A stretch of DNA of 40,914 bases from Nitrospirota bacterium (GTDB taxonomy: Bacteria; Nitrospirota; Nitrospiria; Nitrospirales; UBA8639): assembly GCA_029864405.1 (NCBI GenBank), contig JAOTTP010000022.1, forward strand, positions 1-40,914, written 5' to 3'. Shown piece by piece: positions 1 through 40,914 of this stretch (position 1 is the stretch's first letter; each line of letters starts with the position of its first letter). Below the pieces are notes generated by a model. That model was given only the letters and a program-made list of their open reading frames with translations. It was not told the origin of the DNA and searched no databases. The position numbers and the translations under genes are program-made.

Positions 1-69
1 ATTCCGGTTCAGTTCCCGAGCCGCCACTCCCCCTTTGCCCAATTCCCCAGCCCACAGCCACAAATGGAG

Positions 70-188
70 TGACAGGCTGGGCCAATCCGAGGAAAATGGG
101 CCAGTCTGGCCCCACTCACAGGAGGAATTTCCGCATATCGGACCGCCAAGTCTGGGGATTGAATCCTCAACACGGTTTTTGGTACTTT
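70..188. repeat. 119-bp direct repeat, copy 1
   Basis: This segment is nearly identical to 4316-4434, in the same orientation and with the same length. The first 94 bases (70-163) match essentially base for base; the last 25 are diverged but still aligned, both ending in TTGGTACTTT. It contains the small inverted repeat GCCAG-T-CTGGC. No credible protein is encoded. The two copies bracket about 4.1 kb holding the secreted-protein genes. It may be an end or internal piece of an insertion sequence, because copy 2 abuts a truncated transposase start. Confidence 0.85.
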
Positions 189-328
189 GCCGCCCGCCGG
201 CGCCAGAAACGAGAATTCCAAAATGCGCATAAGCTGCATTCACCATGGATCAATCACTGGGGGCAGGCCATGAGGATACATCAAACCATGTGCCATGGGC
301 ATTCATGCTAAACAATGATTAAATAAGT

Positions 329-356
329 GGCAAGCGCCATACTGCTAGGCGCTGCC
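329..356. other. Hairpin (inverted repeat)
   Basis: The arms GGCAAGCGCC (329-338) and GGCGCTGCC (348-356) pair with a one-base bulge around a 9-nt loop. There is no T-run on either side, so it is not a clear intrinsic terminator. Confidence 0.45.
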
Positions 357-562
357 AACGATTGAGCCTCACACCGCACGCAGAATTGGCATCCATACAC
401 ATTGATGTCATTCGGCAAGGACACGCGTTGTTTCGTTTCAACGCAAATCGGACACATCAGCGGGGGATGGGTAAGGTGATGTTTTTGGTTCATGGTTACC
501 CTGAAAGGATCGATGATGAAGCTTTTTTGACCTGCTCCCTTTAGCCAGCTCATCTTCTGATC

Positions 563-618
563 TATCGATAACGTGAATACGAGCCTCAAATGCCTCCCCG
601 AATATGAGGTTCTTGTGT
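563..618. repeat. Short hairpin repeat, diverged copy 1
   Basis: TATCGATA is followed by a stem GAGCCTCA (581-588) / TGAGGTTC (605-612) and then TTGTGT. The same order, TATCGATA, GAGCCTCA, TGAGGCTC, TTGTGT, recurs at 2162-2206 just after the next gene. The gene at 892-2118 therefore sits between two related hairpins. Confidence 0.6.
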
Positions 619-891
619 GGTAGGGGTGAAGATTTATTATATATGGTGAGGTACGGGGTCGCACGTGAGACAAACGGTTGCTTTTTAAACTGAGGGAGGT
701 ACAGTAGGGGGCTCAATAGCCGGCAGTGAAGAGAGGGGGAAAATAACTAGGTCCAAAGTTTTAGGAAGTGGGGGTGTCGTTGGTTGAAACTTTCATATTG
801 AACCATTTGCAGTAATCGCACGACTCCCCTGGTAAGTTTAGTTCTCCGATAGGATTTTATTTCTCCCTAACTACGAGAAAGGAGATAAACC

Positions 892-2118
892 ATGACATCT
901 CATCTTTGGGGATATTGGCATGCCAGCAGATTACAGATGATGCGTCTAATTCTTTTGGGGGCTATTTGTCTTGTCTCCTTACCCGGGTTCATTCAGCAGG
1001 CATTTGCTGATTACCAGAATGCAGCTTTCGTTGAGAACCCCACACCTACGACTTTTTCGGTCGTAGGTAATAGGGTGATCTATATCAGCAGTCAGCTTGA
1101 CCCTTTAGTTCCGATGACGGCAAAGATTCTGGTCAAAGCCGACGCGGGGGTATTGGGACGTATCACCGAGGTGCATGCTTGGCTTTTTCTCAAAAATATG
1201 GATTGGGACTCCCATGACTTATCTGGTTATTATTTTGGATATCACAAGAACTACGAGGACAACCGTCCACGATCGATTGACAGCACCGTCCCCGTCCGTA
1301 TCCCCGCTGATTATCTGGGGGGTTGGATGGCGGAACAGTGCAATGCCTTGGGCAGGCGCTTACACGATCAGGGGTTAAGTGAAAGGGAAATTTGGGGCCA
1401 AGACCGAAACATCCGCATTTTGGCTGGGCGCAAATACGCCGTAGGGTTTACGGCCCCTAAAGGAAGTAAATCCTCGCAAGTTAAGCCTCCCTCTCCTCCA
1501 AATGTCACTTTGACCTGTAAAAAGTTTTCCGGTTTTCAAGGTCCGGGCGTCGGGGGTGTTGGCTCGCAAGCCCGCATTGATCGGGTCGAAAGCGCGATAC
1601 TGAAACACGGTGTTGTAGCGGGTCACAGCGGAGTTTGCCGATTGAACCTCGATTATGCTGTGCGGACCAACCATAAAAATGTCGTCGTGAAATTTCGGCT
1701 CAAGGATGACAAAGGCCGATCCAGTGAAGTCAAAACCCTCACGACAAATGACCTAAAAATCGGTGAGGGATCCGTTAGCTATAATATTCCCAATAATGTG
1801 GGAGCCGAGATTGGCAAAATTAGGATGCATGGCGAGTCACCAGACTTTCTGTCTAATCAGATTGAGTATCGTGTAGTGTGCCACACACCTCCTGCTGGAG
1901 GATTGACCATGGGCCAAAGTTCTGGCGGCCAATCTGCCCAACGGGACAAATCCAGACAGCAATTTCTCAAGGGGCGAATGCTCCATAATCGATTGTCCGA
2001 AGGACGTCAGCGAATTGGAAGTGGAGTGCGCAGTCGGGGGATTGAGGGCAATGGTCTTTCAAATCTTCCCCCACTAATCATTCCCGATCCCGAACCCCCG
2101 GCCCTTCCAGCTCATTAG
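892..2118 (+). CDS. Secreted protein of unknown function (408 aa)
   Basis: I do not recognise this family. The start is well supported: an AAGGAG-type ribosome-binding site lies about 8 bases upstream of the ATG. Residues 1-40 form a signal peptide with a hydrophobic core (about 18-33) and likely cleavage after QQAFA. The mature part has two blocks: roughly 41-215, rich in Trp and Tyr and with two cysteines, and roughly 230-335, a beta-rich region with a Cys pair (GVCRLNL and YRVVCHTP) resembling an immunoglobulin-like strand pattern. A low-complexity Gly/Ser/Arg and then Pro-rich tail follows (about 338-408). The protein is probably periplasmic or extracellular. It lies between 119-bp repeats and upstream of a lectin/serine-hydrolase locus that is also exported, so a joint role outside the cytoplasm is possible but unproven. 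Confidence 0.8.
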   Translation: MTSHLWGYWHASRLQMMRLILLGAICLVSLPGFIQQAFADYQNAAFVENPTPTTFSVVGNRVIYISSQLDPLVPMTAKILVKADAGVLGRITEVHAWLFLKNMDWDSHDLSGYYFGYHKNYEDNRPRSIDSTVPVRIPADYLGGWMAEQCNALGRRLHDQGLSEREIWGQDRNIRILAGRKYAVGFTAPKGSKSSQVKPPSPPNVTLTCKKFSGFQGPGVGGVGSQARIDRVESAILKHGVVAGHSGVCRLNLDYAVRTNHKNVVVKFRLKDDKGRSSEVKTLTTNDLKIGEGSVSYNIPNNVGAEIGKIRMHGESPDFLSNQIEYRVVCHTPPAGGLTMGQSSGGQSAQRDKSRQQFLKGRMLHNRLSEGRQRIGSGVRSRGIEGNGLSNLPPLIIPDPEPPALPAH

Positions 2119-2126
2119 TTCCAGGC

Positions 2127-2164
2127 ATAACTCAGGATGGTTTTCCGAAACCACCCTGAGTTAT
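2127..2164. terminator. Strong 17-bp hairpin after the secreted-protein gene
   Basis: The arms at 2127-2143 and 2148-2164 pair over 17 positions with a single A/C mismatch around a TCCG tetraloop. It starts 9 bases after the TAG of the preceding gene. There is no T-run immediately after it, but a second hairpin follows, so together they probably end or stabilise the transcript. Confidence 0.65.
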
Positions 2165-2210
2165 CGATACAAGAGCCTCAAATCTCCAGAGATGAGGCTC
2201 TTGTGTTTTA
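2162..2210 (+). terminator. Second hairpin with T-rich tail; repeat copy 2
   Basis: The stem AAGAGCCTCA (2171-2180) / TGAGGCTCTT (2193-2202) is perfect over 10 bp and is followed by GTGTTTTA, resembling a weak intrinsic terminator. The same hairpin in diverged form is found at 563-618. Confidence 0.6.
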
Positions 2211-2461
2211 GGAAGGTTTCCCGGGCAAGGCAGAGGAGACACGTGGAGTATTCTAGGGAGTTGATGGCCTGAGGGCCATGTCACAGTCCATTTAAAGGCT
2301 GATACAAGCAAGGACGTGTTGGGTAGGGGTGATGTGAGGTCAGGTGATGGGGTCTTGAAATCCAAGTTTGGGGAAGTGAAGTAGTGGTGGCTAAATCATT
2401 GAAGATTGATCAATGCCATTCCATCATCAATGTTACGTTCCTTCAAGGGAGGTAAAAAAAA

Positions 2462-3067
2462 ATGAAAAAATCATATGGGAGACATTGGAATACCTCCGGT
2501 TTTAATTTGTGGCCCATATTAATCGTGGCTACCAACCTTTTGGCCGGATTGGTCGATATTTCTGACGCCCATGCTGGCGGAAGTCCTTTTGTACTCCAAT
2601 GTGGGGACGATGAAAAAATTGCACGAATTGTCGTTCGAGCTGGAAGCCGAATAGACTTTCTTGGCATCGAATGCCGTAAGCCCGGCAGAAACGTGGGACG
2701 CATTTTCAAGACGGGTGGGAAAGGGGGAACACGCCACGAATTCAAATTCTCCGGACACCTGCATACAGTAAAAATTACCAAAGGCCGGTGCAATGCCAGA
2801 AGCGAGCGAGTTTGCTCGATTCGCTTCGAAACTTCCAGCGGTCAAAAGTCAAAGCATTATGGTATGAACGGATCGACGCGAAAAACCCTGGGCAATAACG
2901 GGGAAATTTATGGTTTTTACGGCAGATCCGGGGCTGAACTCGACGATCTGCACGTGTTGACGCGAAAAGTCTGGGCAAAGTCCGATCGCGAAATCAACAC
3001 CGAAAAATTCATGAAAATTGTCAATACTCAGATGCGCGGGGCCATGGGTTATGCAGCCGTGTTGTAG
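2462..3067 (+). CDS. Secreted jacalin-like lectin domain; N-terminal half of a split lectin/serine-hydrolase gene
   Basis: The ATG follows GGGAGG and an A-run, a good initiation signal. Residues 1-38 are a signal peptide ending in DAHA. Residues about 42-166 carry the features of a jacalin-like beta-prism lectin: IARIVVRAGSRID, the GGKGG turn, a VCSIRFET strand and the closing GEIYGFYGRSGAELDDL motif, which in jacalins forms the sugar-binding loop (GFxGRSG..LD). The domain is about the usual length. After it come MKIVNTQMRGAMGYAAVL and a TAG. That tail looks like the opening strands of the beta-lactamase fold, and the same frame continues past the TAG into a beta-lactamase-like domain ending at 4111. 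The ORF is therefore best read as the first half of a two-domain exported protein, either broken by a nonsense mutation or read through. Confidence 0.75.
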   Translation: MKKSYGRHWNTSGFNLWPILIVATNLLAGLVDISDAHAGGSPFVLQCGDDEKIARIVVRAGSRIDFLGIECRKPGRNVGRIFKTGGKGGTRHEFKFSGHLHTVKITKGRCNARSERVCSIRFETSSGQKSKHYGMNGSTRKTLGNNGEIYGFYGRSGAELDDLHVLTRKVWAKSDREINTEKFMKIVNTQMRGAMGYAAVL

Positions 3068-4111
3068 AACAGAAAGGGTGAACGAATCGGACTTGCCCGT
3101 GCAGGGTGGGCGATTCATCCCTTGGATCGAACCTTTGGGCAATATACCGGACCTTATCACATCCATGTCAAAGCTTCGGTGGGCAGTACTACGAAGGCTT
3201 TCGCGACCGCTGCAGCCGCCCTCCATATTGATCAGCGGAAAACTGGCACCAATGTCCTCGAGCAGTATTTCGAGTCCTATCTGCCGTATCGCTGGCGGAA
3301 GAGTCTGCATCCCCGTTTCAAACGGGTCACAGTGCTCGATCTCATTCAGCACAAGGTCGGTATGGTGAAAACTGGAGGATCGGAAAGGCCTGCCCGGGAA
3401 CGTCTGGCAGATGGTGATGGGGCCGGGCCAAGGACCGACGATCCGATTGCCCCCGGGGAGAACCCTTGCAACCGCATCCCACCGCCAGTTGGTTCCAGTT
3501 GCTACACGAATGCAGCCGGTGGCATGTTTCATTTCATTTTGCCCTACATGATGTCTTACCAACTTACCTATAACGAGGAGCAGAAGGTCAAGAACGAACC
3601 CGACGAACCGTACGATGCTAGAATCACGGCCTTTACGGGACAATACTACAATGACTACGTCCAAAAATTTATCCTCGCACCTTCAGGAGTAGAGGCTAAC
3701 TGTAACGCCAGGGCATTTTTGGGCAGGAGACCAGTGGTAGCCGGTTATGCTTCACGGAATGATCGAGCCGGGGTTCTGCATGGGAACAACACGCACAATT
3801 GTGCGTCTGGCGGGTGGGTCCTGTCGGTTCATGATCTCGCCCGAGTACTCTATACCCTCACCCAAACCGACAAGATTCTCAATGCCGAATCACGAAAACG
3901 GTTTTTGGGTTCAGATAATAAGCGTGTCTGGTGGTGGCGTATCAATGTACTTGATGGAAGAGCGCATTGGCATAACGGTGGGATCGCTGATATGAGCACG
4001 GATATGGTCGTGTTCCCGAATGGCTACCAAATGGTGATCGCGACAAATTCCAAAGGAAAGGATCTTACTAAAATTCTTATTCGTGCTTACAATCGTAGCA
4101 GGCGGTCCTGA
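3068..4111 (+). pseudogene. Class C beta-lactamase-type serine hydrolase domain, in frame downstream of an amber codon
   Basis: This continues the frame of the lectin ORF after TAG at 3065-3067. Numbering from the ATG at 2462, it shows the active-site signature of the beta-lactamase/DD-peptidase family: SxxK as S242-T-T-K245, the YxN tyrosine motif Y348-T-N and the KTG-equivalent H504-N-G-G. The codons directly after the TAG already encode expected fold sequence (RKGERIGLARAGWAIHP), upstream of the first possible in-frame start, a TTG at 3122. The domain therefore lacks its own natural start and signal peptide. Two residue stretches (about 310-345 and 365-400) look longer than in minimal family members. 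It would act outside the cytoplasm, probably as an esterase or peptidase; substrate unknown. I call it a broken second half, but stop-codon readthrough or a sequencing error would restore a single 549-residue enzyme. Confidence 0.75.
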
Positions 4112-4315
4112 GATTACTATCCCATTAACTCGTTGCGGTTTGTTCCATTTCAGGCCAAGTTGGACAAATGAGGGTAAATTGCTAAGGTGAAGTATTGGAC
4201 TCATTGTAAAATTGAAAAGAGCGGTGATGAAACCAACCCCAACCATGTAGCCGTCAACTGGGTTGAGACCTCAAACGCCCGACGCATTGAACGTTCAATG
4301 GCAAAGAGGAGATTC

Positions 4316-4434
4316 TGACAGGCTGGGCCAATCCGAGGAAAATGGGCCAGTCTGGCCCCACTCACAGGAGGAATTTCCGCATATCGGACCGCCAAGTCTG
4401 GGGATTGAAGTCTCAACGAGGTCTTTGGTACTTT
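4316..4434. repeat. 119-bp direct repeat, copy 2
   Basis: This matches 70-188 in the same orientation. Identity is essentially complete for the first 94 bases and partial for the last 25. It sits directly beside a truncated transposase start (4473-4601), with an AAAAAGGCCTTTT palindrome between them at 4446-4458. Confidence 0.85.
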
Positions 4435-4472
4435 CCGGCCACGTCAAAAAGGCCTTTTATAATTCCTATTCC

Positions 4473-4601
4473 CCGACCCGTGATCTGGTTCCGCAAAATG
4501 CGATTCTCCATCACGAGATATTCGTTCCGCACCAAGAGTTCTTGGTCGACCGTTCCGGTAAATATAGGCGAGTAACGTTTTCCACTCCATAGCTCCTCCA
4601 T
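4473..4601 (-). pseudogene. Truncated transposase (integrase-type) N-terminus
   Basis: On the minus strand a reading frame starts at the ATG at 4601 and contains FTGTVDQELLVRNEYL and then MENRILRNQITGR. I recognise this as the N-terminal signature of a family of DDE integrase/transposases (IS481-like or related), where it precedes a helix-turn-helix and the catalytic core. Here similarity stops abruptly after ITGR at 4473. The rest of the gene is missing, replaced by an AT-rich palindrome and the 119-bp repeat. It is a remnant and not functional. The family assignment rests on the motif alone. Confidence 0.6.
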
Positions 4602-4752
4602 GTCGGCATGATGAGGTTCCTGTTGGTGTGGAGTATCAGGGATCGGGGAGGGGAGAGACAAGGGGGAGAGGAGGGCTGGCTTGGGAGTGAAATCCTTACG
4701 AAGCAGGGAGTTTGCGTTTTTTGACCATACGGGTACGAAAGTTCGTCCAGCC

Positions 4753-5190
4753 TTATTTTTGCAAAGGGTCAACAACTTCAAGGAAGGGGAATCGGTGAAA
4801 ATCTGTGTCCCGCGTATAGACTCGACGGATTCCATGTTCACGCATCAGCACCGCCGTATGAGCATCATGGATCAGGTTCCCGGACAGGTATGGAACTTCT
4901 TGGCACACTTGTTCGAAGATGATCCCATGTCGCTCTGTTTCGAGTAAGATATCTAACCCCGGGGATTGGAGAAGGGCCTGAATAAATTGCCAGGCTTGCT
5001 GCGCTGTCCAAGGATTTCGTAATACCTTCGCATGGGTCGTGACACGGAGAAATTCGTACACGATCCCCCAGGTGATATACCAAGCTCCCTGCTGACGTCG
5101 CCATTCCTCCAAGGCTTTCCGGCAAGGGCCATGCCCCTTCCCATCAGCATCAGCCGCATAGATGAGGACATTGGTATCGACGACGAACAC
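4753..5190 (-). CDS. vapC: VapC-type PIN-domain toxin ribonuclease
   Basis: This 145-residue PIN-domain protein is full length for a VapC toxin, a Mg2+-dependent endoribonuclease that cuts specific RNAs when not held by its antitoxin. The expected acidic residues are visible: D5 in FVVDTN, E46 in IVYEF, D108 in NLIHDAH and D128/D130 in YTRDTDF. It begins with GTG, and the G at 5190 is also the last base of the antitoxin TAG stop (TAGTG). The two genes are therefore translationally coupled, as is typical for vapBC. It lies in a stretch with transposase remnants on both sides, consistent with a mobile or island-borne module. The substrate cannot be told from sequence. Confidence 0.9.
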   Translation of the reverse strand: MFVVDTNVLIYAADADGKGHGPCRKALEEWRRQQGAWYITWGIVYEFLRVTTHAKVLRNPWTAQQAWQFIQALLQSPGLDILLETERHGIIFEQVCQEVPYLSGNLIHDAHTAVLMREHGIRRVYTRDTDFHRFPFLEVVDPLQK

Positions 5191-5417
5191 TACCGTCCGT
5201 CCATGACCCGAAAGAGGGCCTCACGATCCTCAATCTCCACAAGATGGCCCCCACTATGAAAGGAAGGAAGGGGAGAAAGGGACACACGGCTTTTTCGGGA
5301 ACGGAACAGGGCGCGTAGCGCCGTCTCAACTAACTCCGACATGGTTCGGTTTTGTCGAGCCGATTCCTGTTTGAGTTGCGCCATAACCGAATCGTCAATG
5401 TTGAGCGTGGTTTTCAT
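5190..5417 (-). CDS. vapB: VapB-type ribbon-helix-helix antitoxin
   Basis: The protein begins MKTTLNIDDSVMAQLKQE, the beta strand and first helix of a ribbon-helix-helix DNA-binding fold. It continues with a second helix (TMSELVETALRALF), and the C-terminal half (SFHSGGHLVEIEDREALF) is the likely toxin-binding tail. It neutralises the PIN toxin encoded downstream and should repress its own promoter. I chose the ATG at 5417: an in-frame ATG at 5429 exists, but the -10 box overlaps it and neither has a Shine-Dalgarno sequence. The predicted transcription start is within a base or two of 5417, implying a leaderless message. Confidence 0.85.
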   Translation of the reverse strand: MKTTLNIDDSVMAQLKQESARQNRTMSELVETALRALFRSRKSRVSLSPLPSFHSGGHLVEIEDREALFRVMDGR

Positions 5418-5453
5418 ATGGTTTACCATATTATGTATATGGCTATATGTCAA
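5416..5453 (-). promoter_or_regulatory. vapBC promoter and overlapping operator
   Basis: On the minus strand there is a perfect -35 TTGACA (5453-5448), a 17-base spacer and a -10 TATGGT (5430-5425), placing the transcription start near 5418, next to the ATG at 5417. The same bases carry three alternating half-sites: ATATGG (5416-5421), CCATAT (5426-5431) and ATATGG (5437-5442), forming two overlapping inverted repeats. This is a plausible operator for the VapB ribbon-helix-helix protein and would block RNA polymerase directly. Confidence 0.7.
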
Positions 5454-5627
5454 TAGCATTATCTGCGTGAAGTTCGTAGCACCGATAGGAGTTCAGGCAT
5501 GGTGAGAGAGGCAATGCGCTTGTTTCACAATTATGATTAATTTCCGTTTATTACCATTGCGAATTTGCGGTTCGATTCGATTTGGGGCCAGTTCTCATAT
5601 TCCTACATAGCACTTTATGCTCTCACT

Positions 5628-6167
5628 ATGGCCAGACCGTTATGAATGGAATTTGCCGGCGCCTTGTATCATGTTACCTTAAGAGAGGAAAGATCCGGGT
5701 CAGTATGGTCAACCCATTGGAGGAGTGGCCATGGAGTAGCGATTTGGCCATGATCGGAGAGGTAAGGGTTCTCTCGTGGCTGGATGTAGACTGGCTGCTG
5801 GGCCAGTTTGGTAGGCAACGAAAACAAGCGAAGCAGGCCTACCGTCGATTTGTGATGGAAGAGCACGGCCTGCCTGGCCCCTTAGATCAAGCGCAACATC
5901 AATGATTGTTAGGTGACGAGGCCTCCATCGCGCAATTCAAGCACCAGATACACCACTAAGAACTGCGGGAGGTCTCGATAGCTCAGAGGCGGTCCCTTGC
6001 CAGCTCCTTCGATGACTATCACCAACGCTTTCAGAGTCGCAATGCGCAATGAAGCCATGGCCCAAGCGCATCGATCCGGGGGGTACACGATGTCCGAGAT
6101 TTGAGGTCATTTTGGCATGAACTATATGACGGTGAGCCGAGCTGTGCAACGATTTGAAGGAACATAA
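5628..6167 (+). pseudogene. Decayed REP-associated tyrosine transposase (RAYT / Y1_Tnp family)
   Basis: The pieces are collinear with an intact RAYT. ATG at 5628 opens MARPL, then a TGA stands where Arg is normally found, followed by MEFAGALYHVT; intact relatives begin MARPLRIEFAGALYHVT. The catalytic middle is deleted and the frame shifts. The next block has NPLEEWPWSS, SWLDVDWLLGQFGRQ and AYRRFVMEEHG (about 5703-5877). Then come LGDEASIAQFKHQIHH, a TAA, and ELREVSIAQRRSL. A 7-bp tandem duplication (CGCAATG twice, near 6033-6046) shifts the frame again, and the C-terminal helix-turn-helix follows: RNEAMAQAHRSGGYTMSEI, TGA, GHFGMNYMTVSRAVQRFE, ending at a TAA at 6165. At least three stops, one duplication and one deletion make it inactive. 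An uninterrupted 107-codon frame (5582-5905) inside it is not an independent gene. Confidence 0.8.
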
Positions 6168-6219
6168 CCTCGCATGTAATGTGAGAACTGACCCCGAACA
6201 TTGCCGGTCAACATCTTCC

Positions 6220-7113
6220 TTACCATGAGCGGACTTCCTTCTTGCTCGTAATGGAATGACGCGGGCATTGCTCCAGACAGATTAAGCAGCCCTTGCAATG
6301 GTCATAGTCGATCACTGGATACCCTTGTTCATCCAGGGCGATCGCTCCGTCAGGGCATCCCACAAAACAGAGCCCGCAACGCGTGCAATGTTCATAATCA
6401 ATTTCCGGCCGCTCCACACGCCAGGATCCCGTCTGACGAGCTTCTGCATTGCCGGGGGCCAGGATGCTGGGTGTGCCCAAGAGGACAGGGTCATAAGCCA
6501 TTTCGTGAACAAGCTCTTTCGGAGGAACTTTTCCTGGTTGGATGGTGACCTTCTCCAACCCTCCGTAGACTTCTTCTGCCAAACGAAGATTTTTCTCAAT
6601 CACCTGTGCATCAAGCCCGAGTTCTTCGAGTTCTATTCCGACTGCCTCACGAAGCTGCTCTATAGTAATGAGTCCGGAGAGACGAACCGCTGCTGCCCCT
6701 AGACCCACACTGAGTGCAGATGCTTTTCCAATATGAGCAAGTGTCCGCTGAGTGATATCGAGGGCCACCGTGTGAGCACCCACCTTGACCTTTTCCTTCA
6801 GTGCCTCAAGATTGCTCGTGTTGATAAAGACAGCAGAAGCGTTTTCTCTGCCAACCAAGACGCCTGTGGCAGGTGATTCCAGTAAGGTTTCATCCCCGCA
6901 AATGATGAAATTGGGCTGTGTGATAATTCCCCGCTCTAAAATGGAGGTGGTATCCATACGCGTAAAGGCTGTCACCGGCGCCCCACGCCGTTCAGCCCCA
7001 TAGATCGGAGAGTCCTGCACCTGATAGCCGGCAAGGAAGGCCGCCGTTCCGACAATACGACTTGCCGTTTTAATCCCATGTCCCCCACGCCCATGAAAGC
7101 GAATGCGAATCAT
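6220..7113 (-). CDS. Fused gamma/delta subunit of a pyruvate/2-oxoacid:ferredoxin oxidoreductase
   Basis: Residues about 1-180 match the gamma subunit (catalytic domain III) of 2-oxoacid:ferredoxin oxidoreductases: IRFHGRGGHGIKTASRI at the N-terminus, QDSPIYGAERRGAPV, and a region ending in the LGAAAVRLSGLI helix. Residues about 235-297 are a delta-type dicluster ferredoxin with two CxxCxxCxxxC sets (CTRCGLCFVGC and CKGCLICLEQC), ligating two [4Fe-4S] clusters. The complex reversibly interconverts a 2-oxoacid plus CoA with acyl-CoA and CO2 using ferredoxin; in autotrophs it works reductively. I start at the ATG at 7113, where the family N-terminus begins and AAAGGGG lies 5-11 bases upstream; the open frame extends further but without homology. 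It begins 16 bases after the ligase gene stop, so they are co-transcribed. The alpha and beta (TPP-binding) subunits are not in the window. Confidence 0.88.
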   Translation of the reverse strand: MIRIRFHGRGGHGIKTASRIVGTAAFLAGYQVQDSPIYGAERRGAPVTAFTRMDTTSILERGIITQPNFIICGDETLLESPATGVLVGRENASAVFINTSNLEALKEKVKVGAHTVALDITQRTLAHIGKASALSVGLGAAAVRLSGLITIEQLREAVGIELEELGLDAQVIEKNLRLAEEVYGGLEKVTIQPGKVPPKELVHEMAYDPVLLGTPSILAPGNAEARQTGSWRVERPEIDYEHCTRCGLCFVGCPDGAIALDEQGYPVIDYDHCKGCLICLEQCPRHSITSKKEVRSW

Positions 7114-7129
7114 ATGACCCCTTTCTGAT

Positions 7130-8848
7130 TTAGGATAGCTTCCCCTTCGCCAGCCATTCGGAAGCAATCTCCCGCATACGATATTTCTGAATCTTTCCTG
7201 TGACGGTCAAAGGGAATTGATCCACAATCCACACATATTGTGGAATTTTGTAATGGGCCATGTGTCCTTTCGCATACGTGCGAAACTCTTCCGGCTCACC
7301 CTGTTGGCCTTCGTGAAGCTTGATCCAAGCTGCCACTACTTCTCCCATTTTGGAATCGGGAATCCCAAACACGGCAATTTCGGCAATCTTGGGATGGCGA
7401 AAGTAGAACGCCTCGATCTCTGCGGGGTAAATGTTTTCACCTCCACGGATGATCATATCTTTGAGGCGCCCTGTAATGCGGAGGTAACCATCATCATCAA
7501 GAACCCCGAGGTCTCCGGACCGCAGCCATCCCGCTTCATCAATGGCTTCACGGGTCGCTTCCTCCTGACCATAATATCCACGCATCACATGGTAGCCACG
7601 GAAACACACCTCGCCCTGATGATGAGTCGGCACCACAACTCCTGTTTGCACATCGATCACTTTGACTTCCTGGTGAGGAAGATTGGTTCCGACGGTTTCG
7701 ACTCTCCTCTCAAAGGAATCTTCGGATCGCGTCAGATGCGTAATAGGCGACGCTTCAGTTTGTCCATATCCTATGAGGATTTCCCGACATCCCATGTCCT
7801 CGATGACGCGTCGCACCAGCTCGGGTGGGCATGGCGCCCCCGCCATGATACCGGTGCGCAGGGACGAAAGATTGAACCGGTCAAATTCCGGATGCTCCAG
7901 TTCTGCAATAAACATCGTCGGCACGCCGTACAATGCGGTGCATCGTTCATTTTCGACGGCGGCCAGGATCGCACCGGGATCAAAATGATCTGCGGGGATC
8001 ACGATGGTGGCCCCGGATGTGACACATGCCAAATTAGCCACCACCATGCCAAAGCAGTGATAGAAGGGAACCGGAACGCAGAGTCGGTCTTTCGGACCAA
8101 AGTGCATGATCCTGGCGGTAAAGTAGCCATTATTGAGAATGTTGTGATGGGTCAACAGCACCGCTTTGGGAAAGCCGGTGGTTCCCGAGGTGAATTGAAT
8201 GTTGATGGGATCATCGGGATCAAGCGTGGCGTCGCGAGCGGAGAGGGCATCATCCGAAACATGCTCCCCTTTTGCGATGATTTCCCTCCAGGTCAAAAAA
8301 CCCGGCTCGGGGCGCTTGGTATGTTCGACGTCAGCAGGGTCATACACGACCAGGTGTCGGAGATCGGGAAGGCGGGAACAGATGAATTTTTCCGGATCGG
8401 CCTCTTTGGCTTCCGGACACAGTTCACACACCATGCTCACATAGTTGGACGTCCGGAAAGAGGGAATCAAAAACAGCGCCTGGACACGTGCGCGAGAAAG
8501 GGCATGATGCAACTCTTCAGCAGGATAGGCCGGATTGATATTCACCACAATAGCCCCGATACGGGCCGTGGCCATTTGCAGCAAGACCCATTCAAGATTA
8601 TTGGTCGACCAAATGCCGACACGGTCTCCCCGCCCAATGTTTTGTGCCATTAACCCTTTTGACAGTTTTGTGGCTTCTTCATGAAATTCGGCGTACGTGA
8701 AGCGTCTTCTCTGTGGAATTGAGACCAGGGCTTCCCCCTGCGGATACGTCTTCGCCGTTTTTTCAAACACACTCCAGATCGTCTCCCCAAGTAGAGGCGT
8801 CTCTCCTCCCCGATGGACATAGGAAAGTTTTTGGTGTTCGGCATTCAT
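7130..8848 (-). CDS. AMP-forming acyl-CoA synthetase (fatty-acid-CoA ligase type)
   Basis: This 572-residue member of the ANL adenylating enzymes activates a carboxylic acid with ATP to an acyl-AMP and then to acyl-CoA. The core motifs are all intact: the phosphate-binding loop FTSGTTGFPKAV at 219-230, GYGQTEAS at 360-367, the ribose-binding aspartate in WLRSGDLG at 441-448, the hinge GRLKDMIIRGGENIYP at 460-475, and the catalytic lysine K552 in LTVTGKIQKYR. Overall it resembles the ACSF2/medium-chain acyl-CoA ligase branch rather than acetyl-CoA synthetase; the acid substrate cannot be decided by eye. It lies 11 bases after kbl and 16 bases before the POR gamma/delta gene in one minus-strand run, so it may supply acyl-CoA alongside the acetyl-CoA released by Kbl. 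Confidence 0.9.
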   Translation of the reverse strand: MNAEHQKLSYVHRGGETPLLGETIWSVFEKTAKTYPQGEALVSIPQRRRFTYAEFHEEATKLSKGLMAQNIGRGDRVGIWSTNNLEWVLLQMATARIGAIVVNINPAYPAEELHHALSRARVQALFLIPSFRTSNYVSMVCELCPEAKEADPEKFICSRLPDLRHLVVYDPADVEHTKRPEPGFLTWREIIAKGEHVSDDALSARDATLDPDDPINIQFTSGTTGFPKAVLLTHHNILNNGYFTARIMHFGPKDRLCVPVPFYHCFGMVVANLACVTSGATIVIPADHFDPGAILAAVENERCTALYGVPTMFIAELEHPEFDRFNLSSLRTGIMAGAPCPPELVRRVIEDMGCREILIGYGQTEASPITHLTRSEDSFERRVETVGTNLPHQEVKVIDVQTGVVVPTHHQGEVCFRGYHVMRGYYGQEEATREAIDEAGWLRSGDLGVLDDDGYLRITGRLKDMIIRGGENIYPAEIEAFYFRHPKIAEIAVFGIPDSKMGEVVAAWIKLHEGQQGEPEEFRTYAKGHMAHYKIPQYVWIVDQFPLTVTGKIQKYRMREIASEWLAKGKLS

Positions 8849-8859
8849 ACCGTCATGCC

Positions 8860-10050
8860 TTATGGAATAATGTCCAGTTCCCGTCCCACGGTCTCAAACG
8901 CTTGGAGCGCTCGGGCTAACTGTTCTTGGCTATGCGCCGCTGACATTTGGACCCGAATGCGGGCTTGCCCTTTTGGCACAACCGGAAAACTAAACCCAAT
9001 GACATAGATGCCTTCCTCTAGTAACCTTTCGGCCATGCGGGTCGCCAGCTCGGCCTCTCCAAGCATGACAGGAATAATGGGATGGTGTCCCGGAACAATT
9101 CGAAAGCCCAACGCCTCCAGATGACTTCTGAACATTCGAGCATGGTTTCTGAGGGTGGTCCGCAAGTCCCCACCCTGAATCACGATGTCCAATGCCTTGA
9201 GGGCCGCAGCCGTCATGACGGGAGGCAAGGCGTTTGAAAAGAGGTAGGGCCGGGATCGTTGCCGCAAGAGCGCGATGATCTCACGTCGGCCAGAAGTAAA
9301 ACCTCCAGCCCCCCCGCCAAGCGCTTTTCCGAGAGTGCTGGTGAGTAGATCCACTCGATCGGCCACACCAAAATGTTCCGCGGTCCCTTTCCCTTGACTA
9401 CCCAGCACTCCTGTGGCGTGACTATCATCCACAAGCACCACCGCATCATACTGCTCGGCTAATTCCGTGATGCGATCCAGTTTGGCGCAATCGCCATCCA
9501 TCGAGAAGACCCCATCAGTGGCAATGAGCCGAACTCGTGCCTCAGCCGCTTGTTGAAGGGCCACTTCCAACTCATGCATATCGGAATGAGCATACCGGAA
9601 CCGTTTGGCCTTACAGAGTCGAATGCCATCAATAAGGCTGGCATGGTTTAACGCATCGCTGATCACCGCATCCTGCTCACTCAGAATCGTTTCAAAGAGG
9701 CCGGTATTCGCGTCGAAGCAGGAGGAATACAATATGGTGTCCTCGGTTCCTAAAAACTGACTGATGCCTTCCTCCAACTGTTTGTGCTGATCCTGAGTTC
9801 CGCAAATAAACCGAACGGAGGCCATACCAAAACCATATTGGCGCAACCCTTCTTCCGCAGCGTGAATGATCTGGGGATGGTTGGCCAACCCGAGATAATT
9901 GTTGGCGCAGAGGTTGATCACCTCCCCTTGCGCCACACGGATATGTGCCCCTTGCGGTCCAAGGATTTGTCGTTCGCCTTTGAACAAGCCGGCGGATCGT
10001 ATCTCTTCCAGTTGGGCTTGGAGGAGCAGTTGAAAGGAATGATAGGCCAT
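8860..10050 (-). CDS. kbl: Glycine C-acetyltransferase (2-amino-3-ketobutyrate CoA ligase)
   Basis: This PLP enzyme cleaves 2-amino-3-ketobutyrate with CoA into glycine and acetyl-CoA, the second step of threonine breakdown by the dehydrogenase route. At 396 residues it matches the usual length. Typical features are [12 protein letters not shown] near residue 48, the [11 protein letters not shown] segment that contacts the cofactor, and the PLP lysine K242 in [14 protein letters not shown]. Among alpha-oxoamine synthases the SNALPP and short N-terminus favour Kbl over 8-amino-7-oxononanoate synthase, and the neighbouring tdh settles it. It follows tdh by 62 bases on the same strand and precedes the acyl-CoA ligase by 11 bases. 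Confidence 0.95.
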
Positions 10051-10112
10051 ACCTATTTTTGACCTTTGAACGTGTCAGGAAAATTATCCTGTGATGTATT
10101 TTCTTTTTTACC

Positions 10113-11147
10113 TTAAGGAACCATCACCACCTTGCCGCATTGGCCTGAGTTGACGAGGTCAAACCCTTTGGCAAAATCCGCCATCGGAATAGTATGGGTC
10201 ACGACAGGTCGAATATTGAGACCCGCTTTAAACAATCCGGCCAAACGATACCACGTTCCGAACAACCGGCGGCCAGTCACACCATAGACCCGTATGCCTT
10301 TAAAAATAATTTCATTAGGCAAATCGAAGCACACTTGGCCCCTTGGAATACCAAACAAGGTCACACGCCCCCCGTTTTTCACGGTCTGAAACGCCAGATG
10401 CAAGGCTGCCGGATCACCTGACATTTCCAAAGCGGCGTCCACCCCCTCCCCTCCCAGCAGATCAGACAAGGCAGCGCTGAGGGCATCGGGGGATAACGTG
10501 TTGGCATTGAACACATGGTCGGCACCGAGTTGTGTCGCTAATTGCAGGCGGTAGTCACTGATATCGGTCGCAATGATACCTGCAGCTCCCGCAATACGAG
10601 AGACGGCAATCGCGAACAATCCGGTTGGGCCACAACCCGTCACAAGAACCGTATGCCCTGTTAGATCTTCCGCCAGGGCGGCATCGACCGCATTGCCTAA
10701 TGGTTCATGCAGACAACCAAATTCCGATGGCATGTCAGGTTCCGTTTTCCATAGAACTCGTTCGGGAAGAGAGACGAATTCCGCATACGAACCATCGAAA
10801 TCAATTCCTAAAATTCGATAGTTTTTACAGACATGCGCCTGGCAGGTTCGGCATTGAAAACACACACCACAGGTAAGATGAGACTCCGCCGCCACCCGAT
10901 CTCCAACGTTGACCGAGGACACCTCCCGACCGACTTCCACCACTTCCCCGAACATTTCATGCCCGATAATCCGCGGAAGATGGATACGGTGACTGGCCCA
11001 TTCATCCCAATTATAAATATGTGCATCGGTTCCACATAAGGAAGTCGCTTTGACCCGAATGAGCACATCGGAAGGGCCAGGTTTGGGATCCGGACATTCG
11101 CTCAGTGTGAACCCTTTTTCCGGTTTTGTCTTCAGAAGAGCCTTCAT
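10113..11147 (-). CDS. tdh: L-threonine 3-dehydrogenase
   Basis: This zinc-dependent, NAD-linked enzyme oxidises threonine to 2-amino-3-ketobutyrate, the substrate of the Kbl enzyme encoded next. Starting at MKALLK, the residues fall on the E. coli Tdh numbering: catalytic zinc ligands C38, H63 and E64, and structural zinc ligands C93, C96, C99 and C107. The Rossmann segment VTGCGPTGLFAIAVSR follows at about 172. This agreement is why I prefer the ATG at 11147 over an in-frame GTG at 11165, although neither has a strong ribosome-binding site. It is the first gene of the tdh-kbl-ligase-POR run; its promoter should lie within the next 300 bases, where no clear consensus is visible. Confidence 0.95.
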   Translation of the reverse strand: MKALLKTKPEKGFTLSECPDPKPGPSDVLIRVKATSLCGTDAHIYNWDEWASHRIHLPRIIGHEMFGEVVEVGREVSSVNVGDRVAAESHLTCGVCFQCRTCQAHVCKNYRILGIDFDGSYAEFVSLPERVLWKTEPDMPSEFGCLHEPLGNAVDAALAEDLTGHTVLVTGCGPTGLFAIAVSRIAGAAGIIATDISDYRLQLATQLGADHVFNANTLSPDALSAALSDLLGGEGVDAALEMSGDPAALHLAFQTVKNGGRVTLFGIPRGQVCFDLPNEIIFKGIRVYGVTGRRLFGTWYRLAGLFKAGLNIRPVVTHTIPMADFAKGFDLVNSGQCGKVVMVP

Positions 11148-11165
11148 AGCAATTGAATATTGCAC

Positions 11166-11487
11166 TCGTTAAAGAATAGACAGTCTTCCTTTAAGATAAC
11201 ATTTTCTGGATCAGTTCTTGAAATGAATCCTCCATGAGAGATGGATGATCCGCATGGTGCTCTCCAGGCAGCACTTCTCCTTAACTTTTGCCACATTCTC
11301 GAGTTCGATCAGTATAGGCAACTCTTTCCTTGTCTGCATGTTGACCGTGGGTTTTCCCCTTCCTTAAATTCCTGTGAATTTTTTTCAAGCGATCCACCAG
11401 CTACCCTTACCATAATCCAGAAATTTTCCTCGCTTTCTTAACCTCACTTATCTGGGGCATTTCGCCTCACATTCTTTATCAGTCAGT
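11166..11487. other. Intergenic stretch upstream of tdh
   Basis: About 320 bases with no credible gene. It should contain the minus-strand tdh promoter. It is pyrimidine-rich on the plus strand (many TTCC and CTTT runs). I see no hairpin or repeat worth naming. Confidence 0.4.
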
Positions 11488-11685
11488 TCAGCCCTTCCCC
11501 GCTCCCATCAATCCTGCTTGTTCATTCATCTCCCCAACCAACTGAAAAATATCAAGAATAGGCCCTCGAAAACCGAAAGGAATGAAGATGACATGAAATA
11601 ATTGAACAAAAAAGACAAAAACCAGCATGAGATTTTTTTTTGCTTCGGGATCAGTGAAGGAATTTTCCATTTTCAACAGGGTCAT
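11488..11685 (-). CDS. Possible small single-pass membrane protein (65 aa)
   Basis: I do not recognise this protein. The ATG at 11685 has a fair ribosome-binding site (GAGG, with 8 bases between it and the start). It encodes a short polar N-terminus (MENSFTDPEAKKN), then a strongly hydrophobic segment (LMLVFVFFVQLFHVIFIPFG, residues about 20-39) and a short polar tail. The layout fits a small inner-membrane protein. It lies between tdh and the divergent TonB-receptor operon, so its 5' end faces that operon and the two may share a regulatory region. Length alone does not exclude a chance frame. Confidence 0.4.
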   Translation of the reverse strand: MTLLKMENSFTDPEAKKNLMLVFVFFVQLFHVIFIPFGFRGPILDIFQLVGEMNEQAGLMGAGKG

Positions 11686-11740
11686 GGTCTTTTTCCTCGA
11701 TCGACTCTCCTGAAAATGGTCATGACACCGGAGGTAATAA

Positions 11741-13861
11741 TTGACATCACGGACTATTCTGCACAGAGACTCTTCTCGGAGTTGGGTCATTAAAAATACA
11801 TTGATTCTGCCAGGTCAGGCGGGAAAGTGGATGCTGAGGATCTTCCTGAATGTGTGCCTTAGCGTATCGCTCTTTCCCATTCCAGCCTTTGCCCAACTCG
11901 ACCTCCCCGATACCACGTTTTCTGCAGAAGATAACCTTCTTTTTCAAGATATCCCCTCAGTCTATAGCGCGTCGAAATATGATCAAAAAATAACTGAAGC
12001 CCCATCTTCCATCAGTATTGTCACCGCAGAGGAAATCAAAAAGTACGGCTATCGAACCATGGCCGACCTTCTGGCCAGCCTTCGGGGGATGTCCGCGACC
12101 AATGACCGCACCTATCAATTTCTCGGAATCCGTGGGTTTGCCCGTCCGTCGGACTTCAATACACGAGTCCTGATTTTAATTGACGGCCATCGAACCAATG
12201 ACGCGATATACGATGGCTCAGCCATCGGCAATGATTTTCGGGTGGATATCGATAATATCGATCGTGTGGAAGTCATTCGGGGACCCAGTTCATCCCTCTA
12301 TGGCAACAATGCCTTTTTTGCCGTGATCAATGTCTGGACGAAGCGTGGCCGCGATTATCAAGGGTTTGAAGTGTCCGGAGAACAACGTACCTATGACACG
12401 TATAAAACCCGCCTCAATTACGGAAACCGCTTTTCCAATGGGATAGAAGCTCTTCTTTCTGGAACGTATTTAGAGAGCCAGGGGAAGGATGAGCTGTTTT
12501 TTAGGGAATTCGACGACCCGTCTACTAATAATGGAGTCTTCCGAAAGAATGACGATGAAAAAGTCTATAACCTCTTAGGTCAACTCGCTTGGAAAGATGT
12601 GACGTTGAGAGGGGCCTATGTCCAACGCAAAAAAGGCATTCCCACTGCCGCGTATGAAACCGTTTTTAACGACAAACGGACTGACAGCCTTGATGCACAC
12701 GGCTATCTGGATCTTCGGTATGAACATGATTTTGAAGATCAAACGAAAGTGGTAGGGCGCCTCTTTTATGACAATTACTACTATAGCGGGGATTATGTTT
12801 ATGACTTTGCTGATCCGGGAGATCCTCCGGATCTCGTGGTCAACAAGGATAAAGCCTGGGCACAATGGTGGGGTTCGGAACTCTGGGTCTCCAAGCGTCT
12901 ATTCAATATTCACCGGTTCACGGTCGGAGGAGAACTCCGCCATAACTTCCGGCAAGATCAAAAAAACTACGATCGTACGATGAATCTGAACGACAAGCGG
13001 GATTCGGTCAATTGGGGGCTTTTTCTCCAGGATGAGGTGGAGATCCTGGAAAATGTCAGATTGAATCTCGGCGTGCGCTATGACCATTTCCCGACCTTTG
13101 GTGGCACCACGAATCCGCGGCTGGGGCTCATCTACAATCCCTTTTCAGGGACAAATCTGAAGTTCTTATACGGAACCGCCTTTCGGGCCCCGAGCGTCTA
13201 TGAAAAGTATTATCACGACGGATTCAACACCCAAAAGCCTAACCAGGATTTAGATCCGGAAACAATCGAAACCTTCGAATTCATTGTTGAACAATCCTTG
13301 GGAGGTTCTCTTCGCGGGACCGCCTCCCTCTTCTATAACCGAATTGATGATTTGATTACCTTTGTGGCTGATCCCAACGATGGCCTGCTATTCAATAAAA
13401 ATCTACAGGATGCGGAAACCTTAGGCGTCGAAGTGGCCTTAGAGGGAAAAATCATGGGAAAGGTGGATAGCCGCATCAGTTATTCATTTCAAAATACAGA
13501 AGATCGGGACACCGGAGTGAAGCTGACCAACTCTCCCGCACATTTGGGCAAAATCAACCTGATCGCCCCTCTCTATAAGGAAACCCTCTTTGGTTCTCTT
13601 GGCACACAATATGTGAGTAAGCGGAAAACGTTGTCTGGAAAATATACGGATGATTACTATTTAACCAACCTGTCTCTGTTTAGCCGGTTTAAAAACATCC
13701 AGGTGTTTGGTGGGGATTGGATCAGAGGACTCGAGATTTCCGGAACCGTGTATAACCTCTTTGATCAGAATTATGGTGACCCCGGCTCCGAGGAACATCT
13801 CCAAAATCAAATTCCTCAAGATGGCCGTACCTATCGGATCAAACTGACCGTGGAGTTTTGA
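11741..13861 (+). CDS. TonB-dependent outer-membrane receptor
   Basis: This 706-residue protein has the two-part structure of a TonB-dependent transporter. A signal peptide ends at PAFA (residues about 31-51). The plug domain (about 70-195) includes APSSISIVTAEEIKKYG, GMSATNDRTYQFLGIRGF, NTRVLILIDGHRTND and VEVIRGPSSSLYGNNAFFAV; the rest is a 22-strand-type barrel with NPRLGLIYNP and FRAPSVYEKYY and a terminal LTVEF strand. It imports or senses a ligand at the outer membrane using TonB energy. The plug type resembles the ferrienterochelin/colicin-receptor class, but the substrate is not known. The start is a TTG with ideal GGAGG spacing; an ATG at 11831 directly before the signal core is an alternative. 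The downstream binding protein starts 20 bases after its stop, indicating an operon. Confidence 0.92.
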   Translation: MTSRTILHRDSSRSWVIKNTLILPGQAGKWMLRIFLNVCLSVSLFPIPAFAQLDLPDTTFSAEDNLLFQDIPSVYSASKYDQKITEAPSSISIVTAEEIKKYGYRTMADLLASLRGMSATNDRTYQFLGIRGFARPSDFNTRVLILIDGHRTNDAIYDGSAIGNDFRVDIDNIDRVEVIRGPSSSLYGNNAFFAVINVWTKRGRDYQGFEVSGEQRTYDTYKTRLNYGNRFSNGIEALLSGTYLESQGKDELFFREFDDPSTNNGVFRKNDDEKVYNLLGQLAWKDVTLRGAYVQRKKGIPTAAYETVFNDKRTDSLDAHGYLDLRYEHDFEDQTKVVGRLFYDNYYYSGDYVYDFADPGDPPDLVVNKDKAWAQWWGSELWVSKRLFNIHRFTVGGELRHNFRQDQKNYDRTMNLNDKRDSVNWGLFLQDEVEILENVRLNLGVRYDHFPTFGGTTNPRLGLIYNPFSGTNLKFLYGTAFRAPSVYEKYYHDGFNTQKPNQDLDPETIETFEFIVEQSLGGSLRGTASLFYNRIDDLITFVADPNDGLLFNKNLQDAETLGVEVALEGKIMGKVDSRISYSFQNTEDRDTGVKLTNSPAHLGKINLIAPLYKETLFGSLGTQYVSKRKTLSGKYTDDYYLTNLSLFSRFKNIQVFGGDWIRGLEISGTVYNLFDQNYGDPGSEEHLQNQIPQDGRTYRIKLTVEF

Positions 13862-13881
13862 GCCTAAAGGCCGGGAGCTCA

Positions 13882-14823
13882 ATGAGACGATCATATAGAA
13901 GATCCTGCTACCTGACCGTTCTGCCGTTGTGCATCCTTGCCTGGTTCCCCATGCCAACCGAGGCAGGGAAACTGGTCATTGTTCTGCTCGCTCAGCAAAC
14001 GGAGCCCTACCAAAACGTGCTCGAGGGTTTTCGGCAATCTCTGAGGAAGCAGGGAATCGAGGCGGAGTATGAGGTGCTGAATTTTGACGCCAAAAAGGAT
14101 CAAAGAGGTACATCGCTAGAAGCCATCAAGACGAAAAACCCGGCCTTGATGTTCACACTCGGGTCCGCCGCCACCGAAGCCGCCATTCGAGAGATTAAAC
14201 ATATCCCGATTATTGCTGGCATGATCGTTGATGAAAAGGCGTTACTACAGGCAGAGAACGCCACAGGGGTGATTCTCGATTTTCCCCTGAAAACACAATT
14301 AGACTGGATTCGGCGAATGCTCCCCGACAAGAAAACCGTGGGGGTGTTATTTAATCCCAATGAAAATCAGCACCTCATTACACAAGCCCGTGAACTCACG
14401 GAAGCCATGGGGCTGACCCTCTATGCCAGACAGGTCGAAAGCCCAAGGGATCTTCCCGATGCGTTGGATAGCTTATCCCGTCGTGCCGACGTGGTATGGG
14501 GGCTCACGGACTCGGTAGCTTTAACTCCAGAGACCGCTAAAGGAATCCTGTTATTTTCCTTTCGGAACCGTATCCCGTTTGTCGGACTCTCCACTTCATG
14601 GGTGAAGGCCGGAGCCGTTTATGCATTGGACCGCGATTACGTGGATATTGGCCAACAATGTGGGGAATTGGCAGGAAAAGTGCTCAGGGATGGGAAGATG
14701 CAGGGTCTTCAGCCGCTCCCTCCACGAAAAGTCTTGTATGCACTCAACCTCAAAACGGTCAATCACATGAAACTCGACCTTTCAGATGAAATAATCAAAG
14801 GCGCACAGACCGTGTTTAATTAA
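13882..14823 (+). CDS. Periplasmic ABC_sub_bind-family binding protein
   Basis: After a signal peptide (residues about 1-28, ending PTEAG) the protein shows the two-lobed fold of the ABC_sub_bind family (PF04392, TrpX-like): [85 protein letters not shown] and [24 protein letters not shown]. Relatives bind amino acids or other small molecules. No ABC permease or ATPase is nearby; it lies between a TonB receptor and a hybrid kinase, so a sensory role is more likely than transport. I start at the ATG at 13882 with GGGAG five bases upstream; an in-frame start at 13858 would overlap the receptor stop. The next gene begins 13 bases after the stop. Confidence 0.9.
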
Positions 14824-14836
14824 GGAATACCTGATC

Positions 14837-17752
14837 ATGGCCAATCTACGTGTCAATTTAGTCACAAAATTTAATGTTCTTATTCTTTCGCTGATTCTCG
14901 TTATGGCATTAGGCATTGGACTGTTTGTGGCACAAATCCAACTTGCGCATCAGGTGCGTGAATTGATACGTCACAGCTCTGCTGTGGCGGCCATGATTGC
15001 CCAAGCGGCGGAATACGCAGTATTTACCGAAGATCAGGATGCGCTCCGAGAAGTGATTGAGCCTCTCTCCTCCAATCCTGATGTGGCCTATGTGGCCCTC
15101 CTCAATGCCCAAGCTCATGTTTCGTTATCAAAGTCGATGGATGCCGCGATTCAGGTTCCGGAGGTCAACCCTCGGACCACGGCGTTGTCTCAAACTTCCA
15201 TCCAATCCTATAGCCTGGTGAACAAGGGGGATGGAAACACGTATTGGGAATTTTTGGCACCAATCGTCAGTCAGCCTCAGAACGATCCGTTATTTGCCGA
15301 GCTGGGTGGTCCAACCGGCGCGTCAAAAGTCATTGGGTATGTGCAAATAGGGATCAATCTCCAGGCTCTTCATGAACAACGAGACCAGTTTATTAGCTCA
15401 ATCGCCCAGTTCACGCTCGGCTTTATTTTGGTCGCTAGTGCCATTACCATTTTTCTCACCCGACGGATTACGGCTCCAATTAAGAAACTGGCGACGGTGG
15501 CCACCGATATTACCCAAGGAAATCTCGACCACCATCTCCAACTCGATATCGACACGCAGGATGAAATCCACGACTTAGCGGATGCCTTCACAAAAATGAT
15601 TGAGTGGTTGCGAGGATATCGACAGGAGGTCGAAACCTATCAGCAGTCATTGGAAATCAAAGTTGAGGAACGAACCAAAGAACTCAGCCAGGTAACCGAA
15701 GACGCGCTCCGTTTGGCCGAAGAAGCCAAAGCCGCCAGCCAGGCCAAGAGTGAGTTTTTGGCGACCATGAGCCACGAAATCCGTACTCCGATGAATGGGA
15801 TTATTGGCATGACGGATTTGTTACTTGACACCGAACTGGCGAAGGACCAGCGATATTATGCCACCACCGTCAGAAATTCCGGAGAATCCCTTCTCACGAT
15901 CCTGAACGATATTTTGGATTTTTCGAAAATTGAAGCCGGCAAACTGGAATTTGAAACAATTCCTTTCGATCTCCGTCATGCCATTGAAGAAACGTTAGAA
16001 CTGGTCGGCGAACGAGCCGGAAAGAAAGGCCTGGAATTGGTCGGATGGGTCTTCCCCGATGTTTACTCCACTGTCCAGGGAGATCCCGGAAGATTTCGTC
16101 AGGTCATACTCAATTTACTAAGCAATGCCATCAAATTTACAGAGCATGGGGAGATCGGCATTCAGGTTCTCCGTATGGATGAGACAGAGAACGACATTGA
16201 TCTTCGCGTCCAGGTTTCAGACACCGGAGTGGGAATCTCCCCGGAAGCCCAGAAGAAAATTTTTGAATCCTTTAGCCAGGCAGATAGTTCCACTACCAGA
16301 AAATACGGGGGGACAGGGCTTGGACTGGCTATTTGTCGGCGCATTGTTGAATTAATGGGCGGCGAATTAGGGGTTGAAAGTGAGCTGGGACAAGGCAGTA
16401 TCTTCTGGTTTACGCTTCGTCTTGCAAAGCACCGGCAAGGCCTTCCGTCGCACCCTGGCACCGACCATTCTATATTGGAAGGGCTTCGGGTCTGTTGCGT
16501 GGATGACAATGATACGAACCGGCACCTCTTAGCCCAATATACGGAGGATTGGGGCATGCGGCCGACCTCTTCTTCTTCCGGGATTGAAGCCTTAGCCGTG
16601 CTCCGCGCCGGGGTGGCCCGAGAGAAACCCTTTGATCTGGCTATCCTTGATATGCATATGCCCAATATGGACGGCTTAGAATTAGTCAAAGCCATCAAGG
16701 CCGACCCCAGAATTCAGAGTGTTCGGTGCCTCCTCTTAACCTCGCTCGGCAGGCGTGGTGATGCCAACGAAGCCCAACGTGCAGGATTTCAGGCCTATAT
16801 GACCAAGCCGGTCAGGAAGGCTCAACTCAAACAGAGTTTAGTGGCCATGATGGCCCCCGACCAACCGACCGAAGGGACGAATCAAGAACCCTTGATTACC
16901 CAGCATTCTCTCAAAGAGCAATCCCTGAATCAGCAGCCGAGTACCATCCTGGTGGCAGATGACCATAACGTGAATCAAGAATTGGCGTCGCTCCTTTTAC
17001 AGAAACTTGGCCATCAGGTGGAAGTGGCTAGAAATGGGAAGGAAGCGTTTGAAACTCTCCAGAAACGTTCTTTTGCTCTCATCTTGATGGATTGTCAGAT
17101 GCCGGTGATGGATGGGTATGCGGCCACGCAAGCGATTCGGGCCTGGGAAGGAGAAAACCGCCATACCCCGATTATTGCGGTAACGGCCAACGCCATGCCT
17201 GGGGATCGGGAGAAATGTCTTGCCGCTGGCATGGATGATTACTTAACCAAACCCATTAAGCCGGAAAAACTCCAGGACATGTTACATCGCTGGTTACCAC
17301 AGGAGGAAAGACACGTTCCCACACTTCACCATGTTGACGACGGCACCCAGCTCCAAAAGCCCCTCTCTGGTTCCGATCCTCTCAACACAGTTGTTCAGGA
17401 GACTCAAACTTTGGATTCCGAAAGGCTGGCTGAATGGCAAGCATTGGGAGGAAATGAATTTGTGTGTAAAATCCTGACAAATTTCATCCGCGAGGTAGCG
17501 GAATGCGTATCAGACGTGCAAGAGGCTGTGGCTTCTGAAAATCGGGAAGCCTTAACCCAGGCGGCCCATGGTCTCAAAGGGATCTGTCGCAACGTCGGGG
17601 TGAAAAAGTTGGCTGAGTTGGCTTTTGCTATGGAACAACAGGGTGGACAGGACTCGTTTGATACCGTCCGTCTCAAATTATCTTCCCTCGAGCAGGAGTT
17701 GACTCGAGTTCAACAGGCTCTTGAGCACGAAGTGGTTCAACACTCCACCTGA
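14837..17752 (+). CDS. Membrane-bound hybrid histidine kinase (HAMP-HisKA-HATPase-REC-REC-Hpt)
   Basis: This 971-residue sensor can run a full phosphorelay internally. Transmembrane helix 1 spans about 13-34, a periplasmic sensor domain about 35-184, helix 2 about 185-207, and HAMP about 208-262, followed by a coiled coil. HisKA carries the phosphoacceptor H313 in [10 protein letters not shown]; the ATPase domain has an N-box ([13 protein letters not shown]) and G boxes ([15 protein letters not shown]). The first receiver has acidic D556/D557 and phosphoacceptor D605 (ILDMHMP); the second has D752 (LMDCQMP); the C-terminal Hpt domain has H911 in AAHGLKG. This is a BarA-type layout. No response regulator with an output domain is in the window, so the Hpt domain must donate phosphate to one encoded elsewhere. 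As the last gene of the TonB-receptor operon it probably reads the state of the binding protein in the periplasm. Confidence 0.94.
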
Positions 17753-18134
17753 ATTTCTGATGGCAGGATGCCAGCTCTAGATTGCACCCTGGCAGGACAA
17801 CAGACGCCGGAAACCTATTATCAGAAGAGAAAACTAGAAGTGGCTCTTATTTTTCTACGGTTCCCCCAAAGATAAGCCCTGATTCAATAGGCAATATTTG
17901 GGAATGGGGTACCTGGATGCTCACTCACAAATTAGGCCAATCATAAATAATGGCCATGGTCTCGTATATCATATTTATGTGCGCACGACAGTATCAGAGG
18001 CGTTGAAAAAAGAGAGTGAGGCAGGCGTTTCAGCCAGTAGTGCCAACATTGAAAGAACGACACGATTTTAAAAAACACCCCAAGAAGAATGCCGGTATGT
18101 GTATCGAACAAACAAGCAGAAGTTGAAGGACTCA
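17753..18134. other. Intergenic stretch after the sensor-kinase operon
   Basis: About 380 bases without a supported gene. The kinase operon and the minus-strand gene at 18135 end towards each other here, so terminators are expected, but I see no clear hairpin with a T-run. Confidence 0.4.
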
Positions 18135-18323
18135 CTAGTATTGAGGTGGTTGCGGACCTGGCCGAATACCAACTAAATCAGGATCTTCCCCATCAAGCAC
18201 CCGAGGAGGTTCTTCGCTTTCGGACTTACGTTGCTCACGACGGGCTTCCTTATCCTGTTGCTTCATCCTTTTGCCCATCTCACGATTTCGTTTGGCCTGG
18301 GTCACTTTTGTTGGTCGTCCCAT
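18135..18323 (-). CDS. Small, highly charged conserved hypothetical protein (62 aa)
   Basis: The gene has an excellent ribosome-binding site (AAAGGAGG, about 7 bases from the ATG). The product is very rich in Lys, Arg, Gln and Glu (MGRPTKVTQAKRNREMGKR, then KQQDKEARREQRK) and ends with DPDLVGIRPGPQPPQY. I recall similar short proteins with a GRPTKxTQAKRxRE start and a PGPQP tail in diverse bacteria, all of unknown function. The basic helical N-half suggests binding of nucleic acid or ribosomes; that is inference. It probably forms one transcription unit with the small gene at 18488-18763, which is upstream on the same strand. Confidence 0.75.
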   Translation of the reverse strand: MGRPTKVTQAKRNREMGKRMKQQDKEARREQRKSESEEPPRVLDGEDPDLVGIRPGPQPPQY

Positions 18324-18487
18324 TGTCTTCCTCCTTTCGTTTAGGGTGTCACGTTTCCGGCCACATGACTTGAGTGGACCTCTCTTTCCTCTGCCACTTT
18401 ACCAGAGCACCACACCCAGGTTTGAGCGAGGCACCGATGTGCTTTGCCTCATATGTCCGCATTACTCAGCTGGGGGCATTCCTGTTC

Positions 18488-18763
18488 TTACTTGGAGGCA
18501 GCCCTACGCGGCTTGGACACCGGCTTTGCAGAAGTCGAAGCACGGGAATTTTTTTGAGGCAACACATCCAGGCGAGTAGCGCTATCCTGGTCAAACCCAG
18601 GACTCGACATCATCAGAACTTGTCGGCGAACCTCATCGATCGGCATGGGGATTTTTTCTTTAGAAGGATCAGCAAGGCCAAGAAGATCCCAACGAATTTT
18701 CGGCTCAGGTTTAAATGTTTTTCTATTTCTGACCTTCCCACCCCACTTCATTGTCAGCTTCAT
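18488..18763 (-). CDS. Small basic hypothetical protein (91 aa)
   Basis: I do not recognise a named domain. The ATG at 18763 is chosen because AGGAGG lies six bases upstream; the frame is open for another 108 bases but without a signal. The product begins MKLTMKWGGKVRNRKTFKP, has a middle rich in Pro and acidic residues (WDLLGLADPSKEKIPMPIDE) and ends in a Ser/Lys/Arg-rich tail (STSAKPVSKPRRAASK), probably disordered. It is cytoplasmic, without signal or membrane segments. Confidence 0.65.
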   Translation of the reverse strand: MKLTMKWGGKVRNRKTFKPEPKIRWDLLGLADPSKEKIPMPIDEVRRQVLMMSSPGFDQDSATRLDVLPQKNSRASTSAKPVSKPRRAASK

Positions 18764-19125
18764 AAGAAGCCTCCTTCTGTCTAAAAAAACATGCCAATCA
18801 TGACAAAGAACACGCCCCGTTCTGTCGAACCGTACGGAAAGCGAGGAGAATTGAAGGCCATACACCCTCACGAAACAATGACAAACATCAATCCGCCTAG
18901 GAATGAAAAGGCAGGAAAGGCAGGAGAACCACCATCGCTTGCACCGTGTCTCACCCTAGCACTCCGCTGATAGGGAGTCAAATAGAGAGGAAGAAATGAA
19001 GATTACAGGATCTGCCACTTCTCCCTACGTCTAAAGGACATTGAAAACCGGTCTAAAAGGTCGCCCTCGGCGGCTGACAATGTCAACAAGATTATTCCTC
19101 ATGAAGAAGCCCTCATACGATATTG
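18764..19125. other. Intergenic stretch between minus-strand genes
   Basis: About 360 bases between the Sel1-repeat gene stop and the start of the small basic gene. No credible gene, hairpin or promoter consensus is visible. Confidence 0.35.
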
Positions 19126-19725
19126 CTAAAGGGCAACCTCTTCGCCTTTGGGCTTCCATTTCCCTGCCAGGCTTTTTGCCTCGTCGATTTGGGCGGGGGT
19201 CATGTCTTTCGCCAGAAAGTCTAATGCTTGGATCGACGGATCCAGGCCTTGCTTGGCAGCCAGATACGCCCACATATAGGCTTGCACCAGATCCCGTTGG
19301 ACCCCTTCTCCCTGGTAGTACATGAGGCCAACATGATTTTGCGCACCACCGTTTCCCTGCTCGGCAGCCCTCAGAAACCATCGAAAGGCTTCTTGATAAT
19401 CCTGCAGCACCCCCAAACCCTGGCGATACAACGCGCCAAGATTGTTCTGAGCCCTGGCATTCCCTAGATCGGCAGCCCGACGATACCATAGTCGAGCCTG
19501 CTCAAAGTCCTGGGTCACCCCTTGGCCATACCGATACATATAGCCCAACATGTTCTGCGCCTCGGCATTTCCCTGCTCAGCCAAGGGTCGCCATTCAGAC
19601 AGGGCTGCGGCAAAATCCTCCTGCAGATACGCCTCCTCTCCTTCCTCAAAACCGGCCCAGGCTTCTCCCACCCAACAGAACAAGAAAATCAGGACCAGTC
19701 TCTGGATGATGACAAGTAGGCTCAT
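19126..19725 (-). CDS. Secreted Sel1-like repeat (SLR) protein
   Basis: After a signal peptide (MSLLVIIQRLVLIFLFCW through AWAG) the 199-residue protein consists of Sel1-type repeats of about 36 residues. The consensus GNAxAQNxLGxxYxxGxGVxQDxxxAxxWxxxAAxxG recurs three to four times: GNAEAQNMLGYMYRYGQGV, GNARAQNNLGALYRQGLGV and GNGGAQNHVGLMYYQGEGV. Such solenoids are protein-protein adaptors in the periplasm or cell envelope. The ATG at 19725 has a GAAGGAAG site upstream. It follows the ABC-F gene on the same strand after about 90 bases and may be read with it. Partner unknown. Confidence 0.9.
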   Translation of the reverse strand: MSLLVIIQRLVLIFLFCWVGEAWAGFEEGEEAYLQEDFAAALSEWRPLAEQGNAEAQNMLGYMYRYGQGVTQDFEQARLWYRRAADLGNARAQNNLGALYRQGLGVLQDYQEAFRWFLRAAEQGNGGAQNHVGLMYYQGEGVQRDLVQAYMWAYLAAKQGLDPSIQALDFLAKDMTPAQIDEAKSLAGKWKPKGEEVAL

Positions 19726-19815
19726 GGTGTCACTTCCTTCTTTGCGTATCCGGTAGGGTTCTCTGACCAAGCGGTATGCACCAACCCTGGCTGTCGCTCA
19801 TGCTCTCATTACGCC

Positions 19816-21624
19816 CTACGCCTGTTGCTTAGTTTCGAGCTCCGCCCACCGGGTATACAGGCGCTCCACCTCCTGTTCAGCGGACTTGAGATTTTCATAC
19901 GCTTCTTGGAGCTTGAGATGATTTGAAACAATTTTTGGATTTTCTGTTTCGGTACGGCACAGTTCGAGTACAGCCTCCGCATCAAGCACCCGTTTTTCTA
20001 TCGTGTCATACTCTTGTTGATCGCGAAACAAGAGTTTTTTTGCTTTTGGTCGTTCAGCCGCGGCACGGGCACCCTTTGGTTGAGTGCCTGACTGGTCTTT
20101 GCCTGATCGTTGACGGCGAAGCCACGCTTCCCATTGCCCATAATCGGCGAATTGGCCAAACCCTCCCTGCCCGTCTAATCCTACAAATTCCGTGCACACT
20201 TCCTCCATCATATATCGATCATGAGTGACCAGGATCAATGCTCCAGGAAATTCCTTCAAACTCTCTTCCAAGACTTCCCGCGTCGGGATATCCAAATCGT
20301 TCGTCGGCTCATCCACAATTAACACGTCGGCGGATTGCAGCATTAACCGAGCAATGACCGCCCGCGCCTGTTCACCGCCAGAGAGCAACTCAATAGGGAG
20401 ATCCAGTTGTTCAGGCTGAAACTGGAACCGTTTGGCCCATCCAGCCAGATGCACGGTCTGCCCCCGGTACATGACGGTGTGCCCCGAATCCGACAACGTC
20501 CGCCGTAGTGTCATCTTTGGATCAAGTTGATCACGATTTTGATCAAAATACACCACCTGCAATTTATCCGCATAGGTGACGCTTCCCTGATCAGGTTCCA
20601 ATTCCTTGGCAAGTAATTTCAAGAGGGTGGACTTCCCCGAGCCATTATGGCCTAACACCCCGGTGGCGGTTCCCGGTGAGATCACCCAGTCCAACTTTTG
20701 AATGATCGTCCGCGAGCCATACGCCTTCCGAAGCTGGTGGACGACCATCAATTGTTTCGTGCGCCGACCCGAGCCGACAAAATCAATGGAGGTTTCCTCT
20801 TGTCGCAAGCGCACTTGGCTCTCAGCCAATTCCGCCTGCAACGCATGGGCAGAATCCACGCGAGACTTCGCTTTGGTCGTTCGAGCCTTGGGACCTCGAC
20901 GGAGCCACTCTTCTTCCCTACGGACTTTTCCCGCTAGAGCCTGCGCTTGTTGAGTTTGGCTGTTCAGAAACTCTTCCCGCTTGACCAAAAATTCCTCATA
21001 GCCTCCTGGAACAAGGAAAATGCCATCAGGATACCGGGAATTTATTTCTGCTACCTTATTCGTCGCATGACCCAAGAACCAACGATCATGGCTCACCATG
21101 ATCCACGGCCATGGAGCCTGGGACATCACCTGCTCCAGCCATCGCATCCCTTCCAGATCGAGATGGTTCGTCGGCTCATCCACCAGCATGACATCCGGCG
21201 CCTGAACAAACCCACAAGCGATCGCAAGCCGTTTTTTCCATCCGCCTGAAAGGGGACCCACAAGCTGATCTCCCTGGGAAAATCCCATGCGTCCCAATGT
21301 CTCCTTTACCCGGGCCACGCAATCATGCGCGTGCAGGCCAGATGCCAACGCCGCTCGCTCAATTTCCTCTGCGACGGTAGACTCCGAATCGAACTCAGCC
21401 TGTTGGGGAATATAGGCAATCCGAAGATGCTGCCGTCGAGTGACTCTTCCCTGATCCGGCTGTTCAAGCCCGGCAAAGATTCGAAGGAGGGTACTTTTTC
21501 CCGATCCATTCGGCCCGATAATCCCGATGCGATCTTTTTCTGACACGCCCAGGGTAAGTTCTTGAAAGAGACGCTTGGTCCCATAGGCTTTGGTGAGCTT
21601 CTGTCCATAAATCAGCGCTGACAT
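19816..21624 (-). CDS. uup: ABC-F family ATPase (Uup type)
   Basis: This soluble 602-residue protein has two ABC ATPase cassettes and no membrane domain, the mark of ABC-F translation factors. Each cassette has Walker A (GPNGSGKST near 38 and GHNGSGKST near 325), signature (LSGGWKKRL, LSGGEQARA) and Walker B (VMLVDEPTNHLD, VLIVDEPTNDLD). An inter-cassette linker with LRRGPKARTTKAKSRVDSA and a C-terminal coiled coil with DTIEKRVLDAEAVLE point to the Uup branch, which binds ribosomes and is linked to resolution of stalled complexes and to precise transposon excision in E. coli. The start has AAAGGAG 10 bases upstream. Confidence 0.92.
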   Translation of the reverse strand: MSALIYGQKLTKAYGTKRLFQELTLGVSEKDRIGIIGPNGSGKSTLLRIFAGLEQPDQGRVTRRQHLRIAYIPQQAEFDSESTVAEEIERAALASGLHAHDCVARVKETLGRMGFSQGDQLVGPLSGGWKKRLAIACGFVQAPDVMLVDEPTNHLDLEGMRWLEQVMSQAPWPWIMVSHDRWFLGHATNKVAEINSRYPDGIFLVPGGYEEFLVKREEFLNSQTQQAQALAGKVRREEEWLRRGPKARTTKAKSRVDSAHALQAELAESQVRLRQEETSIDFVGSGRRTKQLMVVHQLRKAYGSRTIIQKLDWVISPGTATGVLGHNGSGKSTLLKLLAKELEPDQGSVTYADKLQVVYFDQNRDQLDPKMTLRRTLSDSGHTVMYRGQTVHLAGWAKRFQFQPEQLDLPIELLSGGEQARAVIARLMLQSADVLIVDEPTNDLDIPTREVLEESLKEFPGALILVTHDRYMMEEVCTEFVGLDGQGGFGQFADYGQWEAWLRRQRSGKDQSGTQPKGARAAAERPKAKKLLFRDQQEYDTIEKRVLDAEAVLELCRTETENPKIVSNHLKLQEAYENLKSAEQEVERLYTRWAELETKQQA

Positions 21625-21829
21625 ACGTATCTCACTCCTTTAAATTCCGACCTTCATCAACAAGAAAATACAAACCGCCCTTACTCTACCGAACGAACAA
21701 TTTACCTGCCAGACAAGACTCAAGAAGGAAAACCCCACCTCAACATATATGCCCCCGCTGCAGGAACCAAGCCGCGATAGCTGTATGCCCATAGGATGAC
21801 CGCGTCCACTCTTCCGTTCACATTGCGTC

Positions 21830-21849
21830 ACCCGAACAGTCGTTCGGGT
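21830..21849. promoter_or_regulatory. Perfect inverted repeat, TetR-like operator candidate
   Basis: ACCCGAAC (21830-21837), AGTC, GTTCGGGT (21842-21849): eight perfectly paired bases around a 4-base spacer. GAAC...GTTC palindromes of this shape are typical of TetR-family operators. It lies between the divergent ABC-F gene and the gene at 21928, about 35 bases before a TATAAT. No regulator gene is adjacent. Confidence 0.45.
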
Positions 21850-21884
21850 AGGTGCTAACCTCGAACATCACGCCATAAACCCGC

Positions 21885-21890
21885 TATAAT
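21885..21890 (+). promoter_or_regulatory. -10 box (TATAAT)
   Basis: A consensus TATAAT lies 37 bases upstream of the ATG at 21928. The matching -35 region (around 21862) is poor (CGAACA), so an activator may be needed or the upstream palindrome may matter. Confidence 0.45.
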
Positions 21891-21927
21891 CAGCCGCACT
21901 CTCCACTCATAAAGAGCATTCCAACTT

Positions 21928-22506
21928 ATGGGTATTCTTCTTTCAGAACGAACCGAGATTTTTTATGTGCCCTATGGCCCATTGTGTCACGATGGCGATC
22001 TGAGCACTGGCTTCATAGACGTGAAAGCCAATCTTGCATTGATCCCTGTCCTTCCTCCTTGCATCGGGTGGCCGGAGACCCAAGACCTCTTACGAAATAT
22101 TAATGATCCTCTTTCCCCTTTCATGAGCCTGGCCACGCATCAGAGTTTTGTCGATGGCCACCACCCGGATCAACCGGTGAGGCTCATCTCCTTTGTCACA
22201 CTGTGCCTCGCCGAAATCACGCATAACCACAAGAGCATCATTACCGATCTGGCCACATTCCTCCAAGGACAGATGGATCACCTGTTGCAGGACATCAGCC
22301 AGTCATTGCAGCAGCCCTTACATCTGGAGATTGTGCTTGAATCCCAACCGACTGTCTTTCAGGCCTTTGAGGTCGACGGGTGGAGCCTCACCATTTTCAT
22401 CTCCGCGTCCGGTCAGGAACATCATAGGGTGCGGGGAACATGGGGTTGGGGCATTCACGCCTTCATCGATGCCTTAGCAAGCTATCACTCCCTGGAAGGC
22501 CGATGA
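21928..22506 (+). CDS. Hypothetical protein (192 aa)
   Basis: I do not recognise this family. The protein lacks a signal peptide and membrane helices. It has a mixed N-terminal half with YVPYGPLCHDGDLSTG and PVLPPCIGW, a central helical segment (LATFLQGQMDHLLQDISQSL), and a C-terminal part with strands VEIVLESQP-like and LTIFISASGQEHH, ending in the repetitive GTWGWGIHAFIDAL. Coding is supported by a TATAAT upstream and by codon use like the neighbours, but the ribosome-binding site (AAAGAG, about 12 bases away) is weak. It stands alone, facing away from the ABC-F gene and towards the flavoprotein gene. Confidence 0.6.
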   Translation: MGILLSERTEIFYVPYGPLCHDGDLSTGFIDVKANLALIPVLPPCIGWPETQDLLRNINDPLSPFMSLATHQSFVDGHHPDQPVRLISFVTLCLAEITHNHKSIITDLATFLQGQMDHLLQDISQSLQQPLHLEIVLESQPTVFQAFEVDGWSLTIFISASGQEHHRVRGTWGWGIHAFIDALASYHSLEGR

Positions 22507-22580
22507 CGCCCCCGATCCAGAGACCATCATCACCTGTGATCATCTCCAGCCTCCACCATCCTCACACCTCGCCCACCAAG

Positions 22581-23780
22581 CTACGAACGCCCAAATGGAC
22601 CTTTCAGTCGTTGTAGAATTTTGGCCCAAAGCGTCTGATACGTTTCGCGCCCCTGCAAGAGTTCACAATAGCGCCGAAGCATCCGTTGATAGGTGTCGGG
22701 AAACGTTCGGCCCGCCCACCAATGGCATGCTCGGGGCAATCCATAGATGATGGCTCCTAATCGAGAAGCCACTCGAAATTCCAGTCCGAATTCGGCCTCC
22801 GCATTCTTTTCATATTCTTCCAACCCGCGCTTTGGATCCCGAAGAGTGGCCGCCACGCTGGCTGCCGCCAATTGTCCCGACCGGACGGCATAATAAATTC
22901 CTTCTCCCAGTAACGGATCAACCAGATGACCGGCATCGCCAACCAACACAGCCCGATGCCGCACCAAGCTTCCGGTCCACTGATGTCCACGCCGATTCGC
23001 TTGATAATGGGCAATAGGAAGGGGGTGTCCCAATGGGGAAGGAATCGACAGTCCGGCTAAGGCAGATTCATGGCTGATAAAATCCTCAAAACTCCGCTTG
23101 GGTCTATTCGCGCCCCTGACAAATTCTCCCACACCCAACGACAGACCCTTCTTTTTCGGAAAGACCCAGCCATACCCTTTTTTCGCCGCACGTAAACTGA
23201 TCAGCGCCGTTTGCGTATGTTGAAACGCATGGGGCGTTTCTCCATGACATTCACTTTCCAAGGCAGGAATGTTCCGAACACGTCGACCAGGGAAACACTG
23301 CTGGGCAACCACACTCATCGCTCCATCGGCTCCGATGACTACTCGGCCACGATAGCGTCCTTTCCCGGTGGCCACTTCGACCCCATCCTCCAATTCCTGA
23401 ACGGCCAACACTGACTCATCTTCCCGAATCTCCACGCCAACCTGTCTGGCTTTTTCAACTAACCATTGATCAAATGTCGGGCGCATCACCATATACGCCA
23501 CGGGTTGCGGAAACTCAACAATAAAGGAGTCTGCCCCGCCGTAAGCAAATTGCACACGATACACCGTCCCATCGACAACCGTTTTAAAATCGGCAGGGAG
23601 AATGCGTTCAATCCTGGCGGAGAGCCCCCCGCCACAGACTTTATTCCGAGGATGAACCTGCTTATCAAAGGCCAAGACGGACAGTCCCAGCTGACTTAAC
23701 TCATAGGCGGTCGAAGCCCCCGCAGGCCCCATGCCAACGACGATCACATCGTACTGACAGGAATGAAGAGGAAGAGCCAC
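22581..23780 (-). CDS. Geranylgeranyl-reductase-family FAD-dependent oxidoreductase
   Basis: This 399-residue flavoprotein begins with the dinucleotide-binding motif VIVVGMGPAGASTAYELSQLG (about 12-32) followed by the conserved KVCGGGLSARI. It later has GRVVIGADGAMSVVA (about 148) and the FAD-contacting GDAGHLVDPLLGEGIYYA (about 276-293). These define the geranylgeranyl reductase family, which saturates isoprenoid chains in lipids, quinones or chlorophyll-type molecules, and includes related flavin monooxygenase-like enzymes. The substrate here is unknown. The frame begins with GTG and no clear ribosome-binding site, so the exact start is uncertain. Confidence 0.85.
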   Translation of the reverse strand: MALPLHSCQYDVIVVGMGPAGASTAYELSQLGLSVLAFDKQVHPRNKVCGGGLSARIERILPADFKTVVDGTVYRVQFAYGGADSFIVEFPQPVAYMVMRPTFDQWLVEKARQVGVEIREDESVLAVQELEDGVEVATGKGRYRGRVVIGADGAMSVVAQQCFPGRRVRNIPALESECHGETPHAFQHTQTALISLRAAKKGYGWVFPKKKGLSLGVGEFVRGANRPKRSFEDFISHESALAGLSIPSPLGHPLPIAHYQANRRGHQWTGSLVRHRAVLVGDAGHLVDPLLGEGIYYAVRSGQLAAASVAATLRDPKRGLEEYEKNAEAEFGLEFRVASRLGAIIYGLPRACHWWAGRTFPDTYQRMLRRYCELLQGRETYQTLWAKILQRLKGPFGRS

Positions 23781-24126
23781 AGGTCTGACGTAAATCGTGG
23801 TAAAAATGAACTTGTGGGCAAACCTGAACGGATTAGAGAGAAGAAAGCTATCCGGTGACGAAGAATGTGTCCTCTTTCTGGAATTTTCACCTACTTTACT
23901 GGAATCCTCCCTCCGTTGACTACCCCTTCATCACCCTCACTCGCAGACCCAGATGTATCCAATGGAGTAATGATGGCCTCCCGCCTGCAGCATGGTTCGC
24001 CACATTCCCTCAAGCACTGCAAGGGACAAGACAAAAACGGTTGGGTCACACGTGAGAGATTTCGAGAAGACCGATCACCAGAAAAAATGACCGAAAGGAA
24101 GAAAAAAGAGAGAGGCAGGAGGAGAA
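23781..24126. other. Intergenic stretch
   Basis: About 346 bases between the STAS gene stop and the flavoprotein start. I see no gene, repeat or convincing terminator. The part next to 24127 is purine-rich on the plus strand (GAAAAAAGAGAGAGGCAGGAGG). Confidence 0.35.
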
Positions 24127-24465
24127 TTAGAGCTCAGAAAACGCAGAAAATTGCTCATCCGTTGCATACATGGGAATCATTTTCGCCACATTCATCTCGG
24201 ATAATAGCGTCTTCACCTGATCCTGAGGATTCACGACAATAATCCGACCCTTGAGTTTCTGAAAAGTCCTGGCGAGGACCATCAAAGCCCCTAACCCCAC
24301 ACTATCCATAAAGGTCACTCCCTGGAAATCCAGGATGAGCCCTTTTGAATTCACTTCTGTATATTTTTCTGCGGTGTCCTTGAACGCATTTTTAGAAAAA
24401 ATATCTAACTTTCCTGAAAGGCTCACCACAGGCAAGCCATTCATTGTTCGTTCTTTAATAATCAT
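24127..24465 (-). CDS. STAS-domain anti-sigma-factor antagonist
   Basis: This is a single-domain, 112-residue STAS protein of the SpoIIAA/RsbV type. The sheet begins with VVSLSGKLDIFSKNAF, and the conserved phosphorylation loop is FMDSVGLGALMVLARTF, with the regulatory serine in DSVG at residue 55. Unphosphorylated proteins of this class bind an anti-sigma kinase or other switch partner; phosphorylation of the serine releases it. No kinase, phosphatase or sigma factor gene is adjacent, so the partner is encoded elsewhere. It could also belong to a lipid- or surface-signalling switch. Confidence 0.88.
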   Translation of the reverse strand: MIIKERTMNGLPVVSLSGKLDIFSKNAFKDTAEKYTEVNSKGLILDFQGVTFMDSVGLGALMVLARTFQKLKGRIIVVNPQDQVKTLLSEMNVAKMIPMYATDEQFSAFSEL

Positions 24466-24853
24466 CCCTTAGCATTGATCCTTCTTTTTCCATGGCCCGA
24501 TCCCAAATGGGGCACTAGCCCATTTTTCAGTCGTTTTGGTAGGTCTATCGGAGCAATTGTAGGGAATCTTGATGATTATGGCCTGATTCATGGCCTTTTT
24601 CCGGCGTTGATCCATTCCTCGAGCCCCTATCTCCATGAGGAATGGATTCTCAAAAACAACGCCCTCATCAGCAGGAATGAAGAAGAATAGAGTTGAAGAA
24701 TACCTACACGGGAAGACCAACCATGCTCTACATTCAGTCGTGTCATACGACGCCTGAGAGACTCACAACGTCTGTCCAGCCACGTGAATGAGGGCGAACA
24801 ATGGGCCGTTTAGAGACGTGTGCAGCCCATGTATTCTCAATCCGACAGGCTCC
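24466..24853. other. Intergenic stretch
   Basis: About 390 bases between the protease gene stop and the STAS start, both on the minus strand. Several open frames exist, but none has a ribosome-binding site or recognisable sequence. No repeat or terminator was identified. Confidence 0.35.
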
Positions 24854-25867
24854 TTAGGATTGACCCAACGTGACGGAGAGCAGCTCCTGAGAGTCTCCAC
24901 GCTGAACTCTGAGCACGACAGCTTGACCGGGTTCCGTCCGTTCAATCAAATAGTTTTTCAATTGTGCCGGTGTGGTAATGGGCACATCATTAATCGCCAG
25001 CAGCACATCGCCTTTTCGAAATCCCGCATGACGTGATGGGCCGGTCGCTTTGGCCACAACCAGTGCCCAACGACTTCCCATCCTCATCGTTTGGAGCTGA
25101 ATCCCCAGCACCGAAAACCCAGGCACCGTGCCAGCTAAGACGGCAGTCACCACTCGTTGAACCAGCAGACCTGGGAGAGCAAAGGCCAATCGGCTACACC
25201 GCCGATCTTCGTGCTGCGTCTCCGTTTGAATGATGGCGTGAATGAGACCCACAAGTTGCCCATGTTGATTCAGCAACCCGCCACCAGAATTGCCATTACA
25301 CACGGACATATCCACTTGCACCAATCGACTGTGCACAGTCGACAAAAAGGTATTGGGATTTCCAGTCGTGCCAAAGTTGATAGCCGGGCCCCAACCCAGT
25401 GGATACCCAACCGTAAAGACCTGATCGCCATACGTTACATCTCCGTCGGCAAACGCCACATGCGCATGGGGCCAATCCGATTCGGGAGCCTGAAGTTGAT
25501 ACACGGCCACATCCAGATAGGCATTGGCCCCCTGACGAACTGCCGGCAACTCAATAAGATCGTCAGTCACCACATGAATGGTATCCGGGATGACGACTTT
25601 CCCTCCTTCTGGACGCTCCACCGCATGCCGCGCCGTCACAATCACACCCCGGCCAAGATGGATTCCCGATCCTCGAATTTTGACCGGCAGCCCGTAGTCA
25701 TTGTCAGGAGTCTCCAATTGTTCTGCCTGAAGGATCCCGACTGTCGCCAACTTAGCCTGTTCAATGGCGTGGGAAATCGGCATGGCAAAGACTTCTCCAA
25801 ACCCAAGTGAGAAGCCAAGCCCTCCGGAGATGACAAACCAAATAAGAATCTTTGAATAATAACGCAT
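24854..25867 (-). CDS. Trypsin-like serine protease with one PDZ domain (HtrA/DegP-like, S1C)
   Basis: An N-terminal signal or anchor (about 1-28) is followed by a chymotrypsin-fold protease with a complete triad when counted from the ATG at 25867: H81 in TARHAVE, D119 in AYLDVAVY and S194 in CNGNSGGGL. A single PDZ domain occupies about 245-337 (VLGIQLQTMRMG ... RKGDVLLAINDVPI ... LRVQRGDSQELLSVTLG). Such proteins work in the periplasm in quality control, degrading or handling misfolded envelope proteins. It is at the short end for the family, with one PDZ domain as in DegS. AGGG lies five bases before the chosen ATG; a GTG six bases earlier is an alternative. Confidence 0.92.
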   Translation of the reverse strand: MRYYSKILIWFVISGGLGFSLGFGEVFAMPISHAIEQAKLATVGILQAEQLETPDNDYGLPVKIRGSGIHLGRGVIVTARHAVERPEGGKVVIPDTIHVVTDDLIELPAVRQGANAYLDVAVYQLQAPESDWPHAHVAFADGDVTYGDQVFTVGYPLGWGPAINFGTTGNPNTFLSTVHSRLVQVDMSVCNGNSGGGLLNQHGQLVGLIHAIIQTETQHEDRRCSRLAFALPGLLVQRVVTAVLAGTVPGFSVLGIQLQTMRMGSRWALVVAKATGPSRHAGFRKGDVLLAINDVPITTPAQLKNYLIERTEPGQAVVLRVQRGDSQELLSVTLGQS

Positions 25868-26232
25868 CCTCACCCTCAGCGTTTTCGAAAATAGATCATA
25901 TCGAGAATGGCTATTCGCCCTTCAAACCTACCTGCTCTGTCTCAGGTTTTCAAGATGAACGTAGGTGACACAAGTCCTGTCCAGGGAAAACTTGGGGCAT
26001 TGGATCAGTTGTAAAATTCTGAACAGCATTGACATTGTCATCCTGAACCATTCGGCAAGCCTGCCCTGAGCGCAGTCGAAGGGGCTCAGGCCAAGGTTCA
26101 CCGAAGGATCTCGCTGAGCAGTGAGGCATCTTCAACCTGGGCCCAGGATGACAACCTGATGTTGATGGGGGCCGCACCGAGTCCTCACGTGTTCGTCTAA
26201 TGGCTGAATCATGAAATCTACGTTTTAACAAA
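25868..26232. other. Intergenic stretch with a hairpin repeat element
   Basis: About 365 bases between the DNA glycosylase gene and the protease gene. The main content is the hairpin element at 26036-26153. The remainder should hold the protease promoter; no consensus is obvious. Confidence 0.4.
26036..26153 (-). repeat. TGTCATCCTGA hairpin element, copy A
   Basis: A 118-bp element with termini TGTCATCCTGA and AGGATGACA. Its reverse complement aligns along its length with copy C at 40525-40660, including the nested stem CCCTGAGC / GCTCAGGG. It is a palindromic, MITE- or REP-like non-coding repeat. Confidence 0.8.
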
Positions 26233-26907
26233 TCAGTCTTTCATCATTTCGGGAAGCGATACAGCTTGTTGTGTGGTCGACTGTTCCTTCCCGTCATCCT
26301 TACATGATTGTTGGGCCCAATCCTTCACCGCACAGAACAAGGCTTTCATATGCTGATAGGAATAATGGGCATTTCTTCCACTCGGATTGGGCAATACCCA
26401 GACAGGAGCGCCAGCAAGAGGAAGGGATTGCAGGCCAACCTGAATAGGGTTTCCAGGCGACCGCTGCTCACCACTCACAGAATGCTCGGGCGAGAGAAGC
26501 ATTCGAGCCATACTGACTCCCAACAAGGCCACGAGTCGGGGTTGATATGTCGTGGTTTTTGTCAGTAAAGCCTGATGCCCTTCCAGAAAATCCTGTTTCC
26601 CCAAGTCATGAACACCAGCGGTCGGCCGGGCAATCAGATTGGTGAGCCCATATCCGAATTCAGGCAATCGCCAATCATCCTGATACGTCATGGGAGAGGG
26701 AATTAGCCTGGCGTCAAATAGCAGTTTCCAAAATCGGTTGGACGGTCCGGCAAAATGATGCCCGACCTCAGCAGAACGCAGACCCGGATTAATTCCGACA
26801 AAGAGAATGGATAACCCAGGGGCCAGATAATCGGGAAGACCTGAATTCGGATGACTCATGGACGTAGGTCCCGGATGCTTAGACGAAATACCCACGCGCG
26901 CCTTCAT
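26233..26907 (-). CDS. mug: Mismatch-specific uracil/thymine-DNA glycosylase (Mug/TDG family)
   Basis: This is a family 2 uracil-DNA glycosylase, which removes uracil, thymine or etheno-adducts from mispairs to start base-excision repair. The active-site block FVGINPGLRSAEVGHHFAGPSNRFWKLL has the catalytic asparagine in GINPG, and the second motif is VLPNPSGRNAHY, inserted into the minor groove. The middle (FGYGLTNLIARPTAGVHDL, YQPRLVALLG) also matches the family. The tail (about 200-224) is extra and low in conservation. The start is uncertain: ATG at 26907 is used; ATG at 26859 (MSHPNSG) would still keep the full domain. Confidence 0.92.
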   Translation of the reverse strand: MKARVGISSKHPGPTSMSHPNSGLPDYLAPGLSILFVGINPGLRSAEVGHHFAGPSNRFWKLLFDARLIPSPMTYQDDWRLPEFGYGLTNLIARPTAGVHDLGKQDFLEGHQALLTKTTTYQPRLVALLGVSMARMLLSPEHSVSGEQRSPGNPIQVGLQSLPLAGAPVWVLPNPSGRNAHYSYQHMKALFCAVKDWAQQSCKDDGKEQSTTQQAVSLPEMMKD

Positions 26908-27071
26908 GCCCTTGATTATACAGAGACTGGGATATTTCTGTGTTGCATAAAACACGTCTGCAACAATGGATTGAAATGAGGGGGAGGGGAGGAGACGAGA
27001 AGGTTGTGGAGAAAAAAGCAGAAATTCTAGAAGAAGGATCCCATCCCAACTGGCAGAGACCGAAACACGAG

Positions 27072-27722
27072 TTACTTGGAGGCCAGTTTCGTTTGAATCT
27101 CGGAAAATGTTTTTTCAGCCTCAGGGAGAAGATCTTCCCGATTCGCCGCTCTGGCAAGTTCAAGCGCCTTTTTAGCTAAATCAAAAGCCTCTTGATCCTC
27201 TCCCCGATCCGCACACGATCGCGCTACGACCATGCGAGCATTAATGGATTGAGGATCCTCCTGAATCACCTGCCGCAGCATAACCTCACCTTTTTCCTTG
27301 TCTCCTCCGAACAGCCCGGGGACTTCGATGAGGATCGTCCCTTTAGAAGAGAGGGCATCGATATGATTAGGATTGAGCAAAAGGGTCTTGTCCAGAGCTT
27401 CCATCATCCGTCCATATTCAAACACCGAGAAAAGCACTTCTCCATTGGCACGCATACGCTCGCCAATATTACAGAACAGGGCAAAATGCGCGTCGGCTGA
27501 TTGCTCGTCGAGGACCACGGCTTTTTCAGCCAACTCCCGCCCCCGCTCAAAGTGAGCATGCCGAACCGTTTCATCCTTCGCCCGCCTGCCTTCCTGACAC
27601 TCATCCATCGCCTGTTTCGTCAAAACTTGAGGTGATTCCTCACCCCAAACTCCAGGGATCACCAACCAGGAGAGCAGCACACTGGCGAACAGAATGTAGA
27701 GCATACGATGCATAACGGTCAT
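27072..27722 (-). CDS. Secreted TPR-like repeat protein (216 aa)
   Basis: A signal peptide (about 1-27, ending GVWGEE) precedes helical repeats of TPR type: ARELAEKAVVLDEQSADAHF-like, YGRMMEALDKTLLLNPNHID and KGEVMLRQVIQEDPQSINA, and a final AFDLAKKALELA helix. The pattern, with ALSSKGTILIEVPGLFGGDKEKGE between repeats, resembles a group of periplasmic TPR proteins of unknown function in proteobacteria and Nitrospirota. It is likely an envelope scaffold protein; I cannot name a partner. It is convergent with nothing and stands alone on the minus strand. Confidence 0.8.
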   Translation of the reverse strand: MTVMHRMLYILFASVLLSWLVIPGVWGEESPQVLTKQAMDECQEGRRAKDETVRHAHFERGRELAEKAVVLDEQSADAHFALFCNIGERMRANGEVLFSVFEYGRMMEALDKTLLLNPNHIDALSSKGTILIEVPGLFGGDKEKGEVMLRQVIQEDPQSINARMVVARSCADRGEDQEAFDLAKKALELARAANREDLLPEAEKTFSEIQTKLASK

Positions 27723-28063
27723 CTTGTATAATTCCTTTGTGGGCTACTCTTGCGAATTCTAGCGAATGAGAGGGGATACAGAGTATAAAGCATTTATTTT
27801 ATACCAAGTGAAACGCACATGCCAACGCCTATTTGGAACGAGCCAGGGAATGCTTATGGGATCGTGAGGCGTAAGGGGTGAAGGGTAAGGCGTGAGGAGT
27901 AAGGAGTATAAGACGTAAGGAAACAGCAGAAAGAACGGATCTGTATCCTTCCGGACTTTATATTCTTTACCCCTTACCCCTTACTGTTCACTCCTCACTT
28001 GTTATCCCTCACGCTTCACGTTTTACGAATCAAGGATTCCCCTATATCGGAACAGAACTCTAC
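27723..28063. other. Intergenic stretch with heptamer-like inverted repeat array
   Basis: About 340 bases without a gene. It is dominated by the low-complexity arms described separately (27862-27920 and 27964-28028). Confidence 0.5.
27862..28028. repeat. Inverted array of short GTAAGGN/GTGAGGN-type repeats
   Basis: The left arm (27862-27920) is a run of near-repeats of about 7 bases, with units such as CGTGAGG, CGTAAGG, GGTGAAG and GGTAAGG. The right arm (27964-28028) is the complement type, with CTTTACC, CCTTACC, CCTTACT, CCTCACG and CTTCACG. The arms can fold back on each other over most of their length, around about 43 bases of unrelated sequence. Confidence 0.7.
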
Positions 28064-29317
28064 CTAAGATGAATTCCGAGTGGATTGAAGCCAAGTCGCC
28101 GCCCCAACACCCGCAGCATGACCACTGGCAAAACAGGCGGTCAGAAGATAGCCACCGGTTGGCGCTTCCCAATCCAGCATCTCCCCCGCACAGAATACCC
28201 CTGGCAACGTGCGAATCATCAATCCCCGGTCCAAGGCTTCGAACGCAACTCCCCCCGCCGTGCTGATCGCTTCCTCCAACGGGCGCGGCGCGACGAGACG
28301 TACTGGCAGCGATTTGATGGCCACCCCGAGCAGCGCAGGGTCGGCAAAGTCTTGTTTGGACACACATTCCCTCAGAAGGCCAGCTTTCACCCCAGAAATA
28401 CCAACCCGGCGCTGGAGATGGCTGGCCATCGAGCGTGAACCGCGCGGCCGGGACAAGTCAGCAATGAGGCGCGACACATCCCGATCGGGTGCCAGATCCA
28501 ATCGAAGAAGTGCCGCACCCGTTTTCACAATCTCGTCCCGTACCCAAGCGGATACCGCATAGATCACACCGCCTTCAATGCCCGTCTCTGTCACAATAAA
28601 TTCACCCTGTTGTCGATACTCAAGGCCCTCCAAGGTGGTTCCCGAAACGACAACCGGCTTCACGGGGTGCCCGGCATACCGGCTACGAAGGTGCTGGCTC
28701 CAGTCGACATCAAAGCCACAGTTCGCAGGCCTCAGCGGTTCAATGGGAACACCCCGCCCGGCGAGCAACGGCACCCACGCCCCATCGGAGCCGAGCCGGG
28801 ACCAACTGCCGCCGCCCAACGCCAGGACCACTGCATCAGCAGATACGAGACGATCTCCTTGCGGCGTGATAAACCGGAGAGCTCCGTTCTCATCCCAGCC
28901 ACACCAGCGATGCCGTGCGTGAATGGTCATCCCGTGCTGGCGCAACCGTCGAAGCCACGCACGCAAAAGTGGCGCAGACTTGAGGTCGGAGGGAAACACG
29001 CGGCCGGATGTCCCGATAAAGGTCTCAACGCCCAGTTCACGAGCCCACTCGCGCAAGGCCTCAGGCCCAAACCCGGTGAGCAGCGGTTGGATCTGTGCTT
29101 GCCGAGCGCCATACCGCGCAAGAAATTTCCCTGCCGGCTCAGAATGCGTCAGGTTGAGCCCACCCTTCCCCGCTAACAGAAATTTTCGACCGACGGATGC
29201 CATGGCGTCATACAGATCCACGCGCGCGCCTTCTGCAATCGCAGCCTCCGCAGCCATAAGCCCGGCAGGTCCCCCGCCAATCACCGCAATCTTCATGTTT
29301 CCTTGCTCCAACGTCAT
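28064..29317 (-). CDS. HI0933-type FAD/NAD(P)-dependent flavoprotein
   Basis: This 417-residue protein has the family hallmarks: the dinucleotide-binding motif IAVIGGGPAGLMAAEAA at the start (about 10-26), the diagnostic VGRKFLLAGKGGLNLTHSEP (about 42-61), the ALGGGSWSRLGSDG block, a late TAGGVAFEALD and the FAD-binding CAGEMLDWEAPTGGYLLTACFASG. It matches the subgroup I know as the PP_4765/TIGR03862 flavoproteins, whose reaction is not established. The gene is visibly richer in G and C than its neighbours, which hints at a different origin. The frame allows a start at MTLEQ (29317) or at MKIAVIGGG (29296); the latter is where homology begins. Confidence 0.88.
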   Translation of the reverse strand: MTLEQGNMKIAVIGGGPAGLMAAEAAIAEGARVDLYDAMASVGRKFLLAGKGGLNLTHSEPAGKFLARYGARQAQIQPLLTGFGPEALREWARELGVETFIGTSGRVFPSDLKSAPLLRAWLRRLRQHGMTIHARHRWCGWDENGALRFITPQGDRLVSADAVVLALGGGSWSRLGSDGAWVPLLAGRGVPIEPLRPANCGFDVDWSQHLRSRYAGHPVKPVVVSGTTLEGLEYRQQGEFIVTETGIEGGVIYAVSAWVRDEIVKTGAALLRLDLAPDRDVSRLIADLSRPRGSRSMASHLQRRVGISGVKAGLLRECVSKQDFADPALLGVAIKSLPVRLVAPRPLEEAISTAGGVAFEALDRGLMIRTLPGVFCAGEMLDWEAPTGGYLLTACFASGHAAGVGAATWLQSTRNSS

Positions 29318-29565
29318 AGCAAACCGGCATCAAGTGGAAGTAAAAAAGGCTTTATCCCGTTATAATTGCGAGTGACCGCCTCTGAGCGTACCTTTTCCCT
29401 TCTTGCCTGATCCATAGTCTCCTCAGAGGAGGTTCACCACACCAATTCTCTTCAAAAATAATCTGAATTGCCCGAAGAGAACGGTTTTATTTAAGATGGC
29501 TCAATCCCATACATCAGGATCACATCTCCCCCTAGGAGATTTCACAAGACTGGAGGCCGGAATTC

Positions 29566-29733
29566 ATGGAGCAGGAAGAAATTCGACAATTGTGGGCCGA
29601 CGGTCAAGATTGGGTGGTCAAACGCCATAATAATGAATATTTCCATCGTCCAGACGGGAAATACGGAGACTGGAAATCCGGACTCCCTCCCGGCACCTTT
29701 AAGCCGGACGTCGACACCCTCTTCGATGATTAA
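29566..29733 (+). CDS. Small acidic hypothetical protein (55 aa)
   Basis: This short gene begins with an ATG at 29566, nine bases after GGAGG. It encodes a Trp- and Asp-rich peptide starting MEQEEIRQLWADGQDWVV, with NEYFHRPDGKYGDWKSG in the middle and ending PDVDTLFDD. I do not recognise it. Its last codons overlap the ATG at 29726 of the next gene by eight bases, which indicates translational coupling and supports both as real. Confidence 0.6.
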   Translation: MEQEEIRQLWADGQDWVVKRHNNEYFHRPDGKYGDWKSGLPPGTFKPDVDTLFDD

Positions 29734-30229
29734 TCGATGGGATCTTCCTCATTTCAGAACTGAGATTCCAACATCCGAAAATCTCATTCCATCTGACGAA
29801 CAATTCCAAAAAGAGTCTTCCCACTACCACCCCATGCGCTTTTCTGGACGAATTATCGGTCTGCTTAAGGAGTACATGCATGACTTAGTCGAGCAAGCCA
29901 AACAAGAGGAAGCGGCCCACGCCAGCTTTGGATTTGCATCCCAACCTTATCGAGCAGACCAAGCGATCTCTGATCTCCTGGCGATTTTGGATGACCGAAT
30001 CGAGTCAGAAGGCGTCCAGGTCGGCCTTCCCATCGAATTTCTCCACCAGATGTGGACCCTATGCAACCAAGCGACCCCAGACATTTCGGAAACCGTCTGG
30101 TTGCGAAAAAACCTGGATCACGGGACCGGGTCGAAAGCGGAAGTCAGGCAACACACCTACCAGGCCCTGATTGCATTCCTGGAGTCTCAACCTGAAGAAG
30201 ACGAAACGGGAGAAACCACGGCCAACTGA
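29726..30229 (+). CDS. Hypothetical helical protein (167 aa)
   Basis: I do not recognise this family. From the ATG at 29726 (overlapping the upstream stop) the product starts MINRWDLPHFRTEIP. It has a helical core with RIIGLLKEYMHDLVEQAKQEE and ISDLLAILDDRIES, then FLHQMWTLCNQATPDIS and a C-terminal VRQHTYQALIAFLES. There is no signal peptide or membrane helix, so it is cytoplasmic. An alternative start is the ATG at 29831. Its 3' end overlaps the convergent prmA gene by 43 bases. Confidence 0.6.
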   Translation: MINRWDLPHFRTEIPTSENLIPSDEQFQKESSHYHPMRFSGRIIGLLKEYMHDLVEQAKQEEAAHASFGFASQPYRADQAISDLLAILDDRIESEGVQVGLPIEFLHQMWTLCNQATPDISETVWLRKNLDHGTGSKAEVRQHTYQALIAFLESQPEEDETGETTAN

Positions 30230-31056
30230 ATGGCAATCCAACCATCCCGCCTCCTGACATTCCGTCGAAGCCAGCCTTGCTCTTCTAACCGCTGCACAAT
30301 CTCAGATTCATCCTCCTCCAACAGCCCGGACACAACCAGCTGTGTGTGTGGACCCCGCATCCTTGAAAATTCAAAATAAACTTGAAGTATGGTTTTGCGA
30401 TCCAGGTTGGCCAGAATGACATCAAATATTTGAGCCTGAAGCGTGGCCATTTGGCAACAGTGAAGTTCAAGTTCTTCTTTAATTTTATTCACCACTGCGT
30501 ATTCCCTGGCACAGTCCAGAGCCGTGGCATCCACATCAATTCCCATTGCGCTGGTCGCCCCCAAACGCAATGCGGCCATCGCCAGAATGCCGCTCCCCGT
30601 CCCCACATCCAGCACCCGCATACCGGGAGCCCACGTGACCTCTTCCAGCCATTCGAGAATCAACTGGGTGGTGGCATGATGACCGGTCCCAAACGCCTGC
30701 TTGGGGTCGATAATTAATTCAACTCCATCCTGGGGCATGTCCATTGTGGCCCAACTCGGGCGGATGCCAATTCGACGACCAATACGAATAGGCTGAACGG
30801 ACGCAGCCCATGTGGCATTCCAATCCTGAGCTTTCACCGGATGAAACTGCAGAGACCCTTCCGCGAGAGTAACACCCAACACGCTCACTGCAGATCGAAC
30901 CTGCTGAAGAATCTCTGCTCCATTCTTACTCCAATACAGCACCACCGATCCCTCCGCTTCCCATGCTCCCAAAAATTCAGGGCAAGCCAGAATCCCCGCT
31001 AACTCAGCGGCATCTACAGAGACAGGAAGCGTTAATTCAAAAACAGTCGTATTCAT
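30187..31056 (-). CDS. prmA: Ribosomal protein L11 methyltransferase
   Basis: PrmA trimethylates lysines and the N-terminus of ribosomal protein L11 using S-adenosylmethionine. The 289-residue protein has the usual length. The N-terminal substrate-recognition domain (about 1-95) precedes the family-specific motif DPKQAFGTGHHATTQLILEW (about 118-137), the SAM-binding motif VLDVGTGSGILAMAALRLGA (about 147-166) and the substrate motif VILANLDRKTI (about 213-223). The C-terminal end overlaps the convergent 29726-30229 gene by 43 bases. Confidence 0.95.
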   Translation of the reverse strand: MNTTVFELTLPVSVDAAELAGILACPEFLGAWEAEGSVVLYWSKNGAEILQQVRSAVSVLGVTLAEGSLQFHPVKAQDWNATWAASVQPIRIGRRIGIRPSWATMDMPQDGVELIIDPKQAFGTGHHATTQLILEWLEEVTWAPGMRVLDVGTGSGILAMAALRLGATSAMGIDVDATALDCAREYAVVNKIKEELELHCCQMATLQAQIFDVILANLDRKTILQVYFEFSRMRGPHTQLVVSGLLEEDESEIVQRLEEQGWLRRNVRRRDGWIAIQLAVVSPVSSSSG

Positions 31057-31289
31057 GGAGCTATTGAATCGTTCAAGAATTTCTTAATGGCATGCTACCC
31101 CTGCACCGATTCCTCACGAGACAGAATGAGAGTGCACTATTCAACAAGGCGCAAGCCGTGAGGAGAGCAAGGGGTTCGTTGAGGGCTCTGTGCAATGAGA
31201 ACGCCACTGGCTGCATGGTTCAACAGGCTCTTCAGCAGGTTCAACGATATTGACGGGATCACGCAGAGCGGCTAAGGTCCGCAGGCCCT

Positions 31290-33167
31290 ATGGAACGTTC
31301 CTCCACCGATCAACGAGAGCAGGTGATTCTTCGCCTCATTCACCGCATCGAGCGAATGCAGGCGCAAGGCGCCCTCGCCAGCCGACAGTTCAGCCGATGG
31401 AGAATGGGAGTATTTCTTGCGGGGGCCGCGATCACGATCGGGGTGTATCAACAAGCCTGGTTTCATACCGGCAATGGACTTCTTCTCGTCTTCCTCATCG
31501 GCTTTCTCACTATATCCTGGTTTCATCAGCGATTGAAATCCCGGTTGCATCGATTACACCTCTGGTTGGAAATCAAAAAAGACAACCTGGCTCGGCTACA
31601 ACTTGATTGGCCTCACATGTCGGCCAACGAGCACAAGGCCCCGGAGCACCATCCGTTTGCCATAGACCTGGATCTTACAGGTCCACATTCCCTATTGGCG
31701 CTCATCGACACCACATTTTCCTCCATTGGACAACACCGCGTCGCCACCTGGCTCTTTCAGTCCAATCTTCCCGAATCAGATGGGCTATCTTGGACAACCA
31801 GGCAGACGTTGGTCAAAGAACTCACCCCGCTCTCCCGGTTGAGGGACCGTTGCCTGTTAGCCACCCGGCTCATCAGCCCCGTTCGGCTGAATGGGACCCG
31901 CATCATCTCCTTGCTCGAAGCGCCTGTCTCAATCAGTCACCTGCCTCTGATCATCACCGCAGCCTGCGCCCTCACGAGTCTCACCATCGCCTTAGGACTC
32001 TGGACACTGCTCACAGGAGCGCAAAACTTTTGGCTGCTTCCCCTGACCCTCTATATCGGAATGTATTTTCTCCTCTCGGGATCAATCCATCCGCTTTTTG
32101 GCCGGGTGCTTGCCCTCCATGAGGAACTGGAAAAACTCGTCACCGTGATTGCGACACTTGAACGATCGAAATTTCCCCATCAACCGACAATTCTACAGGT
32201 CTGCCAGTCGCTTCTGACCCAACACAATCGTCCAACCCAGAGCCTCAAACAGCTCAGCCGTATCTGCCAGGGGCTCAGCGTCAAAGCCCACCCGCTGATT
32301 CATTTAGGCCTCAATGCCCTGATGCCCTGGGACCTCTGGTTTGTCGGAAAACTCAATCGCCTCATCACTCGCCTTCGCCTGACACTTCCTGACTGGCTGG
32401 ATACCATTGGCAGTCTTGATGCTGCCAGCGCCTTCGCGCGGTTTGCCTACCTGAATCCGGATTACCTGTGGCCAGAACTGGAAGCCACCAATACAGACCC
32501 TGACACACGAGGCCTGACTGCCCGCGGCCTCGGCCATCCACTCATTGCGCGTGCCCATCGCATCACCAATGATCTGGAGTTACGAGGGGAAGGCCATCTT
32601 CTCCTGGTCACCGGATCCAACATGTCCGGCAAAAGCACCTTCCTCCGGACAGTCGGCATCAATCTGTGTCTCGCCCAGGCAGGTGGTCCAGTGTGTGCCA
32701 AAACATTTTCCTGGACCTGGTTGCGTCTGTATTGTTGCATACGAGTGACGGATGCCCTGGACGAAGGCTTATCGTACTTTTACGCGGAGGTCAAACGGTT
32801 GAAAGTCATCCTGGATGCAGTGGAAAGCACCAATCATCATCCGGTCCTCTTCCTCATTGATGAAATCTATCGGGGAACAAATAATCGCGAACGGCTCGCC
32901 GGAAGCGAAGCTTTTGTGCATGCGCTGGAACAAAGCCGGGGACTGGGGATGATTTCAACCCATGATTTGGAACTTACAGGATTGGCAAGTGGAAACGGCC
33001 ATATCCGGAATGCCCACTTTCAGGAAACTGTCGAAGCAGGCACTTTACAATTCGATTATCAACTTCGACCGGGCCCCTGCCCGACCACCAATGCGCTCCG
33101 CATCATGGCCCAGGAAGGCCTTCCCGTCCCACCCGATCATTCCGGAAATCCACAAGCCAAAAAGTAG
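31290..33167 (+). CDS. Membrane-anchored MutS-family ATPase
   Basis: The C-terminal part (about 405-600) is the MutS ATPase domain: Walker A GSNMSGKSTFLRT near 442-449, LSYFYAEVKRLK, Walker B LFLIDEIYRGTNNRER near 520-535, and the ST/switch region GLGMISTHDLELTG. The central part (about 270-400) looks like the MutS core/lever helices. Four hydrophobic segments are seen: about 39-56, 63-79, 217-242 and 247-264. The N-terminal mismatch-recognition domain of true MutS (FxE motif) is missing. Proteins of this shape form divergent MutS branches of unknown role (MutS7-like). The ATPase must face the cytoplasm. It stands alone, with no MutL nearby. Confidence 0.88.
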   Translation: MERSSTDQREQVILRLIHRIERMQAQGALASRQFSRWRMGVFLAGAAITIGVYQQAWFHTGNGLLLVFLIGFLTISWFHQRLKSRLHRLHLWLEIKKDNLARLQLDWPHMSANEHKAPEHHPFAIDLDLTGPHSLLALIDTTFSSIGQHRVATWLFQSNLPESDGLSWTTRQTLVKELTPLSRLRDRCLLATRLISPVRLNGTRIISLLEAPVSISHLPLIITAACALTSLTIALGLWTLLTGAQNFWLLPLTLYIGMYFLLSGSIHPLFGRVLALHEELEKLVTVIATLERSKFPHQPTILQVCQSLLTQHNRPTQSLKQLSRICQGLSVKAHPLIHLGLNALMPWDLWFVGKLNRLITRLRLTLPDWLDTIGSLDAASAFARFAYLNPDYLWPELEATNTDPDTRGLTARGLGHPLIARAHRITNDLELRGEGHLLLVTGSNMSGKSTFLRTVGINLCLAQAGGPVCAKTFSWTWLRLYCCIRVTDALDEGLSYFYAEVKRLKVILDAVESTNHHPVLFLIDEIYRGTNNRERLAGSEAFVHALEQSRGLGMISTHDLELTGLASGNGHIRNAHFQETVEAGTLQFDYQLRPGPCPTTNALRIMAQEGLPVPPDHSGNPQAKK

Positions 33168-33211
33168 AGGGCGCCACACTCCCTCCCTCCTGCCTCCCGC
33201 CAATTGCACGT

Positions 33212-33299
33212 TGTCATTCTGAGCCCACGGCGAAGAATCTGTGCCCAGGTCGAAACGCCTCGTGGCCTAGCCAGATCATTCGGTCCCCTCAACATGACA
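33212..33299 (+). repeat. TGTCATCCTGA hairpin element, copy B
   Basis: An 88-bp copy: TGTCATTCTGAGCCCACGGC and the matching end TCCCCTCAACATGACA. It is close to copy D in sequence and length but carries several point differences in the stem, so it is older. It lies 45 bases after the MutS-like gene and may act in 3'-end formation. Confidence 0.8.
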
Positions 33300-33437
33300 T
33301 GCATTGGGAATCTATCTTTGTATGTCTTCTCGAAGATGAATCCCCGTTGACCACTTGCGAGGATGACGAAATAGAATGACGGGAAGGACGGAGCAGTCAT
33401 GCAAACATCCTCCGTCAAAAAACGATGCAACCGGAAT

Positions 33438-33713
33438 TTAGGGAGTGATGAGGCGAACTTCGCTTTGCGCTTGATCCGTTTTTGAACCGGTGGAGGTTCC
33501 GCAATGGGCACAGAGGTACTCGTAGAGACTTCCGGTGGGGAGCACTAAAAGCAGACGTTCACGGGCAGGAGTCGCCGTCTGACAGGTTGGACAAAACAGT
33601 AACGACGCTCGAAGCGATTCGAATTGCTTGGGGGTGCCCGGAGGAGCCGGTGGACGGGCCCCACCCATCCGTGGGCTTGGTCGAGAACCGATGGGAAAGG
33701 GCGGCATTGGCAT
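33438..33713 (-). CDS. Small zinc-ribbon protein (91 aa)
   Basis: The protein has two knuckles, CPTCQ (about 41-45) and CAHCG (about 68-72), separated by a short beta segment (RERLLLVLPTGSLYEYL), which is a zinc ribbon of rubredoxin-like geometry. The first 35 residues are Pro/Arg-rich and probably disordered. It is cytoplasmic; binding of DNA or protein is possible. The ATG lies nine bases after the stop of a preceding small frame, without its own strong ribosome-binding site, so translation may be coupled. Confidence 0.6.
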   Translation of the reverse strand: MPMPPFPIGSRPSPRMGGARPPAPPGTPKQFESLRASLLFCPTCQTATPARERLLLVLPTGSLYEYLCAHCGTSTGSKTDQAQSEVRLITP

Positions 33714-33722
33714 ACGCAGATC

Positions 33723-33899
33723 TTAGCGAAGGGTCAGGGTTCGGTCAAGGTTCTCTCGCACCATTGGAAGACCTTCGTTTAAATGACTCATCATCGCAAG
33801 GCACACCACACACGCTTCACAATGACCCGCATGCGTTTCCTGTTGCTGAATTCGATCACCGTGGATCCACTCCTCGTCGCTTCGCGATTTCTTTCGCAA
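33723..33899 (-). CDS. Possible small Cys-containing protein (58 aa), overlapping the lipoprotein gene end
   Basis: A frame starting at a TTG (33899) with GGCAGG about six bases upstream encodes MRKKSRSDEEWIHGDRIQQ, then a HAGHCEACVVC motif, and ends NLDRTLTLR. The H-x3-C-x2-C arrangement recalls anti-sigma-type zinc fingers. Its start overlaps the 3' end of the lipoprotein gene by 44 bases and its stop is nine bases before the zinc-ribbon start, so the three would form one coupled unit. A chance frame is not excluded. Confidence 0.35.
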   Translation of the reverse strand: MRKKSRSDEEWIHGDRIQQQETHAGHCEACVVCLAMMSHLNEGLPMVRENLDRTLTLR

Positions 33900-34332
33900 T
33901 AATGGCCTGCCAGCCTTGATTAAATAAATCTCGTGTCGCCTGTATCGTCGGAAGGGCAAGGGGACCCGCTTCATGAGCCAAGCGGAGTTGCTCAAGATTA
34001 TCCATCATGAGCGTCAACTGTTTGGCCGTGAATGCATGAGATGCATCGCTTTGTGCCCGCAGACGCAAGGACCGTAGTTCAACCAGATAGTTGTAATAAA
34101 AGGCCCGATCCCACGAATAGTTAGCCTGCGACTGTCCGGCGTGGGTTTCGAGTCCGGTCAAAAAGGCGTCCATCTTTTTTTGAAGCGACGTGGCCGCCCG
34201 GTCCATTTCTGGATCGTAGGAAGAAATCAACGTGACATGGCAACCAACCAGCCCCAGCATCAGACAGGCCAAAACCCATGTGCCATATCGAAAGCGAAAT
34301 GCCGAAGGAATGGTCATGAGGTCAGGTACCAT
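33856..34332 (-). CDS. Putative lipoprotein (158 aa)
   Basis: The N-terminus has a hydrophobic core followed by a lipobox, LMLGLVGC, so the mature protein should be lipid-anchored at the cysteine near residue 33. The mature part is helical: SSYDPEMDRAATSLQKKMDAF, YNYLVELRSLRLRAQ, and LTLMMDNLEQLRLAHEAG. The pattern resembles small periplasmic four-helix proteins, but I do not know a named family. I use the ATG at 34332 (MVPDLMTIPSAF) with GAAGAG upstream; ATG at 34317 is an alternative. Confidence 0.7.
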   Translation of the reverse strand: MVPDLMTIPSAFRFRYGTWVLACLMLGLVGCHVTLISSYDPEMDRAATSLQKKMDAFLTGLETHAGQSQANYSWDRAFYYNYLVELRSLRLRAQSDASHAFTAKQLTLMMDNLEQLRLAHEAGPLALPTIQATRDLFNQGWQAIIAKEIAKRRGVDPR

Positions 34333-34661
34333 TTTGATATTCTCTTCGTTGTTCAAATTGTGGAACGGAGCCCACCAGACATTAAATGAAATGTCTTTGC
34401 GACCCATTCCTCCCCTGTCAGATTAAGCACCATATTGGGCAATGAAACAGCTAGGCCGGGATGTATTGTACTCACCTGTACGCATTTGTCTACTGGGCTC
34501 CAATGACAAGATGAACCCTCACCCTACCTAGTCCGGTCAACAACGGCCACCCAGGATTGCTGTATTCGATGCCACCGTTAATTCCACAGATGCTCCTGAC
34601 AGTTATTGGGATTATCTACATGTTAGCTCACTAGGCTCACTCTCCATTATTACTGGCGACT

Positions 34662-35687
34662 CTATTCTAGTCGGATGTTATCAACGTACAGGGAAAATTC
34701 CTCTGGTGGACTTATGGCAAAGAGTCTAATGGCCTTAATCGCGCTGAGATCCAATTCCCGCCCAACGGGGGCCTGGCGAATGTCATCCAACGGAATGTCA
34801 ATGTGATTGAGGCCTGGCGAAATTGTGATGGCCTGATTGAACCGATCCGCATAGTCGTTATTATGCTGCGCATCATGAATTCCGATGACCAACGATCGGG
34901 CTGTCGGCAATTCGGAATACACATCAAAGCGGAAACGCGAGAACCCGCGCCAATCCGCATAGGGTTCTTCAATTCGAATGCCAGGGTAGTGTTTCGGGTA
35001 AAACACAACCTGCCCTACAGTATCGACCCGAGGTTTCCCCCAACCTAAGGGCGGAGGAACGATCTGAAGTTCACTCTCCTTCCCTTGGACAAACAGCATC
35101 TCCCATGAGGAAGAAAATTGGCAGAGTGATGGGAATCGGGCAGCCCGGTCCCAATAGGCATAGGTCCAGATGAGCACTGTACTCAGAGCGGTGAGAGTCA
35201 GCAGAACAACCCCGGCGTGAACCAGGTGTTTCCATGGAGCCTGCCGCCATACTGCGAGTCGTCCCGTAATATTTCGATCGTACGTTGCATAAAGTCCTAG
35301 GACACATACGGCCCCCACGACATCAAGAAGGAGATCCGACCATTCGGCAAAACGACTCGAACTCAAGGATTGCAAACCCTCACTCACCGCACCCAGAACC
35401 ACGGCCCCAACAAAAGCCATGCCATATTGGCTACCCACAGACCAACCGCGGGGCTCACCAAGTTGCCGTGCCAGATATAAGAGGATGATGGCCACGCCAC
35501 CAAATAATGGAAAATGACAAAAATCATTGAAGGCTTTCAGGAGAATAGTATGAGAGGGAACTGGAATCCAAAGAAGGGCGATACATCCAAAGAGGACCAA
35601 TGCCAGACCAGGGACCATTAACCGGGATGCCATGGATCGCTGATTGGATTCCTGGCGTGTTCGGTCTGTCACAACACCTTCGATCAA
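34662..35687 (-). CDS. VanZ-like membrane protein with C-terminal extracytoplasmic domain
   Basis: Residues about 20-150 form the VanZ-like fold with four to five hydrophobic segments (VPGLALVLFGCIALLWIPVP, NDFCHFPLFGGVAIILLYLA, YGMAFVGAVVLGAVSEGLQS, WSDLLLDVVGAVCVLGLYA), including the conserved FxHFxxFxxxA and EGLQ..R.....D...D pattern. A further helix (about 156-174) leads to a beta-rich, probably extracytoplasmic domain (about 195-341) of carbohydrate-binding-like appearance (FRFDVYSELPTARSLVIGIH, ISPGLNHIDIPLDDI, FSLYVDNIRLE). Reaction unknown. The start TTG shares TTGA with the stop of lhr, so the genes are coupled; an ATG at 35633 is possible. Confidence 0.8.
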   Translation of the reverse strand: MIEGVVTDRTRQESNQRSMASRLMVPGLALVLFGCIALLWIPVPSHTILLKAFNDFCHFPLFGGVAIILLYLARQLGEPRGWSVGSQYGMAFVGAVVLGAVSEGLQSLSSSRFAEWSDLLLDVVGAVCVLGLYATYDRNITGRLAVWRQAPWKHLVHAGVVLLTLTALSTVLIWTYAYWDRAARFPSLCQFSSSWEMLFVQGKESELQIVPPPLGWGKPRVDTVGQVVFYPKHYPGIRIEEPYADWRGFSRFRFDVYSELPTARSLVIGIHDAQHNNDYADRFNQAITISPGLNHIDIPLDDIRQAPVGRELDLSAIKAIRLFAISPPEEFSLYVDNIRLE

Positions 35688-38600
35688 GCCAGACTGACTA
35701 CTGAGGCTATGTCGGCAGACGGCACCCCATTGCAGAAAAAAATGGGCTTAGTGGTGTGCGCGGAAACCCGTTCACCGGGCAAAATGATGCCGACCAGATT
35801 TAACGGATCGGCGGCCGATAGACGAATCTCTTCCGCCCCGACTTGAGCATCACGGCGTACCGCCCGCAACGATTCCACCGCCTCCGGCAAAGCGAACTGT
35901 TCCCCCGTAAAGCCATTCACAAACCGGCCACCCCGCATCTCGCCTCGCCATTCCAGCTTCCGGTATTGCACCAGCAGTTCACGCCAGGTCACCGGCAAGG
36001 ATTCTCGTTTCAGCAGATCACGAAAGACCACCCCATAACGATGCGCCAATTGCCTGGCCCACTGTTCATGGGGATGCATACGAACCGGCGTCTCGTCATC
36101 GTGTGGCCCAGGGTCAGCCTGGAACACATCCCAACGCCCGACACTGTGCCGGGGTCGTCGCGCGCGATCCCTGCCCTCGGCTCGCCGGCGGCGGGGATCA
36201 AGCAGAGCCCGCATGGGATCAAACCCATCAGCAGTCACCAGCCCTGCAGCCACCAGTTCCCACAAGGCCTGCTCTACTTCGGCAGCTAGATGTCCCGTTC
36301 GACTGGTCAGATCCGCAAAAAAACATGCACCACGACGATCCAGACAATCAAAGACGGCTTGAGCAACGCTACTCAGGGAAAATCGGACCCCAAGCGGCCC
36401 TGCAGATTTCCCGGGTTTGGCCACACCCAATATCCAACTCACATCCTGCCGTCGCAAAAAACTGATGGGAGCCAGGCTGGTCGGAGTCAGAGGCCGGAAT
36501 GCCGGAACGGACGGAACGGGCGCTCCAGCGTCCAAGGCCACGTCACCTGTCCCCTGTTCGTTTCCTACCACGGGTAAGAGTGTCGCCTTGCTTTCCGGAG
36601 GGGTGAGACGACCCCAGGCTACCTCGCCGCGCAGGCACAAATTGTCGAGCCATTCTGGTTTGTAAGGAGCCATGCGTTCTTTGAGAAGCGACGATTCCCA
36701 CGACGAGGCGGGCGCTTCAAATCCTGCCAACTGGTGAATCACCTCACGCAGCCCGGCTTCTCCGTGTAATTGCGTGCCGGGCGCTCGATGCTGCCACCGA
36801 AAGAGAAAGCGCATGAAATCCGACGCGGCAACCGGCTCGATTTCCCGGCGCAAGGCTGTGACAGTTCGCCGATGAATGCGAGCCAGAAGACTGCGGTCAC
36901 ACCATTCGACTTCTGCGGTTACTGACACTTCCCCCCTCACCCTCCCCTCTCCCCCATTGGGGCGAGGGTCAGCATTAGGGAAAGATTCCGAATCCGGATC
37001 TTTCCCCTCTCCCTGACAGGGAGAGGGAGAAGAAGAAACCGGACGGAAATGACCGCGAAGTACCTGGCCCTGTCCTTCTAATTGCAACAGAGCCTGATGC
37101 ACCAGTCCCGTGGGCAAACTCAATCGCCCGGCCAATTCGTCAGCGGTCACTGGACCAATATGCGGCATCCAACCTTGCACAACATCACGCGCGGCAGATT
37201 CTGAGGTGATCGATTCTTCCTCCACAGACAAGGAGGGTGAATCCCGCCTACCAGCAACCACCTCCGCATCTGGGAATAAGACCTGAAGACGGGGAAGATG
37301 CTCTCTCGTGGTCCACCCCTCAACAATTTTCGTTCCCGAGGCGCCAGCAACAGACACCCGAAAAACCAGCACCCGGCCATTCGTCACCAGAAGATCACCA
37401 TACTCCTGCCACAGCTCACCCATCGCCGATGGCAACCATCCCAGAACCTGAAGCACATCGAAGAATTCATCAGTATCACGAATCAACGGCCAGGCTTCCT
37501 CAACCACCGCATCAATCGCTGCCGCATCCAATGTGCCAATCTTCCCGTCAAAAGCGGTGGGCGACGTCCGCCGGAGATTCACGGCACGAGCCCGTCGCTC
37601 TTCCAACGGCGCATCATCCAGGAAGGCATAGGGATTGGCATTCAAAATTTCATGCGCGAACAGAGAGGGCACCGGCGATTCCACAACCCGCACCTGAATC
37701 TCCTGATTCTCTATCCGCTCAAGCATCTGGCGCAGGCCAACCAGATCCATCGCCTCCGTTAAACAGTCACGCAACGTTTCCTGGACCAAATGATGATCCG
37801 GCACAGGAATGTCTCCGACGTGATTATCGCCGCAGGCTGCGGCCATCGGGAACGCCGCCGCCAATAAATCCTCCGCCCGCATGCGTTGCAGATGCACCGG
37901 CACACGTTTGCCGTTTTGAAACCGCAACAGCGCCAACGCACGGGTCACATTCCACCGCCAGCGTGTGAGAAACAGTGGAGTCGCCAAGGTGGCTTGAATG
38001 AGCACGTCTCGCACGGTGTTGGGATGCACAAATCCAAAGATGGCCTCCAGTGGAAAACTATGCTGCTCACCAAGCGACAGCACCAACCCGTCGTCCGTGG
38101 CCGCCGCCTGCAATTCAAAATCAAAATTTACGCAAAAACGTTTGCGTAACGCCAGCCCCCACGCGCGATTGAGCCTGCCACCGAACGGCGCGTGCAGCAC
38201 CAGTTGCATCCCCCCGGCTTCATCAAAGAATCGTTCCGCAATCACACAGGTCTGCGTCGGCACACCTCCGAGGATCTGTGCACCTCCGGCCACATACGCC
38301 AGCAATTGATCGGCGCCTGACGCATCAACTCCACATGCTTCATGAAGCCAGTGACGCGCCCTCTCATCTCCGGGAGTGGCTCCCTGCTCAAGCAACTGAA
38401 AGATCTGCTCACGCACGTCCGCCACGGCATGAGATAATTCGAACGACCGGGAAGGCGCTTCCCCCCGCCAGAACGGAATATTGGGCGGCGCGCCATGCGC
38501 ATCCTCCACACGGACTTTTCCCGTTTCAATCCCACGGATGCGCCAGGATGTCGTGCCCAGCAACATAATATCCCCGGCAAGACTCTCAATCGCAAAATCT

Positions 38601-40195
38601 TCATCCACCGTTCCCACCACGGTCCCATCCGGTTCCGCCACCACCGAGTAGGTCGCCGTTTCAGGAATCGCCCCCCCGGAGGTCAACGCGGCCAAACGGG
38701 CTCCACGCTTTGGCCGAAGCCGGCCTTCATGCCGGTCATAACTCATCAACGCATACAGCCGTCTGCGCCCGGGCACAAATCCCTCGGCCACCAACCGCAG
38801 CAACGACTCAAAGATCTCCCACGTCAACTCCCGATACGGGTAGGCCGACCGGCACAAGGCAAACAGGGCACGCGCATCCCATTCCTGCGCCGCGACCTCG
38901 GCAATGATCTGTTGAATTAAAATATCCAGCGGGGCGGAGGGGATCTCGATGGTTTCCAATTGACCCTGCCGAATCGCTCGGATCACCGCCGCGCATTCGA
39001 CTAATTCATCCCGGGTCGTACAAAACAGCCGTCCCTGTGGAACAGCCCCCACCTGATGCCCTGCCCGCCCCACACGCTGAAGACACGTGGCAATCGCACG
39101 AGGCGAGCCGATCTGACACACCACATCAATAAAACCAATATCGATACCCAGCTCTAATGACGCGGTCGCCACCATCACCTTGATCTGCCCGGTCTTCAAT
39201 CGCTCTTCGGCATCTAAACGAAGTTTGCGTGACAAGCTGCCATGATGGGACGCCACCTGTGCCTCGCCTAAGCGTTCTCCTAGATGATGCGCCACCCGTT
39301 CCGCCATCCGGCGGGTATTCACAAACACCAACGTCGAACGATGCGGCCCGGCGATGTCGGCAATACGATCATAGATCTCCGACCACATCGCATTAGTGGC
39401 AATCGCGCCTAATTCATCCTTCGGGACTTCCACCTGCAGATCCAACTGCCGGCGATGGCCGATATCCACAATGTGACAATGCGACGAGTCAAAGAGCGAG
39501 GGTTGTTGAGCCTTCGCGCGATGAGCGGAGTCACCCAATAAAAATTGGGCCACCGTCTCCAATGGCCGCTGCGTGGCGGACAGGCCGATGCGCACCAACC
39601 GCCGGGAGGTCACGGCATCCAACCGCTCAAGAGACAGCGCCAGATGCGCGCCACGTTTATTCGGTGCGAGTGCGTGAATTTCATCGACAATCACCGTATG
39701 CACGCCGGTCAAAAGTTCGCGACTCCGCCTGGCCGTCACCAGAAGAAACAACGACTCCGGCGTCGTCACCAAAATGTGCGGCGGGTGTTTGAGCAGACGT
39801 TGGCGTTCTGCGGCAGGCGTATCGCCGGTCCGGACCTCCACCCGAATCCTCGGTCCCAAAAAACCGGCAGACAGAGCCAGTTCGCTAATCTCGGCCAACG
39901 GCAGTTCCAAATTTTTGTGAATATCATGACTCAGCGCGCGCAGAGGCGACACGTAGACGACCTGGATGCCGTCCTCCAACTCTCCGCCAATCGCCTGCCG
40001 TAGCAAATGGTCGATGCACGTGAGAAAAGCCGCCAGCGTTTTACCGGAGCCGGTGGGTGCCGAAATCAAGGCATGATGTCCGGAATGAATAGCAGGCCAA
40101 CTGGCCCGTTGCACATCGGTCGGTTCACCCAGCCTGGTCGTAAACCATTCTTGAACAACCGGATGAAAAGATTGAAGCGGCATAGGATCAGTCAT
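35684..40195 (-). CDS. lhr: Full-length Lhr-type superfamily 2 helicase (1503 aa)
   Basis: This is a large ATP-dependent 3'-5' helicase used in DNA repair. The N-terminal Lhr core has SF2 motifs: Walker A APTGSGKTLAAF (about 40-51), the DEIH box VDEIHALAP (about 167), SATQRP (about 206), VFVNTRRMAERVA, and QRVGRAGHQ (about 370-378). The winged-helix and Lhr-specific domains follow up to about 900. At about 1500 residues it carries the long C-terminal extension found in E. coli Lhr and absent from Lhr-core proteins; that part is linked to glycosylase/AlkZ-like activity in characterised relatives. Residues about 1054-1089 are an unusual insert encoded by a palindromic repeat (see 36929-37034). 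It is the first gene of a two-gene unit with the VanZ-like gene. Confidence 0.95.
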   Translation of the reverse strand: MTDPMPLQSFHPVVQEWFTTRLGEPTDVQRASWPAIHSGHHALISAPTGSGKTLAAFLTCIDHLLRQAIGGELEDGIQVVYVSPLRALSHDIHKNLELPLAEISELALSAGFLGPRIRVEVRTGDTPAAERQRLLKHPPHILVTTPESLFLLVTARRSRELLTGVHTVIVDEIHALAPNKRGAHLALSLERLDAVTSRRLVRIGLSATQRPLETVAQFLLGDSAHRAKAQQPSLFDSSHCHIVDIGHRRQLDLQVEVPKDELGAIATNAMWSEIYDRIADIAGPHRSTLVFVNTRRMAERVAHHLGERLGEAQVASHHGSLSRKLRLDAEERLKTGQIKVMVATASLELGIDIGFIDVVCQIGSPRAIATCLQRVGRAGHQVGAVPQGRLFCTTRDELVECAAVIRAIRQGQLETIEIPSAPLDILIQQIIAEVAAQEWDARALFALCRSAYPYRELTWEIFESLLRLVAEGFVPGRRRLYALMSYDRHEGRLRPKRGARLAALTSGGAIPETATYSVVAEPDGTVVGTVDEDFAIESLAGDIMLLGTTSWRIRGIETGKVRVEDAHGAPPNIPFWRGEAPSRSFELSHAVADVREQIFQLLEQGATPGDERARHWLHEACGVDASGADQLLAYVAGGAQILGGVPTQTCVIAERFFDEAGGMQLVLHAPFGGRLNRAWGLALRKRFCVNFDFELQAAATDDGLVLSLGEQHSFPLEAIFGFVHPNTVRDVLIQATLATPLFLTRWRWNVTRALALLRFQNGKRVPVHLQRMRAEDLLAAAFPMAAACGDNHVGDIPVPDHHLVQETLRDCLTEAMDLVGLRQMLERIENQEIQVRVVESPVPSLFAHEILNANPYAFLDDAPLEERRARAVNLRRTSPTAFDGKIGTLDAAAIDAVVEEAWPLIRDTDEFFDVLQVLGWLPSAMGELWQEYGDLLVTNGRVLVFRVSVAGASGTKIVEGWTTREHLPRLQVLFPDAEVVAGRRDSPSLSVEEESITSESAARDVVQGWMPHIGPVTADELAGRLSLPTGLVHQALLQLEGQGQVLRGHFRPVSSSPSPCQGEGKDPDSESFPNADPRPNGGEGRVRGEVSVTAEVEWCDRSLLARIHRRTVTALRREIEPVAASDFMRFLFRWQHRAPGTQLHGEAGLREVIHQLAGFEAPASSWESSLLKERMAPYKPEWLDNLCLRGEVAWGRLTPPESKATLLPVVGNEQGTGDVALDAGAPVPSVPAFRPLTPTSLAPISFLRRQDVSWILGVAKPGKSAGPLGVRFSLSSVAQAVFDCLDRRGACFFADLTSRTGHLAAEVEQALWELVAAGLVTADGFDPMRALLDPRRRRAEGRDRARRPRHSVGRWDVFQADPGPHDDETPVRMHPHEQWARQLAHRYGVVFRDLLKRESLPVTWRELLVQYRKLEWRGEMRGGRFVNGFTGEQFALPEAVESLRAVRRDAQVGAEEIRLSAADPLNLVGIILPGERVSAHTTKPIFFCNGVPSADIASVVSLA
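36929..37034. repeat. Palindromic repeat element inserted in frame in lhr
   Basis: Plus-strand bases show CCCCTCACCCTCCCCTCTCC, CCATTGGGGCGAGGG and, at the far end, CCTCTCCCTGACAGGGAGAGGG, of which the last is a perfect short palindrome. Read on the coding strand it yields SPSPCQGEGKDPDSESF and NADPRPNGGEGRVRGE, a low-complexity peptide unlike the rest of the helicase. The type of sequence is known as a dispersed intergenic repeat in many bacteria. Here its length keeps the frame open. Confidence 0.75.
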
Positions 40196-40321
40196 GTCCT
40201 CAAGCGGTGGACTTCAAAGGTTTGGTGGAAGGGAATCAACGTATTGTACCTACTCATTTCCAGCAAGAACAAACACGGCCAAGGACGTCGGATTGCGGGA
40301 AGACACCTTTTAGATCTTCGG

Positions 40322-40408
40322 TGTCATCCTGAGCCCACGGCGAAGGACCTGTGCCCAGGTGGAAGATGCCACGGCTTGGCGAGATCCTTCGGTCCCCTCA
40401 GGATGACA
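40322..40408 (+). repeat. TGTCATCCTGA hairpin element, copy D
   Basis: This 87-bp element is the tidiest copy. The terminal 12 bases TGTCATCCTGAG and CTCAGGATGACA are perfect complements, with an inner stem CGAAGGA / TCCTTCG. Only the central part (around 40350-40380) is unpaired. Confidence 0.85.
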
Positions 40409-40524
40409 AGCAGATTGTGACATGTCACGCCTGCCGTTGCGCGGCGCGGGCGATGCCTCACACCAGCTACGAAAGATCAGTGCATAGAACAGCCAACCTC
40501 AGTGAGTGTCACGTGTAAAAACGT

Positions 40525-40660
40525 TGTCATCCTGAGCCCACGGCGAAGGATCTGTGCCCAGATGGACGAGGCTACGGCTGGGCGAGATCCTTCGTTGGAC
40601 CTTGCCCTGAGCCCCTTCGACTTCGCTCAGGGCAGGCTTGTCGAATGGGTCAGGATGACA
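40525..40660 (+). repeat. TGTCATCCTGA hairpin element, copy C
   Basis: A 136-bp copy. The first 75 bases follow copy D. An extra segment before the right terminus adds the stem CCCTGAGCCCC / GCTCAGGG, so this copy and copy A belong to a longer subtype. Confidence 0.85.
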
Positions 40661-40793
40661 ACGCCTCCCAGGACGTGTGGTTTTCATTGATCATTCATGA
40701 GGCATGGTCTGACACATGACGTTCAGATTTTCACACCTCAGGTCTTAACAGATGGGGGAAATTTTTTCCGTGCGTCCTGAGGATGCATCGGGG

Positions 40794-40799
40794 TATAAT
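40794..40799 (+). promoter_or_regulatory. -10 box (TATAAT)
   Basis: A consensus TATAAT lies about 70 bases upstream of the ATG at 40871. The -35 region at the usual distance (near 40771, TGCGTC) is poor. It probably drives the gene that runs off the window. Confidence 0.45.
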
Positions 40800-40870
40800 G
40801 AAAAGGTCCACCCATAAAAACGAATGGTCGCCTGGCCATCCATCAGTTGAAATGAAAAGAGGTTGGGAGC

Positions 40871-40914
40871 ATGGCCACCAAACTCTACTCTACACAGCAC
40901 CCAATCATTTCCGC
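40871..40914 (+). CDS. Start of an unidentified gene, cut by the window end
   Basis: Only 14 codons are present: MATKLYSTQHPIIS. The ATG has GGGAG two bases upstream and a TATAAT further back, so it is a likely start. Too short to identify. Confidence 0.55.
   Translation, partial: MATKLYSTQHPIIS

Follow-up and report, generated by a model that had tools for sequence, protein, structure and literature searches.

The LuxP/LuxQ pair senses AI-2 in Vibrio, and in the FecA-FecR-FecI system a TonB receptor forms part of the signalling line. TonB receptors are known to signal mainly by way of anti-sigma partners, and periplasmic binding proteins are usually viewed as the parts of an importer that double as reporters. 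In the SBP-stimulated receptors, which comprise chemoreceptors, kinases and GGDEF/EAL proteins, the binding protein is presented to the sensor domain of a transmembrane receptor, according to the sections of PMC9602780 that deal with them, and this is also the arrangement that we propose here. We examine a stretch of 40,914 nucleotides from a Nitrospirota bacterium (contig JAOTTP010000022.1, termed the window), which holds a phosphorelay version of a widespread modular sensing cassette that is likely dedicated to trans-envelope signalling. The genome it comes from (G000) amounts to 2.9 Mb and is 66% complete; a close relative (G017) is also incomplete, and a complete genome is available for a congener (G018).

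The locus consists of three open reading frames on the + strand, at 11741-13861, 13858-14823 and 14837-17752, and the Pfam searches found in them the domains that had been read from the sequence by the original prediction. The first frame encodes the outer-membrane part of the cassette, a TonB-dependent receptor with a Plug and a TonB_dep_Rec_b-barrel domain; no N-terminal STN signalling domain was matched at an E-value threshold of 0.001, the only hits being the plug, the barrel and OMP_b-brl_3. ATG 11831 is a likely start of the receptor and would provide it with an ordinary signal peptide ending in PAFA before a Q. Just before the plug, at the place of the TonB box, there is a conserved stretch (11939-11986, + strand), here LFQDIPSVYSASKYDQ, with a putative role at that place. 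In the receptor alignment, F68, I71 and P72 of this stretch are nearly invariant, and A77 and Q82 are invariant. Across the receptor N-termini compared, a LFQEIPSVYGASKYEQ-like stretch is strongly conserved at the position expected for a TonB box; we take it to differ from the usual TonB box. Of 18 receptors from other loci that were aligned with the window receptor, one (L032) is 86% identical to it and the other 17 are 40-50% identical. TonB is encoded, which supports a reading based on the receptor.

The second frame encodes a periplasmic solute-binding protein of a transporter-less subfamily of ABC_sub_bind, and PF04392 is its sole Pfam match (100.3 bits for a cut-off of 25.9), so that it is not a DUF4154/YfiR protein. 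When started at TTG, this frame overlaps the receptor by 4 bases; its likely start is ATG 13882, and with that start the previously reported gaps of 20 and 13 bases between the three genes are correct. The third frame encodes the inner-membrane part, a hybrid sensor kinase in which Pfam recognizes HAMP, HisKA, HATPase_c, two Response_reg stretches and Hpt. Its periplasmic sensor domain (residues 42-179; 14960-15373) is sCache_4-like, with a Pfam score that lies narrowly over the cut-off (22.9 vs 22.1 bits) and an AlphaFold2 model of pLDDT 86.7, which gives Cache-type structure matches to CitA, DctB, WalK and LuxQ. It is followed by the HAMP domain (residues 206-256; 15452-15604), by HisKA (15743-15940) with its predicted phospho-acceptor H313, by HATPase_c (16079-16426), by a first receiver of approximate bounds (16484-16846; predicted phospho-site D605), by a second receiver (16946-17284; D752) and by the Hpt domain (17471-17719). 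The phospho-site of the latter had been placed at H911, and the motif-based sites agree. The kinase stays below the BarA equivalog cut-off, which covers the BarA/GacS kinases (587.9 vs 890 bits).

Directly beside the three genes, the scanned neighbours include no permease, transport ATPase, ExbBD or separate response regulator. An ABC ATPase encoded at 19816-21624 on the - strand, with two ABC_tran stretches, ABC_tran_CTD and ABC_tran_Xtn, is part of another transcription unit. The window gave no Rfam match, to a riboswitch or otherwise, and the scan for promoters and terminators did no better than on shuffled sequences. Further along, at 35684-40195 on the - strand, the window encodes a large ATP-dependent helicase of 1503 residues, whose best NCBIfam match is PRK13767 (715 bits, under the cut-off of 849).

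The conservation of this organization was examined by aligning 26 homologues of the binding protein and scanning 84,980 species genomes, which returned 111 relatives. We retained the 80 best of them, so that these loci were selected by the binding protein alone. A receptor of the cassette family lies directly upstream on the same strand in 70 of the 80, at least 600 bases of room being available in 76, and a Cache-HAMP sensor protein lies directly downstream in 74. Both are present in 65 loci from six phyla, as judged by record titles (32 Nitrospirota, 14 Pseudomonadota, 7 Planctomycetota, and 4 each of Acidobacteriota, Myxococcota and Thermodesulfobacteriota). Since both flanking genes turn up in 65 of 80 loci that were selected on the binding protein only, the layout is not due to chance, and the three-gene order is conserved elsewhere, as the original prediction had asked to be checked. 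After thinning at 70% binding-protein identity, the receptor is upstream in 43 of 48 loci and the sensor downstream in 46 of 51. The gap between the receptor and binding-protein frames is at most 60 bases in 62 of the 70 cases; 10 of these 70 receptors are short frames at contig ends, or split.

The exceptions are few. Among the 76 loci with room, there are six in which no co-directional receptor precedes the binding protein (L063, L077, L085, L091, L100, and L094, where it is divergent), and among all 80, six do not have the sensor directly downstream (L054, L067, L083 and L088, plus L042 and L107, which carry tandem copies). In L107 (5748-13513), receptor-binding protein pairs stand in tandem and the sensor protein is found behind the second pair only. 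No fusion between a binding protein and a sensor of this family was seen among the open frames listed, the longest of which has 496 residues. One of these records, L063, is titled as a Klebsiella pneumoniae MAG; its binding protein groups with that of a deltaproteobacterial MAG (L077), and it is likely a mislabelled bin. The distribution is scattered, and phyla are mixed in the binding-protein tree, which, like the receptor tree, is a quick one with long branches. Few members of the window's own genus carry the cassette: the receptor was found in 3 of 59 relatives, the window's own genome included, and one of these (G036) is 33% identical and contains a stop. The complete congener G018 has an orthologous binding protein (58% identical) and kinase (L113, 7383-11256), with no receptor of the cassette family upstream or, at an E-value of 1e-40, elsewhere in the genome. 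The window's own genome also holds, on contig C96 (L112, 1296-7928), a paralogous ABC_sub_bind protein, after which come a HAMP-GAF kinase, a REC-PAS protein and a distantly related TonB receptor; this second family of ABC_sub_bind proteins with sensors is common in the bacterial order.

What varies from one locus to another is the output. The third genes, 74 in number, encode 60 kinases, 9 GGDEF-EAL proteins, 2 chemotaxis receptors, 2 kinases fused to GGDEF-EAL and 1 unclear product with a broken frame, and Pfam was run on ten of the output variants. On the binding-protein tree, the output changed at least nine times, or six when the ten longest rows are left uncounted, and among relatives the change falls right after HAMP. 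This can be followed closely in two Brocadia loci, one with a GGDEF-EAL output (L069) and one with a kinase (L076), whose binding proteins are 64% and receptors 72% identical: their third proteins share 50-73% identity per 30-residue bin up to residue 270, that is, over the sensor and HAMP, and 10-23% after it. L065 has two proteins with like sensors behind one binding protein, namely a chemotaxis receptor and a hybrid kinase. In two Methylococcales loci (L105 and L106), a single protein of 1664 or 1692 residues runs from kinase through REC-REC-Hpt-REC to GGDEF-EAL, with a PAS domain also detected in the L105 fusion. The original prediction thus holds in that the unit is conserved and dedicated to signalling; since GGDEF-EAL and chemotaxis outputs share the same receptor, binding protein and sensor, it does not hold as a description of a kinase system as such.

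Some of the kinases themselves have a regulator at hand. Leaving aside the 5 of the 60 kinase loci that lie at a contig end, a REC-GGDEF-EAL gene comes next in 12 of 55 and a lone receiver in 5, and 11 of the 12 kinases with a REC-GGDEF-EAL neighbour carry a detected Hpt domain. One carrier of the cassette, Methylotuvimicrobium buryatense (L092), has a REC-GGDEF gene in the next place. The lack of an output regulator, correctly described for the window locus, is therefore specific to that locus and does not extend to its relatives. With neighbouring regulators included, a GGDEF output is found in the third or the next gene of 25 of 74 loci, so c-di-GMP enzymes appear to be a frequent end point, and the window kinase itself may feed into one as well. 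When the REC-GGDEF-EAL regulator of L084 was used as a query against five genomes, matches covering the receiver were obtained in G089 and G104, and no match in G000 (incomplete), G017 or G018 covers it.

The divergence of the three proteins also connects the sensor to its periplasmic partner. In 45 kinase loci, the distances of the binding protein and of the sensor correlate with r = 0.86, and those of the receptor and the sensor with 0.79, while the kinase domain correlates less well with the binding protein (0.57), with the receptor (0.43) and even with its own sensor (0.41). In 31 thinned loci, the corresponding values are 0.78 and 0.70, and 0.53, 0.33 and 0.30. When this thinned set was subsampled, the correlation of the binding protein was higher with the sensor than with the kinase in 493 of 500 draws, and none of 2000 permutations reached 0.78. 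The sensor has thus diverged more in step with the binding protein than with the kinase domain to which it is joined. These correlated distances fit an interface between binding protein and sensor, as one would read it from sequences, and shared history contributes to them too.

Taking these observations together, we consider it probable that the three genes are a member of a modular cassette family whose signal spans the entire envelope. In this reading, a ligand would be let in, or else registered, by the TonB receptor at the outer membrane, and the binding protein would report this ligand in the periplasm without any transporter. It would do so by direct contact with the Cache sensor, which in turn would pass the signal through HAMP to a lineage-specific output. 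In the window kinase, this output would be a relay from H313 through D605 or D752 to H911. Import through the cassette, as far as can be judged from sequence, would likely serve sensing rather than feeding. The congener G018, with a binding protein and a kinase and no receptor of this family, counts against this reading of the cassette as a sensing line.

The periplasmic part is exchangeable too. A profile of 19 receptors was searched against 198 Nitrospirota genomes, and all 17 receptors scoring at least 773 bits have one of two genes directly behind them, 12 that of the binding protein and 5 that of a YfiR protein some 190 residues long. The nine receptor rows below 400 bits have neither next to them, and the four intermediate rows are fragments. 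The YfiR/DUF4154 identity was established by Pfam for four of the five (E-value 5e-43 or better) and by a family search for the fifth. In these five loci, the third gene encodes CHASE8 and HAMP with GGDEF-EAL or kinase outputs. The window kinase scores 20.9 bits against CHASE8, for a cut-off of 27, while the YfiR-linked relatives reach 52-73 bits. In a quick receptor tree, the YfiR-linked rows fall in at least two places inside the clade of the rows linked to binding proteins (support 100), a clade of 43 rows. Starting from the Nitrospirota YfiR loci, a receptor-like frame is found upstream in 12 of 20, several with weak scores, and a CHASE8 sensor downstream in 17 of 20. The window's own genome holds such a second cassette on contig C61 (L221, 898-6697), made of a distant TonB receptor, a YfiR protein (PF13689) and a hybrid kinase that combines CHASE8-HAMP with receivers and Hpt. 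In a comparison of L192 (YfiR and GGDEF-EAL) with L061 and L078 (binding protein and GGDEF-EAL), the receptors are 55% identical, the sensor bins mostly 17-37% and the output bins mostly 40-65%, a figure to which we give no weight, since unlinked GGDEF-EAL proteins reach 44-48% too.

This pairing of one receptor family with YfiR brings up another mode of action, in which the receptor would be an outer-membrane anchor and not an importer, the binding protein would hold the sensor off, and the occupied receptor would pull the binding protein away. YfiR acts in this manner, as a periplasmic repressor that is sequestered by the outer-membrane protein YfiB, in the part of PMC4655355 that describes it, and the nesting of the five YfiR loci in the 43-row clade, together with the correlation of receptor and sensor distances (0.79, thinned 0.70), speaks for a similar arrangement here. 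Nevertheless, PF04392 is a family of ligand-binding proteins, with a solved Trp complex (3lft), and in G018, where the receptor is missing, the repressor would be left partnerless; we therefore regard sequestration as unlikely. Returning to the reading of the cassette as a ligand-reporting signalling line, a broader version can be put forward tentatively, with rather less than even confidence: the TonB receptor family might be the sensory head of a general platform with interchangeable adaptors (ABC_sub_bind or YfiR), matched Cache sensors and various outputs (phosphorelay, c-di-GMP turnover, chemotaxis), in which ligand recognition at the outer membrane is itself the signal, relayed physically via three proteins and across two membranes.

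A more conventional explanation would be ordinary nutrient uptake regulated by the kinase, in which the binding protein would serve an ABC importer whose genes lie elsewhere and the kinase would do no more than sense the nutrient. It draws on distant relatives: 24 plasmid records hold a PF04392 protein of 22-27% identity, and among the eight inspected, seven precede an ABC permease and an ATPase (the exception is L238), the permease being PF02653 in all seven. This permease family gave no match in G000 (66% complete), G017 (incomplete), the complete G018, G013, G009 or G089; it was found in G104, G031 and 12 of 14 control genomes. In the class Nitrospiria, 29 of the 30 PF04392 loci examined continue with a sensor protein, of the cassette family or of the second family. 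A check that the original prediction had called for thus came out on its side, as the close relatives of the binding protein adjoin a sensor and not a transporter, and permease and ATPase genes accompany only the distant PF04392 relatives. As the outputs also include chemotaxis and c-di-GMP enzymes, uptake for nutrition appears very improbable. That the genes were merely co-transferred and act separately would suit the scattered distribution and the mixed phyla of the binding-protein tree, but it is hardly credible given that 65 of the 80 loci keep the order even as the output is swapped at the HAMP border, and that sensor divergence is tied more tightly to the binding protein than to the kinase domain of the same protein.

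For the signalling cassette, the nature of the ligand is hinted at by the nearest solved binding proteins (6hnj, 3lkv and 3lft, the last with L-Trp), which point to an aromatic amino-acid-like compound. The window protein itself remains far under the TrpX NCBIfam equivalog cut-off (71.8 vs 390 bits). A link to lanthanides, considered because a methanotroph carries the cassette, was dropped, as the relevant parts of PMC12482762 and PMC13108547 do not tie the cassette to LanA.

In carriers that include nitrifiers, anammox bacteria, methanotrophs and others, a subfamily of binding proteins appears to have left transport and taken on the dedicated role of an adaptor, linking an outer-membrane receptor to a sensor in the inner membrane. 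The exchanges of outputs and adaptors amount to a natural set of chimeras, in which the same periplasmic input is connected to a kinase, a c-di-GMP enzyme or a chemoreceptor. If this is true, a function could be assigned to many of the receptors and "ABC transporter substrate-binding proteins" that are currently annotated as uptake genes. No description of the cassette was found among the full texts of an open-licence library, so its novelty is provisional.

Compared with the known systems, the cassette shares with the TrpX-type ABC_sub_bind proteins the family and the fold (PF04392; 3lft with L-Trp, 6hnj), but, unlike these transport proteins, it comes without permease or ATPase. In the SBP-stimulated receptors, the binding protein commonly serves a transporter also, and no outer-membrane receptor is named in the sections of PMC9602780 devoted to them, where the word TonB does not occur. 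With respect to FecA-FecR-FecI, the cassette receptor has no matched N-terminal signalling domain and no anti-sigma or sigma gene adjoins it, the proposed signal running instead via the binding protein and the sensor. LuxP/LuxQ differs in that its binding protein belongs to another family, and the window unit adds an outer-membrane TonB receptor to the pair; the window kinase scores 362 bits for LuxQ, under the equivalog cut-off of 1200, and its cassette family has non-kinase outputs too. Like the cassette, YfiB-YfiR-YfiN (TpbB) combines an outer-membrane protein, a periplasmic protein and an inner-membrane HAMP sensor, and relatives of the window receptor actually carry YfiR and a CHASE8 sensor. 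However, YfiB is an OmpA-like lipoprotein whereas the outer-membrane part of the cassette is a TonB receptor, the periplasmic part is here ABC_sub_bind, and the output is mostly a kinase. The cassette is thus closest in its logic to YfiBNR and LuxPQ, while being a member of neither.
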